Shown piece by piece: positions 1-64,000 of a DNA stretch of 64,000 nucleotides. The notes below the pieces were generated by a model. That model was not told where the DNA came from. It made no database searches and worked only from the letters and a program-made list of their open reading frames with translations. The stretch is from positions 248,001 to 312,000 of the forward strand of contig NZ_FOKW01000002.1 of NCBI RefSeq assembly GCF_900112205.1, given 5' to 3'. Source of the DNA: Natronobacterium haloterrestre. GTDB taxonomy: Archaea; Halobacteriota; Halobacteria; Halobacteriales; Natrialbaceae. Positions within the stretch are counted from its first letter, which is position 1. Each line of letters starts with the position of its first letter. The position numbers were made by a program, and so were the translations under genes.

Positions 1-1108
1 GGGAGAGATAGGTATCTGCTACGTTCTTGGCTGCGATGTAGTCCGCGTGACCTCGGCAGCCACACTCCTGACATTCGAACTGATCGCGTGACGTTCGATT
101 GTTTTCGTGCACGAATCCGCATTCGGGACACCGCCGGCTCGTATTCCTCGGGGACGTGGTGTCGACGAACAGTCCTGCAGCCCTCGCCTTGTATTTCACG
201 TACTCGTAGAGCGTGTCGAACGCCCACTCCGAGTGCCAGTCTGCTTCCGGAAGCCGATCACGGATACCGTCCAGTTCTTCGAAAACGATACCGTCACAGC
301 CGTGTCCTCGAGCTTCGTCGACGATACCGTTTGCCACGTCGTGGAGGGCGTGCTTTATGTACTCGGATTCGCGAGCACTCACACGCTCGAGCGTTCGATA
401 GGCGTTTCGTGTTCCTTGCGCCTGTAGACCGTAGCGCACTCGCTCGAACTCGCGGCGTGCATGGCTCAGTTCGCCAGCCGAGAAAAACTGTGCAGTACTG
501 GTAACCGCAATCTCGGCCACCCCGAGATCCACTCCGAGAACCGTTCCGTTCTCGATCGGTGGATCGGTTCGTTTCGGTGTTCGAAATCCGAGGTGGAGAA
601 ACCAGTCACCGTCCCGGTAGTGGAGCGTCGATTCCGTCAGTTCCCACTCGTCGTCCTCGAGATACTGGTACTGGTAGCCATCGTCGTCGGGGAGTTCGAG
701 ACGTGCACGAACTCGAGAATGGGAATCACACGTCGCGAGCGACACTTCTTCTTCCTCTTCGAACACGGTCATCGTCCGCGCGTCGAACGTCATTGACTCC
801 GACGTGAACTCGGGTCGAGTAGCGTGCTTTCCGTCTTTCCTGCGTTCGATCCCCGACTTGATCGCGCGGGCAACGTGATGAGTCGCGAGAACCGCGTGTT
901 GGCTCCCGAGTTCGGTTTCTTCTCGGATCCGATCGTACGCGAGACGTTGGACGGCGGATGCACAATCACACGTTCCCCACGCCATCCTCGATGCGATATT
1001 ACACGCTTCGAGCCACTCGGAGATCGTCCGTTCGAGTAGTTCTGACTGTGACGATGAGACTGATACACGGGTAATAGCGGTGCGACGCTGGTACTCGTCT
1101 CCCGTCAC
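1..1108 (-). CDS. tnpB: TnpB-family RNA-guided nuclease/transposase-associated protein, 3' end beyond window
   Basis: The minus strand is open from a GTG at 1108 to the window edge (369 codons) with no stop, so the C-terminus is missing. RuvC-like residues are visible: the Asp in GVDLGVAEIAV, the Glu in FEELDGIRD and the Asp in HADYIAAKN. A zinc finger CPEC...CQEC lies between the second and third. An in-frame TAA twelve bases upstream fixes the 5' boundary and GTG is the first start after it. No tnpA lies upstream, so this is an orphan, IS1341-type arrangement. In characterised TnpB systems the guide RNA overlaps the 3' end, which here lies off the left edge. Catalytic residues are intact, so activity is possible but unproven. 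Confidence 0.9.
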   Translation of the reverse strand, partial: MTGDEYQRRTAITRVSVSSSQSELLERTISEWLEACNIASRMAWGTCDCASAVQRLAYDRIREETELGSQHAVLATHHVARAIKSGIERRKDGKHATRPEFTSESMTFDARTMTVFEEEEEVSLATCDSHSRVRARLELPDDDGYQYQYLEDDEWELTESTLHYRDGDWFLHLGFRTPKRTDPPIENGTVLGVDLGVAEIAVTSTAQFFSAGELSHARREFERVRYGLQAQGTRNAYRTLERVSARESEYIKHALHDVANGIVDEARGHGCDGIVFEELDGIRDRLPEADWHSEWAFDTLYEYVKYKARAAGLFVDTTSPRNTSRRCPECGFVHENNRTSRDQFECQECGCRGHADYIAAKNVADTYLS

Positions 1109-1228
1109 TATGACGACGTTCCTGCGTTATTACTGATAAAGTCTCGACCGATCGACGACTGCTTTTGATTGACCAACGTTCTCTCGAACTGGAAACCTCT
1201 CGACCAAAACTACTGTATTCGAAAAGAA

Positions 1229-1309
1229 CGCCAGGACTGGGATTTGAACCCAGAATCCCAAAGGGAACACGCTTTCCAGGCGTGCGCCTTACCGTTCGGC
1301 CATCCTGGC
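1229..1309 (-). tRNA. tRNA-Ser, anticodon GGA
   Basis: Read on the minus strand, acceptor arms GCCAGGA and TCCTGGC pair over seven base pairs and are followed by discriminator G, usual for serine. The anticodon stem CACGC/GCGTG closes a CTGGAAA loop, giving anticodon GGA. A long class II variable arm containing TTCCCTTTGGGA follows, then a T arm with GGTTCAAATCC. CCA is not encoded, as is common in archaea. A T-rich run directly downstream (TTCTTTTC) may terminate transcription. Confidence 0.96.
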
Positions 1310-1336
1310 TCGAGTGCACCTAGCCACGTCCGTCGT

Positions 1337-1585
1337 TTAACTCTTACTTTTGTCGTCGCCGTGTGCCTCGGTTTCGCCCCCCACACGCGCCGACCGGGCG
1401 GCGAGTCGCGGCTCGAGGACGTACGCGCTGGCGGTCGTCGCGACGCCGACGAGCGCGGCCACGGCCGCACCGCGGGGAACCGTCAGCAGGGGCTCGACGA
1501 CCAGGGCGTATCCCTGGAGGAGCACCAGGAACGTCATGAACCCGACCGCTCCCCACAGGAGGGCGGATTTGGTGCGCCGTTCCAT
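1337..1585 (-). CDS. small two-helix membrane protein downstream of ridA
   Basis: An 82-residue protein from ATG 1585. Two hydrophobic segments (roughly residues 6-27 and 35-55) are followed by a charged, Lys/Asp-rich cytoplasmic-type tail. A TTG at 1615 would add ten residues and overlap the ridA stop codon. I prefer the ATG because the purine run AGAGAG directly precedes it and the first helix then starts near the N-terminus. It is probably co-transcribed with ridA. Function is unknown and I recognise no catalytic motif. Confidence 0.75.
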   Translation of the reverse strand: MERRTKSALLWGAVGFMTFLVLLQGYALVVEPLLTVPRGAAVAALVGVATTASAYVLEPRLAARSARVGGETEAHGDDKSKS

Positions 1586-1607
1586 CTCTCTCGGACTCGT
1601 GGGGCCG

Positions 1608-1988
1608 TCAGTCAAGCGAGGCGATGGCCTCGATCTCTACGCCGACGCCCTTCGGGAGCGCGGCCACCTCGACGGCGCTGCGGGCCGGCGGCTCGGCGTC
1701 GAAGTAGTCGGCGTAGGTTTCGTTCATCGCGTCGAAGTCCTCGATGTCGTCGAGGAACACCGTCACCTTGAGCACGTCCTCGAGGTCGGCGCCTTCCTCC
1801 TCGAGGATCGCCGAGAGGTTCTCCAGTGCCTGCTCGGTCTGGGCCTCGATGGGCTCGTCGTCGAGCAGGTCGCCGTCGGGGGTCATCGGGATCTGGCCGG
1901 CGGTAAAGAGAACGTCGCCGTCGTTGGTCGCCTGGCTGTACGCGCCGACGGCCGCGGGGGCCGCGTCGGTGTCGGTGATGCGTTTCAT
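1608..1988 (-). CDS. ridA: RidA/YjgF family enamine-imine deaminase
   Basis: A 126-residue protein of usual family length. It carries the family signature GAYSQA near residue 16 and the conserved Arg (R103, in PARSAVEV) and Glu (E120, in VEIEAIA) of the inter-subunit pocket. RidA hydrolyses reactive 2-aminoacrylate and 2-aminocrotonate to 2-oxoacids and ammonia. Threonine ammonia-lyase, a source of these intermediates, lies directly upstream on the same strand, which supports the role. A TATA-like CTTTAAGCC about 25-28 bp upstream of the ATG suggests a separate promoter and a nearly leaderless transcript. Confidence 0.95.
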   Translation of the reverse strand: MKRITDTDAAPAAVGAYSQATNDGDVLFTAGQIPMTPDGDLLDDEPIEAQTEQALENLSAILEEEGADLEDVLKVTVFLDDIEDFDAMNETYADYFDAEPPARSAVEVAALPKGVGVEIEAIASLD

Positions 1989-2025
1989 ACCCGGTACCTT
2001 TCGGCGAGTGGGCTTAAAGGCAGGC

Positions 2026-2049
2026 GAATCGGAATCGGAGTCGGAATCG
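2026..2049. repeat. hexanucleotide tandem repeat (GAATCG)4 with one variant unit
   Basis: Four units read GAATCG, GAATCG, GAGTCG, GAATCG. They sit between the ilvA stop and the TATA-like box of ridA, so they fall in the upstream promoter region of ridA. The same hexamer recurs in coding form around 11285-11305. Confidence 0.8.
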
Positions 2050-2058
2050 AAGCCGCGC

Positions 2059-3270
2059 TCAGACCAGCACGTCGACGTCGTACCCCTCCTCGCGGAGGTC
2101 CGCGAGGAACTCCTCGACGTGGTCGGGGCCGCGCATCTCGAGTTCGATCTCGACCTCGGTGTCGTTGAGCTCGACGCCCCGCGAAGTTCGGTCGTGGTGG
2201 ATCGCGTAGATGTTCGCCTGATGGGCGGTGAAGATCTCGAGCAGGTCCTCGAGCGCGCCCGGTTGATCCGAGAGGATGGTCCGGATCTTCAGGTAGCGCC
2301 CGGTCTCGACGAGGCCGCGGACGATGACGTTGGTGAGGGTGTTGAGGTCGATGTTGCCGCCACACAGCGCCGGGACGATCGTCTCGTCCTCGTCGTAGTC
2401 GAACTTCTCGAAGAGGACGGCAGCAAGCGCCACCGCGCCGGCCCCCTCGACCACCGTCTTCGACCGCTCGAGCAGGTGGACGATGGCCATCGCGATCTCG
2501 GGGTCCGAGACGGTGACCACCTCGTCGACCCGCTCCTGGATGTGCGGGAAGGTCCGTTCGCCGACGCTGCGGGTCGCGATCCCGTCGGCGATCGTGTCGA
2601 CGCCCTCGAGCGTGACCCGTTCGCCTTTCTCGAGCGATGGGGCGGCGCTGGAGGCCCCTTCGGCCTGGACGCCGATCACGCGCGCGTCGGGTTTCTCCCC
2701 TTTGATCGCCGTCGCGATGCCGCTGATGAGGCCGCCGCCGCCGATCGGGACGACGACCGTCTCGACCTCCGGACAGTCCTCCAGGATCTCGAGGCCGATC
2801 GTCCCCTGGCCGGCCATCACGTCCTCGTCGTCGAACGCGTGGAGGTAGGTGCGACCCTCCTCGCGCTCGATCTCGTGGGCGCGCTCGGCGGCCTCGTTGT
2901 AGTCGTCCCCCTCGAGGACGACCTCGGCCCCGTAGTTGCGCGTGGCCTTGACCTTCGAGATCGGGGCGTGTTCGGGCATCACGATCTTCGCGTCGACCCC
3001 CTGGCGCGTGGCCGCGAGCGCGACGCCCTGGGCGTGGTTACCCGCGCTCGCCGTGACGACGCCCGCCTCCCGCTGGTCCTCGGAGAGGGTCGCGATCCGG
3101 TTGGTCGCCCCGCGGATCTTGAACGCCCCCGTCCGCTGGAAGTTCTCCAGTTTCAGGTGGACGTCAGCGCCTGTCATCGACGAGTACGTGTGCGAGTACT
3201 CGAGCGGTGTATGGCGGGACGTCTCCCGTACCCGCTCTCGCGCCTCGAGAATGTCGTCGAGTTCGAGCAT
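2059..3270 (-). CDS. ilvA: threonine ammonia-lyase (biosynthetic, ACT-domain)
   Basis: A 403-residue PLP enzyme converting threonine to 2-oxobutanoate and ammonia for isoleucine synthesis. The PLP lysine is K51 in RTGAFKIRG. A glycine-rich phosphate loop VPIGGGGLISG lies near residue 177, and the Ser/Asn-rich cofactor motif SAGNHAQG near 115. Residues from about 325 form an ACT domain (TILSDQPGALEDLLEIF), implying allosteric control by an amino acid. Length matches the TdcB/IlvA-with-ACT class. A TATA-like AATATTAC about 25-30 bp upstream of ATG 3270 supports the start. RidA follows on the same strand. Confidence 0.95.
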   Translation of the reverse strand: MLELDDILEARERVRETSRHTPLEYSHTYSSMTGADVHLKLENFQRTGAFKIRGATNRIATLSEDQREAGVVTASAGNHAQGVALAATRQGVDAKIVMPEHAPISKVKATRNYGAEVVLEGDDYNEAAERAHEIEREEGRTYLHAFDDEDVMAGQGTIGLEILEDCPEVETVVVPIGGGGLISGIATAIKGEKPDARVIGVQAEGASSAAPSLEKGERVTLEGVDTIADGIATRSVGERTFPHIQERVDEVVTVSDPEIAMAIVHLLERSKTVVEGAGAVALAAVLFEKFDYDEDETIVPALCGGNIDLNTLTNVIVRGLVETGRYLKIRTILSDQPGALEDLLEIFTAHQANIYAIHHDRTSRGVELNDTEVEIELEMRGPDHVEEFLADLREEGYDVDVLV

Positions 3271-3607
3271 ACGTCCGAGTTTTCGGCCACCCTCGTAATA
3301 TTGTTGGGATCAGGCCGACGGCTCCGCCGTAGTGTTACGGAACGGCACCGCTGACGGCACGAATCGCACAAACCGTACGTCGACGGACGGGAGCGGTTGA
3401 CCCCGGTCCGTCGGCTGGCGATGTTAGGACGGGAAAGTGCTGCCGGGTGCGGGCAGCACGACAGGGAATACACGGCGTGTGACGTGCGAGTGTAGACGGG
3501 GACGCCGAGAACATAAAACCCACCCCTCCGGACTGGAAGTGAAAGTGCAAGACGGCGTCGGGGTGAATCGCCCGTCTGACGGCCGACAGACGATCGACAG
3601 ACGACCG
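3271..3607. other. 337-bp intergenic region with two strong hairpins
   Basis: No convincing protein gene is present; short ORFs here have low-complexity Arg-rich translations. Two strong inverted repeats stand out. The first is CGACGGAC (3381-3388) with GTCCGTCG (3406-3413). The second is GTGCTGCC (3437-3444) with GGCAGCAC (3452-3459), closing a 7-nt loop. A 10-bp direct repeat CGACAGACGA lies at 3584-3593 and 3595-3604, just 3' of the next gene's stop codon. I find no tRNA, RNase P or SRP signature. An undescribed structured RNA is possible. Confidence 0.45.
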
Positions 3608-4054
3608 TCATTCGTCACTGTGTAACACGACGTTGGTCCGCTCGAGATAGCGCCGAACGCGCGCGGTAAACGGCCCGTCGCCCGGCCAGTCGACCCGGTC
3701 GGCGACGCCGAGGCGGGCGGGGTCGCCGACGTAGACCGCGAGGGTCGCGTCGTCCTCCTGGCTTCCGTCCACCGCGCTCGCCGCATCCGTCTTCCAGGGA
3801 ACCGACACCCGGACGTACAACCCGTCCTCGACCCCCTCGTACCGATCCAGGCGCTCGAGCCCCACGTCGTCGACCGCCAGCAGTCGCCCGTCGACGCGTC
3901 CGCCCGGTGCCAGCGTCGGATACCGCCCGTCGACGCGGTGTAGCCCCTCGAGGGTTGCTCGACCCTGGAGTTCGTATCGGGCCGGTGGCTCGCCCTCGAG
4001 GACGGCCTCGACGCGGTCGGGGTCGGTCAGCGTTCCGTAGACGAAGACGTACAC
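3608..4054 (-). CDS. gamma-glutamylcyclotransferase-like (AIG2/BtrG fold) protein
   Basis: A 148-residue protein from a GTG start, beginning with the signature VYGTL (residues 5-9) of the gamma-glutamylcyclotransferase fold. It contains LDRYEG, whose Glu (E73) matches the family's catalytic acid. Family members release 5-oxoproline or a related lactam from gamma-glutamyl amines; the natural substrate here is unknown. Halophilic archaea use gamma-glutamylcysteine rather than glutathione, so that is a candidate (inference). It is transcribed away from the PGF-CTERM gene at 4163, with which it shares a short divergent promoter region. Confidence 0.85.
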   Translation of the reverse strand: MYVFVYGTLTDPDRVEAVLEGEPPARYELQGRATLEGLHRVDGRYPTLAPGGRVDGRLLAVDDVGLERLDRYEGVEDGLYVRVSVPWKTDAASAVDGSQEDDATLAVYVGDPARLGVADRVDWPGDGPFTARVRRYLERTNVVLHSDE

Positions 4055-4132
4055 GTTCGCCTCTCGAACATCGGGCTACTTGTGTTCGAAGGGTCGTCGT
4101 GGAGTCTCGATCCATCATATCAGCACACAAAA

Positions 4133-4143
4133 CACTTATAATA
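4133..4143 (+). promoter_or_regulatory. TATA-like box of the PGF-CTERM gene
   Basis: The A+T-rich stretch CACTTATAATATC is centred about 25 bp before ATG 4163. This spacing predicts transcription starting at or just before the start codon, a leaderless mRNA as is common in haloarchaea. Confidence 0.6.
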
Positions 4144-4162
4144 TCGGTAGGGAACCACGACC

Positions 4163-5242
4163 ATGAATCGCGAGCTTGCCCTGAGCGGTGCCGCGCTCGC
4201 CGTCGCAGTCCTCGCGCTCGCGACGCTTGCCCTCTCCGGCGCTGTCGCCGACCCCGCCGAACCCGATGCCGAATCGAAAATCGAAGGCCACGCGTCGCTG
4301 CTCGAGGTAACGATCGCCGCCGACGACGTCTCCGGCGAAACGGTCTCGCTCGAGATCGACAGCTACCTCGAACACCGCGGTCAACCGGTCGAGAACGTCA
4401 CGGTCGTCCACCGGGCGACCGATACCGACACCGATCTGGTCGAGGACGAGACCTCCCGCGAGGTCGGTACCCTCGAAGATGGCGGCGAGACCGTCGCCAC
4501 CGCGACCGTCGACGTCCCCCGGGAGGGGAGCTACGCCCTCGAGACCTTCGTCTACGCCGACGGCACGCGAACGGAATCGGCCACCCACCGGGTCTACGGC
4601 GTCGACGCCCTGACGCCGGCCTACGCCGACTCGAGTCTGGAGTTTCACCGCTTCGGCGGCGAGGACGGCCTCCTCACGGACGTGCCCGCCATCGAGTACT
4701 CCGTCGTCGACACGGACGACGAGGCCGGCGAGGCGACCGTCGAGGTGACGGGCTATCTCACCAACGCGGGCGACGACCCCGCCGACGACCTCGAACTCGA
4801 ACTGAAGGCTCGCCAGGCCGACTCGAACGTCGTCGCCGACGCGGACACCGTGTCGGTCCCGGCGGTCGATCCCGGCAAGACCGCGACGCCATCGACCGAA
4901 CTCGAGGTGGCCGACGAGTACGCCTACTACCTCGACGCGGTGCTCTGGCACGACGGAACGATCGTCGCGACCGACCGCGCGGTCGCCGACCTCGGCCCCG
5001 ACGGGAACGAGACGGATGCGACGTTCGAGACGGCCGACTTCGAGGAGGACGACGGCTTCGAGACGACCGCGGCCGACGCCGGCGATGCGGAGAACGGCAA
5101 CGCCGCGGACGAGGCTGCGAGTGCAGACGCGGAAGAGGATCGCGGCACCGACGGAACGCCCGGGTTCGGGATCGTCTCGACCGCGTTCGCGGCTCTCGCC
5201 GCGATAACTGCCCTCGCAGCGACCCGAACGATCGACCGCTAA
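4163..5242 (+). CDS. DUF7490-like, PGF-CTERM-anchored surface protein
   Basis: A 359-residue exported protein. Residues about 6-29 form an N-terminal signal/transmembrane segment. Two beta-rich domains of similar build follow, with NVTVVHRATDTDTD-like and DLELELKARQADS-like strands. An acidic low-complexity stalk (about 290-330) is followed by a C-terminal PGF motif, a hydrophobic helix and a short basic end. That tripartite tail is the PGF-CTERM signal processed by archaeosortase A and replaced by a lipid anchor, so the protein should sit on the outer cell surface. The DUF7490 assignment is from memory of the family. Function is unknown. The next gene starts 12 bp downstream. Confidence 0.82.
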   Translation: MNRELALSGAALAVAVLALATLALSGAVADPAEPDAESKIEGHASLLEVTIAADDVSGETVSLEIDSYLEHRGQPVENVTVVHRATDTDTDLVEDETSREVGTLEDGGETVATATVDVPREGSYALETFVYADGTRTESATHRVYGVDALTPAYADSSLEFHRFGGEDGLLTDVPAIEYSVVDTDDEAGEATVEVTGYLTNAGDDPADDLELELKARQADSNVVADADTVSVPAVDPGKTATPSTELEVADEYAYYLDAVLWHDGTIVATDRAVADLGPDGNETDATFETADFEEDDGFETTAADAGDAENGNAADEAASADAEEDRGTDGTPGFGIVSTAFAALAAITALAATRTIDR

Positions 5243-5253
5243 CCTGGACTGCC

Positions 5254-5670
5254 ATGACCGATACGCCATCCACTACTCCGACGGACCAGACTGCAACGAC
5301 CGACGCGACCGACGCAAACGACCCGACGACCGAAGTGTTCGACGGCCTCGAGGGCCAGGGCGAGGGCGAGAGCGAAAAGCCCCGGAAACCGAACCCCTCG
5401 AGCCCGCCCGAACGCCCGGACGTCGACGATCGCCGCGGCCGCATCGACCTCGAGGCTGCGACGATCCGGCGCTACCTCGCCTGGGGTGCGCTGGCGGTGT
5501 GCTCGGTGCTCGCGGTCGTCGCGACCGTCCGGCTCTACGGGAGCGTCACGGCGGCGATCGACCTCTGGGTGACGGAGCGCTATCAGCCGCTGATGCGGGC
5601 CGCGTTCAACGTCGTGGTGTTGCTCGGCTCGCTGACCGGCATTTCGCTGGTCCTCCGGGAGCTGAATTGA
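5254..5670 (+). CDS. hypothetical membrane protein with disordered N-terminus
   Basis: A 138-residue protein. About 60 residues of Thr/Asp/Pro-rich disorder come first, then a basic segment (ATIRRYLAW) and two hydrophobic helices near residues 70-90 and 110-135. It follows the PGF-CTERM gene by 12 bp and is probably co-transcribed with it, so a role at the membrane alongside that surface protein is possible (inference). I do not recognise the family with certainty. Its stop codon lies inside a pentanucleotide repeat. Confidence 0.8.
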   Translation: MTDTPSTTPTDQTATTDATDANDPTTEVFDGLEGQGEGESEKPRKPNPSSPPERPDVDDRRGRIDLEAATIRRYLAWGALAVCSVLAVVATVRLYGSVTAAIDLWVTERYQPLMRAAFNVVVLLGSLTGISLVLRELN

Positions 5671-5690
5671 ACTGAACTGAACTGAACTGA
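5661..5690. repeat. pentanucleotide repeat, (ACTGA)4 preceded by two variant units
   Basis: Units read GCTGA, ATTGA, then ACTGA four times. The TGA stop of the upstream gene is the end of the second unit. Because the unit is not a multiple of three, gain or loss of units past the stop would leave the protein unchanged. Confidence 0.85.
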
Positions 5691-5816
5691 TCCGGGAAGT
5701 CGCCGACCACCGGCCGAGAGGAGCACAGCCTCTTTACGGGAACCGTTCGTTCCGACGGACGATGGGTTCTCGAGAGGACGGGGCCTCGAACAGTTCAACG
5801 GGGGTTTCTGACCCAG

Positions 5817-6254
5817 TTGTCCGACCGTTCGGATACGTCGAAACGGACAGTCGTCCGTCGTATCGGCGATCGGGACCTCTACCTGGGCAACAAATTCGCG
5901 GCGATTCCCGGGGAACACCCCGAGGAGTTCGACTTCGTGATTTCGGCGACCGACGAGGCGTTCCCCCGTACGACACATCATCGGCCCCTGATCGATGGCT
6001 CCGGGAACGAGTAGGCTGATTTCGAGGCTGCCGTCGATACCGCTCGGACGCTGTTCGATGCAGATGGTCGTTTGCTGATCCACTGTAAGGCTGGCATCTC
6101 TCGCAGCAGTACGCTCGTTGCGACGGCGATAGCGGCCGAAGAGGATCGGCGCTTCCGCGAAGCGCTACGCATCGTTCAGGAGGCTCGACCGTTTGCGATG
6201 CCCAACCCCGCCCTCCACGAGTTGGCAGTCGTGTACCTGGCGGCGAACGGATAA
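5817..6254 (+). pseudogene. dual-specificity protein phosphatase, interrupted by an in-frame amber codon
   Basis: A single reading frame encodes a compact dual-specificity phosphatase: RRIGDRDLYLGNKFAAIP at the N-terminus, a FVISATDE strand, and the P-loop HCKAGISRSS containing the catalytic Cys and Arg, then a helical end. A TAG at 6012-6014 splits it after PLIDGSGNE; the preceding and following parts stay in frame. One base change from TGG (Trp) would explain it. No ATG fits the frame; the nearest start is TTG 5817, while a promoter-spaced ATG at 5762 is out of frame. So the 5' end may also be damaged. The alternative is a sequencing error or recent null allele. Confidence 0.8.
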
Positions 6255-6321
6255 ACCGACGATAGTGACCGTCGCGGTGTCGATCGAAATCCGGCTCTCT
6301 CGGTTACGTCCGGGCACCAGC

Positions 6322-6362
6322 GAACCAGCGACGAAACGGGATAAGAACCAGCGACGAAACGG
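6322..6362. repeat. 18-bp direct repeat downstream of citrate synthase
   Basis: Two identical copies of GAACCAGCGACGAAACGG occur at 6322-6339 and 6345-6362. They lie between the phosphatase remnant and the citrate synthase stop codon. No function is evident; they could be a relic of slippage. Confidence 0.75.
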
Positions 6363-6390
6363 AACAAAAACGATCCGCTCTCGAGGCGCG

Positions 6391-7539
6391 TTACCGCTCT
6401 CCCAGCGGGACGAACTCCTCCTCCTCGGAGCCCGTGTAGCGCGCTCGTGGTCGGATGAGGCGGTTGTCCTCCTGGTACTCGAGGACGTGGGCGATCCAGC
6501 CCCCGGCGCGGCTCATCGCGAAGATGGGCGTGTACATGTCGATCGGGATGCCGAGCTGGTAGTAGACCGACCCCGAGTAGAAGTCGACGTTCGGAGCGAT
6601 CCCCTTCTCGACGAGGCCCTTCTCCTCGGTGAGGTAGTCCTCGATCGTGGTCGTGATCTCGTACCACTTGTCGTCGCCGTTGTCGGCGAGTTCCTTGCTG
6701 CGTTCCTGGAGGATCTTCGCGCGGGGGTCTTTGACGTTGTAGACGCGGTGACCGAACCCGGGGATGCGCCGCCCCTCGTCGGTCGCCTCCTCGACCCACT
6801 CGAGCGGGTCCTTGCCGCTCTCGTCGATTTCCATCAGGACTTCCATGACGTCCTGGTTCGCCCCGCCGTGCAGCGGCCCGGACAGCGCCGCGACGCCGCC
6901 GGTGACCGCGCTGTAGATGTCGGCCATCGTCGAGCCGATCACCATCGAGGTAAACGTCGAGGCGTTCAGACCGTGGTCAGCGTGCAGGATCAGCGCCTGA
7001 TCGAACGTTTCGGCCGCGACGTCGTCCGGCTCCTCGCCGGTCAGCATGTAGAGGAAATTGGCGGCAAGCCCCAGATCGGGGTTCGGATCGACCGGCTCTT
7101 CGCCCAGCCGGTACCGCTCGAAGGCCGCGAGCGCGGTCGGGATCTTGGCGGTGATACGCCGCCCCTTCCGGAGCGTCGCATCGAGGTCGTCGGGGTCGGC
7201 CTCGTCTTCGGGTTCGTACGCCGAGAACATCGACACGGCCGTTCGAAGCGCCGCCATCGGCCGCTCGTCGGCCTCCGCGAGTCGCTCCATCGTCGCGAGG
7301 ACGTCGTCGTCGACCTCGCGTTCGGTCGCGATCGCGTCGGCGAACTCGGCGAGTTCGTCCTCGCCGGGCAGGCGGCCGTGCCAGAGGAGGTACAGCACTT
7401 CCTCGTAGCTTGCACCACGGGCGAGATCCTCGATCTCGTACCCGCGGTAGATCAGTCGTCCCTCGTCGCCGTCGATCGAGCTAAGATCCGACTCTGCGAC
7501 TAGGACACCCTCCAGCCCTTTTTTGAGGTCGTCTGCCAT
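6391..7539 (-). CDS. gltA: citrate synthase
   Basis: A 382-residue enzyme condensing acetyl-CoA with oxaloacetate at the entry of the TCA cycle. Catalytic motifs are present: LHADHGLNAST (first His), GFGHRVYNVKDPRA (second His and the Asp of the active site), and LSGPLHGGANQ. I start at ATG 7539 rather than the in-frame ATG at 7572 because an A+T-rich TATA-like element (CGATAATGC, near 7568-7577) lies about 30 bp upstream of 7539 and would overlap the longer start. Acetyl-CoA synthetase at 20.5 kb would supply its substrate during growth on acetate. Confidence 0.97.
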   Translation of the reverse strand: MADDLKKGLEGVLVAESDLSSIDGDEGRLIYRGYEIEDLARGASYEEVLYLLWHGRLPGEDELAEFADAIATEREVDDDVLATMERLAEADERPMAALRTAVSMFSAYEPEDEADPDDLDATLRKGRRITAKIPTALAAFERYRLGEEPVDPNPDLGLAANFLYMLTGEEPDDVAAETFDQALILHADHGLNASTFTSMVIGSTMADIYSAVTGGVAALSGPLHGGANQDVMEVLMEIDESGKDPLEWVEEATDEGRRIPGFGHRVYNVKDPRAKILQERSKELADNGDDKWYEITTTIEDYLTEEKGLVEKGIAPNVDFYSGSVYYQLGIPIDMYTPIFAMSRAGGWIAHVLEYQEDNRLIRPRARYTGSEEEEFVPLGER

Positions 7540-7784
7540 ACTCCGACCTTTCAGTCGCCCATGGAAAAGCATTATCGTTTGCCGTCCGTTTTCGCCCGTT
7601 CCGACGCACGTCCAGGCATATCAGGGGCGTACTTTCGGACAGGCGTTGCGTCACTGACTCCTCGAGTGTAGGTCTGTTTCGAAGGGCGTCCGCGCCGGAC
7701 AAAGATGTAGAATAATTGTGATAGATTCGTCCACTCCGGAACTACGCCTGACGGGGCTGTGCCGGGGGGACGTCCCCGCGACGA

Positions 7785-8456
7785 TTACTTCGCGAGGATC
7801 GAGTCCATCAGTTTCGTCTGGGCGGCCGCCAGGTGTTCGGTGAACGTCGAGCGGGCCACGCCCAGTTCCTCCGCGACGTCCGTCGCGTTCGCCCCCTTCG
7901 GGTAGTCGAAATACCCCATCTCGTAGGCCGTTTCGATGATCTCCTGCTGGCGGTCGGTCAACTCCTCCCTGTCGACGATGACCGGGTCACTCGAGGACTC
8001 CTCGTGGTCCTGGGTCAGGTCCTCGACGAGGACGCCGTCGAAGCTATCCCGCAACTCGTCGACGATGCCGGCGACCTCCTCGAGCTCGAGGGTGCGAAAC
8101 GAAAGCAGTAGGGACCCGTCCTGGGCCCGGACCGAGGAGATCGGGGTCCCGGTCTCCTCGACGATTTCACACGCACAGTCGTTCGACCTGTCGCGTTCGA
8201 ACCGGTACACGGCTTCGTGTTCGCTGGCCTGTACCGGCGTCATCTCGACGTCGGTCGGTGCGTCGTCCGCGATGTCCTCGGGCGAGGCGTTCGTCGGGAG
8301 TTCGAACTCCTCGACGACGACTTCGTCTTCGCCCGAGCCGGCTGGAACCCGCGTTCGGCTCACCGAGTCGATCGATTGCTCGGTGCTTGCGGAGACGCTC
8401 GCGACCGGGCATTCGGCAGGATCGCGGACGACGACAGTTGCTCGAAAGCCTGTCAT
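7785..8456 (-). CDS. HTH-10 (bacterio-opsin-activator-like) transcriptional regulator
   Basis: A 223-residue protein with an N-terminal sensory region of GAF/ACT-like beta pattern (about 1-150) and a C-terminal HTH-10 domain. The latter starts LTDRQQEIIETAYEMGYFDYP and continues with the recognition part DVAEELGVARSTFTEHL, typical of haloarchaeal Bat-like regulators. A TATA-like TTATACTCCC lies about 25-30 bp upstream of ATG 8456, suggesting a leaderless transcript. The regulon is unknown; citrate synthase is the next gene downstream but about 245 bp away, so a shared transcript is uncertain. Confidence 0.92.
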   Translation of the reverse strand: MTGFRATVVVRDPAECPVASVSASTEQSIDSVSRTRVPAGSGEDEVVVEEFELPTNASPEDIADDAPTDVEMTPVQASEHEAVYRFERDRSNDCACEIVEETGTPISSVRAQDGSLLLSFRTLELEEVAGIVDELRDSFDGVLVEDLTQDHEESSSDPVIVDREELTDRQQEIIETAYEMGYFDYPKGANATDVAEELGVARSTFTEHLAAAQTKLMDSILAK

Positions 8457-8638
8457 ATAACGGGATACATACGCCGGGAGTATAACCGAACCCCGTAATT
8501 CCCGGGGTATGAAAACATCCGCTACGAAAGCCGATCATATTCGTCCAGGGGTCAAAAACGGGGTTCGACACCGGGTCCCCCGGGGACCACCAGCCGCCAG
8601 ACTCGGCGTTTCGCGACCGACTGTGACCCGTTCCGGGA

Positions 8639-8722
8639 TACGGATTGCTGTCCCTCCCGATGTACCGGCGCAACCGCGACCCGGACGGCAGTTGCGCCGG
8701 AACTGACGGACAGTAACCCCTA
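8639..8722 (-). repeat. 84-bp hairpin repeat element, copy 1 (3' of sepF)
   Basis: Read on the minus strand it begins TAGGGGTTACTGTCC and ends GGACAGCAATCCGTA, ends that pair as imperfect terminal inverted repeats. Inside, CCGGCGCAAC pairs perfectly with GTTGCGCCGG. It matches copy 2 at 22543-22622 over its whole length apart from a 4-nt insertion and eight substitutions. It lies 21 bp beyond the sepF stop codon in the sepF sense direction. It could be a REP/MITE-type element, a terminator or a 3'-UTR RNA. Confidence 0.8.
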
Positions 8723-8743
8723 TCAGTCGAGCCCCGAACCGGA

Positions 8744-9106
8744 TCAGTGCGACTGGCCGAGCTTCTCGCGGCTGATCCGAACGCCCGTCGGCGTGATGAT
8801 CATCTGGTCGTCGCCTTTCCGGACGATGTCGCCGTCGACCTCCTGGGCGACCTGTCGCAACTCGTCGACGATGTGTTCGACGGTGCTGTCCTCGGTCCGC
8901 AGCCGCGTGACGTCGGCGATGACGATGTCCCCATCGTAGACTGCGTCCTTGATATCGATCGCGTCGGCCTGGCCGCTAACCTCGGCGATATGTACCTGCA
9001 TCGTCGCCGCTGCCGACTCCGACGACACGTCGTCGAGGTCCAGTTCGACGTAGTCCTCGGCGGTGCGTGACTGATCGCCGCCGAGAATTTTGCTCATGAG
9101 TCCCAT
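8744..9106 (-). CDS. sepF: cell division protein SepF (archaeal)
   Basis: A 120-residue protein. A short N-terminal MGLMSKILGG segment resembles the amphipathic membrane-targeting helix of SepF. The SepF core follows (ADAIDIKDAVYDGDIVIADV to VRISREKLG). In archaea with FtsZ, SepF anchors the FtsZ ring to the membrane and replaces FtsA. Start ATG 9106 is supported by a TATA-like ACTATACTGG about 27 bp upstream. The gene stands alone and is divergent from the DUF1028 gene. The hairpin repeat follows its stop codon. Confidence 0.95.
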   Translation of the reverse strand: MGLMSKILGGDQSRTAEDYVELDLDDVSSESAAATMQVHIAEVSGQADAIDIKDAVYDGDIVIADVTRLRTEDSTVEHIVDELRQVAQEVDGDIVRKGDDQMIITPTGVRISREKLGQSH

Positions 9107-9315
9107 TGCCAGAAGGGACCGTCGCCGCCAGTATAGTTCTTACGTCAGACGGAACGTCGTCGCGTCGTGACCGTCGTCTCGAGCGACTCGTTCGGCGGCT
9201 TCGATCCCGATCGCAGTCGGCGAAACCACCCCTCGCGGCGCTCCGGCGACCGCGACATCCCGACGCGTTCTCCGGGAGACCGACTTTTTTACTCGCCGGT
9301 CGCCTGTCGTCGGAC

Positions 9316-10083
9316 ATGACGTTCAGCATCTGTGTCCACGAGTCCTACGAGACGCCCGACGGGGAGTCCCACGAACGGTTCGGCGTCGCCGTCACGACGC
9401 GCCTGCCGGGAGTCGGTACGCTCTGTCCGTTCGTCAGCGAGAACGCCGCGGTCGCCACCCAGAGCCTGGTCAACGTCGACCTCGGGCGCCGCGGCGTCGG
9501 GTACGTCGACGACGGCCTGGCCGTCGAAGACGCCCTCGAGGCGCTGATCAGCGCCGACGACGGCGCGCCCCAGCGCCAGCTCCACGGGGTCGACAGCGAC
9601 GACACCTTCGCCTTCTCCGGCGAGGAGTGCGTCGAGTGGTTCGGCGACCGCGAGGGCGACCACTACACCGTCGCCGGCAACATGCTCACCGGGGAGTCCG
9701 TGCTCGAGGCGACCGCGGAGGCCTACGAGGCGACTGCGGTACACGAGACGACCGATCCCGTCACGGGTCCCAACGCCGCCCACGGCGACGACGGGGACGA
9801 GCCGGAGCCGCTCGCGAAACGGCTGATCGACGCGCTGGCCGCCGGCCACCACGAGGGCGGCGACAAACGCGAGGAACTGGCGGTCCAGAGCGCCGCGGTG
9901 GTCGTCGAGTCGACGGAGAGCCACGACATGACCCCGCCGTACAACGACCTGCGGGTCGACGCGAGCGAGACCCCGATCGCGGACCTTCGCGAGACCTACG
10001 ACCTCGCGATGCAGGGGTACGAGGAGACGCTCGTGAAGTACGAGGAGGCCTACGAGGAGGACTCGCTCGCCGGAACGGAGTAA
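9316..10083 (+). CDS. DUF1028 family protein (Ntn-hydrolase-like fold)
   Basis: A 255-residue protein starting MTFSICV. In DUF1028 proteins the conserved N-terminal strand resembles Ntn hydrolases. The motifs FGVAVTTRLPGVG, PFVSENAAVATQSLVN and GDHYTVAGNML are typical of the family. A His/Gly-rich segment near residue 175 (AAGHHEGGDKREE) matches the conserved GGDxRG-type region. Members are often annotated as pilus-like or peptidase-related, but no function is established. A T-rich TATA-like box about 25 bp before ATG 9316 supports the start, rather than the upstream in-frame ATG at 9106, which overlaps sepF. Confidence 0.88.
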   Translation: MTFSICVHESYETPDGESHERFGVAVTTRLPGVGTLCPFVSENAAVATQSLVNVDLGRRGVGYVDDGLAVEDALEALISADDGAPQRQLHGVDSDDTFAFSGEECVEWFGDREGDHYTVAGNMLTGESVLEATAEAYEATAVHETTDPVTGPNAAHGDDGDEPEPLAKRLIDALAAGHHEGGDKREELAVQSAAVVVESTESHDMTPPYNDLRVDASETPIADLRETYDLAMQGYEETLVKYEEAYEEDSLAGTE

Positions 10084-10110
10084 CGGGAAACGCCGACGCT
10101 CGAGCGCGAT

Positions 10111-10590
10111 TTACCCGGAGAACTCGTAGAGTTCGTCGCCGACGTGGTGCAGCGAGTCGACGACCTTCCCCTCGTCGCCGGTCATCTCTTCGCCCGGAAC
10201 GCGGGCGCGACCGATCGCCAGTACCTTGCCGTGTGACTCCTCGGCGATGACGACCAGGTCGTCCGGGTCGATGTCGTCGGTCGCCTCGGTGATCCCTGGC
10301 CGCATCACGTCGGCCCCGTCGCTGACGAACGAGACCGCGCCCGCGTCGACCGTCACCAGCCGCCGGTCGGGATCGTAGGCGTTGGCCCCCCGAACCGTCA
10401 GGAACGGCTCGTCGTCGAAGTACGCGACCCGCGGTTCGCCGTCGATGAGCACGACCTCCCAGTCGGTTTCCTCGAACTCGACGAGTTCGTAGGTGTCGCC
10501 GTCCGCCGTGACGCCCAGTCCGTCCTCGAGGGCCGTCTCGAGTTCCGACACGGCGTCACTGCGGAGGTGGTGTCGAGATTTGACGTCCAT
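10111..10590 (-). CDS. PUA-domain RNA-binding protein (MCT-1/Tma20-like)
   Basis: A 159-residue protein. The N-terminal half (MDVKSRHHLRSDAV..., with paired beta-strands around WEVVLIDGEPRV) resembles the pre-PUA domain. The C-terminal half carries a PUA domain: VTVDAGAVSFVSDGADVMRPGI, then DLVVIAEESHGKVLAIGRA. PUA proteins bind structured RNA; the archaeal MCT-1-like group is thought to act on the ribosome or tRNA. A TATA-like CTTAAATGG about 27 bp upstream supports ATG 10590. It is divergent from tspO. Confidence 0.9.
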   Translation of the reverse strand: MDVKSRHHLRSDAVSELETALEDGLGVTADGDTYELVEFEETDWEVVLIDGEPRVAYFDDEPFLTVRGANAYDPDRRLVTVDAGAVSFVSDGADVMRPGITEATDDIDPDDLVVIAEESHGKVLAIGRARVPGEEMTGDEGKVVDSLHHVGDELYEFSG

Positions 10591-10690
10591 ATCGGTGCGT
10601 TCTACCGCCCGTGCCCATTTAAGCGTTGGATTTCCCCCCGTGGGACCGGATCGCCGGAACGCATACCGTCCTACCCGTCTAAGCTAGAGT

Positions 10691-11185
10691 ATGGAATCCG
10701 TCACCGAGCAGCGTCCGGACGCCTCCGTCAGGGACCTTCTCCTGGCGCTCGCGCTGGTCGTCGTCGTCAACGCTCTCGGCGCGTCGCCCGCGGTCCTGTT
10801 CAGTTCCGATACCTCGTGGATCGACCGCCCGTGGTTCTTCCCGCCGGAGGTAGCCTTCCCGATCGTCTGGACGCTGCTGTTTACGCTGCTCGGCGTCGCG
10901 CTCTTTCTGGTCGTCCGGCGCGGCCTCGAGCGCCGCGACGTGCGCGTCGCGATCGCCGCCTTCGCCGGCCAGTTCGCGCTGAACCTCGCGTGGACGCCCG
11001 CCTTCTTCGGGCTACAGCGGCCGGACCTGGGACTCGTCGTCATCGTCGCGCTATGGGCGGCGATCGTCGCCACGATCGTCGCCTTCGACCGGGTCGACCG
11101 CCGGGCGGCGGTCCTCCTGGTGCCGTATCTCGCCTGGGTTTCGTTCGCGGCGGTGCTCAACTACGCGATCTACGCCGGGGTTTGA
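10691..11185 (+). CDS. tspO: TspO/MBR family tryptophan-rich membrane protein
   Basis: A 164-residue integral membrane protein with five hydrophobic segments, as in TspO. It carries the family motifs SWIDRPWFFPPEVAFPIVWTLL (helix 1-2 region), the NLAWTPAFFG loop and a final PYLAWVSFAAVLN helix. TspO binds porphyrins and related ligands and acts in stress or photosynthesis signalling in bacteria. In haloarchaea its role is not settled; a link to retinal or porphyrin metabolism is inference. It stands as a single gene, followed 76 bp later by a flavoprotein gene. Confidence 0.93.
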   Translation: MESVTEQRPDASVRDLLLALALVVVVNALGASPAVLFSSDTSWIDRPWFFPPEVAFPIVWTLLFTLLGVALFLVVRRGLERRDVRVAIAAFAGQFALNLAWTPAFFGLQRPDLGLVVIVALWAAIVATIVAFDRVDRRAAVLLVPYLAWVSFAAVLNYAIYAGV

Positions 11186-11261
11186 CCGGGGACCGCGACT
11201 CGAGCACGTCGAGTGCACATGCACGCCGGGGAGTCAACCGTCTCCGACCTGCAGTTGGGCC

Positions 11262-12461
11262 ATGGCTCACCAGCGCGACCTCGACTCGGATTCCGATTCC
11301 GATCACGACTCCGCCGGGTCCGTCCCCGCCTACGAGGTGGTCGTCGTCGGCGGCGGCCCGGCCGGACTGACGACCGCGATCTACGCCACCAGGCTCGGCC
11401 ACGAGACGGCCGTCTTCGAGAAGGAGGGCGGCCGCCACGCCGCGGTCGAGCACGTCCACAACCTGCTCGGCGTCTCCGAGAACGTCTCCGGGGAGGAACT
11501 CGCGGCCCACGCCGTCGCCCAGCTCGAGCACTACGGCGGCGACTTCTTCCCGGACGCCGTCGACGCCGTTACCAGGCTCGAGGGAGATGAACCCCGGTTT
11601 CGACTCGAGGCGGCCCACGCCACCGTCGACGCCGAACGGGTCGTGTTCGCGACCGGGTTCCGTGATCGGGCCCCCGACGTCTCCGAGCTCGAGCGCTTCG
11701 CGGGCCGGGGCCTCCACTACTGTCTGCACTGCGACGCGTACACGCTGGGGGACGGGCCGGTCTTCGTGCTGGGACACGCCGACAGCGCCGCCCACGTCGC
11801 GATGACGATGTGCAACTTCACCGACGAGGTCGACCTGCTGCTGGACGGCCGCGAGCCCGAGTGGGACGAGGAAACCGACGAACAGCTCCGGGCCCACCCC
11901 GTCGATCGGGTCGAGACGACGGTCGTCTCCGCCTACGAGGACGAGACCGAGCGCGGCAGGTCCGACGGTCCCCCGTGGCTCGGCGGCCTCTCCTTCGGCG
12001 ACGGGACCGAACGCGACTACCTCGGCGGGTTCGCGATGTACGGGTCGGCGTACAACGCCGACCTCGCGGCGGACCTGGGCTGTGAACTGACCGACGACGG
12101 CGCGATCGCGGTCGACGACCGCCGCGAGACCAGCGTCGACGGGGTCTACGCCGTCGGCGACGTTACCCACGGCCAGAACCAGACGACCATCGCCATCGGC
12201 GACGGCGCGTACGCCGGCCTGGCCGTCCACAAGGACTTGCGGCGGTTTCCGAAGCCCCTCGAGGAGGTCCGGGACCAGGTGACCGATCGGACCGACGCGA
12301 GCGAGGGCGACGACGTGGATGAGGACGCGTCACCCCGGGGAGTCGAGCCGTCCGATCCGGGGGTGCCGGCCGCCTCCCCCGCGCTCCGTGCCCGGATGCG
12401 CCGAGTACGGGACCTCGACGTCCATCCCGGCCTCCGGGGACCGTCGCCGGGCCGGGAGTGA
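11262..12461 (+). CDS. thioredoxin-reductase-like FAD/NAD(P) oxidoreductase
   Basis: A 399-residue flavoprotein. An unusual Asp/Ser-repeat leader (LDSDSDSDHDS) precedes the FAD-binding GGGPAGLTTAIYA motif near residue 29. The redox pair CLHCD (about residue 150) sits where thioredoxin reductases have CxxC-D. A second nucleotide-binding region VFVLGHADSAAH lacks the classic GxGxxA/G, and a C-terminal FAD motif VYAVGDVTHG follows. A roughly 60-residue extension ends the protein. It probably reduces a small dithiol protein, with cofactor choice uncertain. The repeat leader is encoded by GATTCC-type hexamers. Confidence 0.88.
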   Translation: MAHQRDLDSDSDSDHDSAGSVPAYEVVVVGGGPAGLTTAIYATRLGHETAVFEKEGGRHAAVEHVHNLLGVSENVSGEELAAHAVAQLEHYGGDFFPDAVDAVTRLEGDEPRFRLEAAHATVDAERVVFATGFRDRAPDVSELERFAGRGLHYCLHCDAYTLGDGPVFVLGHADSAAHVAMTMCNFTDEVDLLLDGREPEWDEETDEQLRAHPVDRVETTVVSAYEDETERGRSDGPPWLGGLSFGDGTERDYLGGFAMYGSAYNADLAADLGCELTDDGAIAVDDRRETSVDGVYAVGDVTHGQNQTTIAIGDGAYAGLAVHKDLRRFPKPLEEVRDQVTDRTDASEGDDVDEDASPRGVEPSDPGVPAASPALRARMRRVRDLDVHPGLRGPSPGRE

Positions 12462-12554
12462 CGGCGTCCGTGCCCGGTCAGTCGAACGCCATGACTGTCC
12501 CACCGCACGAAACCTGTGCCAACCGCTAAGTAATAGCACGGTGTCGGAACGACC

Positions 12555-12857
12555 ATGGCCCTGTGGTCCTCTCGGAACCGCACCGAGACGGTCACCTGTC
12601 TCGCCTGCGGGGTCGACGTCGCGCGGTCCGACGCCCGCGAGTACGACAAGCACGGCGACCGCTGGGATCGCGACGACAAGACGTTCGAACACCTCTGCAA
12701 GTCCTGTCACGGCGACCTCTGTCACCAGCCGCGGGACGGCCTCGAGGACCTGCTCGTCGACCTCGAGGCCGGGGAAGCCGACCAGGTCACGTTCCTCGGG
12801 CGCTACCTCTCGACGGTCGAGGAGCGGTACGGCCGACTCGAGGAAGGGCAGGATTGA
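12555..12857 (+). CDS. small zinc-finger protein (DUF7562-like)
   Basis: A 100-residue protein. CLACG near residue 16 and CKSCH near residue 50 form a likely four-Cys zinc site. The rest is acidic and helical (GLEDLLVDLEAGEADQ). It may bind nucleic acid or serve as a structural zinc protein; no function is known. It lies 117 bp upstream of the RNase R gene on the same strand, so co-transcription is possible. The DUF number is from memory and should be treated as tentative. Confidence 0.82.
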   Translation: MALWSSRNRTETVTCLACGVDVARSDAREYDKHGDRWDRDDKTFEHLCKSCHGDLCHQPRDGLEDLLVDLEAGEADQVTFLGRYLSTVEERYGRLEEGQD

Positions 12858-12973
12858 CTGCGTCGCGGGGGAACGGGGTGTGTTGCCGGCGACGATCGAT
12901 CCACGCGGCGGCTCGAGCCGAAGGCGGTCCTCGTCCCGACACGACTTTCACGCCCACGTCCGTACCCGTCTCC

Positions 12974-14278
12974 ATGAGCGACGACGCAGACGCACAGGCC
13001 GAAGCCGGTACGGCCGAAGGCCAGGGCCCCGTCGAGATCTCCGAGGACCTCGCGCGCCACCTCGAGAACAAACGCGAGGAACTGTTCGAGAAGTTCGAGA
13101 TTCCGGACGGGTTTCCGCCGGAGGTGCTCGAGGAGGCCGAGGAACGCACGGACGGCGTCCAGGAAGAGATCCAGGAGGAGGTCGACGAACGCGAGGACCT
13201 GCGGGACCTGACGACCTGGACGACCGACCCGATCGACGCACAGGACTTCGACGACGCGCTCTCGATCGAAGAACGCGAGGACGAGTACGTCCTCTGGGTC
13301 CACATCGCCGACGTGACCCACTACGTCACGCCCGACACGGCGATGTGGGACTCGGCCGTCGAGCGGAGTAACACGGTCTACCTGCCGGGGTACACGATCC
13401 ACATGCTCCCGCCGGTACTGGCCGAGACGGTCTGTTCGCTGGTCCCCAACGAGGATCGACTCGCCCACACCGTCGAGATGCACCTCGACAAGGAGAACCT
13501 GGGCTACGAGAGCATCGACATCTACAAGTCGGTCATTCGGTCGGACGAGCGGCTCACCTACACCCAGGCCGAGAACCGGCTGGACGACCCCGACGCCCCG
13601 CTCCACGAGGAGAACAAACTCGTGCACGAACTCGCCGACAGGATGCACGAACAGCGCAAGGAGGACGGCTCGCTCGTCCTCAACCCGGCCCGCGACCGCG
13701 CCCACACGATCATCGAGGAGTGTATGCTGAAGGCCAACAAGGCCGTCACGCACACGCTGATGTGGGACCGCGGCGTCGAGGCGATGTACCGGGTCCACCC
13801 ACAGCCGAGCCCCGACGAGTGGTCCGAAGCCCTCCAGGAGATCCAGGACTTGGACGGCGTGTCGATCCCCGGCAGCACGTGGGACGACCCCCGGAAGGCG
13901 GTCAACGCGACCCTCGAGGAGGCGCCGGCCCGCCAGCTCGACAAGATCCAGTGGGCCGTGATGAAGGTGATGCCCCGTGCGAAGTACATGAACGACCCGT
14001 TCGGCGGCCACCACGCGCTGAACTTCGAGATCTACGGCCACTTCACGAGCCCCATTCGCCGACTCTCGGACCTGATCAACCACTGGATCGTCTACAAGAA
14101 CGACGTCCCCGAGAACCTGATCGAGCTCTGTGACCGCGCGAGCGACAAGCAGAAAGACGCCGAGCAGTGCGAACGCGAGTACAAGGACTTCCTCCAGGAG
14201 GTCGGCCTCGATCCGATGGCGGTCAACAACCGCGGGATCGAGGTCGTCGACGAGAGCGAGGCCGACAAGACGCTGTAA
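12974..14278 (+). CDS. rnr: RNase R-type exoribonuclease, compact RNB-domain form
   Basis: A 434-residue protein that is essentially an RNB catalytic domain after an acidic 60-residue N-terminus. The Mg-binding signature IDAQDFDDALSI carries the catalytic Asp residues. YLPGYTIHMLPPVL, YGHFTSPIRRLSDLINH and the conserved AEQCEREY are RNB motifs. Bacterial RNase R has flanking cold-shock and S1 domains; both are missing, as expected for haloarchaeal RNase R, which replaces the exosome as a 3'-5' degrading enzyme. Start ATG 12974 gives an N-terminus matching that layout. Confidence 0.93.
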   Translation: MSDDADAQAEAGTAEGQGPVEISEDLARHLENKREELFEKFEIPDGFPPEVLEEAEERTDGVQEEIQEEVDEREDLRDLTTWTTDPIDAQDFDDALSIEEREDEYVLWVHIADVTHYVTPDTAMWDSAVERSNTVYLPGYTIHMLPPVLAETVCSLVPNEDRLAHTVEMHLDKENLGYESIDIYKSVIRSDERLTYTQAENRLDDPDAPLHEENKLVHELADRMHEQRKEDGSLVLNPARDRAHTIIEECMLKANKAVTHTLMWDRGVEAMYRVHPQPSPDEWSEALQEIQDLDGVSIPGSTWDDPRKAVNATLEEAPARQLDKIQWAVMKVMPRAKYMNDPFGGHHALNFEIYGHFTSPIRRLSDLINHWIVYKNDVPENLIELCDRASDKQKDAEQCEREYKDFLQEVGLDPMAVNNRGIEVVDESEADKTL

Positions 14279-14299
14279 TCGGCGCCGCGCACCCTCACC

Positions 14300-14848
14300 T
14301 CACAGCCGCTTTTCGTACACGTGCTCCTCGAGCCCGTCCGCCAGATCCGTCTCCCGGGTTTCGACCCGGCGGAACCCGGTAGACTCGTAGAACGAGACGC
14401 CGACCTCGTTGTCCGCGAGGACGGCCAGGCGCAGCCGGTCGAACTCCTCCCGCACTTCGCTCTCGAGGCGCTCGAGCAGCGCCGTCCCGATCCCCTCCCC
14501 CCAGTGGTCGGGGGCGACGTAGATCCGGGCGAGGTAGCCGACGGCTTCGTCCTCGGGCCAGGGGACGACGTGGGCGAAGCCGAGGCAGTCCTCGCCTCCG
14601 ATCCCGCCGTCGTTCGCCGGTTCGCGTCGCTCGTCGGACGGTACGGCGACGAGGAACTGGGCGTCGGATCGGTCGTCGGCGTCCTCGATGGACGACTCGA
14701 GGTCCCCGAGCGCGTACCACTCGTCGACGATCTCGTCGACCCGCTCGGAGCCGAGCACGTCGTCGTAGGCGGCGTGCCAGCTCGCGCGCGCCGTTTCGTG
14801 GACCGTCCACGCGTCGTCGGTCGTCGCCTGCCGAACTGCTCGAGTCAC
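14300..14848 (-). CDS. GNAT family N-acetyltransferase
   Basis: A 182-residue acetyltransferase. The N-terminal VRQATTDDAWTVHETARASW matches GNAT motif C. The acetyl-CoA loop is DHWGEGIGTALLERLE, and SFYESTGFRRVETRET is motif B. The substrate is unknown; a small-molecule amine or a protein N-terminus is possible. I choose GTG 14848, which gives the usual family start and lies about 27 bp from an A/T-rich GGATTTTTGACC. A TTG at 14875 would add nine residues but overlaps that promoter. It is convergent with RNase R. Confidence 0.88.
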   Translation of the reverse strand: MTRAVRQATTDDAWTVHETARASWHAAYDDVLGSERVDEIVDEWYALGDLESSIEDADDRSDAQFLVAVPSDERREPANDGGIGGEDCLGFAHVVPWPEDEAVGYLARIYVAPDHWGEGIGTALLERLESEVREEFDRLRLAVLADNEVGVSFYESTGFRRVETRETDLADGLEEHVYEKRL

Positions 14849-14975
14849 GCGGAAACCTATCACGGGGACGGTCAAAAATCCGGGGCCGGCCGTCGAACCC
14901 CGTTCCCGTTCGCGCTCGAGCGGGTCGTCGACCTATCGACCGGGCGACAGTCGCCGACTCCCGACCCGTCCGCGG

Positions 14976-16436
14976 CTATCGGTCCCCGGCACCGCCGTTT
15001 GCAGTTCCCCCGCGCCGCTCGAGTTCGGCCTCCGCCTCGCGGACGAGGCCGTCGACGATCTCCGGCGTCGTGGGGTGGTACGCCCGGTCGGGGATCTCGC
15101 GGACGTCCAGTTTCATCTCGACGGCGAGTTGCATCGTCTTCGCCATCACGTCGGCGTGGAGGTGCAGCCCCTGGTAGCCCAGCACCGACCCGGTGTCGGC
15201 GTCGACGATCAGCGTCGCCAGCCCCTCGGGGTGGTTCTTGGTCTTGAAGACGCCGTCGTCCGACGCCTCCCGGGAGACCACGATCGGGTCCATCGCCGAC
15301 TCGGCGGCCGTCGCCGGCGTGTGACCGATCCGGGCGAAGGGGTAGACGCCGAGCCCCGAGAAGATCACGTGGTGGGGGACGTTCGTGTACGGCTCGAGGT
15401 CCGCGCCGCGGCGATGAGCGATCACGTTCCGGGCGGCCGCGACCCCCTGTTCCTTCGCGACGTGGAGGATCGGCTCCCTGGCGTTCGCGTCGCCGACGAC
15501 GAACACGCGCTCGTCGTCGACCGCCTGCATCGTCGGCTCGACCCAGCCGTCGCCGGCCTCGAGGCGGGTGTGTTCGAGACCGAGACCGTCGAGGTTCGGC
15601 CGACGGCCGGTGAAACAGTATAGCTGGTCGGCTTCGACGACCCGTTCCTCGCCCGCCTGCTCGGCGTACAGCCGCACGCCGTCGTCGTCGGTGCGCTCGA
15701 GGTGCTTCTCGTCGGTGTTCGTCAGCACCTCGATCCCGAACTCCTCGCGGTAGAGCTCGAGGATCGTCTCGCCGTAGGCCGCATCCATCTCGTCGAGCGG
15801 GTAGTCGTCGTGTTCGATCACGGTGAGGTCGACGCCGCCGACCTCGCTCAGGTAGGGTGCGAGTTCCAGCCCGATGTAGCCAAAGCCCATGACGACGCCC
15901 GACTCCGGGAACGCGGTCGCGTCGAGGACGTCCGCGCTCGAGTCCAGCCCCACCTCGTCGATCCCCGGCAGGTCGGGCACGTTCAGGGTCGATCCCGTCG
16001 CGATCACGACGTAATCGGGCTCGAGCCGTCGTCCCGACCCGGCGAGTTCGAGGATCCGGTCGTCGACGAACCGGGCGGTGTCGGCGACGAACTCCACGTT
16101 CTCCCGCGCTGCCAGGTCGTGGACGTGATCCCGCCGGTGTTCGGCGAACCCCAGGACGTCGTCGTCCTTCCGGGCGACGATCGCTTCGGGGTCGGGTTCG
16201 GGGACCCCCTCGAGGCGGTCGTCGTGGCGGGCCTGGAACCGGTGTTGGCCGGCCGAGAGCACCTCCTTGCTCGGCATACAGCCGCGAAGAATGCAGAGCC
16301 CGCCGCCGGGGTCGCCGTCGTCGATCAGCGTCAGTTCCACCTCGAGGTCGCTGTCCGGATCGACCTGCTCGAGGAGTTCGTCGGCGACTGCGACGCCGGC
16401 GCTGCCGTACCCGCCGACGATGGCTACGTGGACCAT
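14976..16436 (-). CDS. dihydrolipoamide-dehydrogenase/mercuric-reductase-like flavoprotein
   Basis: A 486-residue class I pyridine-nucleotide disulfide oxidoreductase. The FAD motif IVGGYGSAG opens the protein, and the redox disulfide CILRGC near residue 48 is followed by MPSK. The NAD motif GFGYIGLELAPYLSE lies mid-protein, and the C-terminal YHPTTPE supplies the active His-Glu pair. Length fits lipoamide dehydrogenases. No E1/E2 partners are adjacent, so it may act on another disulfide. ATG 16436 has a TATA-like TGTTTTATCG about 27 bp upstream, against the longer in-frame option at 16499. Confidence 0.9.
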   Translation of the reverse strand: MVHVAIVGGYGSAGVAVADELLEQVDPDSDLEVELTLIDDGDPGGGLCILRGCMPSKEVLSAGQHRFQARHDDRLEGVPEPDPEAIVARKDDDVLGFAEHRRDHVHDLAARENVEFVADTARFVDDRILELAGSGRRLEPDYVVIATGSTLNVPDLPGIDEVGLDSSADVLDATAFPESGVVMGFGYIGLELAPYLSEVGGVDLTVIEHDDYPLDEMDAAYGETILELYREEFGIEVLTNTDEKHLERTDDDGVRLYAEQAGEERVVEADQLYCFTGRRPNLDGLGLEHTRLEAGDGWVEPTMQAVDDERVFVVGDANAREPILHVAKEQGVAAARNVIAHRRGADLEPYTNVPHHVIFSGLGVYPFARIGHTPATAAESAMDPIVVSREASDDGVFKTKNHPEGLATLIVDADTGSVLGYQGLHLHADVMAKTMQLAVEMKLDVREIPDRAYHPTTPEIVDGLVREAEAELERRGGTANGGAGDR

Positions 16437-16569
16437 GGACACAATACGCCGACGCGGCGATAAAACAGTGTTTGCGCTCGTGACCGATCGATGCATCACC
16501 GGCCGTGAGGATCAGGATCGGCGAACGGAACTGGAGTCCCCCGAGCCGCGACCGGCGTCGAACACCGGG

Positions 16570-17529
16570 TTACCGGGACAACTCCTCGCCGCCCTCGCGG
16601 ACGACCGCCTCGACTTCTTCTTCGGTCACCCGCGCCACGTCGCCCGGAATCGTCCGCTTCAGCGCCGCCGTCGCCGCCGCGTACTCGAGCGCGGTCGGGA
16701 CGTCGTCACCCTCGAGGCGGCGGGCGATGAACGACCCGGTGAAGGCGTCGCCGGTGCCGATCCGGGAGACGGTGTCGGTGTCGTAGGCCGGTTGTTCGTG
16801 GACGACGCTGTCGTGCCAGCCGATCGCGCCCTCGGAGCCGCGGGTGACGACGACGGTCTCGAACTCGTACTGCGAGCCGAGTTTGTGCGCGAGTTGCCGG
16901 GGATCGCCCTCGAACCCGAGGACGGTCCGGGCGTCCCGCGCGGCGATCACGAGCACGTCGATGCCCGGGAACAGGTGGGTCATCGTCTCCTCGGCCTCCT
17001 CCGGCGACCAGAGCTTACGCCGGTAGTTGAAATCGAATGCGGTCGTCGTCCCGCCCTCGCGGGCGGCCTTGAGGAGGCTCGCGGTCGTGTCCCGAAGCGT
17101 CGACGAGAGCGCGGGCGTGATCCCCGTCGTGAAGAAGACTCTCGCGTCCTTGATCGTGTTCAGGTCGAGTTCGCGGGCCTTCGCCGTCGAGACGGCGGTG
17201 TTCTCCCGGTCGTAGATGACGTTCGTCCCGCGGGGCTCGCCGGCCCGCTCGAGGTAGTAGGTCCCCTGCCGGCCGCGGTGGCTCCAGACGACCTCTGTGT
17301 CGATCCCGTGCTGGCGGAGTTCGCCGACCGCTCGCCGGCCAAGCGGCGTCTCGGGCACCTTCGACATCCAGGTCGCGGGCGTGCCGAGCCGCTGGGCCGC
17401 GATGGCGACGTTGCTCTCGGCACCGCCGGCCCGGACCTCGAACTCGCGGGCGTCCTCGAGCCGTTCCTGGTCCGGCGGCGAGAGCCGGAGCATCGTCTCG
17501 CCGAAGGTGACGAGGTCGGTCTCACTCAC
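16570..17529 (-). CDS. kdgK: 2-keto-3-deoxygluconate kinase (PfkB family)
   Basis: A 319-residue ribokinase-family enzyme. The N-terminal FGETMLRLSPP resembles KDG kinases, RAGGAESNVAIAAQRLG is PfkB signature 1, and SRIGTGDAFTGSF carries the catalytic base Asp of signature 2. KDG kinase phosphorylates 2-keto-3-deoxygluconate in the semi-phosphorylative Entner-Doudoroff route of haloarchaea. Start is GTG 17529, preceded at about 6 bp by GGGAGGGGGA, an unusually strong Shine-Dalgarno-like run. The TATA-like box near 17589-17597 would leave a leader of about 35 nt, consistent with SD use rather than leaderless initiation. Confidence 0.87.
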   Translation of the reverse strand: MSETDLVTFGETMLRLSPPDQERLEDAREFEVRAGGAESNVAIAAQRLGTPATWMSKVPETPLGRRAVGELRQHGIDTEVVWSHRGRQGTYYLERAGEPRGTNVIYDRENTAVSTAKARELDLNTIKDARVFFTTGITPALSSTLRDTTASLLKAAREGGTTTAFDFNYRRKLWSPEEAEETMTHLFPGIDVLVIAARDARTVLGFEGDPRQLAHKLGSQYEFETVVVTRGSEGAIGWHDSVVHEQPAYDTDTVSRIGTGDAFTGSFIARRLEGDDVPTALEYAAATAALKRTIPGDVARVTEEEVEAVVREGGEELSR

Positions 17530-17588
17530 GGGCGTCCCCCTCCCGTTCGGTACATACGGCTGTCATATGTCGGTACACAACCGGGCCG

Positions 17589-17597
17589 GGTATAAGA
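17589..17597 (-). promoter_or_regulatory. TATA-like box of kdgK with leader containing a Shine-Dalgarno run
   Basis: On the minus strand TCTTATACCCGG lies about 60 bp before the GTG, placing transcription start near 17566. The leader contains GGGAGGGGGA just before the start codon. A dyad ACATA/TATGT (17551-17570 region) in the leader could be an operator, but its identity is unknown. Confidence 0.45.
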
Positions 17598-17636
17598 CCG
17601 TTGCTGACCGTCGAACCGTCGTCTCCGCCGACGCGT

Positions 17637-18722
17637 TCAGTCGAGAAGCGCCGCGCTCGAGTCGACGGAGACGACCGCCGTCTCCCCGTCGGCCGCTCGC
17701 TCGAGCGTCGTCGGAACGTCGACGGCCTCGAGCAGCGCCCGACTGGTCGCGACGTGGTCCGTTTCCTCGGGAACGCGGACCCGGCCGCCAGCGAGCGCGA
17801 GGAAGACGAGGGTCTGGTCGGCCATGTGGCGGTCGACCGGCGCGGTCCCCGCGAGAAAGCGGTTCGCGGCGTCCGCGGCGTCCTCGCCGACGCGTTCGGC
17901 GGGCGTGCCTCGCTCCCCGAGCGCGGTAAAGCCGGCGAGCCCGGTCCCGTCGCCCGGGCCCGCCTCGTACTCGAGTCGGAGGACGATCGCTGAACCCGGA
18001 CAGGCGCTCTCGGCGGTCGTCTCGCAGCGTTCGCGGACCTCGAGCCCGTCGTCCAGCCGCTCGCGCGCGCCCTCTGCCTGCCGGAAGGCGACGTCCTGTT
18101 CGGACAGCGCGGCGGCCTCCGTCGAGTAGAGCCGCAGGCCGTCGGGTTCCCCCCGCGACCGGAGGTCGATCGGCTCGATCGTCGACGGGGCGAGGTGCAG
18201 CGTCGCCTGCCCGCCGCCCTTCGGATAGAAGCCGCGCCGCTCGAGTTCGCAGGCGGCGACGAGCCCGAACTGCCGCAGGAGAGGGAGTTTGACGTGCCGG
18301 ACGTAGTCCAGCGGCGGCGACCACTTCACGTCCGTCCCGCCGGTCACGGTCAGCCGCAGCGGGGACTCGAGGACGGCGGCGAGCGGCAGGACGGCGTCGA
18401 ACAGCAGCGTCACGCTGCCGGCGGTGCCGATGTCGACCGCGTACCTGCCGCCCTCGAGTCGGGGGTGTCCACCCTGGGTCTCGAGGTTCGGATCGAACTC
18501 GATCGTCTCCGACCCCAGTTCGACGCCCGTCGCGTCGGCGTCGCAGAGTTCGACCATCGTTTCGGCGACCGCCAGGTGCTGGTGCCGGAGTCCGGGGGTC
18601 GATCGGTTCCCGCGGACGTTCTCGATGCGGATCGGCTCGTTCTCGAGGACGGAGAGGGCCAGTGCCGTCCGGACGAACTGGCCGCCGGCGTCGCTCCCGT
18701 CGAGTTCGTACGTCGGCGTCAC
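17637..18722 (-). CDS. rtcA: RNA 3'-terminal phosphate cyclase
   Basis: A 361-residue protein. The N-terminal DGSDAGGQFVRTALALSVL matches the cyclase family opening (usually DGSxGEGGGQ). RGNRSTPGLRHQHLAV and ERRGFYPKGGGQ are family motifs, and APVDRHMADQ includes the conserved His that is adenylylated. RtcA converts RNA 3'-phosphate ends to 2',3'-cyclic phosphates using ATP. The opening motif has Asp-Ala in place of Glu-Gly, a small deviation from the consensus. Start is GTG. It neighbours kdgK on the same strand but about 110 bp apart. Confidence 0.93.
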   Translation of the reverse strand: MTPTYELDGSDAGGQFVRTALALSVLENEPIRIENVRGNRSTPGLRHQHLAVAETMVELCDADATGVELGSETIEFDPNLETQGGHPRLEGGRYAVDIGTAGSVTLLFDAVLPLAAVLESPLRLTVTGGTDVKWSPPLDYVRHVKLPLLRQFGLVAACELERRGFYPKGGGQATLHLAPSTIEPIDLRSRGEPDGLRLYSTEAAALSEQDVAFRQAEGARERLDDGLEVRERCETTAESACPGSAIVLRLEYEAGPGDGTGLAGFTALGERGTPAERVGEDAADAANRFLAGTAPVDRHMADQTLVFLALAGGRVRVPEETDHVATSRALLEAVDVPTTLERAADGETAVVSVDSSAALLD

Positions 18723-18848
18723 GCGAGGGCCTACGGCCTCGAGGGTCGTAGCAGTACCGTCCCCTCTTCGCGGCCGCTCGAACGGACGAATCGGTCGCGG
18801 TTACCGCTTCGTGAAGGTTTTCGGTGGTCGGCGGCGGAGTCCAACCGA

Positions 18849-20237
18849 ATGCGCCTGCGACTCCGATCCGACCCGCTCCGTCGCCGGTGGCTCCTCTGGG
18901 CGACGCTCGGGGTCGTCTTCCTGCTGGTCAACGTGAACCGCCTCTCGACGGCGGTCCTCTCCGAGCAGTTGATGGTGGCGTTCGGGACGACCGGCGCGCA
19001 ACTGGGGACGCTCCACGCCATGTTCTTCTGGGTGTACGCGGTCATGCAGATCCCGACGGGCGTCCTCGCCGACCGGATCGGTCCCCGCCTGACCGCGACC
19101 GCCGGCGCGGCGGTGATGAACGTCGGCGCGATCTGGTTTTCCGTCGCCGACGGCTACCTCGCCGCGCTCGTCGCCCGCGGACTCGTCGGCCTCGGCGGGA
19201 GCGTGATCTTCGTCTGTATCCTGCGCTTCTGTGCGAACTGGTACCGGGCCGACGAGTTCGCGACGATGAGCGGTCTCACCTTCGCGGTCTCGGGCGTCGG
19301 TGGCGTGCTCGCAACGACGCCGCTCGCCATCGCCGTCGAGGCCGCCGGCTGGCGGACCACCGTCGGCTGGCTCGGGATCGCCGGCCTGGCTTTCACCGTG
19401 CTCGTGTTCGCCCTCGTGCGGGATACGCCCGCCCGAGCCGGGTTCGAACCGCTCGAGGGCGTCCCCGAGCAGCCGACGCCCTCGAACGCCCAGTTGCGCT
19501 CCCACCTGGAGGGGGTGCTCCGGGATCCGCTGATCTGGGTCGTCAGCGTCATGCTGTTTTGCTCGAGCGGCGTCAACCTCACCCTGTTCGGCCTGTGGGG
19601 TGTCCCGTACGTCGTCCAGACCTACGACGTGTCGGTCACCTACGCCTCGGTCTTCACGCTGCTGGGTGGTGTCGGACTAATGATCGGCCCGCCGGGGATC
19701 GGCTGGCTCTCGGACCGACTCGAGCGACGGGTCGAACTGATGGTGGCGGGCGGGGCCGCGTTCACTACGGCGCTGGCGGTCATCGCCGTCATCGGCGACC
19801 CGCCCCTGCCCGTCGTCGGGGTTGCGTTCTTCCTCTCCGGGGCGTTGCTCGGCGCGTTCCTGCTCGGCTACGCGGTCGTCAAGGACCGCCACCCCGACAG
19901 CGCGAGCGGTATCTCGACGGGGACGGTCAACGGCGCGGGTTTCTTCGGCGCGGCGACGCTCCCGACGATCATGGGCTGGGCCCTGGACGCCTACTGGACC
20001 GGCGAACTCGTCGGCGGCGTCCGGGTCTACACCGAGGCCGGCTATCGCCTCGCGTTCGGGATCGCCACCGCTGCGGGTGCGGTCGCGTTCGCCTGTACGG
20101 TCTGGCTCTACTACCGCGAGAAGCGGGGGGCGACGAGCCTCGTCGATCCGGACGCCTCGAGGGCCGGGAATTCGTCCGATCTGGACGACGAGAACGCGGA
20201 CGGCGACGACGGGAGTCGAGGGGTCGCCGGCAAGTAG
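18849..20237 (+). CDS. major facilitator superfamily transporter
   Basis: A 462-residue membrane protein with twelve predicted helices in two halves. The helix 2-3 loop GVLADRIGPRLTATAGA is the MFS motif A, and a second copy WLSDRLERRVELMVAG marks the second half. The N-terminal basic run (RLRSDPLRRRW) precedes helix 1, and an acidic 45-residue tail ends the protein. The build resembles sugar-phosphate/organic-anion (ACS-type) permeases, but the substrate cannot be assigned. Immediately after its stop codon begins a truncated copy of the regulator encoded at 22823-23776. Confidence 0.88.
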   Translation: MRLRLRSDPLRRRWLLWATLGVVFLLVNVNRLSTAVLSEQLMVAFGTTGAQLGTLHAMFFWVYAVMQIPTGVLADRIGPRLTATAGAAVMNVGAIWFSVADGYLAALVARGLVGLGGSVIFVCILRFCANWYRADEFATMSGLTFAVSGVGGVLATTPLAIAVEAAGWRTTVGWLGIAGLAFTVLVFALVRDTPARAGFEPLEGVPEQPTPSNAQLRSHLEGVLRDPLIWVVSVMLFCSSGVNLTLFGLWGVPYVVQTYDVSVTYASVFTLLGGVGLMIGPPGIGWLSDRLERRVELMVAGGAAFTTALAVIAVIGDPPLPVVGVAFFLSGALLGAFLLGYAVVKDRHPDSASGISTGTVNGAGFFGAATLPTIMGWALDAYWTGELVGGVRVYTEAGYRLAFGIATAAGAVAFACTVWLYYREKRGATSLVDPDASRAGNSSDLDDENADGDDGSRGVAGK

Positions 20238-20388
20238 CGCGGACCGAGTCCTTATCGATCCGCTCGCCGCTCTCGACCGTCGCGGACCGGACCGCGAATC
20301 CGTCGTCGACGGTGACCTGCAACGTCTCGTTTTCGATCGAAATCGAGACCGTGTATCGCCACGGCTCCGTTCCCGTCACCGACACGGC
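20238..20388 (-). pseudogene. truncated 3'-end duplicate of the zinc-ribbon regulator
   Basis: About 150 bp are roughly 95% identical to the last part of the regulator gene at 22823-23776. Read on the minus strand they encode SVTGTEPWRYTVSISIENE and about twenty further matching residues. A one-base deletion before the end shifts the frame and removes the original stop. No upstream part of the gene remains; the adjoining sequence is A+T-rich and unrelated. It forms the left member of direct repeats bracketing acs. Confidence 0.85.
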
Positions 20389-20403
20389 GAAACCCGATAG
20401 CCA

Positions 20404-20538
20404 GCCCTAAAGACATCATATGCTGGTGTTTTATACGATATTCGAATGGAGTAAATGAATAGAATACAAGATATAAGCAGCATTTATCACCAACAAATTT
20501 CTATATTTTAGATCTCAGTCCAACTAAAGCGAACATTT
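20404..20538 (+). promoter_or_regulatory. A+T-rich acs upstream region with TATA box
   Basis: By eye about two thirds A+T, against a G+C-rich surrounding. The clearest core promoter is CTATATTTTA at 20501-20510, placing transcription near 20532. Upstream A/T stretches such as GATATAAGCAG and GTTTTATACGATATTCG could be activator sites. This is the longest low-G+C stretch I see in the window. Confidence 0.65.
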
Positions 20539-20565
20539 ATGATAGATCGGTCTCGAAGGGCGCTT

Positions 20566-22542
20566 GTGAGCGATACCACAGACGTGAAACTCGAATCGAG
20601 ACTCGAGGAACAGGAGACCTTCGAACCGCCGAAGTCGTTCGTCGAGCAAGCGAACGTCACGAATCCCGCGATTCGTACGGAGTTCGAAGAGAATTGGCCC
20701 GAGTGCTGGGAACGCGCCGCTGAGTTCCTCTCGTGGGATCGGGAGTACGACAGCGTCGTCGACGCTGCCAACGCACCACAGTACGAGTGGTTCACTGGCG
20801 GTCGACTCAACGCCTCGTACAACTGTCTCGACCGTCACATCGAAGATGGTGCAAAGAACCGCGCCGCAATCAAATGGGAAGGGGAACTTGGCGAAACCCG
20901 TACGTATACCTACGGCGAGTTGCTGAACGAGGTAGAAGCGTTCGCCGCGGCGTTACGCGAGATGGGCGTCGAGGCGGGCGATGTCGTTACCCTGTATCTG
21001 CCGATGGTTCCGGAACTACCGATCGCGATGCTGGCGTGTGCCCGCCTCGGCGCACCCCACTCGGTCGTCTTCGCTGGATTTTCGGCGGATGCTCTGGCGA
21101 CCCGAATGCAATCGTCGGACAGCGAGTATCTCGTCACGTGCGACGGGTACTACCGTCGCGGGGAGGCGCTAAATCACGGGCAGAAAGTCAAGAACGGGCT
21201 TCGAAACGTCGACCACGACGTCGAGTCGATCGTCGTTGATCGGCTCGGTGATGAGTCGCATTTGTCGTTCGGTGACGGTACCCACGATTACGGCGCTCTC
21301 GTCGCCGAACACGAGGGTACATCGGTACCGGCGGTCTCGCGAGACGCCGAGGACGTGCTGTTCCTGTTGTACACGTCGGGAACGACGGGACAGCCGAAAG
21401 GCGTCGAGCACGCGACCGGCGGCTACCTCTCCTACGTTGCCTGGACTGCCCACGCAGTACTGGACCTGGAACCGACGGATACCCACTGGTGTACGGCGGA
21501 CGTCGGCTGGATCACGGGCCACTCCTATGTCGTCTACGGGCCGCTGGCGCTCGGCGCGACGACCTTCATGTACGAGGGAACGCCGGACTATCCCGATCGT
21601 GATCGGTTCTGGAAACTTATCGAAAAGAACCGAGTCGACGTCTTCTACACGGCACCGACGGCGATCCGAGCGTTCATGAAGTGGGGCAAAGAGTACCCCG
21701 CGAACCACGACCTCTCGAGTTTGCGGCTGCTCGGATCCGTCGGCGAACCGATCGACCCACACGCCTGGAAGTGGTACTACAAACACATCGGCGGCGAAGA
21801 GTGTCCGGTCGTCGACACCTGGTGGCAGACCGAAACGGGTGGCACGATGGTCACGACCGTACCGGGGATCGACACGATGAAACCCGGCGCCGCAGGCCCG
21901 GCCCTGCCAGGAATCGACGCCCGCGTGGTCGACGCCGACGGTAGCCCGGTTGCGTCCGGGAACGCGGGGTATCTCGTGATCCGGAACCCCTGGCCTGGGA
22001 TGCTCCGGACCCTCTACGGGAACGACGAGCGGTTCCGTTCCGAGTATTGGGGAGAGTATTCGGATCCCGACGAAGACGAGTGGATCTATTTCCCTGAAGA
22101 CGGCGCGAAGATCGACGATGACGGATACATCACCGTCCTCGGCCGCGTCGACGACGTGATCAACGTCTCCGGCCATCGGCTGGGAACCATGGAGATCGAA
22201 TCCGCGATCGTCGACGTTGCGGGCGTCGCCGAGGCGGCCGTCGTCGGGGCTGATCACGACGTCAAAGGCGAGGCCGTCTACGCGTACGTCGTCTTGAAGA
22301 ACGGTGAAGAACCGACTGTTGCAATGCGTGATCGAATCGTTGAAAGCGTCGAGGACGGGATCGGCCCGATCGCACGGCCTGAAAAAGTCGTCTTCACGTC
22401 CGAACTTCCAAAGACGCGATCGGACAAGATCATGCGACGACTCCTCGAGAACATCGCGAACGGCGAGGAACTGGGCGATACGTCCACGCTCAGGAATCCG
22501 GACGCCGTGGATACGATCGCTCGACAAGTGGGGGACGACTGA
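20566..22542 (+). CDS. acs: acetate-CoA ligase (AMP-forming, acetyl-CoA synthetase)
   Basis: A 658-residue enzyme activating acetate to acetyl-CoA via acetyl-AMP. Motifs are YTSGTTGQPKGVEH (AMP/phosphate loop), VDTWWQTETGG (acetate pocket Trp), a WIYFPEDGAKIDDDGYITVLGRVDD hinge, and TRSDKIMRR with the catalytic, acetylation-prone Lys. I use GTG 20566, giving MSDTTDVKLESRLEEQ as in haloarchaeal relatives; ATG 20539 is in frame and would add nine residues with an almost leaderless message. The gene lies between direct repeats of a regulator's 3' end, and its third codon positions look less G+C-rich than neighbours, hinting at separate history. A hairpin repeat starts right after the stop codon. 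Confidence 0.95.
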   Translation: MSDTTDVKLESRLEEQETFEPPKSFVEQANVTNPAIRTEFEENWPECWERAAEFLSWDREYDSVVDAANAPQYEWFTGGRLNASYNCLDRHIEDGAKNRAAIKWEGELGETRTYTYGELLNEVEAFAAALREMGVEAGDVVTLYLPMVPELPIAMLACARLGAPHSVVFAGFSADALATRMQSSDSEYLVTCDGYYRRGEALNHGQKVKNGLRNVDHDVESIVVDRLGDESHLSFGDGTHDYGALVAEHEGTSVPAVSRDAEDVLFLLYTSGTTGQPKGVEHATGGYLSYVAWTAHAVLDLEPTDTHWCTADVGWITGHSYVVYGPLALGATTFMYEGTPDYPDRDRFWKLIEKNRVDVFYTAPTAIRAFMKWGKEYPANHDLSSLRLLGSVGEPIDPHAWKWYYKHIGGEECPVVDTWWQTETGGTMVTTVPGIDTMKPGAAGPALPGIDARVVDADGSPVASGNAGYLVIRNPWPGMLRTLYGNDERFRSEYWGEYSDPDEDEWIYFPEDGAKIDDDGYITVLGRVDDVINVSGHRLGTMEIESAIVDVAGVAEAAVVGADHDVKGEAVYAYVVLKNGEEPTVAMRDRIVESVEDGIGPIARPEKVVFTSELPKTRSDKIMRRLLENIANGEELGDTSTLRNPDAVDTIARQVGDD

Positions 22543-22622
22543 TACGGGTTACTGTCCATCAGTTCCGGCGCAACTGTCGCCCAGGTCGCGGTTGTGCCGG
22601 GACATCGGGACAGCAGTCCGTA
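22543..22622 (+). repeat. 80-bp hairpin repeat element, copy 2 (directly 3' of acs)
   Basis: It begins TACGGGTTACTGTCC at the base after the acs TGA and ends GGACAGCAGTCCGTA; these arms pair at 14 of 15 positions if G-U pairs are allowed. The inner arms CCGGCGCAAC and GTTGTGCCGG pair with one G-U. Copy 1 lies at 8639-8722 on the opposite strand. The wobble pairs are retained only in the acs sense orientation, which favours a transcribed RNA hairpin. Confidence 0.82.
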
Positions 22623-22808
22623 TGAGCCGTCGTCGCGTCCTCGTGTGACTACGGTCCGCTCGGAACCGGCGCCAGCGACGCGCTCGTGATACTGGTGGCC
22701 AGCATTCCCTGAAGCCGATCGCTCTCCTGGAGTCGTCACCGTTTCCGACGACGTCGAATTCACGATAGGCTTGTATTGACCTGTTTCGATGAGGTCGCCG
22801 GGAAGGAG

Positions 22809-22961
22809 AGCGGACCGAGCCCTTACCGATCCGGCTCGCCGCTCTCGACCGTCGCGGACCGGACCGCGAACCCGTCGTCGACGGTGACCTGCAACGTCTC
22901 GTTTTCGATCGGAATCGAGACTGTGCATCGCCACGGCTCCGTTCCCGTCACCGACGCAGCG
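22809..22961. repeat. right member of the direct repeat bracketing acs
   Basis: This is the intact 3' end of the regulator gene. It matches 20238-20388 in the same orientation with about seven substitutions and one single-base indel before similarity ends near the CACCGACGCAGCG/CACCGACACGGCG junction. Confidence 0.85.
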
Positions 22962-23776
22962 TCGCCGGAGACACACCACTCGAGTTCCCAGAACGGCGGC
23001 TCCGAGAGCGATCGACCGCGCTCGGCGGCGAAGCGGACGACGCGTTCGTGCTCGAGCAGGGCCAGTCCTGGCACGGGTCGGATCCGATTGCTACACCGCC
23101 GACAGCGGAAGGCCACGATCGGATCGTCCCCGGCGTCCGCGTCGTCGCGGTCTGCGCCGGAACCCGTGCCCGCTTTTCCGTCGGCAGTTGCGGGAACCGT
23201 GACGTCCATCGGGCCCGTACAGGCCGGACAGACCCCGTCGCGGGCGAGCGCAATGTGCGACCGAACGCGGCGGTCGAACGCCTCGAGGACCGCCGGCAAC
23301 GACCGGGACTCGAGCCCGCCCGGCGGAAACGGGTACCTGACGAGCCGGTCGTCACAGGCGCTGCACTCGATGGCGAGCCACTCCTCGCGGTACGACGCGA
23401 CGAGCGTTCCCGCCCGGCAGTGCGGACAGCGACCGTCGATCCCCGTCGGTCCGAACGCGGCCCGTCGGTTGTACGTTCCCGCGAGGATGGAGGTCGCCAC
23501 CGCCCACCCCGCGTACCGGAGTTCGTACCCCTCGTCGGTGCGCCTGACGAAGTGGCCCGTCAGTTCGCCGAGGTGGTAGTTGAACTGCGCACTCACCTCG
23601 GCACCCACCCGCTCGCGCAGCGTCGAGAACGACGCGGGGTACTCACCGTCCGTTCGACTCCCCTCGAGAAGCGCCTGCAGGATGTCGACGCGGAGTTCGT
23701 GGCCGAGGAGGGAGAACGCGTCGGCGGGGTCGAGGTCGAGGTCGTTCGGGTCCGAGTGTTCGCGCTCGCGGTCCAT
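22823..23776 (-). CDS. winged-helix regulator with zinc ribbons (ArsR-like N-terminus, DUF7351-like)
   Basis: A 317-residue protein. Residues about 15-95 form an ArsR-type winged helix (FSLLGHELRVDILQALLEG, then FSTLRERVGAEVSAQFNYHLGEL). A first zinc ribbon CPHC...CSAC lies near 122-145 and a second set CPAC...CRRC near 195-245. A beta-rich C-terminal domain of unknown role ends the protein. It probably binds DNA and senses a metal, redox or small-molecule signal. Its 3' end is duplicated beyond acs, and it is divergent from the MFS gene at 23900, a candidate target (inference). DUF name is tentative. Confidence 0.85.
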   Translation of the reverse strand: MDREREHSDPNDLDLDPADAFSLLGHELRVDILQALLEGSRTDGEYPASFSTLRERVGAEVSAQFNYHLGELTGHFVRRTDEGYELRYAGWAVATSILAGTYNRRAAFGPTGIDGRCPHCRAGTLVASYREEWLAIECSACDDRLVRYPFPPGGLESRSLPAVLEAFDRRVRSHIALARDGVCPACTGPMDVTVPATADGKAGTGSGADRDDADAGDDPIVAFRCRRCSNRIRPVPGLALLEHERVVRFAAERGRSLSEPPFWELEWCVSGDAASVTGTEPWRCTVSIPIENETLQVTVDDGFAVRSATVESGEPDR

Positions 23777-23899
23777 GACTCCGCAGTCGGTCCGGTATCG
23801 CTAAAATCCCGGCGGTGACACATTCCTGTGAAGTATCCAACCAAAACTCGCGTTCGGGAGCGTATTTCCAGCCGGGGCCACACCTGATGGATACGACGC

Positions 23900-25177
23900 A
23901 TGTCTCGAGTCCGCGGCCGTGGATCGGTGGCTGTCGCCTACTACCTGTACCGGATGACCGACTCGGTTGGGTTCATCTGGCCAGTGTTTACGCTCTTTCT
24001 GCTGTGGAACCACCTCACTTACGCCCAGATCGGAACGCTGAGTGCACTCTCTGCAGTCCTCGTCGTCTCGCTCGAGGTGCCGACGGGGTACGTCGCCGAT
24101 CGGTACGGCCGTCGGCTCGTCCTCGGGACGGCCATGCTCGCGATGGCCGTCTCGACGGCGGGATTCGTCGTCGCCGACGCCTTCCTCGAGTTCGCGGCGC
24201 TGTACGCGCTCTGGGCGCTTTCGATGGCGCTCCAGAGCGGGACCGCCGACGCGTGGCTCTACGACGCGCTCGGCGGTGGAACGAAGCGAGACGGCGCGTT
24301 CACGCGCGTTCGCGGACGGGGTGGGGCCGTCCACCAGTGGACGTCCGCCGTCACGATGATCGGCGGCGGCTTCCTGTACGTCGTCCATCCCACGTACCCG
24401 TTCGTCGCCTCGGCGCTGCTCAACGCGGTCGGCGTGCTGGTGGTCGTCGCTATGCCCCGAAACCAGCGGTTCGAGGGATCGTCCGCGGAGGGCCCGACCG
24501 AGGACCGACTCGGCGTCCGGGAATCGTTGTCGATTCTCGCCGCCCGGTTCGGAGCCCCTGGCCTGCGCACGTTCGTCGCTTACGTCGCCCTGTTTTTCGG
24601 GATCGTCCACGCAGCCGACACGTACGTCCAGCCGATCACGGTCGACGTCCTCCGGGCGCAGGTCGGGGGCGCACTCGAGGGCGTGACCGTCGCCGGCGTC
24701 GCCGTCCGGTCCGAGGCGCTGCTCGGGATCGTCTACGCCGGATTCGCCCTCGTCGCGGCCGTCGCCAGCTACCACGCCGACACCGCGCGACGATGGCTCG
24801 GAGTTCGGCGCGTGCTTCGATACCTTCCCGTCTGTGTCGCCGCGTCCTTCCTCCTGCCGCTGGCAGTCTCGGCGCTTGCGGTCCCGATCTTCTTCGGTAT
24901 GAAGGCCGGCCAGGCCCTCTCGAAGCCCCTGGTGGGGCAGTATCTCAACGATCGGACGGGCGATGCCGGCCGGGCGACGGTGCTGAGCGCGGTTTCGATG
25001 GTGTACGCTGCCGTCCGGGCGCCGCTGATGCCGCTTGCGGGCGTCGTCGCGGACGGGACGGCACCGACCGTCGCCGTCGCCGCGCTCGGGAGCGGCTTCC
25101 TCGGGGTCGCCGCCGTCGGGTTCCTCGTCGCCTCGCCGATCGTCGACCCCGCGCCGGGAACGCCGTCGGAGGGGTAA
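23900..25177 (+). CDS. major facilitator superfamily transporter
   Basis: A 425-residue protein with about twelve hydrophobic segments. The loop GYVADRYGRRLVLG is a clean MFS motif A. An unusual long cytoplasmic-type segment RDGAFTRVRGRGGAVHQWT follows helix 4, as in the DHA1-like group sometimes called the YfkF/tetracycline-type carriers. Helices 7-12 are separated by a basic loop (HADTARRWLGVRRVLRYL). Substrate unknown; a drug or metabolite efflux role is plausible. It is divergent from the winged-helix regulator with about 120 bp between them. Confidence 0.86.
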   Translation: MSRVRGRGSVAVAYYLYRMTDSVGFIWPVFTLFLLWNHLTYAQIGTLSALSAVLVVSLEVPTGYVADRYGRRLVLGTAMLAMAVSTAGFVVADAFLEFAALYALWALSMALQSGTADAWLYDALGGGTKRDGAFTRVRGRGGAVHQWTSAVTMIGGGFLYVVHPTYPFVASALLNAVGVLVVVAMPRNQRFEGSSAEGPTEDRLGVRESLSILAARFGAPGLRTFVAYVALFFGIVHAADTYVQPITVDVLRAQVGGALEGVTVAGVAVRSEALLGIVYAGFALVAAVASYHADTARRWLGVRRVLRYLPVCVAASFLLPLAVSALAVPIFFGMKAGQALSKPLVGQYLNDRTGDAGRATVLSAVSMVYAAVRAPLMPLAGVVADGTAPTVAVAALGSGFLGVAAVGFLVASPIVDPAPGTPSEG

Positions 25178-25183
25178 CCCGCG

Positions 25184-27499
25184 TCAGCCGCCGTGGCCGG
25201 GATAATCCCGCTCGAACCGCTCCTCGATCTCCCGTTCGTCGAACCGGACGATCACGGGGCGGCCGTGCGGACACGCGTAGGGGTTCTCGCAGTCGTCCAG
25301 CTTCGCGAGCAGGTCGACGACCGAGCCCTCGGTCAGCGACGTGTTCCCCGTCACCGACGGGTAACAGGCCAGATCGCCGAGGAACTCGTCGGCCAGTTCG
25401 TCGACCGTCTCGGCGCCCGCCTCGCGGTCGCCCTCGACGAACGACGTGAGGACGTCCCGCAGGTGTTCGGGCTCGAGCGTCTCCTCGAGGACGGCGGGGA
25501 CCGTCGTGACGGCCACCGTGCGGTCACCGACCCGGTCGGCGTAGAAGCCGAGCCGCTCGAGGGCGTCCGCGTACCCCGAGAACGCCTCCGCCTCGGCCGC
25601 GGTGAGCTCGAGTTCGACGGGTTCGGCCAGGGCCTGTGCCGGCGGGTCGTCGGCGAAGGCGTCCCGCAGCCGTTCGTAGTTGACCCGCTCGTCGGCGGCG
25701 TGCTGGTCGACCAGGGCGAGCCCGTCGGGCGTCTCGCAGACGAGGTAGGTGTCGTCGAGCTGGCCCATGACCCGCAGCGGCGGCAGGGAGTCGAACTCCG
25801 TCCGCTCGCCGGTGGCGGGGTCGCCCTCGAGGGTGCGCTGTTCGGTGGGGCCGTCGAACTTGCGTTCGGGGTCGTGGGAGTCGCGCTCGCCCGCGGCGTC
25901 CGTCCCGTCCGCGTCCGACCCGCGTTCCCCGGCGGAGCGGGCGTCTGCGGTTCCGGACCTGGACCTGGGCCCGGACTCGGACCCGGACTCGAGTGTCGCG
26001 TTCCGCCCCGAATCACCGGACGCATCGGGCTCCGTCGCCCCTCGACCCGGCTCGACCCCCTCGGTCGGCGAGTGCTCGGGCGATCCGGTCCGGTCTCGCG
26101 TCGAGTCCGGCGGCGTCTCGGACGTCGAACTCGACGCGTCCGGCTCCGACTCGGGGCTGGTGTCGTCCCCGGACGTAGCGGCGCTCGCGGTCGGGTTCGC
26201 GCTCGAGCGTTCCGGTTCCGTGGTATCGTCCGTCTCGCCCTCCATCTCGCCGTCCGTCCCGTCGACTCCCCGTGAGTCGAGCGCCGCTTCCCCGTGATCC
26301 GACTCGTCGCTCGGGTCCGACGCCGTCGACTCCGCGTCCCGTCCCGTCACCGGCCCGCTGCGGTCGGGTTCGATCCGTGCCTCGCCCGGCGCGGACCGCC
26401 CGCGGGGCGCGCGGGACCGCAGGAGGCCGTGCTCGAGCAGCGCCGACTCCACCGCGGCGTCGACCTGCCGGCGGACGGCATCGTCGTCGTCGAACCGCAC
26501 CTCGCGCTTGCGGGGGTGGACGTTCACGTCCACCGCGTCGCCGGGCACCTCGAGGAAGAGGGTGACGAACGGGTAGCGATCGCTCCCCAGTTGGGTCCCG
26601 TACGCGCCCATGATCCCCTCGCGGATCGCGTCGGCGGTCACGGCGCGGTCGTTGACGTAGGTGGCGAGGTACTCCCGGCTCGAGCGGTTCGTTTCGGGAT
26701 GGCTCACGAGCCCCGAAATCGAGTCGACCGGCCCCGGCGGGAGGTCGTCGCCGTCGGCCTCGACGGGGATCATCGAGGAGGCGACCTCGCGACCGTAGAC
26801 CGCGAGGACGGCGGCCTGGAGGTCGCCCTGGCCGGTCGTGGCGAACACCTCCCGGCCGTCGTGGGTCAGCGAGACGGCGACGTCCGGGTTCGCCAGCGCG
26901 TAACGGGTGACGACGCGGTTGACGTGGGCGAACTCGGTCGCGGTCGTCTTCAGGAACTTCCGGCGGGCGGGCGTATTGTAAAAGAGGTCCTCGACCTCGA
27001 CGACGGTCCCCTCGGGACAGCCCGCGGGTTCGACGCTCGTCACGTCGCCGCCCTCGTAGACGAGTTCCGTCCCCGTCTCGCTCCCGTCGCGGGGCCGCGA
27101 GCGGATCGTCAGCCGCGAGACCGAGCCGATCGTATGCAGGGCCTCGCCCCGGAAGCCCAGCGTGGAGACGCCCGACTCGAGGTCCTCGAGGTCCTCGATC
27201 TTGCTCGTCGTGTGCTGGCGGACCGCGGCCCGGAGGTCGGCCTCGGTCATCCCGCGGCCGTCGTCGGCGACCCGGATCAGTTCGGTGCCGCCCTCCTCGA
27301 CGGTGACGTCGACGCGGGAGGCGTCGGCGTCGAGGCTGTTCTCGACCAGTTCCTTCACCGCGCTGGCGGGCCGCTCGACGACCTCGCCGGCGGCGATCCG
27401 GGCGACGGTGTCCTCGTCCAACTGGTGGATCTCGGTCCCGTCCGCGTTCGTCGGCGCTCCGTCGGTTTCGGCTCTCGAGTCGTCGGGTTCTCCGGTCAT
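25184..27499 (-). CDS. mutL: DNA mismatch repair protein MutL
   Basis: A 771-residue protein. The GHKL ATPase is at the N-terminus: ELVENSLDADAS, DDGRGM, and STLGFRGEALHTI. A transducer domain with NVHPRKREVRF follows. Residues about 365-560 are a very long Ser/Asp/Glu/Gly/Thr-rich linker. The C-terminal domain has the endonuclease motif DQHAADERVNYERL and CPHGRPVIVRF, so it should nick DNA. ATG 27499 overlaps the stop of the upstream aldolase gene by four bases (ATGA), indicating translational coupling. MutS is encoded 2.8 kb away on the same strand. Confidence 0.96.
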   Translation of the reverse strand: MTGEPDDSRAETDGAPTNADGTEIHQLDEDTVARIAAGEVVERPASAVKELVENSLDADASRVDVTVEEGGTELIRVADDGRGMTEADLRAAVRQHTTSKIEDLEDLESGVSTLGFRGEALHTIGSVSRLTIRSRPRDGSETGTELVYEGGDVTSVEPAGCPEGTVVEVEDLFYNTPARRKFLKTTATEFAHVNRVVTRYALANPDVAVSLTHDGREVFATTGQGDLQAAVLAVYGREVASSMIPVEADGDDLPPGPVDSISGLVSHPETNRSSREYLATYVNDRAVTADAIREGIMGAYGTQLGSDRYPFVTLFLEVPGDAVDVNVHPRKREVRFDDDDAVRRQVDAAVESALLEHGLLRSRAPRGRSAPGEARIEPDRSGPVTGRDAESTASDPSDESDHGEAALDSRGVDGTDGEMEGETDDTTEPERSSANPTASAATSGDDTSPESEPDASSSTSETPPDSTRDRTGSPEHSPTEGVEPGRGATEPDASGDSGRNATLESGSESGPRSRSGTADARSAGERGSDADGTDAAGERDSHDPERKFDGPTEQRTLEGDPATGERTEFDSLPPLRVMGQLDDTYLVCETPDGLALVDQHAADERVNYERLRDAFADDPPAQALAEPVELELTAAEAEAFSGYADALERLGFYADRVGDRTVAVTTVPAVLEETLEPEHLRDVLTSFVEGDREAGAETVDELADEFLGDLACYPSVTGNTSLTEGSVVDLLAKLDDCENPYACPHGRPVIVRFDEREIEERFERDYPGHGG

Positions 27500-28389
27500 G
27501 CCTCGAGCAGTGTGTCGACGGCGGTTTCGATTCGCGAGCGGTCATCGTCGGGCACCGGCACCAGCGGCGGCCGTACGGCGTCGTTCGGGATCACGCCCCG
27601 GTAGGCCAGCGCCGCCTTCGTCACCGGCGCGAACCCGTACTCGTCGCAGGCCTCGAACAGCCCCGAAACCGCCGACTGGAGCCTTCGGCCCCGCTCCGTC
27701 CCGGCGGTTTCGGACAGTTCGGCGTAGGCCTCGGGCGCGACGTTCGACAGCGCGTTGATGCCGCCGTCGCCGCCGGTTCGGAGCGCGGGAACGAGCAGGG
27801 CGTCGTACCCCTGCAACAGGAGGAACTCCTCGGGAGTGCGCTCTCGCGCCGACAGGAAGTACTCGAGGTCGCCGCTCGAGTCCTTCAGGCCGACGCACGA
27901 CTCGCGCTCGGCGAGGGTTTCGACGACCTCGAGCGGAATCGGCTCGCCGGTACAGGCCGGGATGTTGTACAGCAGCAAGGGCAGTGACGTCTCGTCGGCG
28001 ACCCGGTCGAAGAACTGCCGGACGCCGTCCGGGTCGTTCGAGGGGTGGAAGTACGGCGGCACGACGACCGCGGCGTCCGCACCGACGTCGGCCGCCTCGT
28101 CGACGTAGTCGACCGTCTCGCTGACGCTCGTCGCGGCCGCGCCGGCCAGGACCGGTACCTCGCCGTCCGCGCGATCGACGACGATCTCGACGACCCGTCG
28201 CCGTTCCGCGGGCGCGAGGCTCGCGAACTCGCCCGTCGTCCCGCAGGGGAACAGGCCGTCGATCCCACCCGCGAGCAGGTGATCGACCAGGTCGGCGAGG
28301 GCGTCCTCGTCGAGGTCCCCGTCCGCGTCCATCGGCGTCACGAGCGGACAGGTGATCCCCTCGAGCGCCCGTCGAAGCCGGAGGTTCAT
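27496..28389 (-). CDS. DapA/N-acetylneuraminate-lyase family aldolase
   Basis: A 297-residue class I aldolase-type protein. CGTTGEFASL is the pyruvate carboxylate-binding motif (GTTGE), YNIPACTG carries the conserved Tyr, and VGLKDSSGD the Schiff-base Lys. The usual annotation is 4-hydroxy-tetrahydrodipicolinate synthase, but this superfamily also includes 2-keto-3-deoxygluconate/galactonate aldolases, and no dapB is adjacent. In DapA the last motif usually includes an Arg near YNVPxRT; here ACTG is found, so an aldolase acting on a sugar acid is equally plausible. Start ATG 28389. It overlaps mutL by 4 bp. Confidence 0.86.
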   Translation of the reverse strand: MNLRLRRALEGITCPLVTPMDADGDLDEDALADLVDHLLAGGIDGLFPCGTTGEFASLAPAERRRVVEIVVDRADGEVPVLAGAAATSVSETVDYVDEAADVGADAAVVVPPYFHPSNDPDGVRQFFDRVADETSLPLLLYNIPACTGEPIPLEVVETLAERESCVGLKDSSGDLEYFLSARERTPEEFLLLQGYDALLVPALRTGGDGGINALSNVAPEAYAELSETAGTERGRRLQSAVSGLFEACDEYGFAPVTKAALAYRGVIPNDAVRPPLVPVPDDDRSRIETAVDTLLEA

Positions 28390-28677
28390 ACGTGATGCTT
28401 TCGCGGAAGCCGCAAAAGCGTATCCACTCCGGACACTCGACTCTCGACGACCTCGAGGTTCGCTCGAGGGGACCACCGGCCCTCCTTGACCGAGACACCA
28501 GGACACCGGAGCGGAAGACTTGCCGAAACCTCCGAGGCTCCCCCGGGCCCGCGGTCGCCCCTGGACGGCCGTCCTGACGGCCCAGGCGACGGCTTCCGAT
28601 ACGTCGGACGTCATCGGTAGCCCCGCCATTTTCCCCCGTCCCACGCTTGAATACCCGGCGTTCGCAAGGTCGGGGTG

Positions 28678-29127
28678 ATGAGCGACTCAGCACGGACCCA
28701 GCGATTCGGCGTCTCGGCGACGAGCGACAGCCACACGAAGACGACGGTCTCGACCCGCGACTTCGAGTTCGTGGTCGACGAACCGCCCGAGAGCGGCGGG
28801 ACCGACGACGGCCCCACACCGGTCGAGTACCTCCTGGGCTCGTGGGCGGGCTGTCTCAACGTCGTCGCCCACATCGTCGCCGACGAGTACGACTTCGACC
28901 TCGAGTCCGTCGAGATCGACCTCGAGGGCGAGATCGACCCCGCGAAGTTCCTGGGGAAGACCGACGACGGCCGGGCGGGCTACCGGGAGATCGACGTGAC
29001 CCTCGACGTCGAGGCCGACGCCGACGAGGATACCATAGAGGAGTGGTTCGCGGAGGTCGAGGAGCGCTGTCCCGTCGGCGACAACATCCAGCACGAGACG
29101 CCGGCGACGATCGAACTCGAGGGCTGA
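28678..29127 (+). CDS. OsmC/Ohr family peroxidase-like protein
   Basis: A 149-residue protein. The first redox Cys is in LGSWAGCLNVVAHIVADEY and the second in VEERCPVGDNIQ, the standard OsmC/Ohr spacing. Such proteins reduce organic hydroperoxides using a dithiol; here thioredoxin or gamma-glutamylcysteine-linked reductants are possible (inference). Start ATG 28678 is one codon inside a GTG (28675). A TATA-like TTGAATACCC lies about 30 bp upstream. Confidence 0.93.
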   Translation: MSDSARTQRFGVSATSDSHTKTTVSTRDFEFVVDEPPESGGTDDGPTPVEYLLGSWAGCLNVVAHIVADEYDFDLESVEIDLEGEIDPAKFLGKTDDGRAGYREIDVTLDVEADADEDTIEEWFAEVEERCPVGDNIQHETPATIELEG

Positions 29128-29153
29128 AGCGTTCTGGCCGGGAGTAGTTCGAC

Positions 29154-30212
29154 TCACTCGCGGCGGGGCGTCGTCGCCGCGAACGAACGGAGGGCCGACG
29201 GATCGCCCGTCGTCGCCGTCTCGACGTAGTGGGCCGCACAGCAGTTCGCGAGCGCGAGCGCCGTCTCCCACTCCCAGCCGCGGGCCCGGCCGACCGCCAG
29301 TCCCGCGCTGAATCGATCCCCGGCCCCGGTTCGTCGCCGCGGCTCCTCGACCGCGAGGTTCTCGAGGGCGACCGTGCCGTCCCGCGTGGCCGCGACCGCC
29401 GCCTCGGTTTCGTGGAGGACAACGGCCTCGATTCCGGCCGCCGATCGGACCGCTCGGACGTGCTCGCGGTCGCCTCCGCCGAGATCGCCGTCGAGCGCCG
29501 CAACCGTGGCCTCGAGTTCCGCCCGATTGACGCTGTAGACGACGTCCGTCCGCGCGTCGAGGTCGCCCAGCGCCTCGAGAAAGGCCACGATAGCGTCGTT
29601 CGAGCGGGTGCTCACCGGACCCGGATCGACGACGACGGTCCCGACGTTGGTCGGGAGCGTCCCGTCCGCGAGCGTCGCCAGCGCGTCGGTCAGTCCTCCG
29701 GCCGATACCCAGTTGCCACAGCAGAGCGCGTCCGCCGCCAGGGCGTCGCCCGGGTCTTCGCCCGCGGCGGCCGCGAGGTCCGCGAGCGTCCAGTCCTCGA
29801 TCCGTCGGGCACGTTCGGCGAGCAGGAGGTCGTCGTCGGCGAACGGGAAGACGTCGATCCGTGCGGGCGGGCCCATCGAGACGGTTTCGAACGGCAGATC
29901 CGCGAAGACGGGGTCTTCGAGGTGGCCGTACAGCGTCGTCTCCGCACCCAGCGCGTGGGTCTGTCGGGCCATGTTGACCGCCTGGCCGGCGGGTTCCCTG
30001 GATCGGCGCTCGATCGGGAACGAGTCGTACTCGCTGCGGGCGATCCGCTCGCCGAACGTCTCGCGCTCGGCGATCCGGTTTCCCTCGCCGTCGTAAGCGG
30101 CGTAGTACTCGTCGACGCTGCCGTCGGGGAAGGCGACGATCCGCGGCCCGTCGGTCGCGGTCGCGTCGTCGCCGTCCCCCGCCAGCCGCTCGACGAGTGC
30201 GTCGTAGCCCAT
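29154..30212 (-). CDS. PfkB-family carbohydrate kinase, substrate unknown
   Basis: A 352-residue ribokinase-like protein. The C-terminal signature EPRRRTGAGDRFSAGL holds the catalytic Asp. The N-terminal half has SREPAGQAVNMARQTHALG, comparable to PfkB signature 1 (GGxxxN), with Pro-Ala-Gly-Gln in place of two Gly. The N-terminal sheet includes VDEYYAAYDGEGNR, not usual in the family. It therefore is a divergent kinase, possibly acting on a sugar or nucleoside. ATG 30212 is used; the frame stays open further upstream but runs into mutS. It follows mutS by 52 bp on the same strand. Confidence 0.85.
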   Translation of the reverse strand: MGYDALVERLAGDGDDATATDGPRIVAFPDGSVDEYYAAYDGEGNRIAERETFGERIARSEYDSFPIERRSREPAGQAVNMARQTHALGAETTLYGHLEDPVFADLPFETVSMGPPARIDVFPFADDDLLLAERARRIEDWTLADLAAAAGEDPGDALAADALCCGNWVSAGGLTDALATLADGTLPTNVGTVVVDPGPVSTRSNDAIVAFLEALGDLDARTDVVYSVNRAELEATVAALDGDLGGGDREHVRAVRSAAGIEAVVLHETEAAVAATRDGTVALENLAVEEPRRRTGAGDRFSAGLAVGRARGWEWETALALANCCAAHYVETATTGDPSALRSFAATTPRRE

Positions 30213-30264
30213 ACCGAGTTCGATACCTCCGCGGAGAAAACGGCGACGGTCGTCGGCGCGGGAG

Positions 30265-32919
30265 CTACTCGCCGCCGTCGCCCTCGAGCCGTCGCTGCAG
30301 GTCCTGGACCTTCGAGACCAGTTCGATCGGCGGCGTCGTGTTGACGTCGATCTCCTCGAGGTCCTCGAGGACGTCTTTCGCCTCGGGATCGACCGCGTCG
30401 TTGTCCGTCTCGCCGTCGGTTCGCTCCCCGCCGTCGGCGCTCGCCTCCCCGCGGAACTGGCCGCTCGAGAGGTCGAACACCGTCTGGACGGGTTCGTTCG
30501 AGCCGCCGCCCTTGGCTTCGATGGCCTTCTCCTCGCGCAGGCGCTCGAGGACGTCACGGGCCCGGTCGACGACGGGGTTCGGCACGCCGGCGAGGTCGGC
30601 GACGTGGATGCCGTAGGAACGGTCGGTCGGGCCGTCCCGGACGGTCCGCAGGAAGGTGACGTCGCCGTCCTGTTCGTCGGCGGCGACGTGGACGTTCGCC
30701 ACGCGGGGGAGTTCCTCCGCGAGCCCCGTCAACTCGTGGTAGTGGGTCGCAAAGAGCGTCTTCGCCCGGACCTCGTTGTGCAGGTACTCCGTGGCGGCCC
30801 AGGCGATCGAGATCCCGTCGTACGTGGCGGTCCCGCGGCCGACCTCGTCCAGGATCACCAGCGAGTCCTCGGTCGCGGTGTGGAGGATGTTCGAGAGTTC
30901 GCTCATCTCGACCATGAACGTCGACCGGCCCTGCGCGAGTTCGTCCAGCGCGCCGACGCGGGTGAAGATGCCGTCGACGAGTCCGATCTCGGCGTCTCTG
31001 GCGGGAACGAAGCTCCCGATCTGGGCCAGGAGGACGATACACGCCACCTGCCGCATGTACGTCGACTTCCCGGACATGTTGGGCCCCGTCACGACCAGGA
31101 AGCCCCGGTCCTCGTCCATCCGCACGTCGTTGGGGACGAACTCGGTCGTCTGCTCGACGACCGGGTGGCGGCCCTGATCGATCTCGAGCCGATCCCCGCG
31201 GTGGAGGTCGGGCCGAACCCAGCGGTTCTCGGCCGCGTGGGTCGCCAGGCTCGCCAGCGCGTCGACGGTCGCGAGCGCCCGGCCGACGTCCTGCAGGAGT
31301 TCCGCGCGGTCGGCGACCGCCTCGCGGAGTTCCTCGAAGAGTTCGTACTCGAGGTCGCCCCGACGTTCCTCGAGCCGGAGCACCTCCCGCTCTTTCTCCT
31401 CGAGTTCCTCGGTCGTGAACCGTTTCGAGTTCTTGAGCGTCTTGATCTGTTCGTAGCTCTCGGGAACGCCGTCGGCCGCGGACTTGCCGACCTGGATGTA
31501 GTAGCCGTCGGTCTTGTTGCGGTCGACGGTGACGTGCGAGAGGCCGTGCCGGGACTTCTCGCGCTCGGCGAGGGTATCGAGCCACTCCTTGATCTCCTCG
31601 TGGCGCTCGATCACCTCGTCGAGTTCGTCGTCGTAGCCCCGCCGGAAGAGCCCGCCCTGGGTGACCGTCGACGGCGGCTCCTCGGCCAGCGCCTCCTCGA
31701 GGGTCTCCCGGAGGTCCGCGGCCGCCTCGCGGTCCGGCCGGTCGACGATCTCGACGAGCGGCGAGTTGGCAAGGTCGGGGTTCGACTCGATCGTCTCGGC
31801 GAGCGTCGGCAGGACGCCGAGCGTGTCCCGCACCGACAGCAGGTCGCGGGCGTCGGCGCTGCCGTGGGTCGCCTTCGAGGCCAGCCGCGCCAGGTCGTAG
31901 GCCTCGCCCAGCGCGTCCCCCAGTTCGTCGCGGGCCAGCGCGGCCGTCGAGAGCGCGGCGACCGACTCCTGGCGGCGCTCGAGGACCTCGAGCGAGCGCC
32001 GGGGCCGCTGGAGCCACTCCTTCAGGAGCCGACCGCCGGCGCTGGTCTCGGTGTGGTCGATCGTCTCGAACAGCGATCCCTCGCTGTCGCCTTGCATGGT
32101 CTCGGTCAGCTCGAGGTTGCGCTGGGTGGTCGCGTCCAGCGTGACGTGGTCGTCGCCGTGGTGGGCCTGGATGCGGGTCATCGAGGCCAGCACGCCCGCG
32201 CCGGTCTCCTCGACGTAGTCCAGGACGGCGCCGGCGGCAGCGATCGCTGAGTCGCCGACCGACAGCCGGTCGACCGTCTCCCGGCCGAACTGCTCGCCGA
32301 CCGCGTGGTCGGCCCGCTTGGGTACGAACCCCTCCGTCTCGTGGAGGGTGAGCGTGGCGTCGATCCGCTCGCGGATCGTCTCGAGCAGGTCGTCGTCCGC
32401 CCGCGCGTCGGGTCCGGGCAACACCTCGACGGGGTCGAACCGGTACAACTCGGTCAGCGCCTCGTCGGCGTCGGCCGCCTCCGCGACGAGGAAGCGGCCG
32501 GTGGTCACGTCGGCGAACGCGAGGCCGTAGTCGTCGGTCGTCCCGCCGGCGACCACCGCCGCCAGGTACTGTGCGTCGGCGTCGGTCGTCTCGAGTAGGG
32601 TTCCCGGCGTCACCACGCGGACGATCTCGCGGGCGTGGCCGGAGTCGGTCTCGTACTGGTCGGCGACGGCGACCCGGTAGCCGCGCTCGACCAGCGCCTT
32701 GAGATAGGGCGTCAGGTCGTCGACCGGGACGCCGGCCATCGGGTACGACGATCCGTGTGAGGACTTCTGGGATACCTTCAGATCGAGTTCGTCGGCGACG
32801 ATCTCGGCGTCTTCGTCGAAGAACTCGTAGAAGTCGCCACACTGCATCGCCAGCAACTCCGCGTCGGTCTCTTCTTTCAGCGAGAGAAACTCGCCGACGA
32901 TCCCCGTCGCCTCTGTCAT
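30265..32919 (-). CDS. mutS: DNA mismatch repair protein MutS
   Basis: An 884-residue protein with the mismatch-recognition motif GDFYEFF near residue 30 (Phe-x-Glu). The clamp and lever regions follow. The ABC-type ATPase has Walker A TGPNMSGKSTYMRQVA, DEVGRGTATYDG (Walker B/D-loop) and TLFATHYHEL. It recognises mispairs and recruits MutL. ATG 32919 is chosen over an in-frame upstream ATG at 32940 because MTEATGIVGEFLSLK is the usual N-terminus. The C-terminal tail (roughly 815-884) is acidic and low-complexity. It is transcribed with the PfkB gene downstream. Confidence 0.97.
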   Translation of the reverse strand: MTEATGIVGEFLSLKEETDAELLAMQCGDFYEFFDEDAEIVADELDLKVSQKSSHGSSYPMAGVPVDDLTPYLKALVERGYRVAVADQYETDSGHAREIVRVVTPGTLLETTDADAQYLAAVVAGGTTDDYGLAFADVTTGRFLVAEAADADEALTELYRFDPVEVLPGPDARADDDLLETIRERIDATLTLHETEGFVPKRADHAVGEQFGRETVDRLSVGDSAIAAAGAVLDYVEETGAGVLASMTRIQAHHGDDHVTLDATTQRNLELTETMQGDSEGSLFETIDHTETSAGGRLLKEWLQRPRRSLEVLERRQESVAALSTAALARDELGDALGEAYDLARLASKATHGSADARDLLSVRDTLGVLPTLAETIESNPDLANSPLVEIVDRPDREAAADLRETLEEALAEEPPSTVTQGGLFRRGYDDELDEVIERHEEIKEWLDTLAEREKSRHGLSHVTVDRNKTDGYYIQVGKSAADGVPESYEQIKTLKNSKRFTTEELEEKEREVLRLEERRGDLEYELFEELREAVADRAELLQDVGRALATVDALASLATHAAENRWVRPDLHRGDRLEIDQGRHPVVEQTTEFVPNDVRMDEDRGFLVVTGPNMSGKSTYMRQVACIVLLAQIGSFVPARDAEIGLVDGIFTRVGALDELAQGRSTFMVEMSELSNILHTATEDSLVILDEVGRGTATYDGISIAWAATEYLHNEVRAKTLFATHYHELTGLAEELPRVANVHVAADEQDGDVTFLRTVRDGPTDRSYGIHVADLAGVPNPVVDRARDVLERLREEKAIEAKGGGSNEPVQTVFDLSSGQFRGEASADGGERTDGETDNDAVDPEAKDVLEDLEEIDVNTTPPIELVSKVQDLQRRLEGDGGE

Positions 32920-33065
32920 ACGCGAGCCGTGGCGTTCCACCCCAAAAACCCTGCGGGATCCGGGGCGAAAGTGATCGACGGGCGAGGGAAACGAGAGGAT
33001 CGATTCGTGTGACTCCTGTCGGGGTACTATTACGGCTCGCGTGGTACGTCGTCACGAGTCAACCG

Positions 33066-33902
33066 ATGGCTGCCCCTCGCTCTCGAGATCACCGCGTGCT
33101 CGTCCCGGTCGACGTCCTCGGCGGGCAAAGCGTCCCCCGGACGGTCGTCGACGCGTTCGCGTCCGTTCCGGTCACGCTGCTCGCCTACCGCGAGATTCCC
33201 GACCAGATCGCCACCAGTCACGCCCGCGACCAGTACGGCGACCGCGCCCGTGCGGAACTCGAGGAACTCCGGTCCGTCTTCGAGGACGCCGGCTGCGTCG
33301 ACGTCTCGACCCGCCTCGTCTTCACGCACGATCGGCTGAAAACCTTCGAGCGGGTCGCGGTCGACGAGGACTGCCACGCCGTCCTGATGCTCAACCCCGC
33401 GCCGAAACTCGAGTCGGTGCTGGTCGCGATCCGTGGCGACGTCAACCTCGAGTACATCGCCGACCTTCTCGGAACGCTGCTGACCGGCACCGACCTCGAG
33501 GTGACGTTCTTCCGCGTCATCGGCGACGAGAGCGACCGCGACGCGGCCGACGAGTTGGTCGAGACCGCGGCTGACGAACTGGAAGCCGCCGACGTCGACC
33601 GCGATCGGATACACGCGCAGGTGACGCTCGAGGGCTCGCCAACCCAGGCCATCCTCGCGGCCGCGGCGGAGCACGACATGCTCGTCCTCGGCGAGAGTCG
33701 ACCGTCGATCCGCCGGTTCATCTTCCGCGACCGGGCGAAGACCCTGGCCAGGGGAACGGTCGATCCGGTGTTGGTCATCCGCGGGGAGTATCTCGAGGAA
33801 GAGGAGGAAAGCGAGAGTGACGATGGCGAAGCGAACGAGGGCGACGAGAGTGACGATGGCGAAGCGGACAGGAGCGGTGAGAACCGCGAGAACGGTGGGT
33901 GA
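33066..33902 (+). CDS. universal-stress-protein family, with acidic repeat tail
   Basis: A 278-residue protein with two USP-like halves. The first half VLVPVDVLGGQSVPRTVVDAFASVPVTLLAYREIP shows the USP strand-helix start. The second ends in HDMLVLGESRPSIRRFIFRDRAKTLA, followed by PVLVIRG. The ATP-binding GxGxxG...SGS loop is not obvious. The last 35 residues are highly acidic, with a twice-repeated ESDDGEA unit. It is convergent with the other USP gene at 33908, six base pairs away. A stress-response role is family inference. Confidence 0.87.
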   Translation: MAAPRSRDHRVLVPVDVLGGQSVPRTVVDAFASVPVTLLAYREIPDQIATSHARDQYGDRARAELEELRSVFEDAGCVDVSTRLVFTHDRLKTFERVAVDEDCHAVLMLNPAPKLESVLVAIRGDVNLEYIADLLGTLLTGTDLEVTFFRVIGDESDRDAADELVETAADELEAADVDRDRIHAQVTLEGSPTQAILAAAAEHDMLVLGESRPSIRRFIFRDRAKTLARGTVDPVLVIRGEYLEEEEESESDDGEANEGDESDDGEADRSGENRENGG

Positions 33903-33907
33903 AGGAG

Positions 33908-34651
33908 TTACTCGTCGCGGCCATCCGACAGCGAGGAGGACCCGGCGGCTTCGCGTTCGTCCTCGCCCTCGAGACGCCGAACCACGAGCACCGGCCCGAA
34001 CGACTCCGCGGCGACCCGTTCGGCAGCCTCGCCGAAGACCAGCGTTCGCAGTGAGGGGGCCTGTTCGCCCATCACGACGGCATCGTGGTCGGCCGCCGCG
34101 TCGATTAAGGCCTCGAGCGGCGGTTCCTCGAGCGAGAGTTGCGTCCGTACGTCGATCCCCCGCTCGGACAGCGGGCCGGCCGCCGTCTCGAGCAACTCCC
34201 GGCCAGCGGACTCGTCGTCGGTCGCCAGAAAGAGCGTGACGCCGATCTCCCGGTCGCCGATCAGTTCCGCGACGAACGAGACGATCCGCTCGACCGCGAC
34301 GTCGCTGGTCAGCGTCACGAGCAGTCGATCGATCGGCCCGGTCGCGCCCGTGATCGCGTAGACGCCCGCTCCCGTGTCCGCAGCGACGCGCTCGATCGTC
34401 TGTTCGGCGTCGTGGGTGAACACGAGCCGGTAGTCGGCGGTGCCCTCCTCGGCCCCGAACTCCCGGGCGAGGTCCTCGAGCGCGTCGGTTGCCCGGTCCT
34501 CGTACTGCAGCCGCGCCTGGTCGGGCGGCGTCTGCTCCGGCAGGACGTGGTAGCCGAGGACGGTCACGTCAGTCGGCTCGAGCAGTTCGGCGAGGCCGGC
34601 CGGTACCGATTCCCCCTCGAGGATCGCCACTGGAACGAGCGTGCGTGTCAT
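33908..34651 (-). CDS. universal-stress-protein family partner of the permease
   Basis: A 247-residue two-half USP-like protein: TLVPVAILEGESVPAGLAELLEPTDVTVLGYHVLP at the start and DHDAVVMGEQAPSLRTLVFGEAAERVAAESFGPVLVVR in the second half. It is closely similar in architecture to the neighbouring gene at 33066, suggesting duplication. It lies 22 bp downstream of the APC permease on the same strand, the classic haloarchaeal permease-USP pairing in which the USP partner may regulate transport (inference). Confidence 0.88.
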   Translation of the reverse strand: MTRTLVPVAILEGESVPAGLAELLEPTDVTVLGYHVLPEQTPPDQARLQYEDRATDALEDLAREFGAEEGTADYRLVFTHDAEQTIERVAADTGAGVYAITGATGPIDRLLVTLTSDVAVERIVSFVAELIGDREIGVTLFLATDDESAGRELLETAAGPLSERGIDVRTQLSLEEPPLEALIDAAADHDAVVMGEQAPSLRTLVFGEAAERVAAESFGPVLVVRRLEGEDEREAAGSSSLSDGRDE

Positions 34652-34673
34652 GGTCGTTGGGTGGGTGTCGGTG

Positions 34674-36095
34674 TCACAGGTTTCCTCTCAGCTCCACGTC
34701 GCCGGCGTAGTAGAAGTACCACCCGGCGGTCAGCAGCATGATGCCGACGCCGACGAGCTGTGAGGCCCGCTGCATGAAGCCGATCAGCGCGAAGCTACAG
34801 ATCGCCCCCAGGACGGGCACCGCCGGGTAGCCGGGCACCCGGAACTCGGGGTCGTACCAGTCGGGTTCGTCGCGCCGCAGGGCGAGCAGCGCCACACAGA
34901 TCAGCCCGTACATGATGAGATGGAGGAAGGAGGCGACCTCCGCGAGCAGTTCCACGCGGCCGGTCGCGGTCAACACGAGGATGGGGCCGCCGGCCAGCCC
35001 GAGCGCGACGTGGGGCGTCCCGTACCGCAGGTTGATCCGGCTCGCCCCCGCCGGGAGGAGCGCGTCCCTCGAGACGGCGTAGATCGCACGGGAGGTGCTC
35101 AGGACGGAGGCGTTTGCGCTCGACATCGTCGCGAGCAGACCGCCGAAGACGATGGCGACGGCACCGGCGGTACCGAGGTAGTGGCGGCCGACTTCGACCA
35201 TCGCGGTCTCGCCGAGTTCCGTGAGACGATCGCTGCCGAAGGCGCTCGTCGCGACGAAGACGGTCACGACGTAGAGGACCCCGACGATCACCACGGACCC
35301 CACCATCGCCAGGGGCAGGTTCCGGCCGGGGGATTTCATCTCGCCGGCGACGGTCGCCACCTGCGCGAAGCCCAGATACGAGGTGAAGACGAGCGCTGCC
35401 GTCGAAAACACGGGGACCGCGCCGAAGGGCGCGAACTGCTCGGGAGCGGCCGGATCGCCGATGAGTCCGGCCGCGTCCAGCCCGCCGTACGCCAGGAATG
35501 CGACGAGGATCGAGAGCAACAGCGCGACGACGCCGTTCTGGAGCTTCGCCGCGTTCTCGGTCCCCGTGACGTTCAGGACGGTAAACCCCGCGCCGAACAG
35601 CAACGCCGTCGGGATGACTAGCCCCTCGCCGACCGTGATCCCGAGTTCGGCGAGCGTGTCGACCGCGTAGTAGCCGAACCCGACGAGGTAGAACGCGGTC
35701 GCGAACACCAGCCCGAACCACAGCGAGAGGCCGACGACGGTCCCGGCGAGGGTCCCCAGCCCGCGGGAGATGAAGTAGTAGCCGCCCCCGGATTTCGGCA
35801 TCGCGGTCGCGAGTTCCGAGGTCGGGAGCGCGACCAGCAGGGCCACGACGGCCCCGATGGCGAACGAGGCCGCGGCCGCCGGCCCGGCGTTGCCGGCCGC
35901 CAGCCCGGGGAAGACGAAGATCCCCGCGCCGATCATCGTCCCGATGCCGATCGCGAGGCCGCCGGAAAGCCCCAGCGTCCGCTCGAGTTCGGCTTCGTCG
36001 GTGATCGTCGCCTCTTCGGTCTCGACGGTCGGTTCGATCCGGGGCGTTTCCCCTTCCACGTTGGTCCCGCCTGTCGGGGGCGACGCGTCGCCCAT
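34674..36095 (-). CDS. APC-superfamily amino-acid permease
   Basis: A 473-residue protein with about twelve membrane segments. The N-terminal part has an acidic leader of about 35 residues. The first helix carries [19 protein letters not shown], the APC substrate-binding unwound motif GxGxxIGxGIF. [23 protein letters not shown] segment follows. It likely imports an amino acid, driven by sodium or protons; specificity is not readable. A USP-family gene follows with 22 bp spacing. Confidence 0.92.
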
Positions 36096-36158
36096 ATTGA
36101 CCCCTGTTCCGGCCGGACGTATAGCTCTACTGTTGGGTCTAGCCGCGACGACGGCTTC

Positions 36159-36488
36159 TCAGAAGAGCAGGCCGCCCAGCGGGACCTCCGACTCGGGTTC
36201 GACCAGTACGGGATACTCGTCCTCGCCGGGGACGCCGACGGTCAGCGCCTCGGATTTGAACCCGGCGATCCGCACCTCGCCGAGGTTCGTCGCACACAGC
36301 ACCTGTCGCCCCTCGAGGTCCTCGGGATCGTAGTGGTGATCGAGTTGCGCCGCCGACTGGATCTCGCCGCCCGCCTCGCCGAGGTCGATCCACAGCTTCG
36401 TCATTTTCGGCTTCCGCGCCTCGGTGAACGACTCGGCCTCGAGCACTTCGCCGACGCGAATCTCGACGTCGAACGGGTTCTCGACCAT
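36159..36488 (-). CDS. tRNA-binding OB-fold protein (CsaA/MetG C-terminal-domain-like)
   Basis: A 109-residue protein. FDVEIRVGEVLEAESFTEARKPKMTKLWIDLG and AAQLDHHYDPEDLEGRQVLCATNLGEVRIAGFKSEAL are the hallmarks of the EMAPII/Trbp111 OB-fold, with the region ending in PGEDEYPVLVEPE. Family members bind the tRNA elbow as dimers or support methionyl-tRNA synthetase. ATG 36488 fits; an in-frame start at 36503 lacks support. It is divergent from the DUF2178-XRE operon at 36627. Confidence 0.88.
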   Translation of the reverse strand: MVENPFDVEIRVGEVLEAESFTEARKPKMTKLWIDLGEAGGEIQSAAQLDHHYDPEDLEGRQVLCATNLGEVRIAGFKSEALTVGVPGEDEYPVLVEPESEVPLGGLLF

Positions 36489-36602
36489 GATTCGTGGTAT
36501 CACACCGTCGGGAATGAGCGTTCGGTTTCCGGCACCGCTCGCGACCGTGCTCGAGTCAGGATCGGTGACCGTCCGGATTTCCTGGGATGGATTTATGGGG
36601 GT

Positions 36603-36625
36603 GTAAAGTGAGCTTTACTGTAAAG
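36603..36625. promoter_or_regulatory. palindromic operator over the start site of the DUF2178-XRE operon
   Basis: GTAAAG (36603-36608) and CTTTAC (36613-36618) form a perfect dyad with a 4-bp centre, and a third half-site TGTAAAG (36619-36625) ends just before the ATG. A TATA-like ATTTATGG near 36592-36599 lies about 30 bp upstream of the ATG. A protein bound here would cover the transcription start, giving repression, plausibly by the XRE protein encoded second in the operon. Confidence 0.6.
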
Positions 36626-36626
36626 C

Positions 36627-37058
36627 ATGTCTGACAGCACACGATCGATCCGCGATCCGTTCGCGGCCGGGAAACGAACGTACGAACGGCTGGTCTGGGG
36701 CCTGGTCCTCGTCGGCTGCCTTGCCCTCGTCGCCGGCATCGTCGCCGAGGCACGACTCGCCGGGACCGCGAGCTATCTCGTGACGGTCTGGGCGGCGATG
36801 GCGGTGGCATTTGGCTACCCCTACGTCTCCGACGTTACGCTGCTGGACGAGCGCGACGCCGAGATCCACGACCGCGCCAGCGGGCTGACGATCACCGCCG
36901 TCTGCGTGGCGACGCTGTCGGTCGTTCCGGCGCTGTACGTGCTCGATGCCGGCGGCTACGCCACGATCGGGGCGACGCTGTGGGGGGTCATCTATGCGGT
37001 GTCGGCCCTCGGGCTTCTCTACGGCGCGTGCTATACGGTCGTCAGTCGGCGGCGGTGA
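36627..37058 (+). CDS. DUF2178-like membrane protein
   Basis: A 143-residue protein with four hydrophobic segments. After an N-terminal basic segment, LVWGLVLVGCLALVAGIVAEA forms helix one. DERDAEIHDRASG lies on a loop, matching the conserved charged DERxxxIxxxA motif of DUF2178. A typical companion XRE regulator follows 4 bp downstream, as often seen for this family. Role unknown; membrane-stress sensing is a guess only. Confidence 0.83.
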   Translation: MSDSTRSIRDPFAAGKRTYERLVWGLVLVGCLALVAGIVAEARLAGTASYLVTVWAAMAVAFGYPYVSDVTLLDERDAEIHDRASGLTITAVCVATLSVVPALYVLDAGGYATIGATLWGVIYAVSALGLLYGACYTVVSRRR

Positions 37059-37062
37059 TCGC

Positions 37063-37278
37063 ATGAAAAACGTCGTGACGACCCGTCGCGAGGCAGCGGG
37101 CCTCAGCCAGGGCGAACTCGCCGAGGAAGTCGGCGTCACCCGTCAGACGATCAACGCCATCGAACGGGAGCGATACGATCCCTCGCTCGAGTTGGCGTTC
37201 GAGCTGGCCGACCACTTCGACTGTCGGATCGAGGACCTGTTCGAGCCGGAACTCGACGGGAACGGCTCGGAGTCGTAG
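37063..37278 (+). CDS. XRE-family helix-turn-helix regulator
   Basis: A 71-residue protein that is almost only an HTH: REAAGLSQGELAEEVGVTRQTINAIERERYDPSLELAF, then a short acidic tail with EDLFEPE. The Q in SQGEL and the RQTINAIE recognition helix are canonical for XRE. It starts 4 bp after the DUF2178 gene and probably autoregulates the operon through the palindrome at 36603-36625 (inference). Confidence 0.92.
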   Translation: MKNVVTTRREAAGLSQGELAEEVGVTRQTINAIERERYDPSLELAFELADHFDCRIEDLFEPELDGNGSES

Positions 37279-37298
37279 GGGACGACCCCGGTTCGTCG

Positions 37299-38666
37299 CT
37301 ACTCCTCGAGCGCGCCGGCCAGCGAACGGAGCCGCTCGGCGAGCGTCTCGGCATCGTGGGCGATCAGTTTCGTCATCGGCTCCTTGCCGACGTCGCCCCG
37401 GTCGACGACGGCGACGGGCGGTTCCTCGCGGTCGGCAAACGCCTGCCGTGCTCCCCAGCCCATCGTCTGGCCTTCCGTCTCCGAGACGTCCGCTGGCTGG
37501 TCAGCGCGGTCGTACTCAGCGACCGTCCAGCCCAGGTCCTCGAGCGCGTCCTCGACGTCCGGGGCGAACCGGCAGTTGGCCGCGAACCGCAACTCGGGGG
37601 CGAACTCCCGGGCCGACAGCAGGAAGCGTGCGACGTGACTCGAGGCGCCGAACCGGACGCCCCGGTTCGGCTCGATCCCGGAGAGCGTCCGGGTGATCCG
37701 TCCCTCGACGGCCGCCGTCTCGGCGACGGTCTCGGCGTAGGGGGTCGCGCCGACGACGTTCATCCCGACCTCCGGGACGAGCGCCGTCGCGTCGGCTTCC
37801 ACGAGATGCTCGACGACGGCCTCGACCTCCTCGGCGGTCGGCTCGCGTGCAGCCCGGTTGCGCAGTTCGACGGCGTGGTTGACCGCGCCCGGCCCCTCGC
37901 CGACGTCGTAGTGGTACCGGACTGCGCGGGCCAGAAAGTCGGTCGCGCCGTCAACTGCGGCCTCGAGACCGTCGCCCCGGGCCAGGCGGGCGGCGATCGC
38001 GGCCGCGAGCGCACAGCCGGAGCCGTGGGTCGCCTCGGTGCCGATCCGCGGGTGTTCGTACGTCGTCGTCGTCGTCCCGTCGCCGGTGACGAGGACGTCC
38101 CGGACGGTCTCGCCGGGGACGTGGCCGCCCTTGATCAGCGCCGCGTCGACGCCTACGGTCAGCAGCTCCTCGCCGGCCTCACGGGCGCTGTCGCGGTCGA
38201 CGACCTCGACGCCGGTCAGTACCTCCGCCTCGTCGGCGTTGGGCGTGGCGACGGCCGCCTCCGCGAGCAGGTCCTCGTAGGCGCGTTCCGCCTCGGGCTC
38301 GAGCAGGCGATCCCCGGAGGTGGCGACCATGACGGGGTCGACCACCAGCGGGAACGGGAAGTCGGCGGCCCGCTCGGCGACGGTTTCGACGATCTCCGTC
38401 GTCGCGAGCATGCCGGTCTTCGCGGCCCCGACGGCCAAGTCGTCGGTGACGGCGTCGATCTGGGCCGCGACCTCCTCGCGCGGGAGCGCGTATGAGGACT
38501 CGACGCCGCGGGTGTGCTGGGCGGTGACGGCCGTGATCGCCGACGTGCCGAAGACGCCGTGGGCGGTCATCGTCGCGAGGTCGGCCTGGATCCCGGCGCC
38601 GCCGCCGGAGTCGCTGCCCGCGATGGTCAGCGCGACGGGTCGGGTGTCCGGTGCTGGCGTTCGCAT
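37299..38666 (-). CDS. thiD: fused HMP(-P) kinase ThiD and ThiN thiamine-phosphate synthase domain
   Basis: A 455-residue fusion. Residues 1-265 are Thi[19 protein letters not shown] near the start, [13 protein letters not shown] and [12 protein letters not shown] (anion hole). Residues about 265-455 are ThiN-like ([39 protein letters not shown] and a final [14 protein letters not shown]). ThiD phosphorylates hydroxymethylpyrimidine twice; ThiN is the archaeal thiamine-phosphate synthase that replaces ThiE, so one protein makes and joins the pyrimidine moiety. A TATA-like TAGTATAACC about 25 bp upstream supports ATG 38666. It is divergent from nosD. Confidence 0.93.
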
Positions 38667-38740
38667 ACCCGGGTGTATTCTCGGGTTATACTAATCCATG
38701 ATGGTCCGTGCGAGTGACAGTCGCGTTCGACGACCGCACC

Positions 38741-38752
38741 AAACCCTATACG
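38741..38752 (+). promoter_or_regulatory. TATA-like box deciding the nosD start
   Basis: AACCCTATACGT is centred about 29 bp upstream of GTG 38776, indicating a nearly leaderless transcript starting at this codon. It lies inside the reading frame if the upstream ATG codons at 38698 are used, which argues against the longer start. Confidence 0.6.
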
Positions 38753-38775
38753 TACGCGTCGCGCCAATCCCCACC

Positions 38776-40755
38776 GTGCCCAATCGCCCGTGGCGCGTCG
38801 TCGGCGTGGTCGTCCTCCTCCTGGTCGGCTCGGTCGCCGCGATCGGCCCGTTCGTCGTCGAGGTCGAATCGACGACGCCGGAGCCGGCCCCCTTCGACGA
38901 CACCGTTTCGATGGGACTGCCCCTGTCCGAGGAGTACGGCCTCGAGGAGCGGGTCGCACTGCCGAAGGCGCAGGTCTTCTACTCCCAGTACGAGTACGTC
39001 GTCGGCTACTACGGGATCGACACCTACGTCGATACGAGCCGGGAAGCCGGTCATTCACAGCAGTTCGGTTACCCGCTCGCGGTGTACGTCACGGATTACT
39101 CGACGGTCGACGTCGACCTCACCGAGGAGGGGTATCCCGCGGTCGACGACCGCGGGGAACCCGGCTGGGTCGACGCCGAACGCGCGTGGTACGTCCACGA
39201 CAGCGAGGCGACGACGCCGAGGGGGAACGCGATCCTCCCCTTCTCCGACCGGGCCGACGCCGAGGCGTTCGCCGACGCCCGCGGCGGGACCGTCCTCGCG
39301 TGGACGGACCTGCTCGAGGTCGAGTTCGACCGGATAGAGGCGACCCTGGTCCGTGACCGAGTCGACGACCACCGCGCGGACGCCGACCGCCGCGTCGCGG
39401 CGGCGGCCGACCTCCGGGATCGGCCCGTCTCGACCGTCGTCGGCGAGGACGCCGACACGATCCAGGGGGCGATCGACGACGCGCCCGCGAACACGACCGT
39501 CCGGATCCCGGCCGGCGAGTACGAGGAACGTCTCGAGATCGATCGCCCGCTCACGCTCGTCGGCGACGGGAACGTCACCATCGACGGCGGCGGTAACGGC
39601 TCGGTGATCACGACGACAGCGAACCGGACCGCGCTGATCGGCCTCGAGATCACCGGTTCCGGTACCGTGCAACAGGGTTCCGGGGAGTTGCCCGGGTTCG
39701 ATCCCCGGGAAGACGGCGACGACGAGGAGTGGGACGCGACCTTCGAGCGTAACTACGCCGGCGGCGACGCCGGGATCGCGGCCCACACCGCGACCGACTC
39801 GCTGATCGAGAACGTCACGATCGACTCCGAGATCACCGGGATCGTCCTCCGGCGCAGCGGCGAGTCCGTCGTCCGTAACGTGACCGTTCACAGTCCCGAG
39901 GAGTGGGAGGACGGCCACGCGGCGATCCTGGCGTTTCGCTCGCCGATCGTCGTCGAGAACTCGACGGTGTACGACGGCCGCGACGCCGTCTACTCCCACC
40001 GGTCGCCGGGGCTGGTCGTCCGGGACAACTACTTCGAGGGGAACCGCCTCGGCGTCCACCTGATGCACACCTCGGACTCGCTGGTCGCGGACAACCGGCT
40101 ACGGAACCAGTCCAACACGGGGATCTACGTCATGACCGGGCCGGAGCGCAACGCCGTCGTCGGCAACGACATCAGCAACGCCGACTACGCGCTGTTCCCC
40201 AGCGGGAGCGACTCCTACATCGCCGACAACGTCCTCACGGACAGCCGCGTCGGCCTGCGGGTCGACGCGACCGGGACGATCTACGAGCGAAACGTCGTCG
40301 CCGGCAACGAGATCGGTGCCCAGACGCGCTCGATGCTCCCGACGAACCGGGTAACGCGAAACGACTTCGTCGAGAACGACGTCCACGCGGACGCGGGAAC
40401 CGGCCCGCTGCGGATCTGGACCGACGACGGCGTCGGCAACTACTGGCAGGGGACGACGGACCTCGGCGCGGCTACGCGGGACGGGTCCGGCGTCCTCGAG
40501 CGGTCCTACTCCCCGACCGATCCCGTCGACAGGCGACTCCACCGGGTCGACGGGACGGAGACGCTGTCCCGTGCGCCCGCCCTCGGTGCGCTCGAGGGCC
40601 TGCAGGGGACCGTCCCCGGGATGCGGACCGGCAGCGTCGTCGACCTGGCACCGACCTGCGAGCCGAACAACCCGGACCTCCTCGAGCGGACCGAGTGGGC
40701 CGATCGAGCGTGGTCCTGCGATCGAACGCAACCGACGAGTTACGGTGAGACATGA
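38776..40755 (+). CDS. nosD: NosD-type copper-centre maturation protein with N-terminal NosL-like domain
   Basis: A 659-residue exported protein. Residues 6-30 are a signal/anchor helix. Residues about 62-170 resemble NosL, with FYSQYEYVVGYYGI, YVTDYSTVDVDLTEEGYP, WVDAERAWYV and ADAEAFADARGGTVL, but without CxxCxM. Residues about 200-600 form the right-handed beta-helix of NosD (repeated NVTIDS, SVVRNVTV, YDGRDAVYSHRS and ADNVLT units). The C-terminus has two Cys, in CEPNNPDLLERTEW and WSC. NosD supports copper insertion into nitrous-oxide reductase in bacteria; nosZ is not in the window. GTG 38776 is chosen over ATG 38698 from the promoter position and alignment with the paralogue at 45714. 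Confidence 0.9.
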   Translation: MPNRPWRVVGVVVLLLVGSVAAIGPFVVEVESTTPEPAPFDDTVSMGLPLSEEYGLEERVALPKAQVFYSQYEYVVGYYGIDTYVDTSREAGHSQQFGYPLAVYVTDYSTVDVDLTEEGYPAVDDRGEPGWVDAERAWYVHDSEATTPRGNAILPFSDRADAEAFADARGGTVLAWTDLLEVEFDRIEATLVRDRVDDHRADADRRVAAAADLRDRPVSTVVGEDADTIQGAIDDAPANTTVRIPAGEYEERLEIDRPLTLVGDGNVTIDGGGNGSVITTTANRTALIGLEITGSGTVQQGSGELPGFDPREDGDDEEWDATFERNYAGGDAGIAAHTATDSLIENVTIDSEITGIVLRRSGESVVRNVTVHSPEEWEDGHAAILAFRSPIVVENSTVYDGRDAVYSHRSPGLVVRDNYFEGNRLGVHLMHTSDSLVADNRLRNQSNTGIYVMTGPERNAVVGNDISNADYALFPSGSDSYIADNVLTDSRVGLRVDATGTIYERNVVAGNEIGAQTRSMLPTNRVTRNDFVENDVHADAGTGPLRIWTDDGVGNYWQGTTDLGAATRDGSGVLERSYSPTDPVDRRLHRVDGTETLSRAPALGALEGLQGTVPGMRTGSVVDLAPTCEPNNPDLLERTEWADRAWSCDRTQPTSYGET

Positions 40756-40756
40756 T

Positions 40757-41689
40757 ATGACCGACGAGACGGCCAGCCCGAACGCGGCGCCGACCGGAGA
40801 CTCGAGCGCCGCGTCCCGAGCGCGGGAATCGAACGACGACAACGACTCCGAGAGCAATCGCAGGGGACGGGCAAACGCACCCCCGGCCGACGCGAGCGCT
40901 GACCCCGAACCGCGGTCCAGAACCCGGTCCGAGCGGGACTCGACGCCGGAGACGGACCGAACGCCCGTTCTCGAGGCGACGGACGTCGACCACGCCTACG
41001 GCTCGGTCTCGGTCCTCGAGGACCTCTCGATGGCCGTCGACGCCGGGGCCGTCACCGCCCTGGTCGGGCCGAACGGCTCCGGCAAGACGACCCTGCTGCG
41101 GGTGCTCGCTGGCCTGCTCGAGCCGACGTCGGGCTCGGTCGCATACGAGGGTCGCGAGGCCACACGCCGGATCGGCTACCTTCCACAGCAGCCCGCCTTC
41201 CGCCCCGGGTTCACCGTCCTCGAGACGCTGGCGTTCTACTCGTCGCTCGTCGGCGCCGACGCCGACGACGCGATGGCCCGCCTCGAGACGGTCGGACTGG
41301 CGGATGCGGCCGATCGGCCCGTCGAGGCGCTCTCGGGCGGCATGACACGACTCGCCGGGATCGCACAGGCGACGATCGGCGATCCGCCCGTCGTCGTACT
41401 GGACGAGCCGGCGAGCGGCCTCGATCCCGGCATGAGCAGACACGTCTTCGAGATCACTTCGGAGTTCGCCGCGGAGGGGACGGCGGTCCTGCTGAGTTCG
41501 CACGACCTCGGACTGGTAGACCGCGTCGCGGACGAGGTCGCGATACTCGACGAGGGGCGGATCGTTCGCCGGGGACCGCCCGCGGCGCTACGGGCGGACC
41601 TCGGCGTCGACTCGTTGCGCGGGGTCTACGAGGAGTCGGTCGCGGCCGAGGCCGGCACCGTGCGGGTCCAGGGGGTGACCGACGAATGA
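40757..41689 (+). CDS. nosF: ABC transporter ATP-binding protein NosF
   Basis: A 310-residue ATPase. About 68 residues of low-complexity N-terminus precede the ABC domain. Walker A is GPNGSGKTT near 104, the signature is LSGGM with TRLAGIAQA following, and Walker B is VVLDEPASGLDP. A short C-terminal domain ends in VESV-like helix RGVYEESVAAEAG. It forms an ABC-2 exporter/machinery with NosY and serves NosD in the periplasm-equivalent space. The start lies 2 bp after the nosD stop, and its end overlaps nosY by four bases, so the three are coupled. Confidence 0.95.
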   Translation: MTDETASPNAAPTGDSSAASRARESNDDNDSESNRRGRANAPPADASADPEPRSRTRSERDSTPETDRTPVLEATDVDHAYGSVSVLEDLSMAVDAGAVTALVGPNGSGKTTLLRVLAGLLEPTSGSVAYEGREATRRIGYLPQQPAFRPGFTVLETLAFYSSLVGADADDAMARLETVGLADAADRPVEALSGGMTRLAGIAQATIGDPPVVVLDEPASGLDPGMSRHVFEITSEFAAEGTAVLLSSHDLGLVDRVADEVAILDEGRIVRRGPPAALRADLGVDSLRGVYEESVAAEAGTVRVQGVTDE

Positions 41690-42564
41690 GCCCCGAACCC
41701 GGCGAGAAGCGAGCGGCAACCGCGGCCGAGGCCCAGCGCGAGCCGTCGACCCCGAGCACCGGTCACCGCCTGTGGACGATCGTCGACCGCGAACTCCACA
41801 CCGTGGCCCGAACCCGGACCTTCTACCTGCTCGCCGCCGCGCTCGCGGCCGTCGTCCTCGGGATCACCTGGATCGGCGACGGGTTCACTGCGGGGTATCT
41901 CCCCACGACCGTCGACCTCCTGACGCCGCTCGAGTTGCTCGTCCCGATCGTCGCCGTCGCTTTCGGCTACCGGGCGATCCTGGGCGACGAACTGCGGGGC
42001 GAACTCGACGTCCTCGAGACCTATCCCGTCTCGCCCCGCGAAATCGTCCTCGGGGTCTACGCGGGCCGGGCCGTCGGCGTCGCCGTCGCGATCGCGGTGC
42101 CGCTCGCGCTGGCCGCGGTCGGGATCGCACTGGGGGGCGAAGATCCCGTCGCCATCTACGCGACCCATACGGGTGCGGACTCGCCGATCCTGTTCGCCCG
42201 GTTTCTCGTCCTGACGGTCCTGTTCGGCCTCGTCCTCCTGGCGGTCGCGATCGCCATCTCCGCGCTGGTCGGCGGGACCCGCAGCGCCCTCGCACTGGCG
42301 GTCGTCGCGCTCGTCGCCCTGCTGATCGGCTTCGACCTGGCGCTGGTCTACGGGCTCGCGGAGGGCGTGATCGGCGACGCCGACCTGCTGTACTCGCTGG
42401 CGATCAGTCCGCTGAGCGCCTACCGCGGGCTCGTCCTCGAGACGACGGTCGTCGTCGCCTCGGGCACGGGACCGCGCGTCGCCTCGCCGCTGGCCAGTCT
42501 GGTCGGGCTCGCTGCCTGGACCGTCGGCTCGCTCGCGGTCGCGATCTGGGGCGTCCGCCGGTAG
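41686..42564 (+). CDS. nosY: ABC-2 type permease NosY
   Basis: A 292-residue membrane protein with about six hydrophobic helices. A short cytoplasmic leader ends in WTIVDRELHTVARTRTFYLLAAALAA, and RGELDVLETYPVSPREIVLG lies on the first cytoplasmic loop, with the conserved E-x-G-type elements of ABC-2 permeases. It partners with NosF (ATG overlapping the nosF stop as ATGA). The likely role is to support copper-centre assembly by energising NosD; the transported entity is not agreed in the literature. Confidence 0.93.
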   Translation: MSPEPGEKRAATAAEAQREPSTPSTGHRLWTIVDRELHTVARTRTFYLLAAALAAVVLGITWIGDGFTAGYLPTTVDLLTPLELLVPIVAVAFGYRAILGDELRGELDVLETYPVSPREIVLGVYAGRAVGVAVAIAVPLALAAVGIALGGEDPVAIYATHTGADSPILFARFLVLTVLFGLVLLAVAIAISALVGGTRSALALAVVALVALLIGFDLALVYGLAEGVIGDADLLYSLAISPLSAYRGLVLETTVVVASGTGPRVASPLASLVGLAAWTVGSLAVAIWGVRR

Positions 42565-42637
42565 CTCGTGGTTCGAGCGGGGGCCGTCGCTGTGTCGCTT
42601 CGTCGACTCGTCGCGAAAAAAGTCGGTTCGTCCTCGG

Positions 42638-43243
42638 TTAGCCGCCGCCCATCAGCGACATGACCAGTTCGCTGGTCACGTCCTCGTGATCGTACAGTTC
42701 GCCGCCGTGGTCGGCCTGGAACTCTTCGGCCTCGTCCCCGTCGGTGAAGCCGATCATCGACGGTCCCATCGCTCCCTGGACCTCGCTGTCGACGACCAGC
42801 GAGAGGTCCTCGACCGCCGCGAACGCCTCGGCCTCGAGGTGGTTGCTGATCTCCTCGACGTCGTCGGCCGTGTCGATGCTGTACTCGACGCTCGAGTAGT
42901 CGGTCAGGTAGGTGGCTTCGGGGTCGTCGCCCGCCTCGGAGCGCTCGAAGGTGTAGGTGTACGTACACAGCGAGCTACAGAACTGTGCGGGCCGGTCCTC
43001 GCCGACGACGGCCTCGGCGTCGGCGTAGTGGGCCTGTCCGACGGGGCCGGGGTGCTGGCCGATCACCATCGTACACTGGTCACAGGTCTGCTCGCCCTCG
43101 ATCGTGATGGGATCGGGGGCGTCGCCGTCGCCGCCGAGACAGCCGGCGAGCGACGCCATCCCGACGCCGGCCGCGCCGATCAGCACCGCGCGGCGGGCAA
43201 CGCCGTCGCGAGGCCGACCCTCGTCTCTCGTTTGCTCGTCCAT
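42638..43243 (-). CDS. nosL: NosL-type copper-binding lipoprotein (copy 1)
   Basis: A 201-residue lipoprotein. Twin Arg (R17-R18), a hydrophobic stretch and the lipobox SLAGC (C35) indicate Tat export and lipid anchoring. The copper-binding motif CDQCTM (C54, C57, M59) begins the NosL domain, and a second Cys pair FCSSLC is nearby. It then shows YLTDYSSVEYSI and EAEEFQADHGGELY, the NosL tail. NosL delivers Cu(I) to nitrous-oxide reductase or other CuA-type sites. It is convergent with nosY (73 bp apart) and divergent from SCO. Confidence 0.92.
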   Translation of the reverse strand: MDEQTRDEGRPRDGVARRAVLIGAAGVGMASLAGCLGGDGDAPDPITIEGEQTCDQCTMVIGQHPGPVGQAHYADAEAVVGEDRPAQFCSSLCTYTYTFERSEAGDDPEATYLTDYSSVEYSIDTADDVEEISNHLEAEAFAAVEDLSLVVDSEVQGAMGPSMIGFTDGDEAEEFQADHGGELYDHEDVTSELVMSLMGGG

Positions 43244-43389
43244 ACCGTCCGATACGTGCCCGCCGAATAAGTCCCGTCTGGTTCGGTTCCCGAATCCTTC
43301 GCCCGTAGACGGGTCGTCTCGCCGCTCTCCGGCAGTTTTTCGACGAATACACCAGATCGTACTTGGTCGTACGGTGGTTACTTCCGACA

Positions 43390-44064
43390 ATGAACCGACG
43401 CCGCGTACTCGGTGCCGGAGCGACCGCTGGACTGACCGCCGTCGCGGGCTGTCTGACCGGACTGGTGGCCGAGGAATCGTCCGACGACGTCGTCCTCGAG
43501 CAGCCGGAGGAGGGGATCGAGGGCGACCCCTCGTACCCGACCTACGGCGATCCGTTCCCGACGTTCGAGGCCGAGGACCCGCTCGCCGAAACGACCGTCG
43601 CCGTCGACGACCTCGGGGACGACGCGTTCGTGGCGACGGCGTTCTTCGCGAGTTGTCCCGCCGAGTGCATCCCGCTGATCGACTCGCTTACACGTGTCCA
43701 GGACAACGCGGCCGACCGTGGTTTAGGCGACGAGAGCCGGTTTCTCGCGATCACGTTCGATCCCGAGCGCGACACTGCCGAGAGCCTCCGAGAACACGCC
43801 GACATGTTCGACGTCGATCTCGAGGCGGGCAACTGGCACTATCTCCGTCCTGACGGCCGTGAGCGGGCGAAAGAGATCGTCCACGAAGGGTTGGGGATCC
43901 CCTTCCAGCGCGAGGAGATGGGCGACGACTACGACTTCATCCACATCACGGTGACGTTCCTCGTCAATCCGGACGGGTACGTCGAGCGAACCTACCGCGG
44001 CGAGAACCCCGACGCCGGCCGAATCACCGACGACCTCGAGCGGGTCGTCGACGGCTGGCAGTAA
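43390..44064 (+). CDS. sco: SCO1/SenC family copper chaperone
   Basis: A 224-residue exported protein. A Tat-type start (NRRRVLGAGA), hydrophobic stretch and the lipobox VAGC (C21) suggest a lipoprotein. The thioredoxin-like fold carries copper ligands CPAEC (C89, C93) and a conserved His (H185, in YDFIHIT). SCO proteins load CuA of cytochrome c oxidase; NosL-like partners would act upstream. It precedes the SafE-like gene by 6 bp, implying an operon. A downstream acidic segment ends in TDDLERVVDGWQ. Confidence 0.92.
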   Translation: MNRRRVLGAGATAGLTAVAGCLTGLVAEESSDDVVLEQPEEGIEGDPSYPTYGDPFPTFEAEDPLAETTVAVDDLGDDAFVATAFFASCPAECIPLIDSLTRVQDNAADRGLGDESRFLAITFDPERDTAESLREHADMFDVDLEAGNWHYLRPDGRERAKEIVHEGLGIPFQREEMGDDYDFIHITVTFLVNPDGYVERTYRGENPDAGRITDDLERVVDGWQ

Positions 44065-44070
44065 CGCGGG

Positions 44071-44928
44071 ATGGCGTCCGCTATCGCTCCGGCGCTGGGT
44101 CCGGGTCCGCGGATCGTCCTCGAGCAGTGTTACGATCCGGTGCTGGACCCGACCGCCGTCGAACCGGTCGGCGTCGTCGTCTTCGCGTTGATCGGGCTCC
44201 TGGGCGGGGCCCACTGTCTCGGGATGTGTGGCCCGCTCGTGACGACCTACTCCGACCGGCTTCGCGCCGGCAACGACGGCCCGGCGGCACGGACCGAACT
44301 CACCCTCGGCATGGTCCGCCAGCACGCGCTGTTCAACCTCGGGCGTGCGGCGAGCTACGCGCTCCTGGGCGGACTGTTCGGCCTCGCCGGCGCGGCCGTC
44401 TTCGTCTCTCCGCGGGCCGTGACCGTGGTCGCGACTGACGTCCACGCCGTCGCCGGCATCGTCGTCGGCACGCTGATCGTCGCGATGGGGTTGCACTACC
44501 TGGCCGGCCGGGGACTCGTCGGCGGCTCCGTCCGGCTCCCGTTCGTCACGCCGCTCCTCGAGCGCGTCCACGCGCGGCTGCTCGCGAACGTCGACGCCTG
44601 GGTCGGCGACGTCCGGATCGCCGGCCTCGGGGCGGCCCACGGCCTGCTCCCGTGTCCGCTGCTTTATCCAGCGTTCCTGTACGCGTTCGTCCGGGGATCG
44701 CCCGTCGAAGGCGTCCTCGCGCTCGCGGCGCTCGGCCTCGGGACCGTACCGTCGCTGTTCCTCTATGGCACGCTGTTCCAGTCGCTCAGCCTCGAGACCC
44801 GGATGAAGCTGCACCGGGTTCTGGGCGTCGCGTTCGTCGCGCTCGGCTACGTTCCGCTACAACACGGGCTCGCGACGTTCGGGGTCGGGCTGCCGGCGGT
44901 GCCGCTGCCCTACTACCAGCCGCTGTGA
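44071..44928 (+). CDS. SafE/DsbD-like membrane protein (PF13386 type)
   Basis: A 285-residue polytopic protein with six or seven helices. The signature LIGLLGGAHCLGMCGPLV near residue 40 is the conserved Cys-containing motif of the SafE/'DsbD_2' family. A second region GLGAAHGLLPCPLLYPAFLYA is its pseudo-repeat with a Cys-Pro motif. Members often lie with copper-homeostasis or cytochrome-oxidase genes and may move reducing equivalents or copper across the membrane. The SCO gene directly upstream supports this. Older annotation names the family sulfite exporter TauE/SafE. Confidence 0.9.
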   Translation: MASAIAPALGPGPRIVLEQCYDPVLDPTAVEPVGVVVFALIGLLGGAHCLGMCGPLVTTYSDRLRAGNDGPAARTELTLGMVRQHALFNLGRAASYALLGGLFGLAGAAVFVSPRAVTVVATDVHAVAGIVVGTLIVAMGLHYLAGRGLVGGSVRLPFVTPLLERVHARLLANVDAWVGDVRIAGLGAAHGLLPCPLLYPAFLYAFVRGSPVEGVLALAALGLGTVPSLFLYGTLFQSLSLETRMKLHRVLGVAFVALGYVPLQHGLATFGVGLPAVPLPYYQPL

Positions 44929-44953
44929 GCCGTCGGCCCGGCGCGAACCGGGA

Positions 44954-45574
44954 TCACGGCAACCGCGTGCTCCGGTAGATCCGCGCTACGTCCTCGTCGA
45001 CCTCCTCGAGACCGATCACGTCGTCCTCGCTCAGGTCGTCGTACTGCCGGACGTACTCGAGGGCGGTCTCCTCGTCGGCGTAGACGCGCGGATCGATCTT
45101 CATCGGGTCGTCGGCCCGCAGTTCGTCCTGTTCCAGCGCGTAGTGGGCCTCGAAGCCGTCGATCAACTCGCCGGTGTCGAAGTCGGTCACCCAGACGTTG
45201 GCGACCGGGCTGTCCGGTCCGTCGAAGTGTTCCGGGGCGACGTAGTAGGCGAACAGACAGCCGGGGCTACAGAAGGGGATTCCCTCGCCGTTCTCGTGGG
45301 CGAGTTGGGTGTTTCGCTCGGGGTAGTTGACGACCCCCATCGTACAGACGCCACAGAGGTGGTCGCTCTCGAAGGAAAGCGGTTCGTCGACGGGGTGGTC
45401 GACGAGGTGCGGAGAGCGGGAGTCCCCGTCCCCGTCGTCGTCGTCGTCGGGATCGACGACGTCGTCGGCGTCCCCGCCGCCGGTACAGCCGGCGAGCCCG
45501 GCGACCGAGCCGACGCCGGCCGCGGCCAGCAGTCGACGGCGGGACCAGGGTCGCGACGGCGAACGGTCTGTCAT
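44954..45574 (-). CDS. nosL: NosL-type copper-binding lipoprotein (copy 2)
   Basis: A 206-residue protein. A Tat leader (SRRRLLAAAGVGSV) and lipobox LAGC (C30) are followed by a very acidic 25-residue spacer. CGVCTM (C74, C77, M79) is the NosL copper site and FCSPGC the second pair. It diverges from copy 1 outside these motifs. It is encoded opposite nosD2 with a 139-bp divergent promoter, and convergent with the SafE-like gene. Duplication suggests two delivery routes or targets, which is inference. Confidence 0.9.
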   Translation of the reverse strand: MTDRSPSRPWSRRRLLAAAGVGSVAGLAGCTGGGDADDVVDPDDDDDGDGDSRSPHLVDHPVDEPLSFESDHLCGVCTMGVVNYPERNTQLAHENGEGIPFCSPGCLFAYYVAPEHFDGPDSPVANVWVTDFDTGELIDGFEAHYALEQDELRADDPMKIDPRVYADEETALEYVRQYDDLSEDDVIGLEEVDEDVARIYRSTRLP

Positions 45575-45713
45575 TACCGGACCAAGGGAACCGCGGGCTA
45601 AAACCGCAACGGTCTCTCGACGCGAATCGGGCGTCTCGACCCCTCGAGCAACCCGTCCTTCGATGGTCGTACCAGACGACCTATTGCAGCTGCGCGTCCA
45701 GTCGAGGATACGA

Positions 45714-47705
45714 ATGGCCGCTTCGCGTCGCCGTCTCGTCTCGATCGCGATCCTCGTCGCCGTCGTCTTCGCTGCAGGCCTGTTCGTCGTCGATGCGGGC
45801 TCGGCGGAGCCGAAGCCGGAACCGGTCCCGTTCCACGACACCGTCACCACGGGCGTCGTCCTCGAGAACGATCCGACGCCGGACGCCGGCGGGATCGAGG
45901 TGCCCAAGGTTCAGGTCTTTTACTCCCAGTACGAGTACGTCGTCGGCTACCGTGGCGTCGAGCGTTTCGTCGACGACCGGTCCGGGGCCCGCCACGAGGA
46001 GCGGTTCGGCTACCCGATCGCGGCGTACGTCACGGACTACTCGACGGTCGACGTCGATCTCTCCGAGGAGGGGTATCCCGTCGCGGCCGGGTCCCCGTCG
46101 TGGACCGACGCCGAGTCGGCCGCCTACGTCGTCGGCAGCGACGCGCGAACGCCGGCCGGTGAGACGGTCGTTCCCTTCGGGGAGCGCGACGACGCCGCGG
46201 CGTTCGCAGCGGCCCACGGCGGTACCGTGGTCGGGTGGGAATCCCTGCTCGACCCCGAGCGCGAATTCGACGTCGACGACGCGGGGGTCGTCCGCGACCG
46301 GGTCGAGCGTCGCCACGCGCGGGCCGACGACCGCGTCGAGGACACGAACCGCCTGCGCGAGCGCCCCGTCGAGGTCGTCGTCGGCGAGGACGCTCCGACG
46401 CTCGAGGCGGCCGTGGAGGCGGCCCCGCCGGAGTCGACGGTCGTCGTTCCCGGCGGTGTCCACGAGGTGCCGAACGGCGACGGCCTCGAGATCGATCGGC
46501 CGATCACGCTCGCCGGCCGGAGCGACGGCGACGGCACGGAAAGCCAGCCGGTCCTCCGGGGCGACGGTAACGGTTCCGTCGTCGTCCTCGAGTCGGACCG
46601 CGCCGCAGTCGTCGACCTCCGGATCGACGGCGTGGGGGATGCGACGGAACCCGACGCCGACGATGGCGAAGCCGGGGCCAGCGACGCCCTCGAGATGGCC
46701 TACGGGCGCAGCGATGCCGGAATAGCGGTCGCCGACGCCGACGGCGTCCTCGTCGAGAACGTGACGATCGAGACGCCGGCCACCGGCGTCTTGCTCCGTG
46801 ACGCACCGGAGAGCGTCGTCCGGAACGTCTCCGTCCACGGCAGCGACCGCTGGGACGAGGGCTACATGGGCGTCACGGCGGTACGCTCGCCCGACGCAGT
46901 CGTCGAGGACTCGCGGTTCGTCGACGGCCGCGACGGGATCTACCTCCACCGCTCGGACGGCATCGTGTACCGGAACAACCACCTCGTGGGCAACCGGATC
47001 GGGGTCCACCTGATGTACACCTCGAGTGCGCTGATCGCGGACAACCGGATCGAAGACGCGTCCTCGACGGGGATCGACGTCATGACCGACCCCGCACACA
47101 ACGCCGTCGTCGGCAACGAGATCCGTGGTGCGTCCCAGGGGATCGTCACGTCCGGGTCGCGGTCCTACGTCGCCGGGAACCTCGTCGCCGGGACCGACGT
47201 CGGGCTGACCACCGGCGCGGGCCACTCGATCTACGAGGGCAACGCCCTCGTGGCCAACCTCGAGGGAATCCGGGCCAACCACCTCCTGCCGACCAACGAG
47301 GTGACGGGTAACGACTTCGTCGGGAACTACGAGCACGCGACCGCGCGGCTCGGAACGCTTCGCGTCTGGAGCGAGGAGGGGATGGGGAACTTCTGGCACG
47401 GTGCCGTCGGCGCGCCCGCTGCCGATCGACCCGTCCTCGAGCGGTCACACTCGCCGACCCACCCCGCCGATCGCCGCCTCCATCGCGTCGACGGAGCGCC
47501 GACGCTCGCTCGTGCGCCCGCGACCGACGCGCTGTCGACGCTCGAGGGATCGGTCTCCGGGATGCGAGCGGAGCAGATCGTCGACCCGGATCCGCTGTGC
47601 GAACCGGCGAACCCCGATCTGCTCGAGCGCGCCGACTGGGAGTGGGACGAACCGGAACGGGCCTGTGGCTCGACGGCGGAGCACGGCGGCACGGGGGCGA
47701 ACTGA
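45714..47705 (+). CDS. nosD: second NosD-type protein with N-terminal NosL-like domain
   Basis: A 663-residue paralogue of the protein at 38776. Residues 8-26 form the signal/anchor. The NosL-like part includes FYSQYEYVVGYRG, YVTDYSTVDVDLSEEGYP and SWTDAESAAYVVGS. The beta-helix spans about 210-600 (VVRNVSVHG, DGRDGIYLHRSDGIVYR, ADNRIEDASS, GNEIRGASQG). It ends with the same Cys pair, in LCEPANPDLLERADWEW and RAC. Unlike the first nosD it has no nosF/nosY following it. It may share the NosFY transporter or act on another client, as inference. Confidence 0.9.
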   Translation: MAASRRRLVSIAILVAVVFAAGLFVVDAGSAEPKPEPVPFHDTVTTGVVLENDPTPDAGGIEVPKVQVFYSQYEYVVGYRGVERFVDDRSGARHEERFGYPIAAYVTDYSTVDVDLSEEGYPVAAGSPSWTDAESAAYVVGSDARTPAGETVVPFGERDDAAAFAAAHGGTVVGWESLLDPEREFDVDDAGVVRDRVERRHARADDRVEDTNRLRERPVEVVVGEDAPTLEAAVEAAPPESTVVVPGGVHEVPNGDGLEIDRPITLAGRSDGDGTESQPVLRGDGNGSVVVLESDRAAVVDLRIDGVGDATEPDADDGEAGASDALEMAYGRSDAGIAVADADGVLVENVTIETPATGVLLRDAPESVVRNVSVHGSDRWDEGYMGVTAVRSPDAVVEDSRFVDGRDGIYLHRSDGIVYRNNHLVGNRIGVHLMYTSSALIADNRIEDASSTGIDVMTDPAHNAVVGNEIRGASQGIVTSGSRSYVAGNLVAGTDVGLTTGAGHSIYEGNALVANLEGIRANHLLPTNEVTGNDFVGNYEHATARLGTLRVWSEEGMGNFWHGAVGAPAADRPVLERSHSPTHPADRRLHRVDGAPTLARAPATDALSTLEGSVSGMRAEQIVDPDPLCEPANPDLLERADWEWDEPERACGSTAEHGGTGAN

Positions 47706-47727
47706 CGAAGCCGTCAGCCGCGGCCGA

Positions 47728-48270
47728 TCACTCGAGAAACTGCTCCGTCCCGGGAATCTCGTCGGCGTCTTCGGGCAGTTCGTCGAACCAGCCCGCCTCC
47801 TCGACCGGGTCGCCGCTCGGGGTGGCCGCCTCGAGGTCGTAGTTCCCCGAAGCCGGCGTGCCGGCGAAGGTGACGAACCCGCGCGAGGCCGTTTTCTCCC
47901 CGTCTTCGGTCCGGAGATCGACGTCTAAGACGGTCTCGATCGACTCGAGTTCGACGTCGAAGCCGATGGTCTCTCGGACGTGATCGACGATCGCCGCCGC
48001 GAACTCCTCGTCGGGGCCGACCGTCGCCACGGGGATCTTCCACGAGCAAGTGTCGGTGAGTCGCCGACACAGCAGGTCACCGTCGGGGTTCGTGATTCCG
48101 ACGGCGGCGAGGTCGGCGAGGTCGGCCACCTGATCGACGACCGCCTCGTCGACGACGTCGGTTTCCTCCTGGTACGCCACGTCGTCGCGGTCGCGAAGCG
48201 ATTCGTAGTCGGTAATCGGTTCGAATGCAGTCGAGCGGGGATCCTCCCCGGGGTAGTCTGAGTCTGCCAT
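47728..48270 (-). CDS. Nudix-like protein with degenerate Nudix box
   Basis: A 180-residue protein. After a charged leader, strands DLLCRRLTDTCSWKIPVATV and FVTFAGTPASGNYDL are Nudix-like. The region where the Nudix box should lie reads GPDEEFAAAIVDHVRETIGFD. It has the leading Gly, an Arg-Glu and a Gly but lacks the EExG core metal ligands, so catalysis is uncertain. Similar haloarchaeal proteins are annotated NUDIX hydrolase. Start ATG 48270. It lies 22 bp after nosD2 and is convergent. Confidence 0.75.
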   Translation of the reverse strand: MADSDYPGEDPRSTAFEPITDYESLRDRDDVAYQEETDVVDEAVVDQVADLADLAAVGITNPDGDLLCRRLTDTCSWKIPVATVGPDEEFAAAIVDHVRETIGFDVELESIETVLDVDLRTEDGEKTASRGFVTFAGTPASGNYDLEAATPSGDPVEEAGWFDELPEDADEIPGTEQFLE

Positions 48271-48443
48271 GTGAACTCGGGGTGGACGCCGATCCCTCCG
48301 CGGCGCGTTCCCGTCGGTGGCCGTGCTCGCGGGTCGCGAAGGGTCCGCCGAACGCCGGGACCGAGCGCCGTCGCTACGTCCCTCGGCCACCGGCAAAAAA
48401 CTTCGCACGAGTGATACGTCACCGTCGGACCCGGAGCGCGAAC

Positions 48444-49493
48444 TTACTTCTCGGACGGATCGACCGCCGATTCGGCCAGTTCCGCGTACGCCGCCCACGA
48501 CGGATCCACGGTCGGGTGTTCGAGTCGCTCGCCGTCGACGCGGACCTCGCCGTCGCCGTCCGCCGACTCCACCCGGCCGACCTCGGCGACGACCGTCCCC
48601 CGGTCCTCGAGTGCCCCGCGGACGTCGTCGACGCCGTCGGGTTCGACCGCGATCACCAGTGCGCCGCAACTGGTCGCCGCCCAGGGGTCCATCTCGAGCG
48701 CCTCGCAGACCTCGGCGACGCCGGGACGCAGCGGGACGGCCTCCCGGTCGATCGCGAAGCGCGCCCCCGCGCCGGCGGCCATCTCGTTCAACGCACCGGC
48801 GAGTCCGCCCTCGGTCACGTCGTGCATCGCGGTCACGGGACCGGCCTCGGCCGCCGCGAGGGCGTCCCGGACGGCGTAGACCTCCTCGAGGCGCTCCCGT
48901 GCGTCAGCGAGGACGTCCTCGGGGAGGTCCAGCTGGTCGCCGTAGAGCGTGCTCAGGAGGCCGACGGACTCGACGGCCGGCCCGGTCGTCAGCAGGAGCC
49001 CGTCCCCGGGGGTGGCCCCGTCGGGGCGGACGATCTCGTCGTGGTCGCCGAGGCCCATCGCGGTCGCCGCGCCGATCCAGGGGTAGGTCGGATCGGAGTA
49101 GCGCGCGGTGTGGCCGGTGACGACGGAGACCCCGAGATCCGTACACTCCTCGTCGAAGGTCTCCCAGACGGTCGCGAACGCCTCGTCGGTCATCGTTTCG
49201 GGGAGGGTAAAACAGACCGAGAGGTGGGTGGGCGCGACGCCGCTGACCGCGACGTCCGCGAGGATCAGGTCCAGCGCGAACCGCGCGGCCCGCTCGAGGC
49301 CCAGCGGCGGGAGGATCGAGATGGGGTCCGTCGCGGTCACGAGCGCGCGGCCGTCGACGCCGAGGACTCCGAAATCGACGCCGTGCTGGGGACCGATGGC
49401 GACGTCGTCGCGTTGCGCGCCGAGGTTGGGCGCGACGTGGCGGTCGAAGAAGGATCGATCGATCTTGCCGAGTTCGCTCACGTCCGAACTCAC
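48444..49493 (-). CDS. AIR-synthase (PurM/HypE/ThiL superfamily) protein
   Basis: A 349-residue ATP-binding protein. The N-terminal ATP-binding half has DFGVLGVDGRALVTATDPISILPPLG, a LADVAVSGVAPTHLSVCFTLPE strand, and GHTARYSDP. The C-terminal half contains AMHDVTEGGLAGALNEMAAGAG. This arrangement matches HypE- and SelD-like proteins. There is no hyp cluster nearby, so its role is unknown. Related genes are generic in haloarchaea; some are annotated AIR synthase family. Start is ATG 49493. Confidence 0.87.
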   Translation of the reverse strand: MSSDVSELGKIDRSFFDRHVAPNLGAQRDDVAIGPQHGVDFGVLGVDGRALVTATDPISILPPLGLERAARFALDLILADVAVSGVAPTHLSVCFTLPETMTDEAFATVWETFDEECTDLGVSVVTGHTARYSDPTYPWIGAATAMGLGDHDEIVRPDGATPGDGLLLTTGPAVESVGLLSTLYGDQLDLPEDVLADARERLEEVYAVRDALAAAEAGPVTAMHDVTEGGLAGALNEMAAGAGARFAIDREAVPLRPGVAEVCEALEMDPWAATSCGALVIAVEPDGVDDVRGALEDRGTVVAEVGRVESADGDGEVRVDGERLEHPTVDPSWAAYAELAESAVDPSEK

Positions 49494-49641
49494 CGAGCGA
49501 TCGGTCTTAGGGGTGGTGGTCCGTCGGCACGCTACGGCGGGCCGACAGCTGACGTAAACTATTGTGGTTACTTACCGGCCGAATGCAAACTCGGAGAGTT
49601 ACGCGAAACAGTGAAGAGTCAGTCCGGCATATGGCCGATAG

Positions 49642-50745
49642 ATGTCCTACTCGTTCCGCTCGGACGCAGCCGACGGACTCGAGTTCTCGACGTCCGAGCT
49701 GACGGGTGCGCTAGGTGATTCAGTTACGGTGCTTCCACTGCTGGTCGCACTGGCCGCGACGACGTCCGTCTCCCTTCCGCACGTCTTCGTCGGGTTCGGC
49801 GTCTTCCAGATCGTCTGGGGGCTGTACTACGGGATGCCGCTCTCGGTCGAGCCGATGAAGGCGCTGGTCGGGCTGGCGATCGTCGGCTCGCTGTCCTACC
49901 CCGAGTTGGCCGCCGCCGGACTGCTCGCGGGCGCGGTCCTGCTCACGGTGGGCCAGTTCGGACTCGTGGGCCGGCTCCAGCGGGTCGTCGGCGAGCCGGT
50001 CGTCCGCGGGATCCAGTTCGCCGTCGCCCTGCTGTTGCTCGAGGCCGCGGTCGGGCTCGCGGCCGACGCGCCGGTCGTCGCCGTCGGTGGGTTCGCCGTC
50101 GTCGGCGCCGTCGTGGTGGCGGGCTACCGGCAGACGAGCGTCCTCGTCGTCCTCGGGATCGGCGCGGGCGCGGCGGTCGCGACGGCCGGCGTTCCGACAC
50201 TCCAGGTCCCCGAACTCGCGGCGTTTCCCGCGGGCACGCCCGCGTTCTCCGGTGCCGCCGTCGAGGGGACCGTCGCCCAACTGGGAATGACGATCGGGAA
50301 CGCCGCTATCGCGACGGCGCTGCTCTGTGGCGACCTCTACGACCGGGACGTCTCGGCCGACGCCCTGTCGAAGAGCATGGGCGTGACCTGCCTCGCGGCG
50401 GTGCCGTTCGGCGGGATCCCGATGTGTCACGGCAGCGGCGGGCTGGCGGGTAAGTACGCCTTCGGCGCGCGGACCGGCGGCGCGAACGTCCTGCTGGGAC
50501 TCGGCTACCTCGCGCTCGCGCTCGTCGCCGCCGGCGCGATGCTTTCGGCCTTCCCGATGGCCCTACTCGGGGTGTTGCTCGTCGTCGTCGCGTTCGAACT
50601 CGGCCGGGCGGCGTTCGCCCCCGTCTCGGACCGACGGTCGCTCGCGCTCGTGGTCGGCGTCGGCGTCCTCGGACTGACGATCAACGTCGGCGTCGCCTTC
50701 GCGGTCGGCGCGGCCGCGTTCGTGTTGCTCGAGCGGGTCGACTGA
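49642..50745 (+). CDS. MOT1-type molybdate/sulfate transporter
   Basis: A 367-residue membrane protein with about ten helices. The N-terminal FSTSELTGALGDSVTVLPLLVALA and the helical pair with YYGMPLSVEPMKALVG resemble MOT1 transporters. GNAAIATALLCGDLYDRDVSADALSKSMG is the second family signature. The alternative is sulfate specificity; MOT1 members prefer molybdate at high affinity, but substrate cannot be told from sequence. ATG 49642 is the first codon after a short upstream region with A/T-rich ACTATTGTGGTTAC. Confidence 0.85.
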   Translation: MSYSFRSDAADGLEFSTSELTGALGDSVTVLPLLVALAATTSVSLPHVFVGFGVFQIVWGLYYGMPLSVEPMKALVGLAIVGSLSYPELAAAGLLAGAVLLTVGQFGLVGRLQRVVGEPVVRGIQFAVALLLLEAAVGLAADAPVVAVGGFAVVGAVVVAGYRQTSVLVVLGIGAGAAVATAGVPTLQVPELAAFPAGTPAFSGAAVEGTVAQLGMTIGNAAIATALLCGDLYDRDVSADALSKSMGVTCLAAVPFGGIPMCHGSGGLAGKYAFGARTGGANVLLGLGYLALALVAAGAMLSAFPMALLGVLLVVVAFELGRAAFAPVSDRRSLALVVGVGVLGLTINVGVAFAVGAAAFVLLERVD

Positions 50746-50783
50746 CCCGGTTCCTTTTCAGAGCGCGTTGCCAACAGCCACCG

Positions 50784-50903
50784 ATGACTACCTGGGCGGA
50801 ACTCTTCGAGCGCGGAGGCGAGTACGACGTGTCCCTCGAGCGGATCCGGGAGGCGGCGGGCGACCTCGGGGAAGAAGAAACGGGGGAGGAGGACGGTGAC
50901 TGA
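50784..50903 (+). CDS. 39-residue acidic protein overlapping a PIN-like gene
   Basis: The ORF runs ATG to TGA and encodes 39 residues: MTTWAELFERGGEYDVSLE, a central IREAAGDLGEEE helix, then an acidic end. It starts 39 bp after the MOT1 stop. Its last eight bases are shared with the GTG start of the next gene (GTGACTGA), which signals translational coupling. It is probably real from codon use and overlap, yet too short for family recognition. Together with a PIN-like protein it resembles a toxin-antitoxin layout. Confidence 0.65.
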   Translation: MTTWAELFERGGEYDVSLERIREAAGDLGEEETGEEDGD

Positions 50904-51417
50904 TCCCGACACCGACCCCGAGGCCGACCGTCCCAACCCCGCACGCGTCGTCGCCGACGCCGACGTGCTCGCCGCCGACCTCCTCGTCGGCGGCGACGCC
51001 CGCGCGGCGCTCGATCACGTCCGCCGTCACTCCTGGGTCGACCTCGTCGCCAGCGACCACCTGCTCGAGCGGACCGAACGCCTCGTCACGGCCGTGGCCG
51101 ACGCCGACCTCGCGGCCGCCCACCGCGAGCGACTCGAGGCCGAACGGGTCGCGGTCGACCACCCGCCCGAGGACCACCCCGCGCTGGCCTCGGCCTACCG
51201 CGGGTCGGCGGCACATCTGCTGTCCTACGACGAGCGACTCGGGTCGGCGAAGGCCGGCCTCTCGATGCAGCCCCACGTCTCCGTCAGCGTCCGCCCGCCG
51301 GACGCGTTCGCGCGACTGTTCGATCCCGGGAGCCTCTACGAGGAAGTCGAGGGCGGGGAGTATCCGGGACCGGATCTGGACCCCCGGACTCGAGAGACGG
51401 CGGACGACCCCGGGTGA
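50896..51417 (+). CDS. PIN-like protein (DUF7384-like)
   Basis: A 173-residue protein from GTG 50896. RVVADADVLAADLLVGGDARAALDHVRRH resembles the N-terminal strand-Asp-helix of a PIN domain. SYDERLGSAKAGLSM holds a later Asp in a plausible position, and ERTERL a Glu. It therefore might be a nuclease or a degenerate PIN protein. It is translationally coupled to the 39-residue ORF. The alternatives are a housekeeping function; the DUF7384 label is tentative. Confidence 0.8.
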   Translation: MTDPDTDPEADRPNPARVVADADVLAADLLVGGDARAALDHVRRHSWVDLVASDHLLERTERLVTAVADADLAAAHRERLEAERVAVDHPPEDHPALASAYRGSAAHLLSYDERLGSAKAGLSMQPHVSVSVRPPDAFARLFDPGSLYEEVEGGEYPGPDLDPRTRETADDPG

Positions 51418-51497
51418 GTCACGTCCCGCACTCGGTAGGGGTCGGCTCGCACCGACCTCCCGGAAACTTCACCAGTCCCCGCTCCGATGGCGGCCGT

Positions 51498-51677
51498 ATG
51501 AACGAGGGCGGGCAACGCCTGATCGCCGTCTGGGCGGTTCTGGTCGTCCCGTTCGTCCTGGTCGCGGCGTATCTCTGGACTCGAGACGACCTCTCGGCTC
51601 GCTTCGTCGTCGCGTACTGGTTCCCGGCCGTCGTGTCGACCGCTATCGGCGTCCTCCCCGCTCCCTGCAGCGTCTAG
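51498..51677 (+). CDS. small membrane protein, hypothetical
   Basis: A 59-residue protein with two hydrophobic helices (RLIAVWAVLVVPFVLVAAYLW and ARFVVAYWFPAVVSTAIGVL) separated by a short RDDLSA loop. Its TAG stop overlaps the TAG stop of rdgB, read on the other strand, within one CTAG at 51674-51677. Function unknown; no family recognised. Confidence 0.72.
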   Translation: MNEGGQRLIAVWAVLVVPFVLVAAYLWTRDDLSARFVVAYWFPAVVSTAIGVLPAPCSV

Positions 51678-52222
51678 TGGAGGTCCGCGTACCAGTCCGC
51701 GAACGTCGCAAGCGCACGGCCGCGGTGGGAGATCGCGTTCTTCTCCTCGAGGCTCATCTCGGCGAGCGTCTGGCCGTTGTACTCGAAGATCGGATCGTAG
51801 CCGAACCCGCCCTCGCCCCGTGGAGCGACGATCGTTCCCGCGAGTTCGCCCGAGAACGTCTCCGTTCGGTCGCCGTCGGCGTAGCCGAGAACGGTCCGGA
51901 AGCGGGCCCGCCGGTTCTCCTCCTCGCTGACCAGCCGCCAGAGCCGTTCGACGCCGACGGTGTCCTCGACGTACGCCGAGTACGGGCCCGGGAAGCCGCC
52001 CAGCGCGTCGACGAACAGCCCCGTGTCGCCCACGAGGACCGGTTCGGTCCCCGGGAGTTCCTCGAACGACTCCCGCGCGCCGCGGGTCGCGATTTCGGTC
52101 AGCGAATCGCTCTGGATCTCGGTGTAGTCGTACTCGACCCGGTTGACGGCGGTGATGCCGTCCAGGTACTCCTGGGCCTCGCGGGCTTTGCCTTCGTTTC
52201 CGGTGACGAACCGAACGAGCAT
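51674..52222 (-). CDS. rdgB: XTP/dITP diphosphatase (RdgB/HAM1 family)
   Basis: A 182-residue protein. VRFVTGNEGKAREAQEYL gives the nucleotide-base motif, LVGDTGLFVDALGGFPGPYSAYV the catalytic Asp region, GEGGFGYDPIFEYNGQT and NAISHRGRAL the substrate pocket. It hydrolyses non-canonical purine nucleoside triphosphates (ITP, XTP, dITP) to monophosphates, preventing misincorporation. Length is typical. It stands alone on the minus strand. Confidence 0.96.
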   Translation of the reverse strand: MLVRFVTGNEGKAREAQEYLDGITAVNRVEYDYTEIQSDSLTEIATRGARESFEELPGTEPVLVGDTGLFVDALGGFPGPYSAYVEDTVGVERLWRLVSEEENRRARFRTVLGYADGDRTETFSGELAGTIVAPRGEGGFGYDPIFEYNGQTLAEMSLEEKNAISHRGRALATFADWYADLH

Positions 52223-52324
52223 GTGCGTGTGCGAGGGCGGGTGCTCCGGGCGAATATAGCCGTCGGTCGCGGTGCGCTCGATCGATCGTTCCGGGGTCCG
52301 CGTTCTGCCGTCCCGCTCCCGGAC

Positions 52325-53002
52325 TCAGAACTCGAGCCGTCCCATCACCCGGTCCTGGGCCTTTCGCAGGTGCTCGCTCGCCGTTCCCGGTGCACACCCG
52401 AGTTCGTCGGCAACCGCCTCGATACTCGCCTCGCGGGGCACCGCGAAGTAGCCGAGGTTCCGCGCCGTCCGGAGCGCCTCCCGCTGGCGCTCGGTCAGTC
52501 GCTCGAGGCCGGGGCTCCCGCCGCGGTACTCGCCGACGCGTTCGACGGTCGTATCGATCCCCTCCGGTACGACCTCGAGCGCGGCCCGGATGTCCTCCCC
52601 TTCGCCGACGAGGCCGAACCGCACGGACCAGTCCATTCGGTACTCGAGTGGCGGGATCGGGACCAGGCTCCCGCGCGAGAAGGCCTCGACCAGTCGCTCT
52701 CCGAGGTCGCCGGGTTCCTCCCGGACGTAGACGTAGAACGGATCGGCATCCCCGCCCTCCGTCGCTCGGACAGTGTCCGCCCCGTCGGTCACGTCGACCG
52801 CGATCGGCGTCTCGAGGTCGGCGATCCGCCGTTCGTAGGCTTCTCGGTCGCCGATCACGTGGAAGATCAACGTGTTGTGGTCGTTCGCGTGGTTCCAGTT
52901 GACCAGCCGATACCGGTAGAATGCGTCGTGGTCGGCGACGAATCGGTGCATCGGGTGGACGGTGTCGGGCCCGTGCTGGAGCGTCAACCGGACGGACTTC
53001 AT
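52325..53002 (-). CDS. HTH-10 (Bat-like) transcriptional regulator
   Basis: A 225-residue protein. The N-terminal portion (residues 1-155) has a beta-sheet sensor resembling DUF-type Bat sensory domains: RYRLVNWNHANDHNTLIFHVIGD and DPFYVYVREEPGDL. The C-terminal HTH-10 begins LTERQREALRTARNLGYFAVP, then ADELGCAPGTASEHLRKAQ. ATG 53002 is best; longer in-frame starts overlap the nuoCD start region. It is divergent from nuoCD with 86 bp between starts, making nuoCD a candidate target. Confidence 0.9.
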   Translation of the reverse strand: MKSVRLTLQHGPDTVHPMHRFVADHDAFYRYRLVNWNHANDHNTLIFHVIGDREAYERRIADLETPIAVDVTDGADTVRATEGGDADPFYVYVREEPGDLGERLVEAFSRGSLVPIPPLEYRMDWSVRFGLVGEGEDIRAALEVVPEGIDTTVERVGEYRGGSPGLERLTERQREALRTARNLGYFAVPREASIEAVADELGCAPGTASEHLRKAQDRVMGRLEF

Positions 53003-53088
53003 CGGTCGTCGTTCGGACGCCCGACATAAAGACCCTAGCGAGTGGCGCAGAATCGACTCCTCGCCCGCGCCCCGAACGTCCGACACCG

Positions 53089-54759
53089 ATGCCCGCACAG
53101 TCGGCACTGGAAACGAAGGAGTCTGCCCCCGATGGGCTCGAGTTCGAGGCCGCCCTCGAGCGCGCGCTCGAGCCGTACGCCATCGACCGGGACGATCACC
53201 GGAACGCGCCGGCGTTCGTGATCCGTCCCGACGACGTTCAGGACGCGCTCGCCGCCGCTCGCGAAGACGCGGGACTCGACCACTGCGCCTGCGTCACCGC
53301 CCAGCAGTACGAGGACCGGTTCGAGACGATCTATCATCTACGGTCCTACGACGACCCCACGAACGAGGCCAGCGTCGTCGTCCCGACTGCGACGGATCGG
53401 CCGACGAGCCAGTCGGCGACGCCGGTCTACCAGACGGCGAACTGGCACGAACGCGAGGCCTACGACCTCGTCGGCATCGAGTACGAGGACCACCCGGACC
53501 TCCGGCGCATTCTCCTGCCCGAGACGTGGCAGGGACACCCGCTCGGCCTCGAGTACGATCAGGAGCAACCCCAGATCGTCACGCTCTCCGACCACGCGAA
53601 TCCGGTTGCCGGCGACGAACGCGACGCCGAGTCGGACACGCTCTTCCTGAACCTCGGCCCGCATCACCCCGCGACTCACGGCGTCATGCACGTCGAGGCC
53701 GTGCTCGACGGCGAGACGGTCGTCGAGGCCGAACCCGACATCGGATACATGCACCGCTGCGAGGAGCAAATGTGCCAGCAGGGAACCTACCGCCACCAGA
53801 TCATGCCCTACCCCGACAGGTGGGACTGGGTCTCCTCCGGGCTGCTCAACGAGTGGGCCTACGCTCGCACCGCCGAGGAACTGGCCGACCTCGAGGTCCC
53901 CGAGTACGCACAGGTGATCCGGACGATGGGTGCCGAACTCTCTCGGATGGCCGCCCACCTGATCGCGCTCGGGACCTACGCGCTTGACGTCTACGGCGAG
54001 TTCACCGCGACCTTCCAGTATGCGATGCGGGATCGGGAACTCGTCCTCGACGTCCTCGAGGACCTCACCGGCCAGCGGATGATGTTCAACTACCTCCGAC
54101 TCGGCGGCGTCGCCTGGGACCTGCCCGAACCCCGCGAGGAGTTCATCGCGGAGACCCGCGACGTCCTCGATTCGCTGCCCGCCAAGATCGACGAGTACCA
54201 CGACCTGCTGGTCACGAACGAACTGTTCCGGGCCCGCTGTGTGGACACCGGCGTCCTCGAACCGGCGGTCGCCAAAGAGTACGGTTGCACCGGCCCGGTC
54301 GCCCGCGGGTCGGGGATCGACTACGATCTCCGGCGGGACGACCCCTACGGCTACTACCCGCATCTCGAGTGGGACGTCGTCACCCAGCCGGACGGGGACA
54401 ACTACTCGCGGGCGCTCGTCCGGATGGGCGAGATCGAGGAGTCCGCGAAGATCGTCGACCAGTGTCTCGACCTGCTCGAGGAGTGGCCCGAAGACGACCG
54501 CGAGGTACAGGCCAACGTCCCCCGGACCCTGAAACCCGACGCCGGAGCCGAGATCTACCGTGCGGTCGAGGGGGCGAAAGGCGAACTCGGCATCTACATC
54601 CGCTCGGACGGGTCCGAGACGCCCGCCCGGTTCAAGATCCGGGGTCCCTCGTTCTCGAACCTCTCCGTGCTGTCGGAGATCGCCCGCGGCGAGTACGTTC
54701 CCGACCTGATCGCGTCGATCGGCAGCCTCGACTGCATCATGGGCGAGGTCGATCGATAA
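53089..54759 (+). CDS. nuoCD: NADH-quinone oxidoreductase subunit C/D fusion
   Basis: A 556-residue fusion. Residues 1-175 are NuoC-like (AFVIRPDDVQDALAAARE, YHLRSYDDP, WHEREAYDLVGIEYEDHPDLRRILLP). Residues 180-556 are NuoD (LGPHHPATHGVMHV near 187, IGYMHRCEEQMCQQG, YPDRWDWVSS and GELGIYIRSDGSETPARFKIRGPSF). Together these form the quinone-pocket half of complex I. No other nuo gene lies nearby; in haloarchaea the nuo operon is usually elsewhere, so this may be a second copy or a displaced sole copy. It is divergent from an HTH-10 regulator. Confidence 0.94.
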   Translation: MPAQSALETKESAPDGLEFEAALERALEPYAIDRDDHRNAPAFVIRPDDVQDALAAAREDAGLDHCACVTAQQYEDRFETIYHLRSYDDPTNEASVVVPTATDRPTSQSATPVYQTANWHEREAYDLVGIEYEDHPDLRRILLPETWQGHPLGLEYDQEQPQIVTLSDHANPVAGDERDAESDTLFLNLGPHHPATHGVMHVEAVLDGETVVEAEPDIGYMHRCEEQMCQQGTYRHQIMPYPDRWDWVSSGLLNEWAYARTAEELADLEVPEYAQVIRTMGAELSRMAAHLIALGTYALDVYGEFTATFQYAMRDRELVLDVLEDLTGQRMMFNYLRLGGVAWDLPEPREEFIAETRDVLDSLPAKIDEYHDLLVTNELFRARCVDTGVLEPAVAKEYGCTGPVARGSGIDYDLRRDDPYGYYPHLEWDVVTQPDGDNYSRALVRMGEIEESAKIVDQCLDLLEEWPEDDREVQANVPRTLKPDAGAEIYRAVEGAKGELGIYIRSDGSETPARFKIRGPSFSNLSVLSEIARGEYVPDLIASIGSLDCIMGEVDR

Positions 54760-54813
54760 GCAGTCGCTGCCGCGACGCGCAGCCATTTCCGTCTCCGGGT
54801 AATTTACTCGATT

Positions 54814-55893
54814 ATGAGTGATTTCGAAACGCCCGTCCGGCTCGGGGTCGTCGGGCTCGGATTCATGGGACGGACTCACGCGACGAACGCGGCGGAACTC
54901 GGCCACGAGGTCGTCACCGGCGCCGACCTTTCCGAGGAGGCGCGAGCGTCGTTCGCCGAAACCTTCGGCGCGGAGACCTACGAGGGGTTCGAGGCGATGT
55001 ACGACGCCGCGGATCTCGATGCGGTCGCCGTCGCCACGCCCAACGCCGTCCACGAACCCGCGGTCGTAGCCGCCCTCGAGCGCGGCTACGACGTGCTCTG
55101 TGAGAAACCGCTGGCGGACGACCTCGAGGGCGCAGAGCGGATCGCCGCGGCCGCCGCGGAGGCCGACGCCTTCTGTGCAGTCAACTTCCACAACCGGATC
55201 TCGACCGCGGCCGAGGTGTTCACGGACTACCGGCGCGAGGGGTACTTCGGCGAGATCACGCACGTCGAGGCCAACTACGTCCGCCGTCGGGGCATCCCGG
55301 GCGTCGGCTCCTGGTTCACCGAGGCGGACCTCTCCGGCGGCGGCGCGGTCGTGGACATCGGCGTCCACGCGATCGATTTCGCGCTCTACCTGATGGACTT
55401 CCCCGACGTGCAGGAGGTCTTCGCCGTCACCCGGACGGAGTTCGGAGACCGCGACGACTACGTCGATCCCGGCGACTGGTACGACGAGACCGAAGCGGCC
55501 GTCTTCGACGTCGAGGACTCGGCGACGGCGATGATCCGCTGTGCGGACGATCGAACGATCTCGCTCGAGGTGGCCTGGGCGGCGAACCAGTCCGAATCCC
55601 AGGAGTTCGTCGTTCGCGGTACGGAGGCCGGCGCGACCCTCGAGCTCGGCGGCGAGGAACTGACGCTGCACCGGAGCGGCAGGCAGGGGACGGATCACAA
55701 CCTCGACGCCACGCTCACGGAGGGATCGATCGACCGCACCGGCTGGGAGGGCAGCGACGAGCGCTTCCTCCGGTCGGTCGCGGAGGGCCGCCCGCCCGAA
55801 GGGAACACCGTCGAGCGGGCGCTGACGGTCCAGCGGGTGATCGACGCGATCTACAGGTCCGCCGAGCAGGGACGGTCAGTTTCGGTCGAGTAA
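54814..55893 (+). CDS. Gfo/Idh/MocA family NAD(P)-dependent oxidoreductase
   Basis: A 359-residue protein. The Rossmann motif GVVGLGFMGRTHA near residue 12 is followed by VATPNAVHEPAVVAALERGYDVLCEKPLA, with the conserved EKP motif near 97. The second domain includes GGGAVVDIGVHAIDFALYLM (DxGxHxxD). Members oxidise or reduce sugars, inositols and related compounds; the substrate is unknown. It follows nuoCD by 54 bp on the same strand. Confidence 0.92.
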   Translation: MSDFETPVRLGVVGLGFMGRTHATNAAELGHEVVTGADLSEEARASFAETFGAETYEGFEAMYDAADLDAVAVATPNAVHEPAVVAALERGYDVLCEKPLADDLEGAERIAAAAAEADAFCAVNFHNRISTAAEVFTDYRREGYFGEITHVEANYVRRRGIPGVGSWFTEADLSGGGAVVDIGVHAIDFALYLMDFPDVQEVFAVTRTEFGDRDDYVDPGDWYDETEAAVFDVEDSATAMIRCADDRTISLEVAWAANQSESQEFVVRGTEAGATLELGGEELTLHRSGRQGTDHNLDATLTEGSIDRTGWEGSDERFLRSVAEGRPPEGNTVERALTVQRVIDAIYRSAEQGRSVSVE

Positions 55894-55927
55894 CGGACCC
55901 CGCGACGGGCGACGAAACGGTGACTAC

Positions 55928-56215
55928 TCAGTCGTCCGACTCTTCGTCGACGATGACCTCGACGGGTTCGTCCTCGGTGGTCCCGTCGCCGCTCGAACCG
56001 CTCTGTTCCTGCTGCCAGAGCAGGACGCCGGCGACGGCGACGACGATCCACGATCGCCAGTTCGCGAGGTTCAGCGTGTAGCCGATCCCGAACGGCTTCT
56101 CGACCAGCATCCCCTCGCCGGGTTGCCAGTACGAGGAGAGCATGCGGCTGATACTCGGCCGCTCGAAGTTGTACGGTACCCCGAGGATCTCACCGGAGGT
56201 CGGTTTCTCTGCCAT
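55928..56215 (-). CDS. DUF5808-like small membrane protein
   Basis: A 95-residue protein. EILGVPYNFERPSISRMLSSYWQPGEGMLVEKPFGIGY forms the conserved soluble head (GVPYNFERP and WQPGEGML). A transmembrane helix follows (WIVVAVAGVLL), and an acidic tail ends the protein. Head sequence matches haloarchaeal proteins I recall as DUF5808; function unknown. It is convergent with the Gfo/Idh gene, 34 bp away. Confidence 0.82.
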   Translation of the reverse strand: MAEKPTSGEILGVPYNFERPSISRMLSSYWQPGEGMLVEKPFGIGYTLNLANWRSWIVVAVAGVLLWQQEQSGSSGDGTTEDEPVEVIVDEESDD

Positions 56216-56306
56216 GGGAGGCGATACGTCCTCCCCTACCAAGAGTATTGTGTGCTGATTTCGTCGGCCGAGAGCGGCCGATAACGGGCGCTTTCGCCTC
56301 GCTCGC

Positions 56307-56939
56307 TCACTCGAGGCCCTCGACAGCGACGGTAAGCCCCTCGCGGGTGCCGCGGGCCATCGCCTCGAGCGCCATGCTCGGCTCGCCCTCGTCGCGCTCG
56401 GCCGCGTCGGCGTGGGCGAAGGGGACGTGGACGAATCCGGCACGGAACTCGCGGTCGCCGGTTTCGGCGCGGTGGCGGGCCGCATAGAGGAAGTCGTTAC
56501 AGAGATGCGTGCCGGCGTCGGTCGACAGCGTCGTCGGCACGTCGGCGGCCCGCATCGCGGACTTCATCTCCCGCAGGGGGAGGGTCGCGAAGTAAGCGTT
56601 CGGCCCCTCCACGTCCACGGGATCGTCCGTCACCTCGCAGTCGTCGTTGTCGGGCACGCCCGCCGTGTCCCGGAGGTTGATCCCCACGCGCTCGAGCGAG
56701 AGGGTCGCGCGACCGGCGGCGAGGCCGAGGCCGCAGACGATATCGGGATCGTACTCCTCGAGGTACCCCTCGAGTTCGGACTCCATACGGTCGAAGACGA
56801 CGGGGAGTTCCCGGCCGACGACGGTGGCCGCGTCGGCGACCGTCTCCCCGTCGAGTTCCCGCGCGATCCGGCGGGCGGGATTGGTCTCGAACTCCCCGAA
56901 CGGTTCGTAGCCGGTGACGAGAACGGTCCTGGTGGTCAC
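56307..56939 (-). CDS. pcp: pyroglutamyl-peptidase I
   Basis: A 210-residue cysteine peptidase (family C15) that removes N-terminal pyroglutamate. The start VLVTGYEPFGEFETNP is family typical. The catalytic triad is readable: Glu in LSLERVGIN, Cys in DAGTHLCNDFLYA, His in GFVHVPFAH. Length is as for bacterial Pcp. Upstream, in the 120-bp gap before the Kae1-Bud32 stop, lies a G-rich tract with potential quadruplex structure. Confidence 0.95.
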   Translation of the reverse strand: MTTRTVLVTGYEPFGEFETNPARRIARELDGETVADAATVVGRELPVVFDRMESELEGYLEEYDPDIVCGLGLAAGRATLSLERVGINLRDTAGVPDNDDCEVTDDPVDVEGPNAYFATLPLREMKSAMRAADVPTTLSTDAGTHLCNDFLYAARHRAETGDREFRAGFVHVPFAHADAAERDEGEPSMALEAMARGTREGLTVAVEGLE

Positions 56940-57013
56940 GACTGGTGATCGAACCGGGGCCGGAAGAACGTTCGCGATTCGGCAGGCCTCGGGGTCGGGG
57001 TCGAGGTCAGGTT

Positions 57014-57042
57014 CGGGCTGGGGTTGGGGTTGGGGTTCGGGG
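57014..57042 (+). repeat. G-quadruplex-type tract, GGGGTT repeats
   Basis: The plus strand reads GGGCTGGGGTTGGGGTTGGGGTTCGGGG across 57014-57042: five G-runs of three to four with two- or three-base spacers. This is enough for an intramolecular quadruplex. It lies on the template strand upstream of pcp and past the end of kae1-bud32. Confidence 0.75.
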
Positions 57043-57059
57043 TCGAGGTCGAAAGCGGG

Positions 57060-58742
57060 CTACTCGCCGACGTACCGCCCGCGCCCTTCGACGTCCCGCA
57101 GGCGCTCGAGGACGCGCTCGTCGCCGACCTCGCGGTAGCCTTCGCGGACGGCCGCCCGCAGTGGGTCGGGGTCGTCGGCGGTGCCGACGAGGCTCTGATC
57201 GAAGACGTGCAGGTCCATCGCGTAGTCCTCGACGTGATCGGTGTGGTAGCCGAGGCCGAAGTCGATGAGATAGGTCCGATCCGCGTTCACGCGCACGTTT
57301 CGCGTCGTCGGATCGCCGTGGACGAACCCGGCCTCGTGGAGTCGCGCGAGGTGTCGCCCGACGTCCCGTACCCGTTCCGGGGTCAGCGCTTCGCGGAGGT
57401 CGTCCTCGCCGACGTACTCGAGTTCGAGCCGCGCCTCGCGGGGGTCGACGTCCGACAGCACCGGCGTCGGAACCCCCTCGCGTCTGGCGAGGCTGGTCAG
57501 GCGGGCCTCGAGCCGGGTGCGCTCGGTCCGCAGTCGCTCGTCGAGTTCGGGGTGGCGGTAGCTCTTCGTCTCGCGGCGTTTCGTCGCACGTCCCGCGTCG
57601 GGCTCGAGGTCGACGGTCGCTTCGGCCCCCTGGACGGTACCGCGGTCGCGGCCGAGTTCGAGGTCGGGCTCGTCGGTGCGCCACGTTACGGGAACCTGGT
57701 CCGGCCGAAAGTCAGGGTCGACCCGCGACTCCTCGAGGGGCAGCGTGTCGCCGGCGTCGTACATCTTCGCACCCAGGACGGCGATCATCCCCGCGTTGTC
57801 CCGCAGGAATCGCGGCTCGGGCGCGTGAAAGTCGGCCCCGCGCCCGTCGCACATCTCCGCGAGCATTTCCCGCAGACGGGCGTTCTGCCCGACGCCGCCG
57901 CCGAGGACGAGTTCGTCGCTGCCGGTCAGCGACAGCGCACGCTCCGCGACCTCGGTCAGCATGCCGAAGATATTCTCCTGCAGGGAGTAGCAGACGTCCT
58001 CGACCGGAACGCCGTCGGACCCGTCCGACGAGCCTCCACTCGCGTCGTTCGCGGAGACGCCGTCGTCGTAGGCGGCTTTCGCCGCCGACATGATCCCCGA
58101 GAAGGAGAAGTCCATCCCCTTGACGACGTAAGGGAGGTCGACGTACTCGCCCTCCGTCGCCGCCGCCTCGACCTTCGGGCCGCCGGGGTGGGACCAGCCG
58201 ACGTGGCGGGTGAACTTGTCGATCGCGTTGCCGACGCCGGTGTCCATCGTCTCGCCGAGCACGCGATAGCGGCCGTTCCGGTAGGCCAGCAAGTGGGCGT
58301 TCGCGCCGCTTGCGTTGAGACAGACCGGCGAGTCGAACCCGGAAGTGTGGCGACCGATCTCGAGGTGTGCGACCATGTGGTTGACGCCGACCAGCGGCAC
58401 GCCGAGCGACTGGCTCAGCGCGCGGGCAGCGGTCCCGACGGTCCGCAGGCAGGGTCCCAGTCCGGGGCCGCGGGAGAACGCGACGGCGTCGACGGGCGGT
58501 TCGTCAGCCGGCCTCTCCTCGCCCTGGGTCTCGCGGGCGTGCTCGAGTGCCCGCTCGACGACCTTCGGAATCGCGTCGTGCATGTGCTCGGCGGCCTCGC
58601 GGGGGTGAATGCCGCCGCTTTCGGGCTGGTAGGCGTCGGTTTCGATAAAAACGTCGTCCGTTCCGGAATCGAACACGGCCGCGCTGGCCGCCCACGCGGT
58701 GCCTTCGATCCCGAGTACTCGAGTGGCGGTGCTCACGCTCAC
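57060..58742 (-). CDS. Kae1-Bud32 fusion, tRNA N6-threonylcarbamoyltransferase and kinase/ATPase
   Basis: A 560-residue fusion. The N-terminal Kae1 (about 1-345) has NHMVAHLEIGR with the two iron-binding His and GGVGQNARLREML. The C-terminal Bud32 (about 355-560) has FVHGDPTTRNVRV (HxDxxxxN) and YLIDFGLGY (DFG). A low-complexity SGGSSDGSDG insert lies near 240. The complex makes t6A at position 37 of ANN-decoding tRNAs. Translation starts at ATG 58742, soon after S27ae. The gene order rps24e-rps27ae-kae1/bud32 is conserved in euryarchaea. Confidence 0.96.
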   Translation of the reverse strand: MSVSTATRVLGIEGTAWAASAAVFDSGTDDVFIETDAYQPESGGIHPREAAEHMHDAIPKVVERALEHARETQGEERPADEPPVDAVAFSRGPGLGPCLRTVGTAARALSQSLGVPLVGVNHMVAHLEIGRHTSGFDSPVCLNASGANAHLLAYRNGRYRVLGETMDTGVGNAIDKFTRHVGWSHPGGPKVEAAATEGEYVDLPYVVKGMDFSFSGIMSAAKAAYDDGVSANDASGGSSDGSDGVPVEDVCYSLQENIFGMLTEVAERALSLTGSDELVLGGGVGQNARLREMLAEMCDGRGADFHAPEPRFLRDNAGMIAVLGAKMYDAGDTLPLEESRVDPDFRPDQVPVTWRTDEPDLELGRDRGTVQGAEATVDLEPDAGRATKRRETKSYRHPELDERLRTERTRLEARLTSLARREGVPTPVLSDVDPREARLELEYVGEDDLREALTPERVRDVGRHLARLHEAGFVHGDPTTRNVRVNADRTYLIDFGLGYHTDHVEDYAMDLHVFDQSLVGTADDPDPLRAAVREGYREVGDERVLERLRDVEGRGRYVGE

Positions 58743-58761
58743 GCTCGCGACTGGGCGTCAG

Positions 58762-58896
58762 CTACTCCCACTCGGTGTAGCTGCACTTCCCGCAGTGCTT
58801 GCGGTCGCCGTGGTCGGCGAGGAAGACGTCGCCACAGCGGGGACACTGTTCGCCCTCGGTGCTCCCGTCGTCGCCGTAGTGGTCGTAGCGTGCCAT
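58762..58896 (-). CDS. rps27ae: 30S ribosomal protein S27ae
   Basis: A 44-residue zinc-ribbon protein: [11 protein letters not shown] at the start, [21 protein letters not shown] in the middle (four Cys for Zn) and SYTEWE at the end. It forms part of the small ribosomal subunit. Its ATG immediately follows the S24e stop codon (TAA, then ATG with no spacing). The kae1-bud32 start follows its stop by 19 bp. Confidence 0.96.
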
Positions 58897-59217
58897 TTAT
58901 GCTTCCTCCGCCTCGGCTTCCGCTTCCTCGTCGGTGTCGACGCCGATCTTGTTCCGCTCGAGCATGTGGTCCTGTTCGACGTCGCGGGCGGCGTCGGCGC
59001 TCTCGTAGACCTTGGCTTCGCCGACGGTCTTTCGCATGCCGAACTTGGTGTTGAGCTCGCGGACGACGACCTCGTCGGCGTCTTTGTTGAGCTTCGCGGC
59101 GAGGCTGTCACGCACCTGCAGCCGTTCGGGTGTGGCGTCCTCGTGGGTCAGTTCGAAGGTGACGTCCGTGCGATGCAACATGGGGTTCTCCTCTTCGGAG
59201 ATGATGTCGACGTCCAT
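58897..59217 (-). CDS. rps24e: 30S ribosomal protein S24e
   Basis: A 106-residue ribosomal protein. MDVDIISEEENPMLHRTDVTFELTHE opens the fold, and the conserved VRELNTKFGMRKTVGEAKVYES follows (NTKFG). The C-terminal tail is acidic (EEAEAEAEEA), usual for haloarchaeal ribosomal proteins. It heads the operon with S27ae and Kae1-Bud32. It is divergent from the membrane protein gene at 59459. Confidence 0.96.
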   Translation of the reverse strand: MDVDIISEEENPMLHRTDVTFELTHEDATPERLQVRDSLAAKLNKDADEVVVRELNTKFGMRKTVGEAKVYESADAARDVEQDHMLERNKIGVDTDEEAEAEAEEA

Positions 59218-59425
59218 GATATCACTCAGTTACCCTACTATCCCCGTGTAGCGCCTAAAAGGATTTCGAACCCGCCACCGCTCCCCGGAATCGACAGGGG
59301 TGCACTCGCGTTACCCTTTCGATCGAATCTGCGGCCGGACGGACCGCTCTCCAGACGAACTATCGCCGTCTCGTACCCGGGTTTCGCCTCGGCACCGTCG
59401 CCAGGTAATGTTTCGAACTCGTCGT

Positions 59426-59435
59426 AATATTTATC
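59426..59435 (+). promoter_or_regulatory. TATA-like box of the small membrane protein gene
   Basis: TAATATTTATC is centred about 28 bp before ATG 59459, predicting leaderless transcription. Confidence 0.6.
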
Positions 59436-59458
59436 AAGTCCGTGTAAGACGAAATCGT

Positions 59459-59773
59459 ATGGACGTCAACGTCGAAGACGTTTCACCTGCGCAACGACTC
59501 GGTATCGGAATCGTCCTCGTCGTCGTGGGTTCGGTGCTCGGCCAGCCGAATCTGGGCCTCGAGACTCGGATCAGCGCGTTCGCCACCCTCTTCGGGATCG
59601 GCTTCCTGGGTGCGGCGTTCGAACCCCCGCTCACGAACGCGCTCGGCGCACGAGGGTGGGCGGACCTCTCGAGCGTGAAACAGACCGGGGTCCTGTTCGT
59701 GCTGGCGATCATTGCGATCGTGCTCTGGCTCGCCGTCTCCCTGGCCCAGAGCGCGGTCTGGTCACTGTTCTGA
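59459..59773 (+). CDS. small membrane protein, hypothetical
   Basis: A 104-residue protein with three hydrophobic segments (about 12-30, 39-55 and 76-98). A short charged N-terminus MDVNVEDVSPAQ comes first, and FEPPLTNALGARGWADLSSVKQ forms a loop. The ATG follows a clear TATA box. No family recognised. It stands alone between the ribosomal operon and the PQQ-like protein. Confidence 0.8.
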   Translation: MDVNVEDVSPAQRLGIGIVLVVVGSVLGQPNLGLETRISAFATLFGIGFLGAAFEPPLTNALGARGWADLSSVKQTGVLFVLAIIAIVLWLAVSLAQSAVWSLF

Positions 59774-59903
59774 TTTCCCCGCCGTCTCCCAGTCGACCCC
59801 AGTACGACGAGCCCTCGAGGCATCCCCGTCTCGAGTTCTCTCCCGTCGGCAGGTCGGCGACTCATGAAAGCATTTACACGACCGTTCCGAGAGGATCGAA
59901 CCG

Positions 59904-61142
59904 ATGCCCTCCAGACGCCGCGTGCTCGCCGGCGGGACCCTCGGACTCGCGGGGGTCGTCGGCGGTGTTCGATCCCTCGAGCGGCCGGTACCGCTCGACA
60001 CCGGCGGCAATTCCGCCTTCGACTGGCCGATGGCCCGATACGATCCTGTCGGGACCGGCTACAATCCAGACGCCTCGGGTCCGAGAGACGACGTCGAGAT
60101 CGTATGGCAGCAAGATACGGAGACGCCCATGTACGGGCAGACGCCGCCGATCCTCGTCGGAGAGACGCTGTACGCGATCGGCCGCCAGTCCCTCGTTGCC
60201 TTCGATCGCGACACCGGCGAGATCCGGTTCACGCGGGACGGCCAGTACTGGTCGACACCGGCTCGAGCCGCCGCGAGAGCCTACCGAAGCGACACGCTCG
60301 TCGTCAGCGGCCGGGCTGGCCTGCTCGGATTGAGTGCGGGCGGCGGCTACGAGGTCGGGGGTCGGTCGATCGGCGCCGAGCGCTGGCACAGTCACGGCCG
60401 AGAGACTCGGCGCTGGTCCAGTTCGACGCCCCGTGAACCGTCACCCGTCACCGTCGATGAGACGGCGTATGCGGTCGTCCCGGACACTGATCGCGTCGTC
60501 GCCGTGGACGCGAGCAGCGGCCGCGTCCGGTGGGAGCGAACGATCGGCGACCCGCGGTCGATCGGCACGAACCGACCTGCGGTCCGGGACGGAACAGTCT
60601 ACGTCTCGAGTCGCCCCGGAGACGTGGTCGCCGTCGACGCCGAGACGGGCGAAACGCGCTGGAGCGTCAGGCCCGAGCCCCACGCGGACAGCGCGTTGCA
60701 ATATCGCAACTTCCACCCACCGACGGTGACGGACGCGGGGCTCGTCATTCCCGACCAGAACGGCGTCGTCCTGCTCGATCCGAGCGACGGAAGCGTCCGC
60801 TGGGAGTACGTCCACGGAGGGAACGCCACCGACGGCAGCGCTGCAGTCGCCGACGGAACGGTGTTCGTCACCGACGGCGCGGGATCGCTGCACGCGATCG
60901 ACCTCGAGAGCGGCGAACGGGAGTGGACCGCCGACTACGGTCCCGACACGGACCCGGTCGTGGCCGACGGCGTCGTCTATCTCGGCTATCAGGTCTCCGA
61001 ACTGGTCGCGATCGACGCCGAGACGGGCGACCGGCGGTGGACCTACGAGGGAGCCACGTACTTCACGCAGCCGATCGTCGGCGACGGCACGCTGTACGTT
61101 CTCACCGACGAAGGCCTGTTGGCGCTCGAGGAGGCGACCTGA
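59904..61142 (+). CDS. Tat-exported PQQ-like beta-propeller protein
   Basis: A 412-residue protein. A Tat leader (SRRRVLAGGTLGLAGVVGG) opens it. Repeated blades follow, each with a DAxTGxxxW-type motif: LVAFDRDTGEIRFT, VVAVDASSGRVRWER, VVAVDAETGETRWSV, LLDPSDGSVRWEYV, LHAIDLESGEREWT and LVAIDAETGDRRWTY. The pattern matches PQQ-like/YVTN propellers such as BamB. No PQQ or metal site is apparent, so it likely acts as a scaffold or binding protein on the cell surface. The next gene starts 2 bp after its stop. Confidence 0.88.
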   Translation: MPSRRRVLAGGTLGLAGVVGGVRSLERPVPLDTGGNSAFDWPMARYDPVGTGYNPDASGPRDDVEIVWQQDTETPMYGQTPPILVGETLYAIGRQSLVAFDRDTGEIRFTRDGQYWSTPARAAARAYRSDTLVVSGRAGLLGLSAGGGYEVGGRSIGAERWHSHGRETRRWSSSTPREPSPVTVDETAYAVVPDTDRVVAVDASSGRVRWERTIGDPRSIGTNRPAVRDGTVYVSSRPGDVVAVDAETGETRWSVRPEPHADSALQYRNFHPPTVTDAGLVIPDQNGVVLLDPSDGSVRWEYVHGGNATDGSAAVADGTVFVTDGAGSLHAIDLESGEREWTADYGPDTDPVVADGVVYLGYQVSELVAIDAETGDRRWTYEGATYFTQPIVGDGTLYVLTDEGLLALEEAT

Positions 61143-61144
61143 TC

Positions 61145-61918
61145 GTGTCACACGACAGAATCGACGGGGACGACCGGCGGGAGTTGTCCGTCGGTGTCAT
61201 CCTCTCGACGGCCGTCGGTCGGCTCCGGAAGAGTCCCGCAGCGCTCGTTCCGTTCCTCGCCGCGGGAATCGTTCTCACTGTCGTCGACGCGCTCCGACGA
61301 CACGATCCCATCCCTACTCTCGAGCGGGAGGTTGCCAGGGAGAACGGCCTCTCGATCGACCTCGCGTACGCCGGCTATCCGACCGGCGTGGCAGGGACGA
61401 AGACGCCGCTCGAGTCGCTGGTCGGCCTCCACCTGGAGTATCTCGTCTGGGGGCTCGCGCTGTATCTACTTCCCTTACTAGTGGTCGTCCTCGCGGGCGT
61501 CGTCACGATGGCCCGGGCGATGGATCGGGACGTACGGATCGCGACCGTGGGTTCCGTCTTCGGGTACGTCCTCGCCGTCGACCTCGTCCAGCGGGCGCTC
61601 GGATCGATCGACGCGCTCCAGGGAATGGGCCTGTGGGGGCTGGCGCTACTGGTATTGTACCTCGCCGTCGCCGTCCGGCTCTTTGCCGTTCCGGGCCTGC
61701 TCGTCGCGGGCCGCGGTCCGAAGCGAGCGTTGCTGGAGAGCGTCAGCCTAACGCGTGGCCACGGCTGGACGGTCTTCGGCGTGATCCTCGTCGTCGGCCT
61801 CACCGGATGGACGCTCGCGAGTCTTCCCGGGGGGACGTTCGCGACGACCGCCGTCCTGGCGCCCGTCCACGCCGTCGCGGTCGTCGTCCTACTCGAGCGC
61901 TCGCGCGTCGTCGACTGA
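61145..61918 (+). CDS. hypothetical polytopic membrane protein coupled to the propeller
   Basis: A 257-residue protein from GTG 61145, two bases after the propeller stop codon. About six hydrophobic segments are present, with VPFLAAGIVLTVVDALRR early and an outside-type loop (LEREVARENGLSIDLAYAGYP). RALLESVSLTRGHGWTVFG is a cytoplasmic re-entry element, similar to DUF-type (YciC/glycerophosphodiesterase-domain) membrane proteins. Function unknown; membership in an operon with the propeller suggests a shared role. Confidence 0.82.
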   Translation: MSHDRIDGDDRRELSVGVILSTAVGRLRKSPAALVPFLAAGIVLTVVDALRRHDPIPTLEREVARENGLSIDLAYAGYPTGVAGTKTPLESLVGLHLEYLVWGLALYLLPLLVVVLAGVVTMARAMDRDVRIATVGSVFGYVLAVDLVQRALGSIDALQGMGLWGLALLVLYLAVAVRLFAVPGLLVAGRGPKRALLESVSLTRGHGWTVFGVILVVGLTGWTLASLPGGTFATTAVLAPVHAVAVVVLLERSRVVD

Positions 61919-61954
61919 CGTGATCGCGTTGCTCGAGTGAGCCGTTCGATCACG

Positions 61955-63013
61955 TTACGACGGGAGAGTCACGATCCCGCGAGGCGTCCCCGTCTCGAGG
62001 GCCTCGTCCCACTCGATCTCCACGCGCTCCCACTCGTCGCCGAAGTCGTCGGTGACGAACAGCCCCCGGTTGGTCACGGCGTAGACGACGCCCGGCCGTC
62101 CGGGGGTGTCGAAGACCGCCCGGACGACGCCCTCGCCGGTCGGCAGCCCTCGATCCTCGAGTCGCTCCCACGGCTCCCCGTCGGCCTTCCGGTAGACGTA
62201 CGACTCCGCCGACCCGGCCGTGTGAGCCCGGGAGGCGCCGCTCGCGCTCGAGACGAGGACGCGACCCGGGTCGCCGGGGTCGGGAACGACGCTCCAGCAG
62301 TAGGTGTGCTCGAGCCCTCGCTGGGGCTGTCTCCAGCGTTCGCCGCCGTCGTCGCTCTCGGCGTAGCCGTCGCCGGCCGCGGCGTAGACCCGTCCCTCGC
62401 GGTCGGGGTGGGTCGCGAGCGAGTGGTTGTCCCGGCGCGCTCCCTCGGGCCGTTCGTGCCACGTCTCCCCGCCGTCCTCGGTGTAGACGAACGCGCCGGC
62501 CTCGATCCCCGCGTAGAGCCGGTCGGGATCGACCGGGTCCACCTCGAGCCAGCGGACGTGGTGGGTGTGGGGCCGCGGCGGGAAGTACCACTCCTCGGCG
62601 GAGGGGAGGTCGACGATCCCCTCGAGGTGGCTCCAGGAGTCGCCGCCGTCCGTACTGCGGTAGACGCGGCTGGGCTCGGTCCCGGCGTAGACGACGTCGG
62701 GGTCGTGCGGGCTCACGGTCAGCGACATCACGGTGTCGCTGACGAAGTCGGATCCAGTCTCGAGGCGTTCGAAGGTGTCGCCGCCGTCCGTGCTCCGGTG
62801 GAGGCCGCCGAGTTCCGAGGCGCCGCGCGCCTCGCTCCCCTCGAAGGTACCGACGAAGACCCGCTCCGGTGCGTCCGCCGACGCGGCGACACACTCGAGC
62901 GTGTGGCCCTCGAGGCGCGTCACGGTCGTCCAGTCGCTCGGAACGGGGTCGTGATCCCCGACGGCACGACAGACGAGCAGGCGGTCCCGAAGTGCTGCGT
63001 ACGCTCTCGCCAT
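61955..63013 (-). CDS. BNR/Asp-box repeat beta-propeller protein (sialidase/WD40-like)
   Basis: A 352-residue protein with repeated Asp-box motifs: HRSTDGGDTFERLE, YRSTDGGDSWSHLE, YTEDGGETWHE, ESDDGGERWRQP and TDDFGDEWERVE. Between them are VDPVDPDRLYAG and VSPHDPDVVYAG strands. No signal peptide is evident, so it is probably cytoplasmic. Such propellers serve as glycosidases or ligand-binding proteins; catalytic residues of sialidases are not recognisable. Start MARAYAALRDRLLV at ATG 63013. Confidence 0.85.
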   Translation of the reverse strand: MARAYAALRDRLLVCRAVGDHDPVPSDWTTVTRLEGHTLECVAASADAPERVFVGTFEGSEARGASELGGLHRSTDGGDTFERLETGSDFVSDTVMSLTVSPHDPDVVYAGTEPSRVYRSTDGGDSWSHLEGIVDLPSAEEWYFPPRPHTHHVRWLEVDPVDPDRLYAGIEAGAFVYTEDGGETWHERPEGARRDNHSLATHPDREGRVYAAAGDGYAESDDGGERWRQPQRGLEHTYCWSVVPDPGDPGRVLVSSASGASRAHTAGSAESYVYRKADGEPWERLEDRGLPTGEGVVRAVFDTPGRPGVVYAVTNRGLFVTDDFGDEWERVEIEWDEALETGTPRGIVTLPS

Positions 63014-63193
63014 GGTCGACGTACGTGCCCCTCGTACAAACGAGGTGTGCTGGCGGCGATCACCCCGTAGCTCTCGGCAACCCGCCGACTCGGCGGCCGG
63101 CGTGCAGTGCGTGCCAACCCTGTCACCCCCTGCCGTTCCGGCAGGAGGTAGCTATCTCGTCTCCGAGCGCCTGCTCTCCCCTGGGGACCAGCC

Positions 63194-63367
63194 ATGCCAC
63201 AAGCACACCGACTCGACTGCGAGAAGGAAGCCGCCGACTGTCGATTCATCGTCCAATCGGAGGACGAATCCGAGGCCATCGAACTGGCGAGAAACCACAT
63301 GCGGGAGGTCCACGGGCAGGAGTTCACCGACGACGACCTGCGACACGAACACATGGAGACCGTCTGA
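63194..63367 (+). CDS. DUF1059-type small protein
   Basis: A 57-residue protein: CEKEAADCRFIVQSEDESEA, then LARNHMREVHGQEFTDDDL and a His/Glu-rich tail. Two Cys and two His-rich positions (C9, C16, H35, H40) suggest a metal site. The pattern matches the DUF1059 family of small predicted zinc-binding proteins. Function unknown. The ORF is intact from ATG to TGA, with normal codon use. Confidence 0.88.
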   Translation: MPQAHRLDCEKEAADCRFIVQSEDESEAIELARNHMREVHGQEFTDDDLRHEHMETV

Positions 63368-63459
63368 TCGGCGGGAACCGACCCCAATTCGTTCTTCGCG
63401 ACGGGACCGTCCGGCTCGAGCGACTGAATAGTTATATCCGCGCTGGGAGTAGTCCTTCT

Positions 63460-64000
63460 ATGTGCCCTGCTATCAAGAGCCGTGTCTCTACAGGGTCGGC
63501 TATCGACGACATCGCGTACCTCGTCCGTTCGGAGCATCGAGTCCCGATTCTCGTCGCACTAGCGGCCCGGCCGCGGAGTCGGGCGGACCTGCGCGAACTG
63601 ACCGGCGCCTCGTCGTCGACGGTCCGGCGCACGCTCCGCGCGTTCGAGGATCGCGCCTGGATTCGTAGAACCGGGAACCGCTACGAGGCGACGCAACTGG
63701 GGACGCTCGTCGCGACTACGATGGAGGAACTGATCGACCGCCTCGAGACGGAACGGGCGCTCCGCGACGTCTGGCATCTGCTCCCGGACGAGGAACGGGG
63801 GTTCACGATCGAGATGTGTGCCGACGCGACGGTAACCGTCGCCGAGCCGACCGATCCCTACGCGCCGGTGAACCGGTTCGAGTCGCTGCTCCAGGAGACG
63901 TCGGAGTTTCGGTTCGTCGGCTCCGATCTCGCCCTGTTCGAGCCGTGCAAGGACGTCTTTCGCCGCCGGATCGTCGGCGGGATGGAGACGGAGGTGGTCG
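63460..64000 (+). CDS. helix-turn-helix regulator, C-terminus beyond window
   Basis: The frame runs from ATG 63460 to the right edge (180 codons) without a stop. Residues about 18-85 form a winged HTH (IAYLVRSEHRVPILVALAARP, LRELTGASSSTVRRTLRAFEDRAWIRR, then TQLGTLVA). Residues about 110 onwards resemble the sensory domain of FilR1-type regulators (TIEMCADATVTVAEPTDPYAPVNRFESLL). A TATA-like GTTATATCC lies about 25 bp upstream of ATG, supporting the start. The target is unknown. Confidence 0.85.
   Translation, partial: MCPAIKSRVSTGSAIDDIAYLVRSEHRVPILVALAARPRSRADLRELTGASSSTVRRTLRAFEDRAWIRRTGNRYEATQLGTLVATTMEELIDRLETERALRDVWHLLPDEERGFTIEMCADATVTVAEPTDPYAPVNRFESLLQETSEFRFVGSDLALFEPCKDVFRRRIVGGMETEVV

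Follow-up and report, generated by a model that had tools for sequence, protein, structure and literature searches.

The hairpin at positions 8,639 to 8,722 of the window (the whole 64-kb stretch of DNA analyzed here) is, with a probability of about 0.9, a copy of an 80-bp mobile element, MITE-like and non-autonomous, with the layout TACGG...CCGTA. The element inserts at the center of the palindrome GWC-TSA-GWC and is flanked by a 3-bp TSA duplication of its target. Comparison with other genomes showed that it has transposed after the divergence of the sister species and that it has relatives in several families of the Halobacteria. Its foldback shape probably serves the mobility of the DNA element itself rather than the mRNA of its host.

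Two copies of the element in the window

The only copies within the 64-kb window were the following two, which both have exactly the core TA(C/G)GG...CCGTA and were 87% identical in a search of the own genome (E = 8.7e-26). The features were located as follows.

8636-8638, minus strand: other target duplicate of copy 1, degenerated to TCC; TGA in the G081 ortholog
8639-8722, minus strand: copy 1 of the mobile element, 84 bp (own-genome search and covariance-model match C16:256633-256728)
8723-8725, minus strand: TGA target duplicate beside copy 1, within GACTGA, 18 bp past the sepF stop
8744-9106, minus strand: sepF, the gene upstream of copy 1 (Pfam SepF, 2.8e-16)
20539-22542, plus strand: acetyl-CoA synthetase-like gene, the stop of which is the target of copy 2 (Pfam AMP-binding, 4.4e-86, and ACAS_N)
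22540-22542, plus strand: TGA target duplicate of copy 2, identical with the stop codon of that gene
22543-22622, plus strand: copy 2 of the mobile element, 80 bp (own-genome search and covariance-model match)
22543-22557, plus strand: left terminal inverted repeat of copy 2 (sequence, pairing table)
22558-22561, plus strand: fixed unpaired segment of copy 2, left side (family GTCA, 91 to 104 of 108 copies)
22565-22577, plus strand: left arm of the inner stem of copy 2 (pairing table)
22588-22600, plus strand: right arm of the inner stem of copy 2 (pairing table)
22604-22607, plus strand: fixed unpaired segment of copy 2, right side (ATCG; pairing table)
22608-22622, plus strand: right terminal inverted repeat of copy 2 (sequence, pairing table)
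22623-22625, plus strand: second TGA target duplicate of copy 2 (flank and comparison with the empty site in G081)

A preliminary description of this DNA had reported the repeat pair together with a 4-nt indel, imperfect terminal repeats of 15 nt, and a strong inner stem, and all of these are present in the sequence. The GACTGA that it noted in front of both copies is likewise real, and its TGA is the first copy of the 3-bp target duplication. The 4-nt insertion in copy 1 is specific to the own lineage; the ortholog at the same site in the sister species G081 lacks it and has TGA flanks on both sides. Insertion of copy 1 on an older sepF stop was considered and ruled out, as the orthologs place the sepF stop upstream, with copy 1 lying 18 bp past it. 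The sepF gene of G083 has a degenerate element of its own, placed right on the TGA stop (L197/L403), at a position that differs from that of copy 1, implying that this gene end was struck twice independently. The sole Rfam match in the window was a tRNA gene on the minus strand at 1229-1309.

Copy number and anatomy

A search of the 4.5-Mb own genome with one copy recovered about 40 places. A covariance model built from 29 copies, an approach proposed in the preliminary description, raised this number to 72 distinct places, the weakest four of which had E values above 0.001. The element is thus short, non-coding, and dispersed (80 bp, about 72 copies), as is typical for MITEs. The core has approximately the layout TACGGTTTACTGTNNGTCAKTTCCGGCGCAACCGC-loop-GCGGTTGCGCCGGTAMATCGNNACAGCAATCCGTA. 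Nearly all copies carry the imperfect outer 15-bp terminal inverted repeats (TACGG..CTGT), in which mismatches are frequent at positions 6/75 and 9/72. Next comes a 4 × 4 segment, GTCA/ATCG, which is unpaired and at the same time nearly invariant, and then an inner stem of 13 bp, which is paired in most copies. The central loop was found in both orientations relative to the arms.

Evidence for transposition

The core is flanked by directly repeated triplets (TGA, TCA, or TTA on both sides). The middle base of the two flanks agreed in 55 of 59 good own-genome copies, compared with 27.5 ± 3.8 when the right flanks were shuffled (0 of 1000 shuffles). The flank columns lie inside the covariance model, which may therefore favor the outer T and A; the agreement of the middle base is not modeled. 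No enrichment of an inverted relation between the flanks was seen in the same 59 copies. Among 96 copies from five other genomes, the middle base agreed in 91, and the duplication was exact in 79.

The close relative G081 provided the corresponding empty sites: the site of copy 2 and others were empty exactly to the base, with a single TGA. Of 59 loci queried between the two genomes, 55 could be aligned, the looser of these comparisons being judged by eye; about 20 were empty or apparently empty, and the rest were occupied. The duplications were intact in all eight near-identical copies of one own-genome subfamily and in 27 of 28 mostly near-identical copies in G169, which belongs to another family of the order. 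Target duplications, empty sites in the sister species, and near-identical copies with intact duplications together establish that the dispersal is transposition and that it is recent in several lineages. The preliminary description had mentioned a small MITE with a preference for gene ends among its options, and this is the one borne out by the terminal inverted repeats, the target duplications, the empty sites, and the recent bursts.

The target copies also showed an asymmetric decay. In own-genome copies, the gene-distal one has changed to CGA, which is TCG on the element strand, predominantly at the left end (11 cases of TCG/TCA, versus 2 of TGA/CGA at the right end); examples are L069, L073, L079, L088, L096, L097, L109, L114, L115, and L119. 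The empty site corresponding to L109 in G081 reads TGA, the original state before decay to CGA.

Relatives and conservation of the foldback shape

Within the own family, the covariance model had matches in 94 of 125 genomes, representing 22 of 29 genera; across the class, it had matches in 91 of 292 sampled genomes. The named matching records were nearly all from Natrialbaceae (Natrinema, Natronorubrum, Natrialba, Halopiger, and others), and the phage records searched contained no match to the element. The relatives from four genomes in three other families retain TACGG...CCGTA and a CCGG at the base of the stem, and a TSA-type duplication was found in 27 or more of 30 of these copies. Over the 13 positions of the inner arm, mean identity to the Natrialbaceae arm was 5.7 for G169, 7.3 for G226, 9.0 for G177, and 10.9 for G315, yet 10.6 to 12.9 of the 13 positions pair in the inner stems of these four genomes. 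Within G226, copies differ from each other by compensatory changes, the arms reading GGATCGCC, GGTTCGCC, and GGGTCGCC, each with its complement. Thus, the foldback shape is conserved without its sequence. The conserved pairing could result from selection on a DNA hairpin or from one arm being corrected to match the other at replication. The fixed mismatched segment counts against simple correction along the whole length.

Turnover at occupied sites

Orthologous elements of the own genome and G081 were about 85% alike (median of 30), whereas the flanking gene ends mostly matched better (82-100%, most above 92%). At three orthologous sites (L063/L396, L075/L398, and L098/L400), the two sister species carry different subfamilies in the same orientation, and at two others (L076/L422 and L099/L439) the elements lie in opposite orientation. 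These differences suggest re-insertion or conversion at the same site. At the L104 locus, the stop codon that bears the 80-bp element in the own genome is occupied in G081 by a 107-bp member of a second family (TACTG...), again with the TGA duplication. The loop was inverted at orthologous sites L072/L450, L065/L424, and L077/L419 and in 5 of 26 scored near-identical copies of G169 (L360, L380, L383, L384, and L393). The turnover at fixed sites may stem from recurrent use of the target, gene conversion, or template switching.

Search for the mobilizing enzyme

A transposase supplied in trans would bind the inverted repeats and cut the target with a 3-nt stagger. Members of the IS1031 and IS427 groups of the IS5 family generate a 3-bp TNA target duplication, a property shared by the present element, and no insertion sequence with matching ends was found. 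Origin of the element as an ordinary MITE, by deletion from such an IS5-type insertion sequence, is a special case of the MITE reading and does not compete with it for probability. The TNA duplication and the palindromic target point in this direction, and a parent and its MITE may have only a few terminal bases in common (PMC3119063). The searches speak against it. Terminal-repeat patterns revealed no autonomous parent in the own genome, and no parent emerged from repeat pairs 90-4500 bp apart in 1.68 Mb of loci, where no pair of terminal repeats was spaced by 1-4 kb, or from a terminal-repeat scan of G169, a two-contig genome with young copies. The PF13586 transposase was absent from seven genomes, and in the same number of genomes the sampled PF01609 elements had ends, defined by comparison of copies, that differ from those of the hairpin. 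We consider an IS5-type parent possible but on balance doubtful. Viral contigs searched with the terminal-repeat pattern yielded one apparent 2.9-kb element with a matching TGA (L206), which was discarded as a chance match: it extends over probable tail genes, and the low-GC phage in question is unrelated.

A more far-reaching version of the MITE reading would be a lineage of mobile DNA hairpins spanning the class, lacking any transposon parent with matching ends and moving through a foldback (hairpin or cruciform) DNA intermediate, with stop codons as its evolved safe-harbor target. Such an intermediate would account for an inner stem that remains self-complementary while its sequence changes between families, for the fixed mismatched segment, and for loop inversion among near-identical G169 copies and at orthologous sites. 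We regard this version as speculative and rather unlikely.

Target site and stop codons

In the own genome, where genes were called by a codon-usage script of our own and not by a published gene finder, 57 of the 72 copies were at distance zero from a predicted gene 3' end, i.e. on the stop codon. TGA accounted for 56 of the occupied stops and TAA for 1, compared with 292 TGA, 127 TAG, and 127 TAA in the background; the absence of TAG follows from the TNA rule of the target. The consensus at these stop sites is GAC-TGA-GNC. The share of copies on stops was also high in G015 (26/34), G081 (6/7), and G083 (3/3) and was lower in G118 (11/32), G080 (7/20), G169 (15/28), and G177 (5/19). DDE_Tnp_1 matches number 45 in G080, which belongs to the genus of the own genome, and many of the elements sampled there are off stops; the own genome (G000) has 2 such matches and most of its elements on stops.

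Gene ends of the form Asp-TGA fit the target, and upon insertion the duplication would restore the stop codon. The bias toward stops may then arise because insertions there are harmless and retained, whereas insertions within genes are lost. Alternatively, the stop codon itself, and not a DNA motif, might be recognized, for instance if insertion were coupled to translation termination. When non-coding opportunity was weighted by the motif, stops accounted for an expected 42-50%, and 79% was observed (p = 1.3e-10 and 3.3e-7); the expectation already favors stops since the motif matrix was trained on stop sites. The excess is what recognition of stops would produce, and it indicates that motif and survival may be an incomplete account. 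However, the same palindrome, GWC-TSA-GWC, was found at 32 non-stop sites in other genomes, only a minority of the sampled copies in G118 and G080 are on stops, and TAG stops are never used. The occurrence of the motif at non-stop sites led us to drop stop recognition as the main cause, and we now consider it unlikely.

The hairpin as a possible RNA element

The preliminary description favored structure at the RNA level, such as a 3'-UTR stability element, a processed small RNA, or a terminator. A hairpin co-transcribed with the upstream gene, acting as an mRNA stabilizer, terminator, or source of small RNA, would be in agreement with the strong predicted fold, with the location of most own-genome copies directly after a stop codon, and with inner stems that stay paired through compensatory changes both between and within genomes. 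The orientation of the copies is at variance with such a role. The sense orientation that was described holds for the two copies in the window and fails for the family, in which 22 stop-codon copies are sense and 35 antisense to the gene. An RNA of the upstream gene should tolerate one-sided changes of the G-U type only in the transcribed direction. Sense copies had 20 G-T against 22 A-C changes and antisense copies 12 against 13 (Fisher p = 1), which contradicts the earlier claim that pairing is kept only in the direction of the preceding gene; the strand-specific pattern belongs to the two copies compared, both of which have the same element orientation. Furthermore, the RNAalifold covariation term was just -0.13 for the own copies, the hairpin is not followed by a T-run and had no Rfam match, many copies in G118, G080, and G177 lie away from gene ends, and sites are empty in the sister species. 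A primary RNA function is therefore very unlikely. As a near-palindrome could work in both orientations, a secondary effect at the RNA level may exist. The preliminary description named additional copies with random orientation and position and without preserved pairing as evidence that would refute it; the orientation of the additional copies is indeed mixed, whereas their position is non-random and their pairing is conserved. For haloarchaeal hairpins just past stop codons in general, annotation as terminators or 3'-UTR RNAs should await a test of orientation.

Comparison with known mobile repeats

No description of the 80-bp element was found among the titles and abstracts of open-licence papers; subscription papers and ISfinder were outside this scope, and a prior description is possible. 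MITEs, PATEs, and SMRs have been described for Haloquadratum walsbyi (PMC3119063). Like the present element, the MITEs and SMRs of this organism are short, non-coding, bounded by terminal inverted repeats, and present in many copies with strain-specific insertions; the MITEs also duplicate their target, some of them moved although no intact transposase was found, and an 80-bp SMR was reported (PMC3119063). SMRs, however, do not duplicate the target and insert into other mobile elements, whereas the present element has a 3-bp TSA duplication and is found on stops, and the H. walsbyi MITEs are tied to known transposons, whereas the present element has no known parent; this distinction is based on the published descriptions (PMC3119063). 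PATEs are haloarchaeal, non-coding, and palindromic as well, but they are derived from IS605-type elements and have neither terminal inverted repeats nor target duplications (PMC3119063). Transposition in the manner of PATEs or REPs, as single-stranded DNA mobilized by an IS200/IS605-type (or RAYT) enzyme, is hardly credible, for although the foldback shape and the loop inversion in young copies would suit a hairpin intermediate, the true terminal inverted repeats and the constant 3-bp target duplication already contradict it.

Among bacterial repeats, ERIC, Correia/NEMIS, and RUP are comparable to the present element as intergenic foldback sequences of about 100 bp that duplicate their target and mostly have no known parent, but they have TA at their ends instead of a 3-bp TSA in a 9-bp palindrome with a strong stop bias (PMC2229807). 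YPAL of Yersinia is likewise a palindromic mobile repeat that often lies downstream of genes and has empty and filled sites, but it is 168 bp long, lacks terminal inverted repeats, and has duplications of 3-26 bp (PMC2229807).

The target palindrome of the present element coincides with Asp-TGA, a common stop context of the acidic haloarchaeal proteins, and the duplication gives the stop codon back. The element is thus a clean natural example of safe-site insertion, and its family allows insertion, turnover, and loop inversion to be traced throughout an archaeal class.

A second palindromic family

A second palindromic family of 107-108 bp, with ends TACTGYCGGACAGA, has the same TSA duplication. 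Copies were located at L423 (1397-1503), L436 (1621-1727), and L319 (4172-4279 and 8827-8933), and at the L118 locus a second-family element directly adjoins an 80-bp element. Searches of viral contigs with the terminal pattern of this family gave low-GC chance matches only. A copy with 99% identity resides on plasmid pHLAJ5I of Halobiforma lacisalsi.
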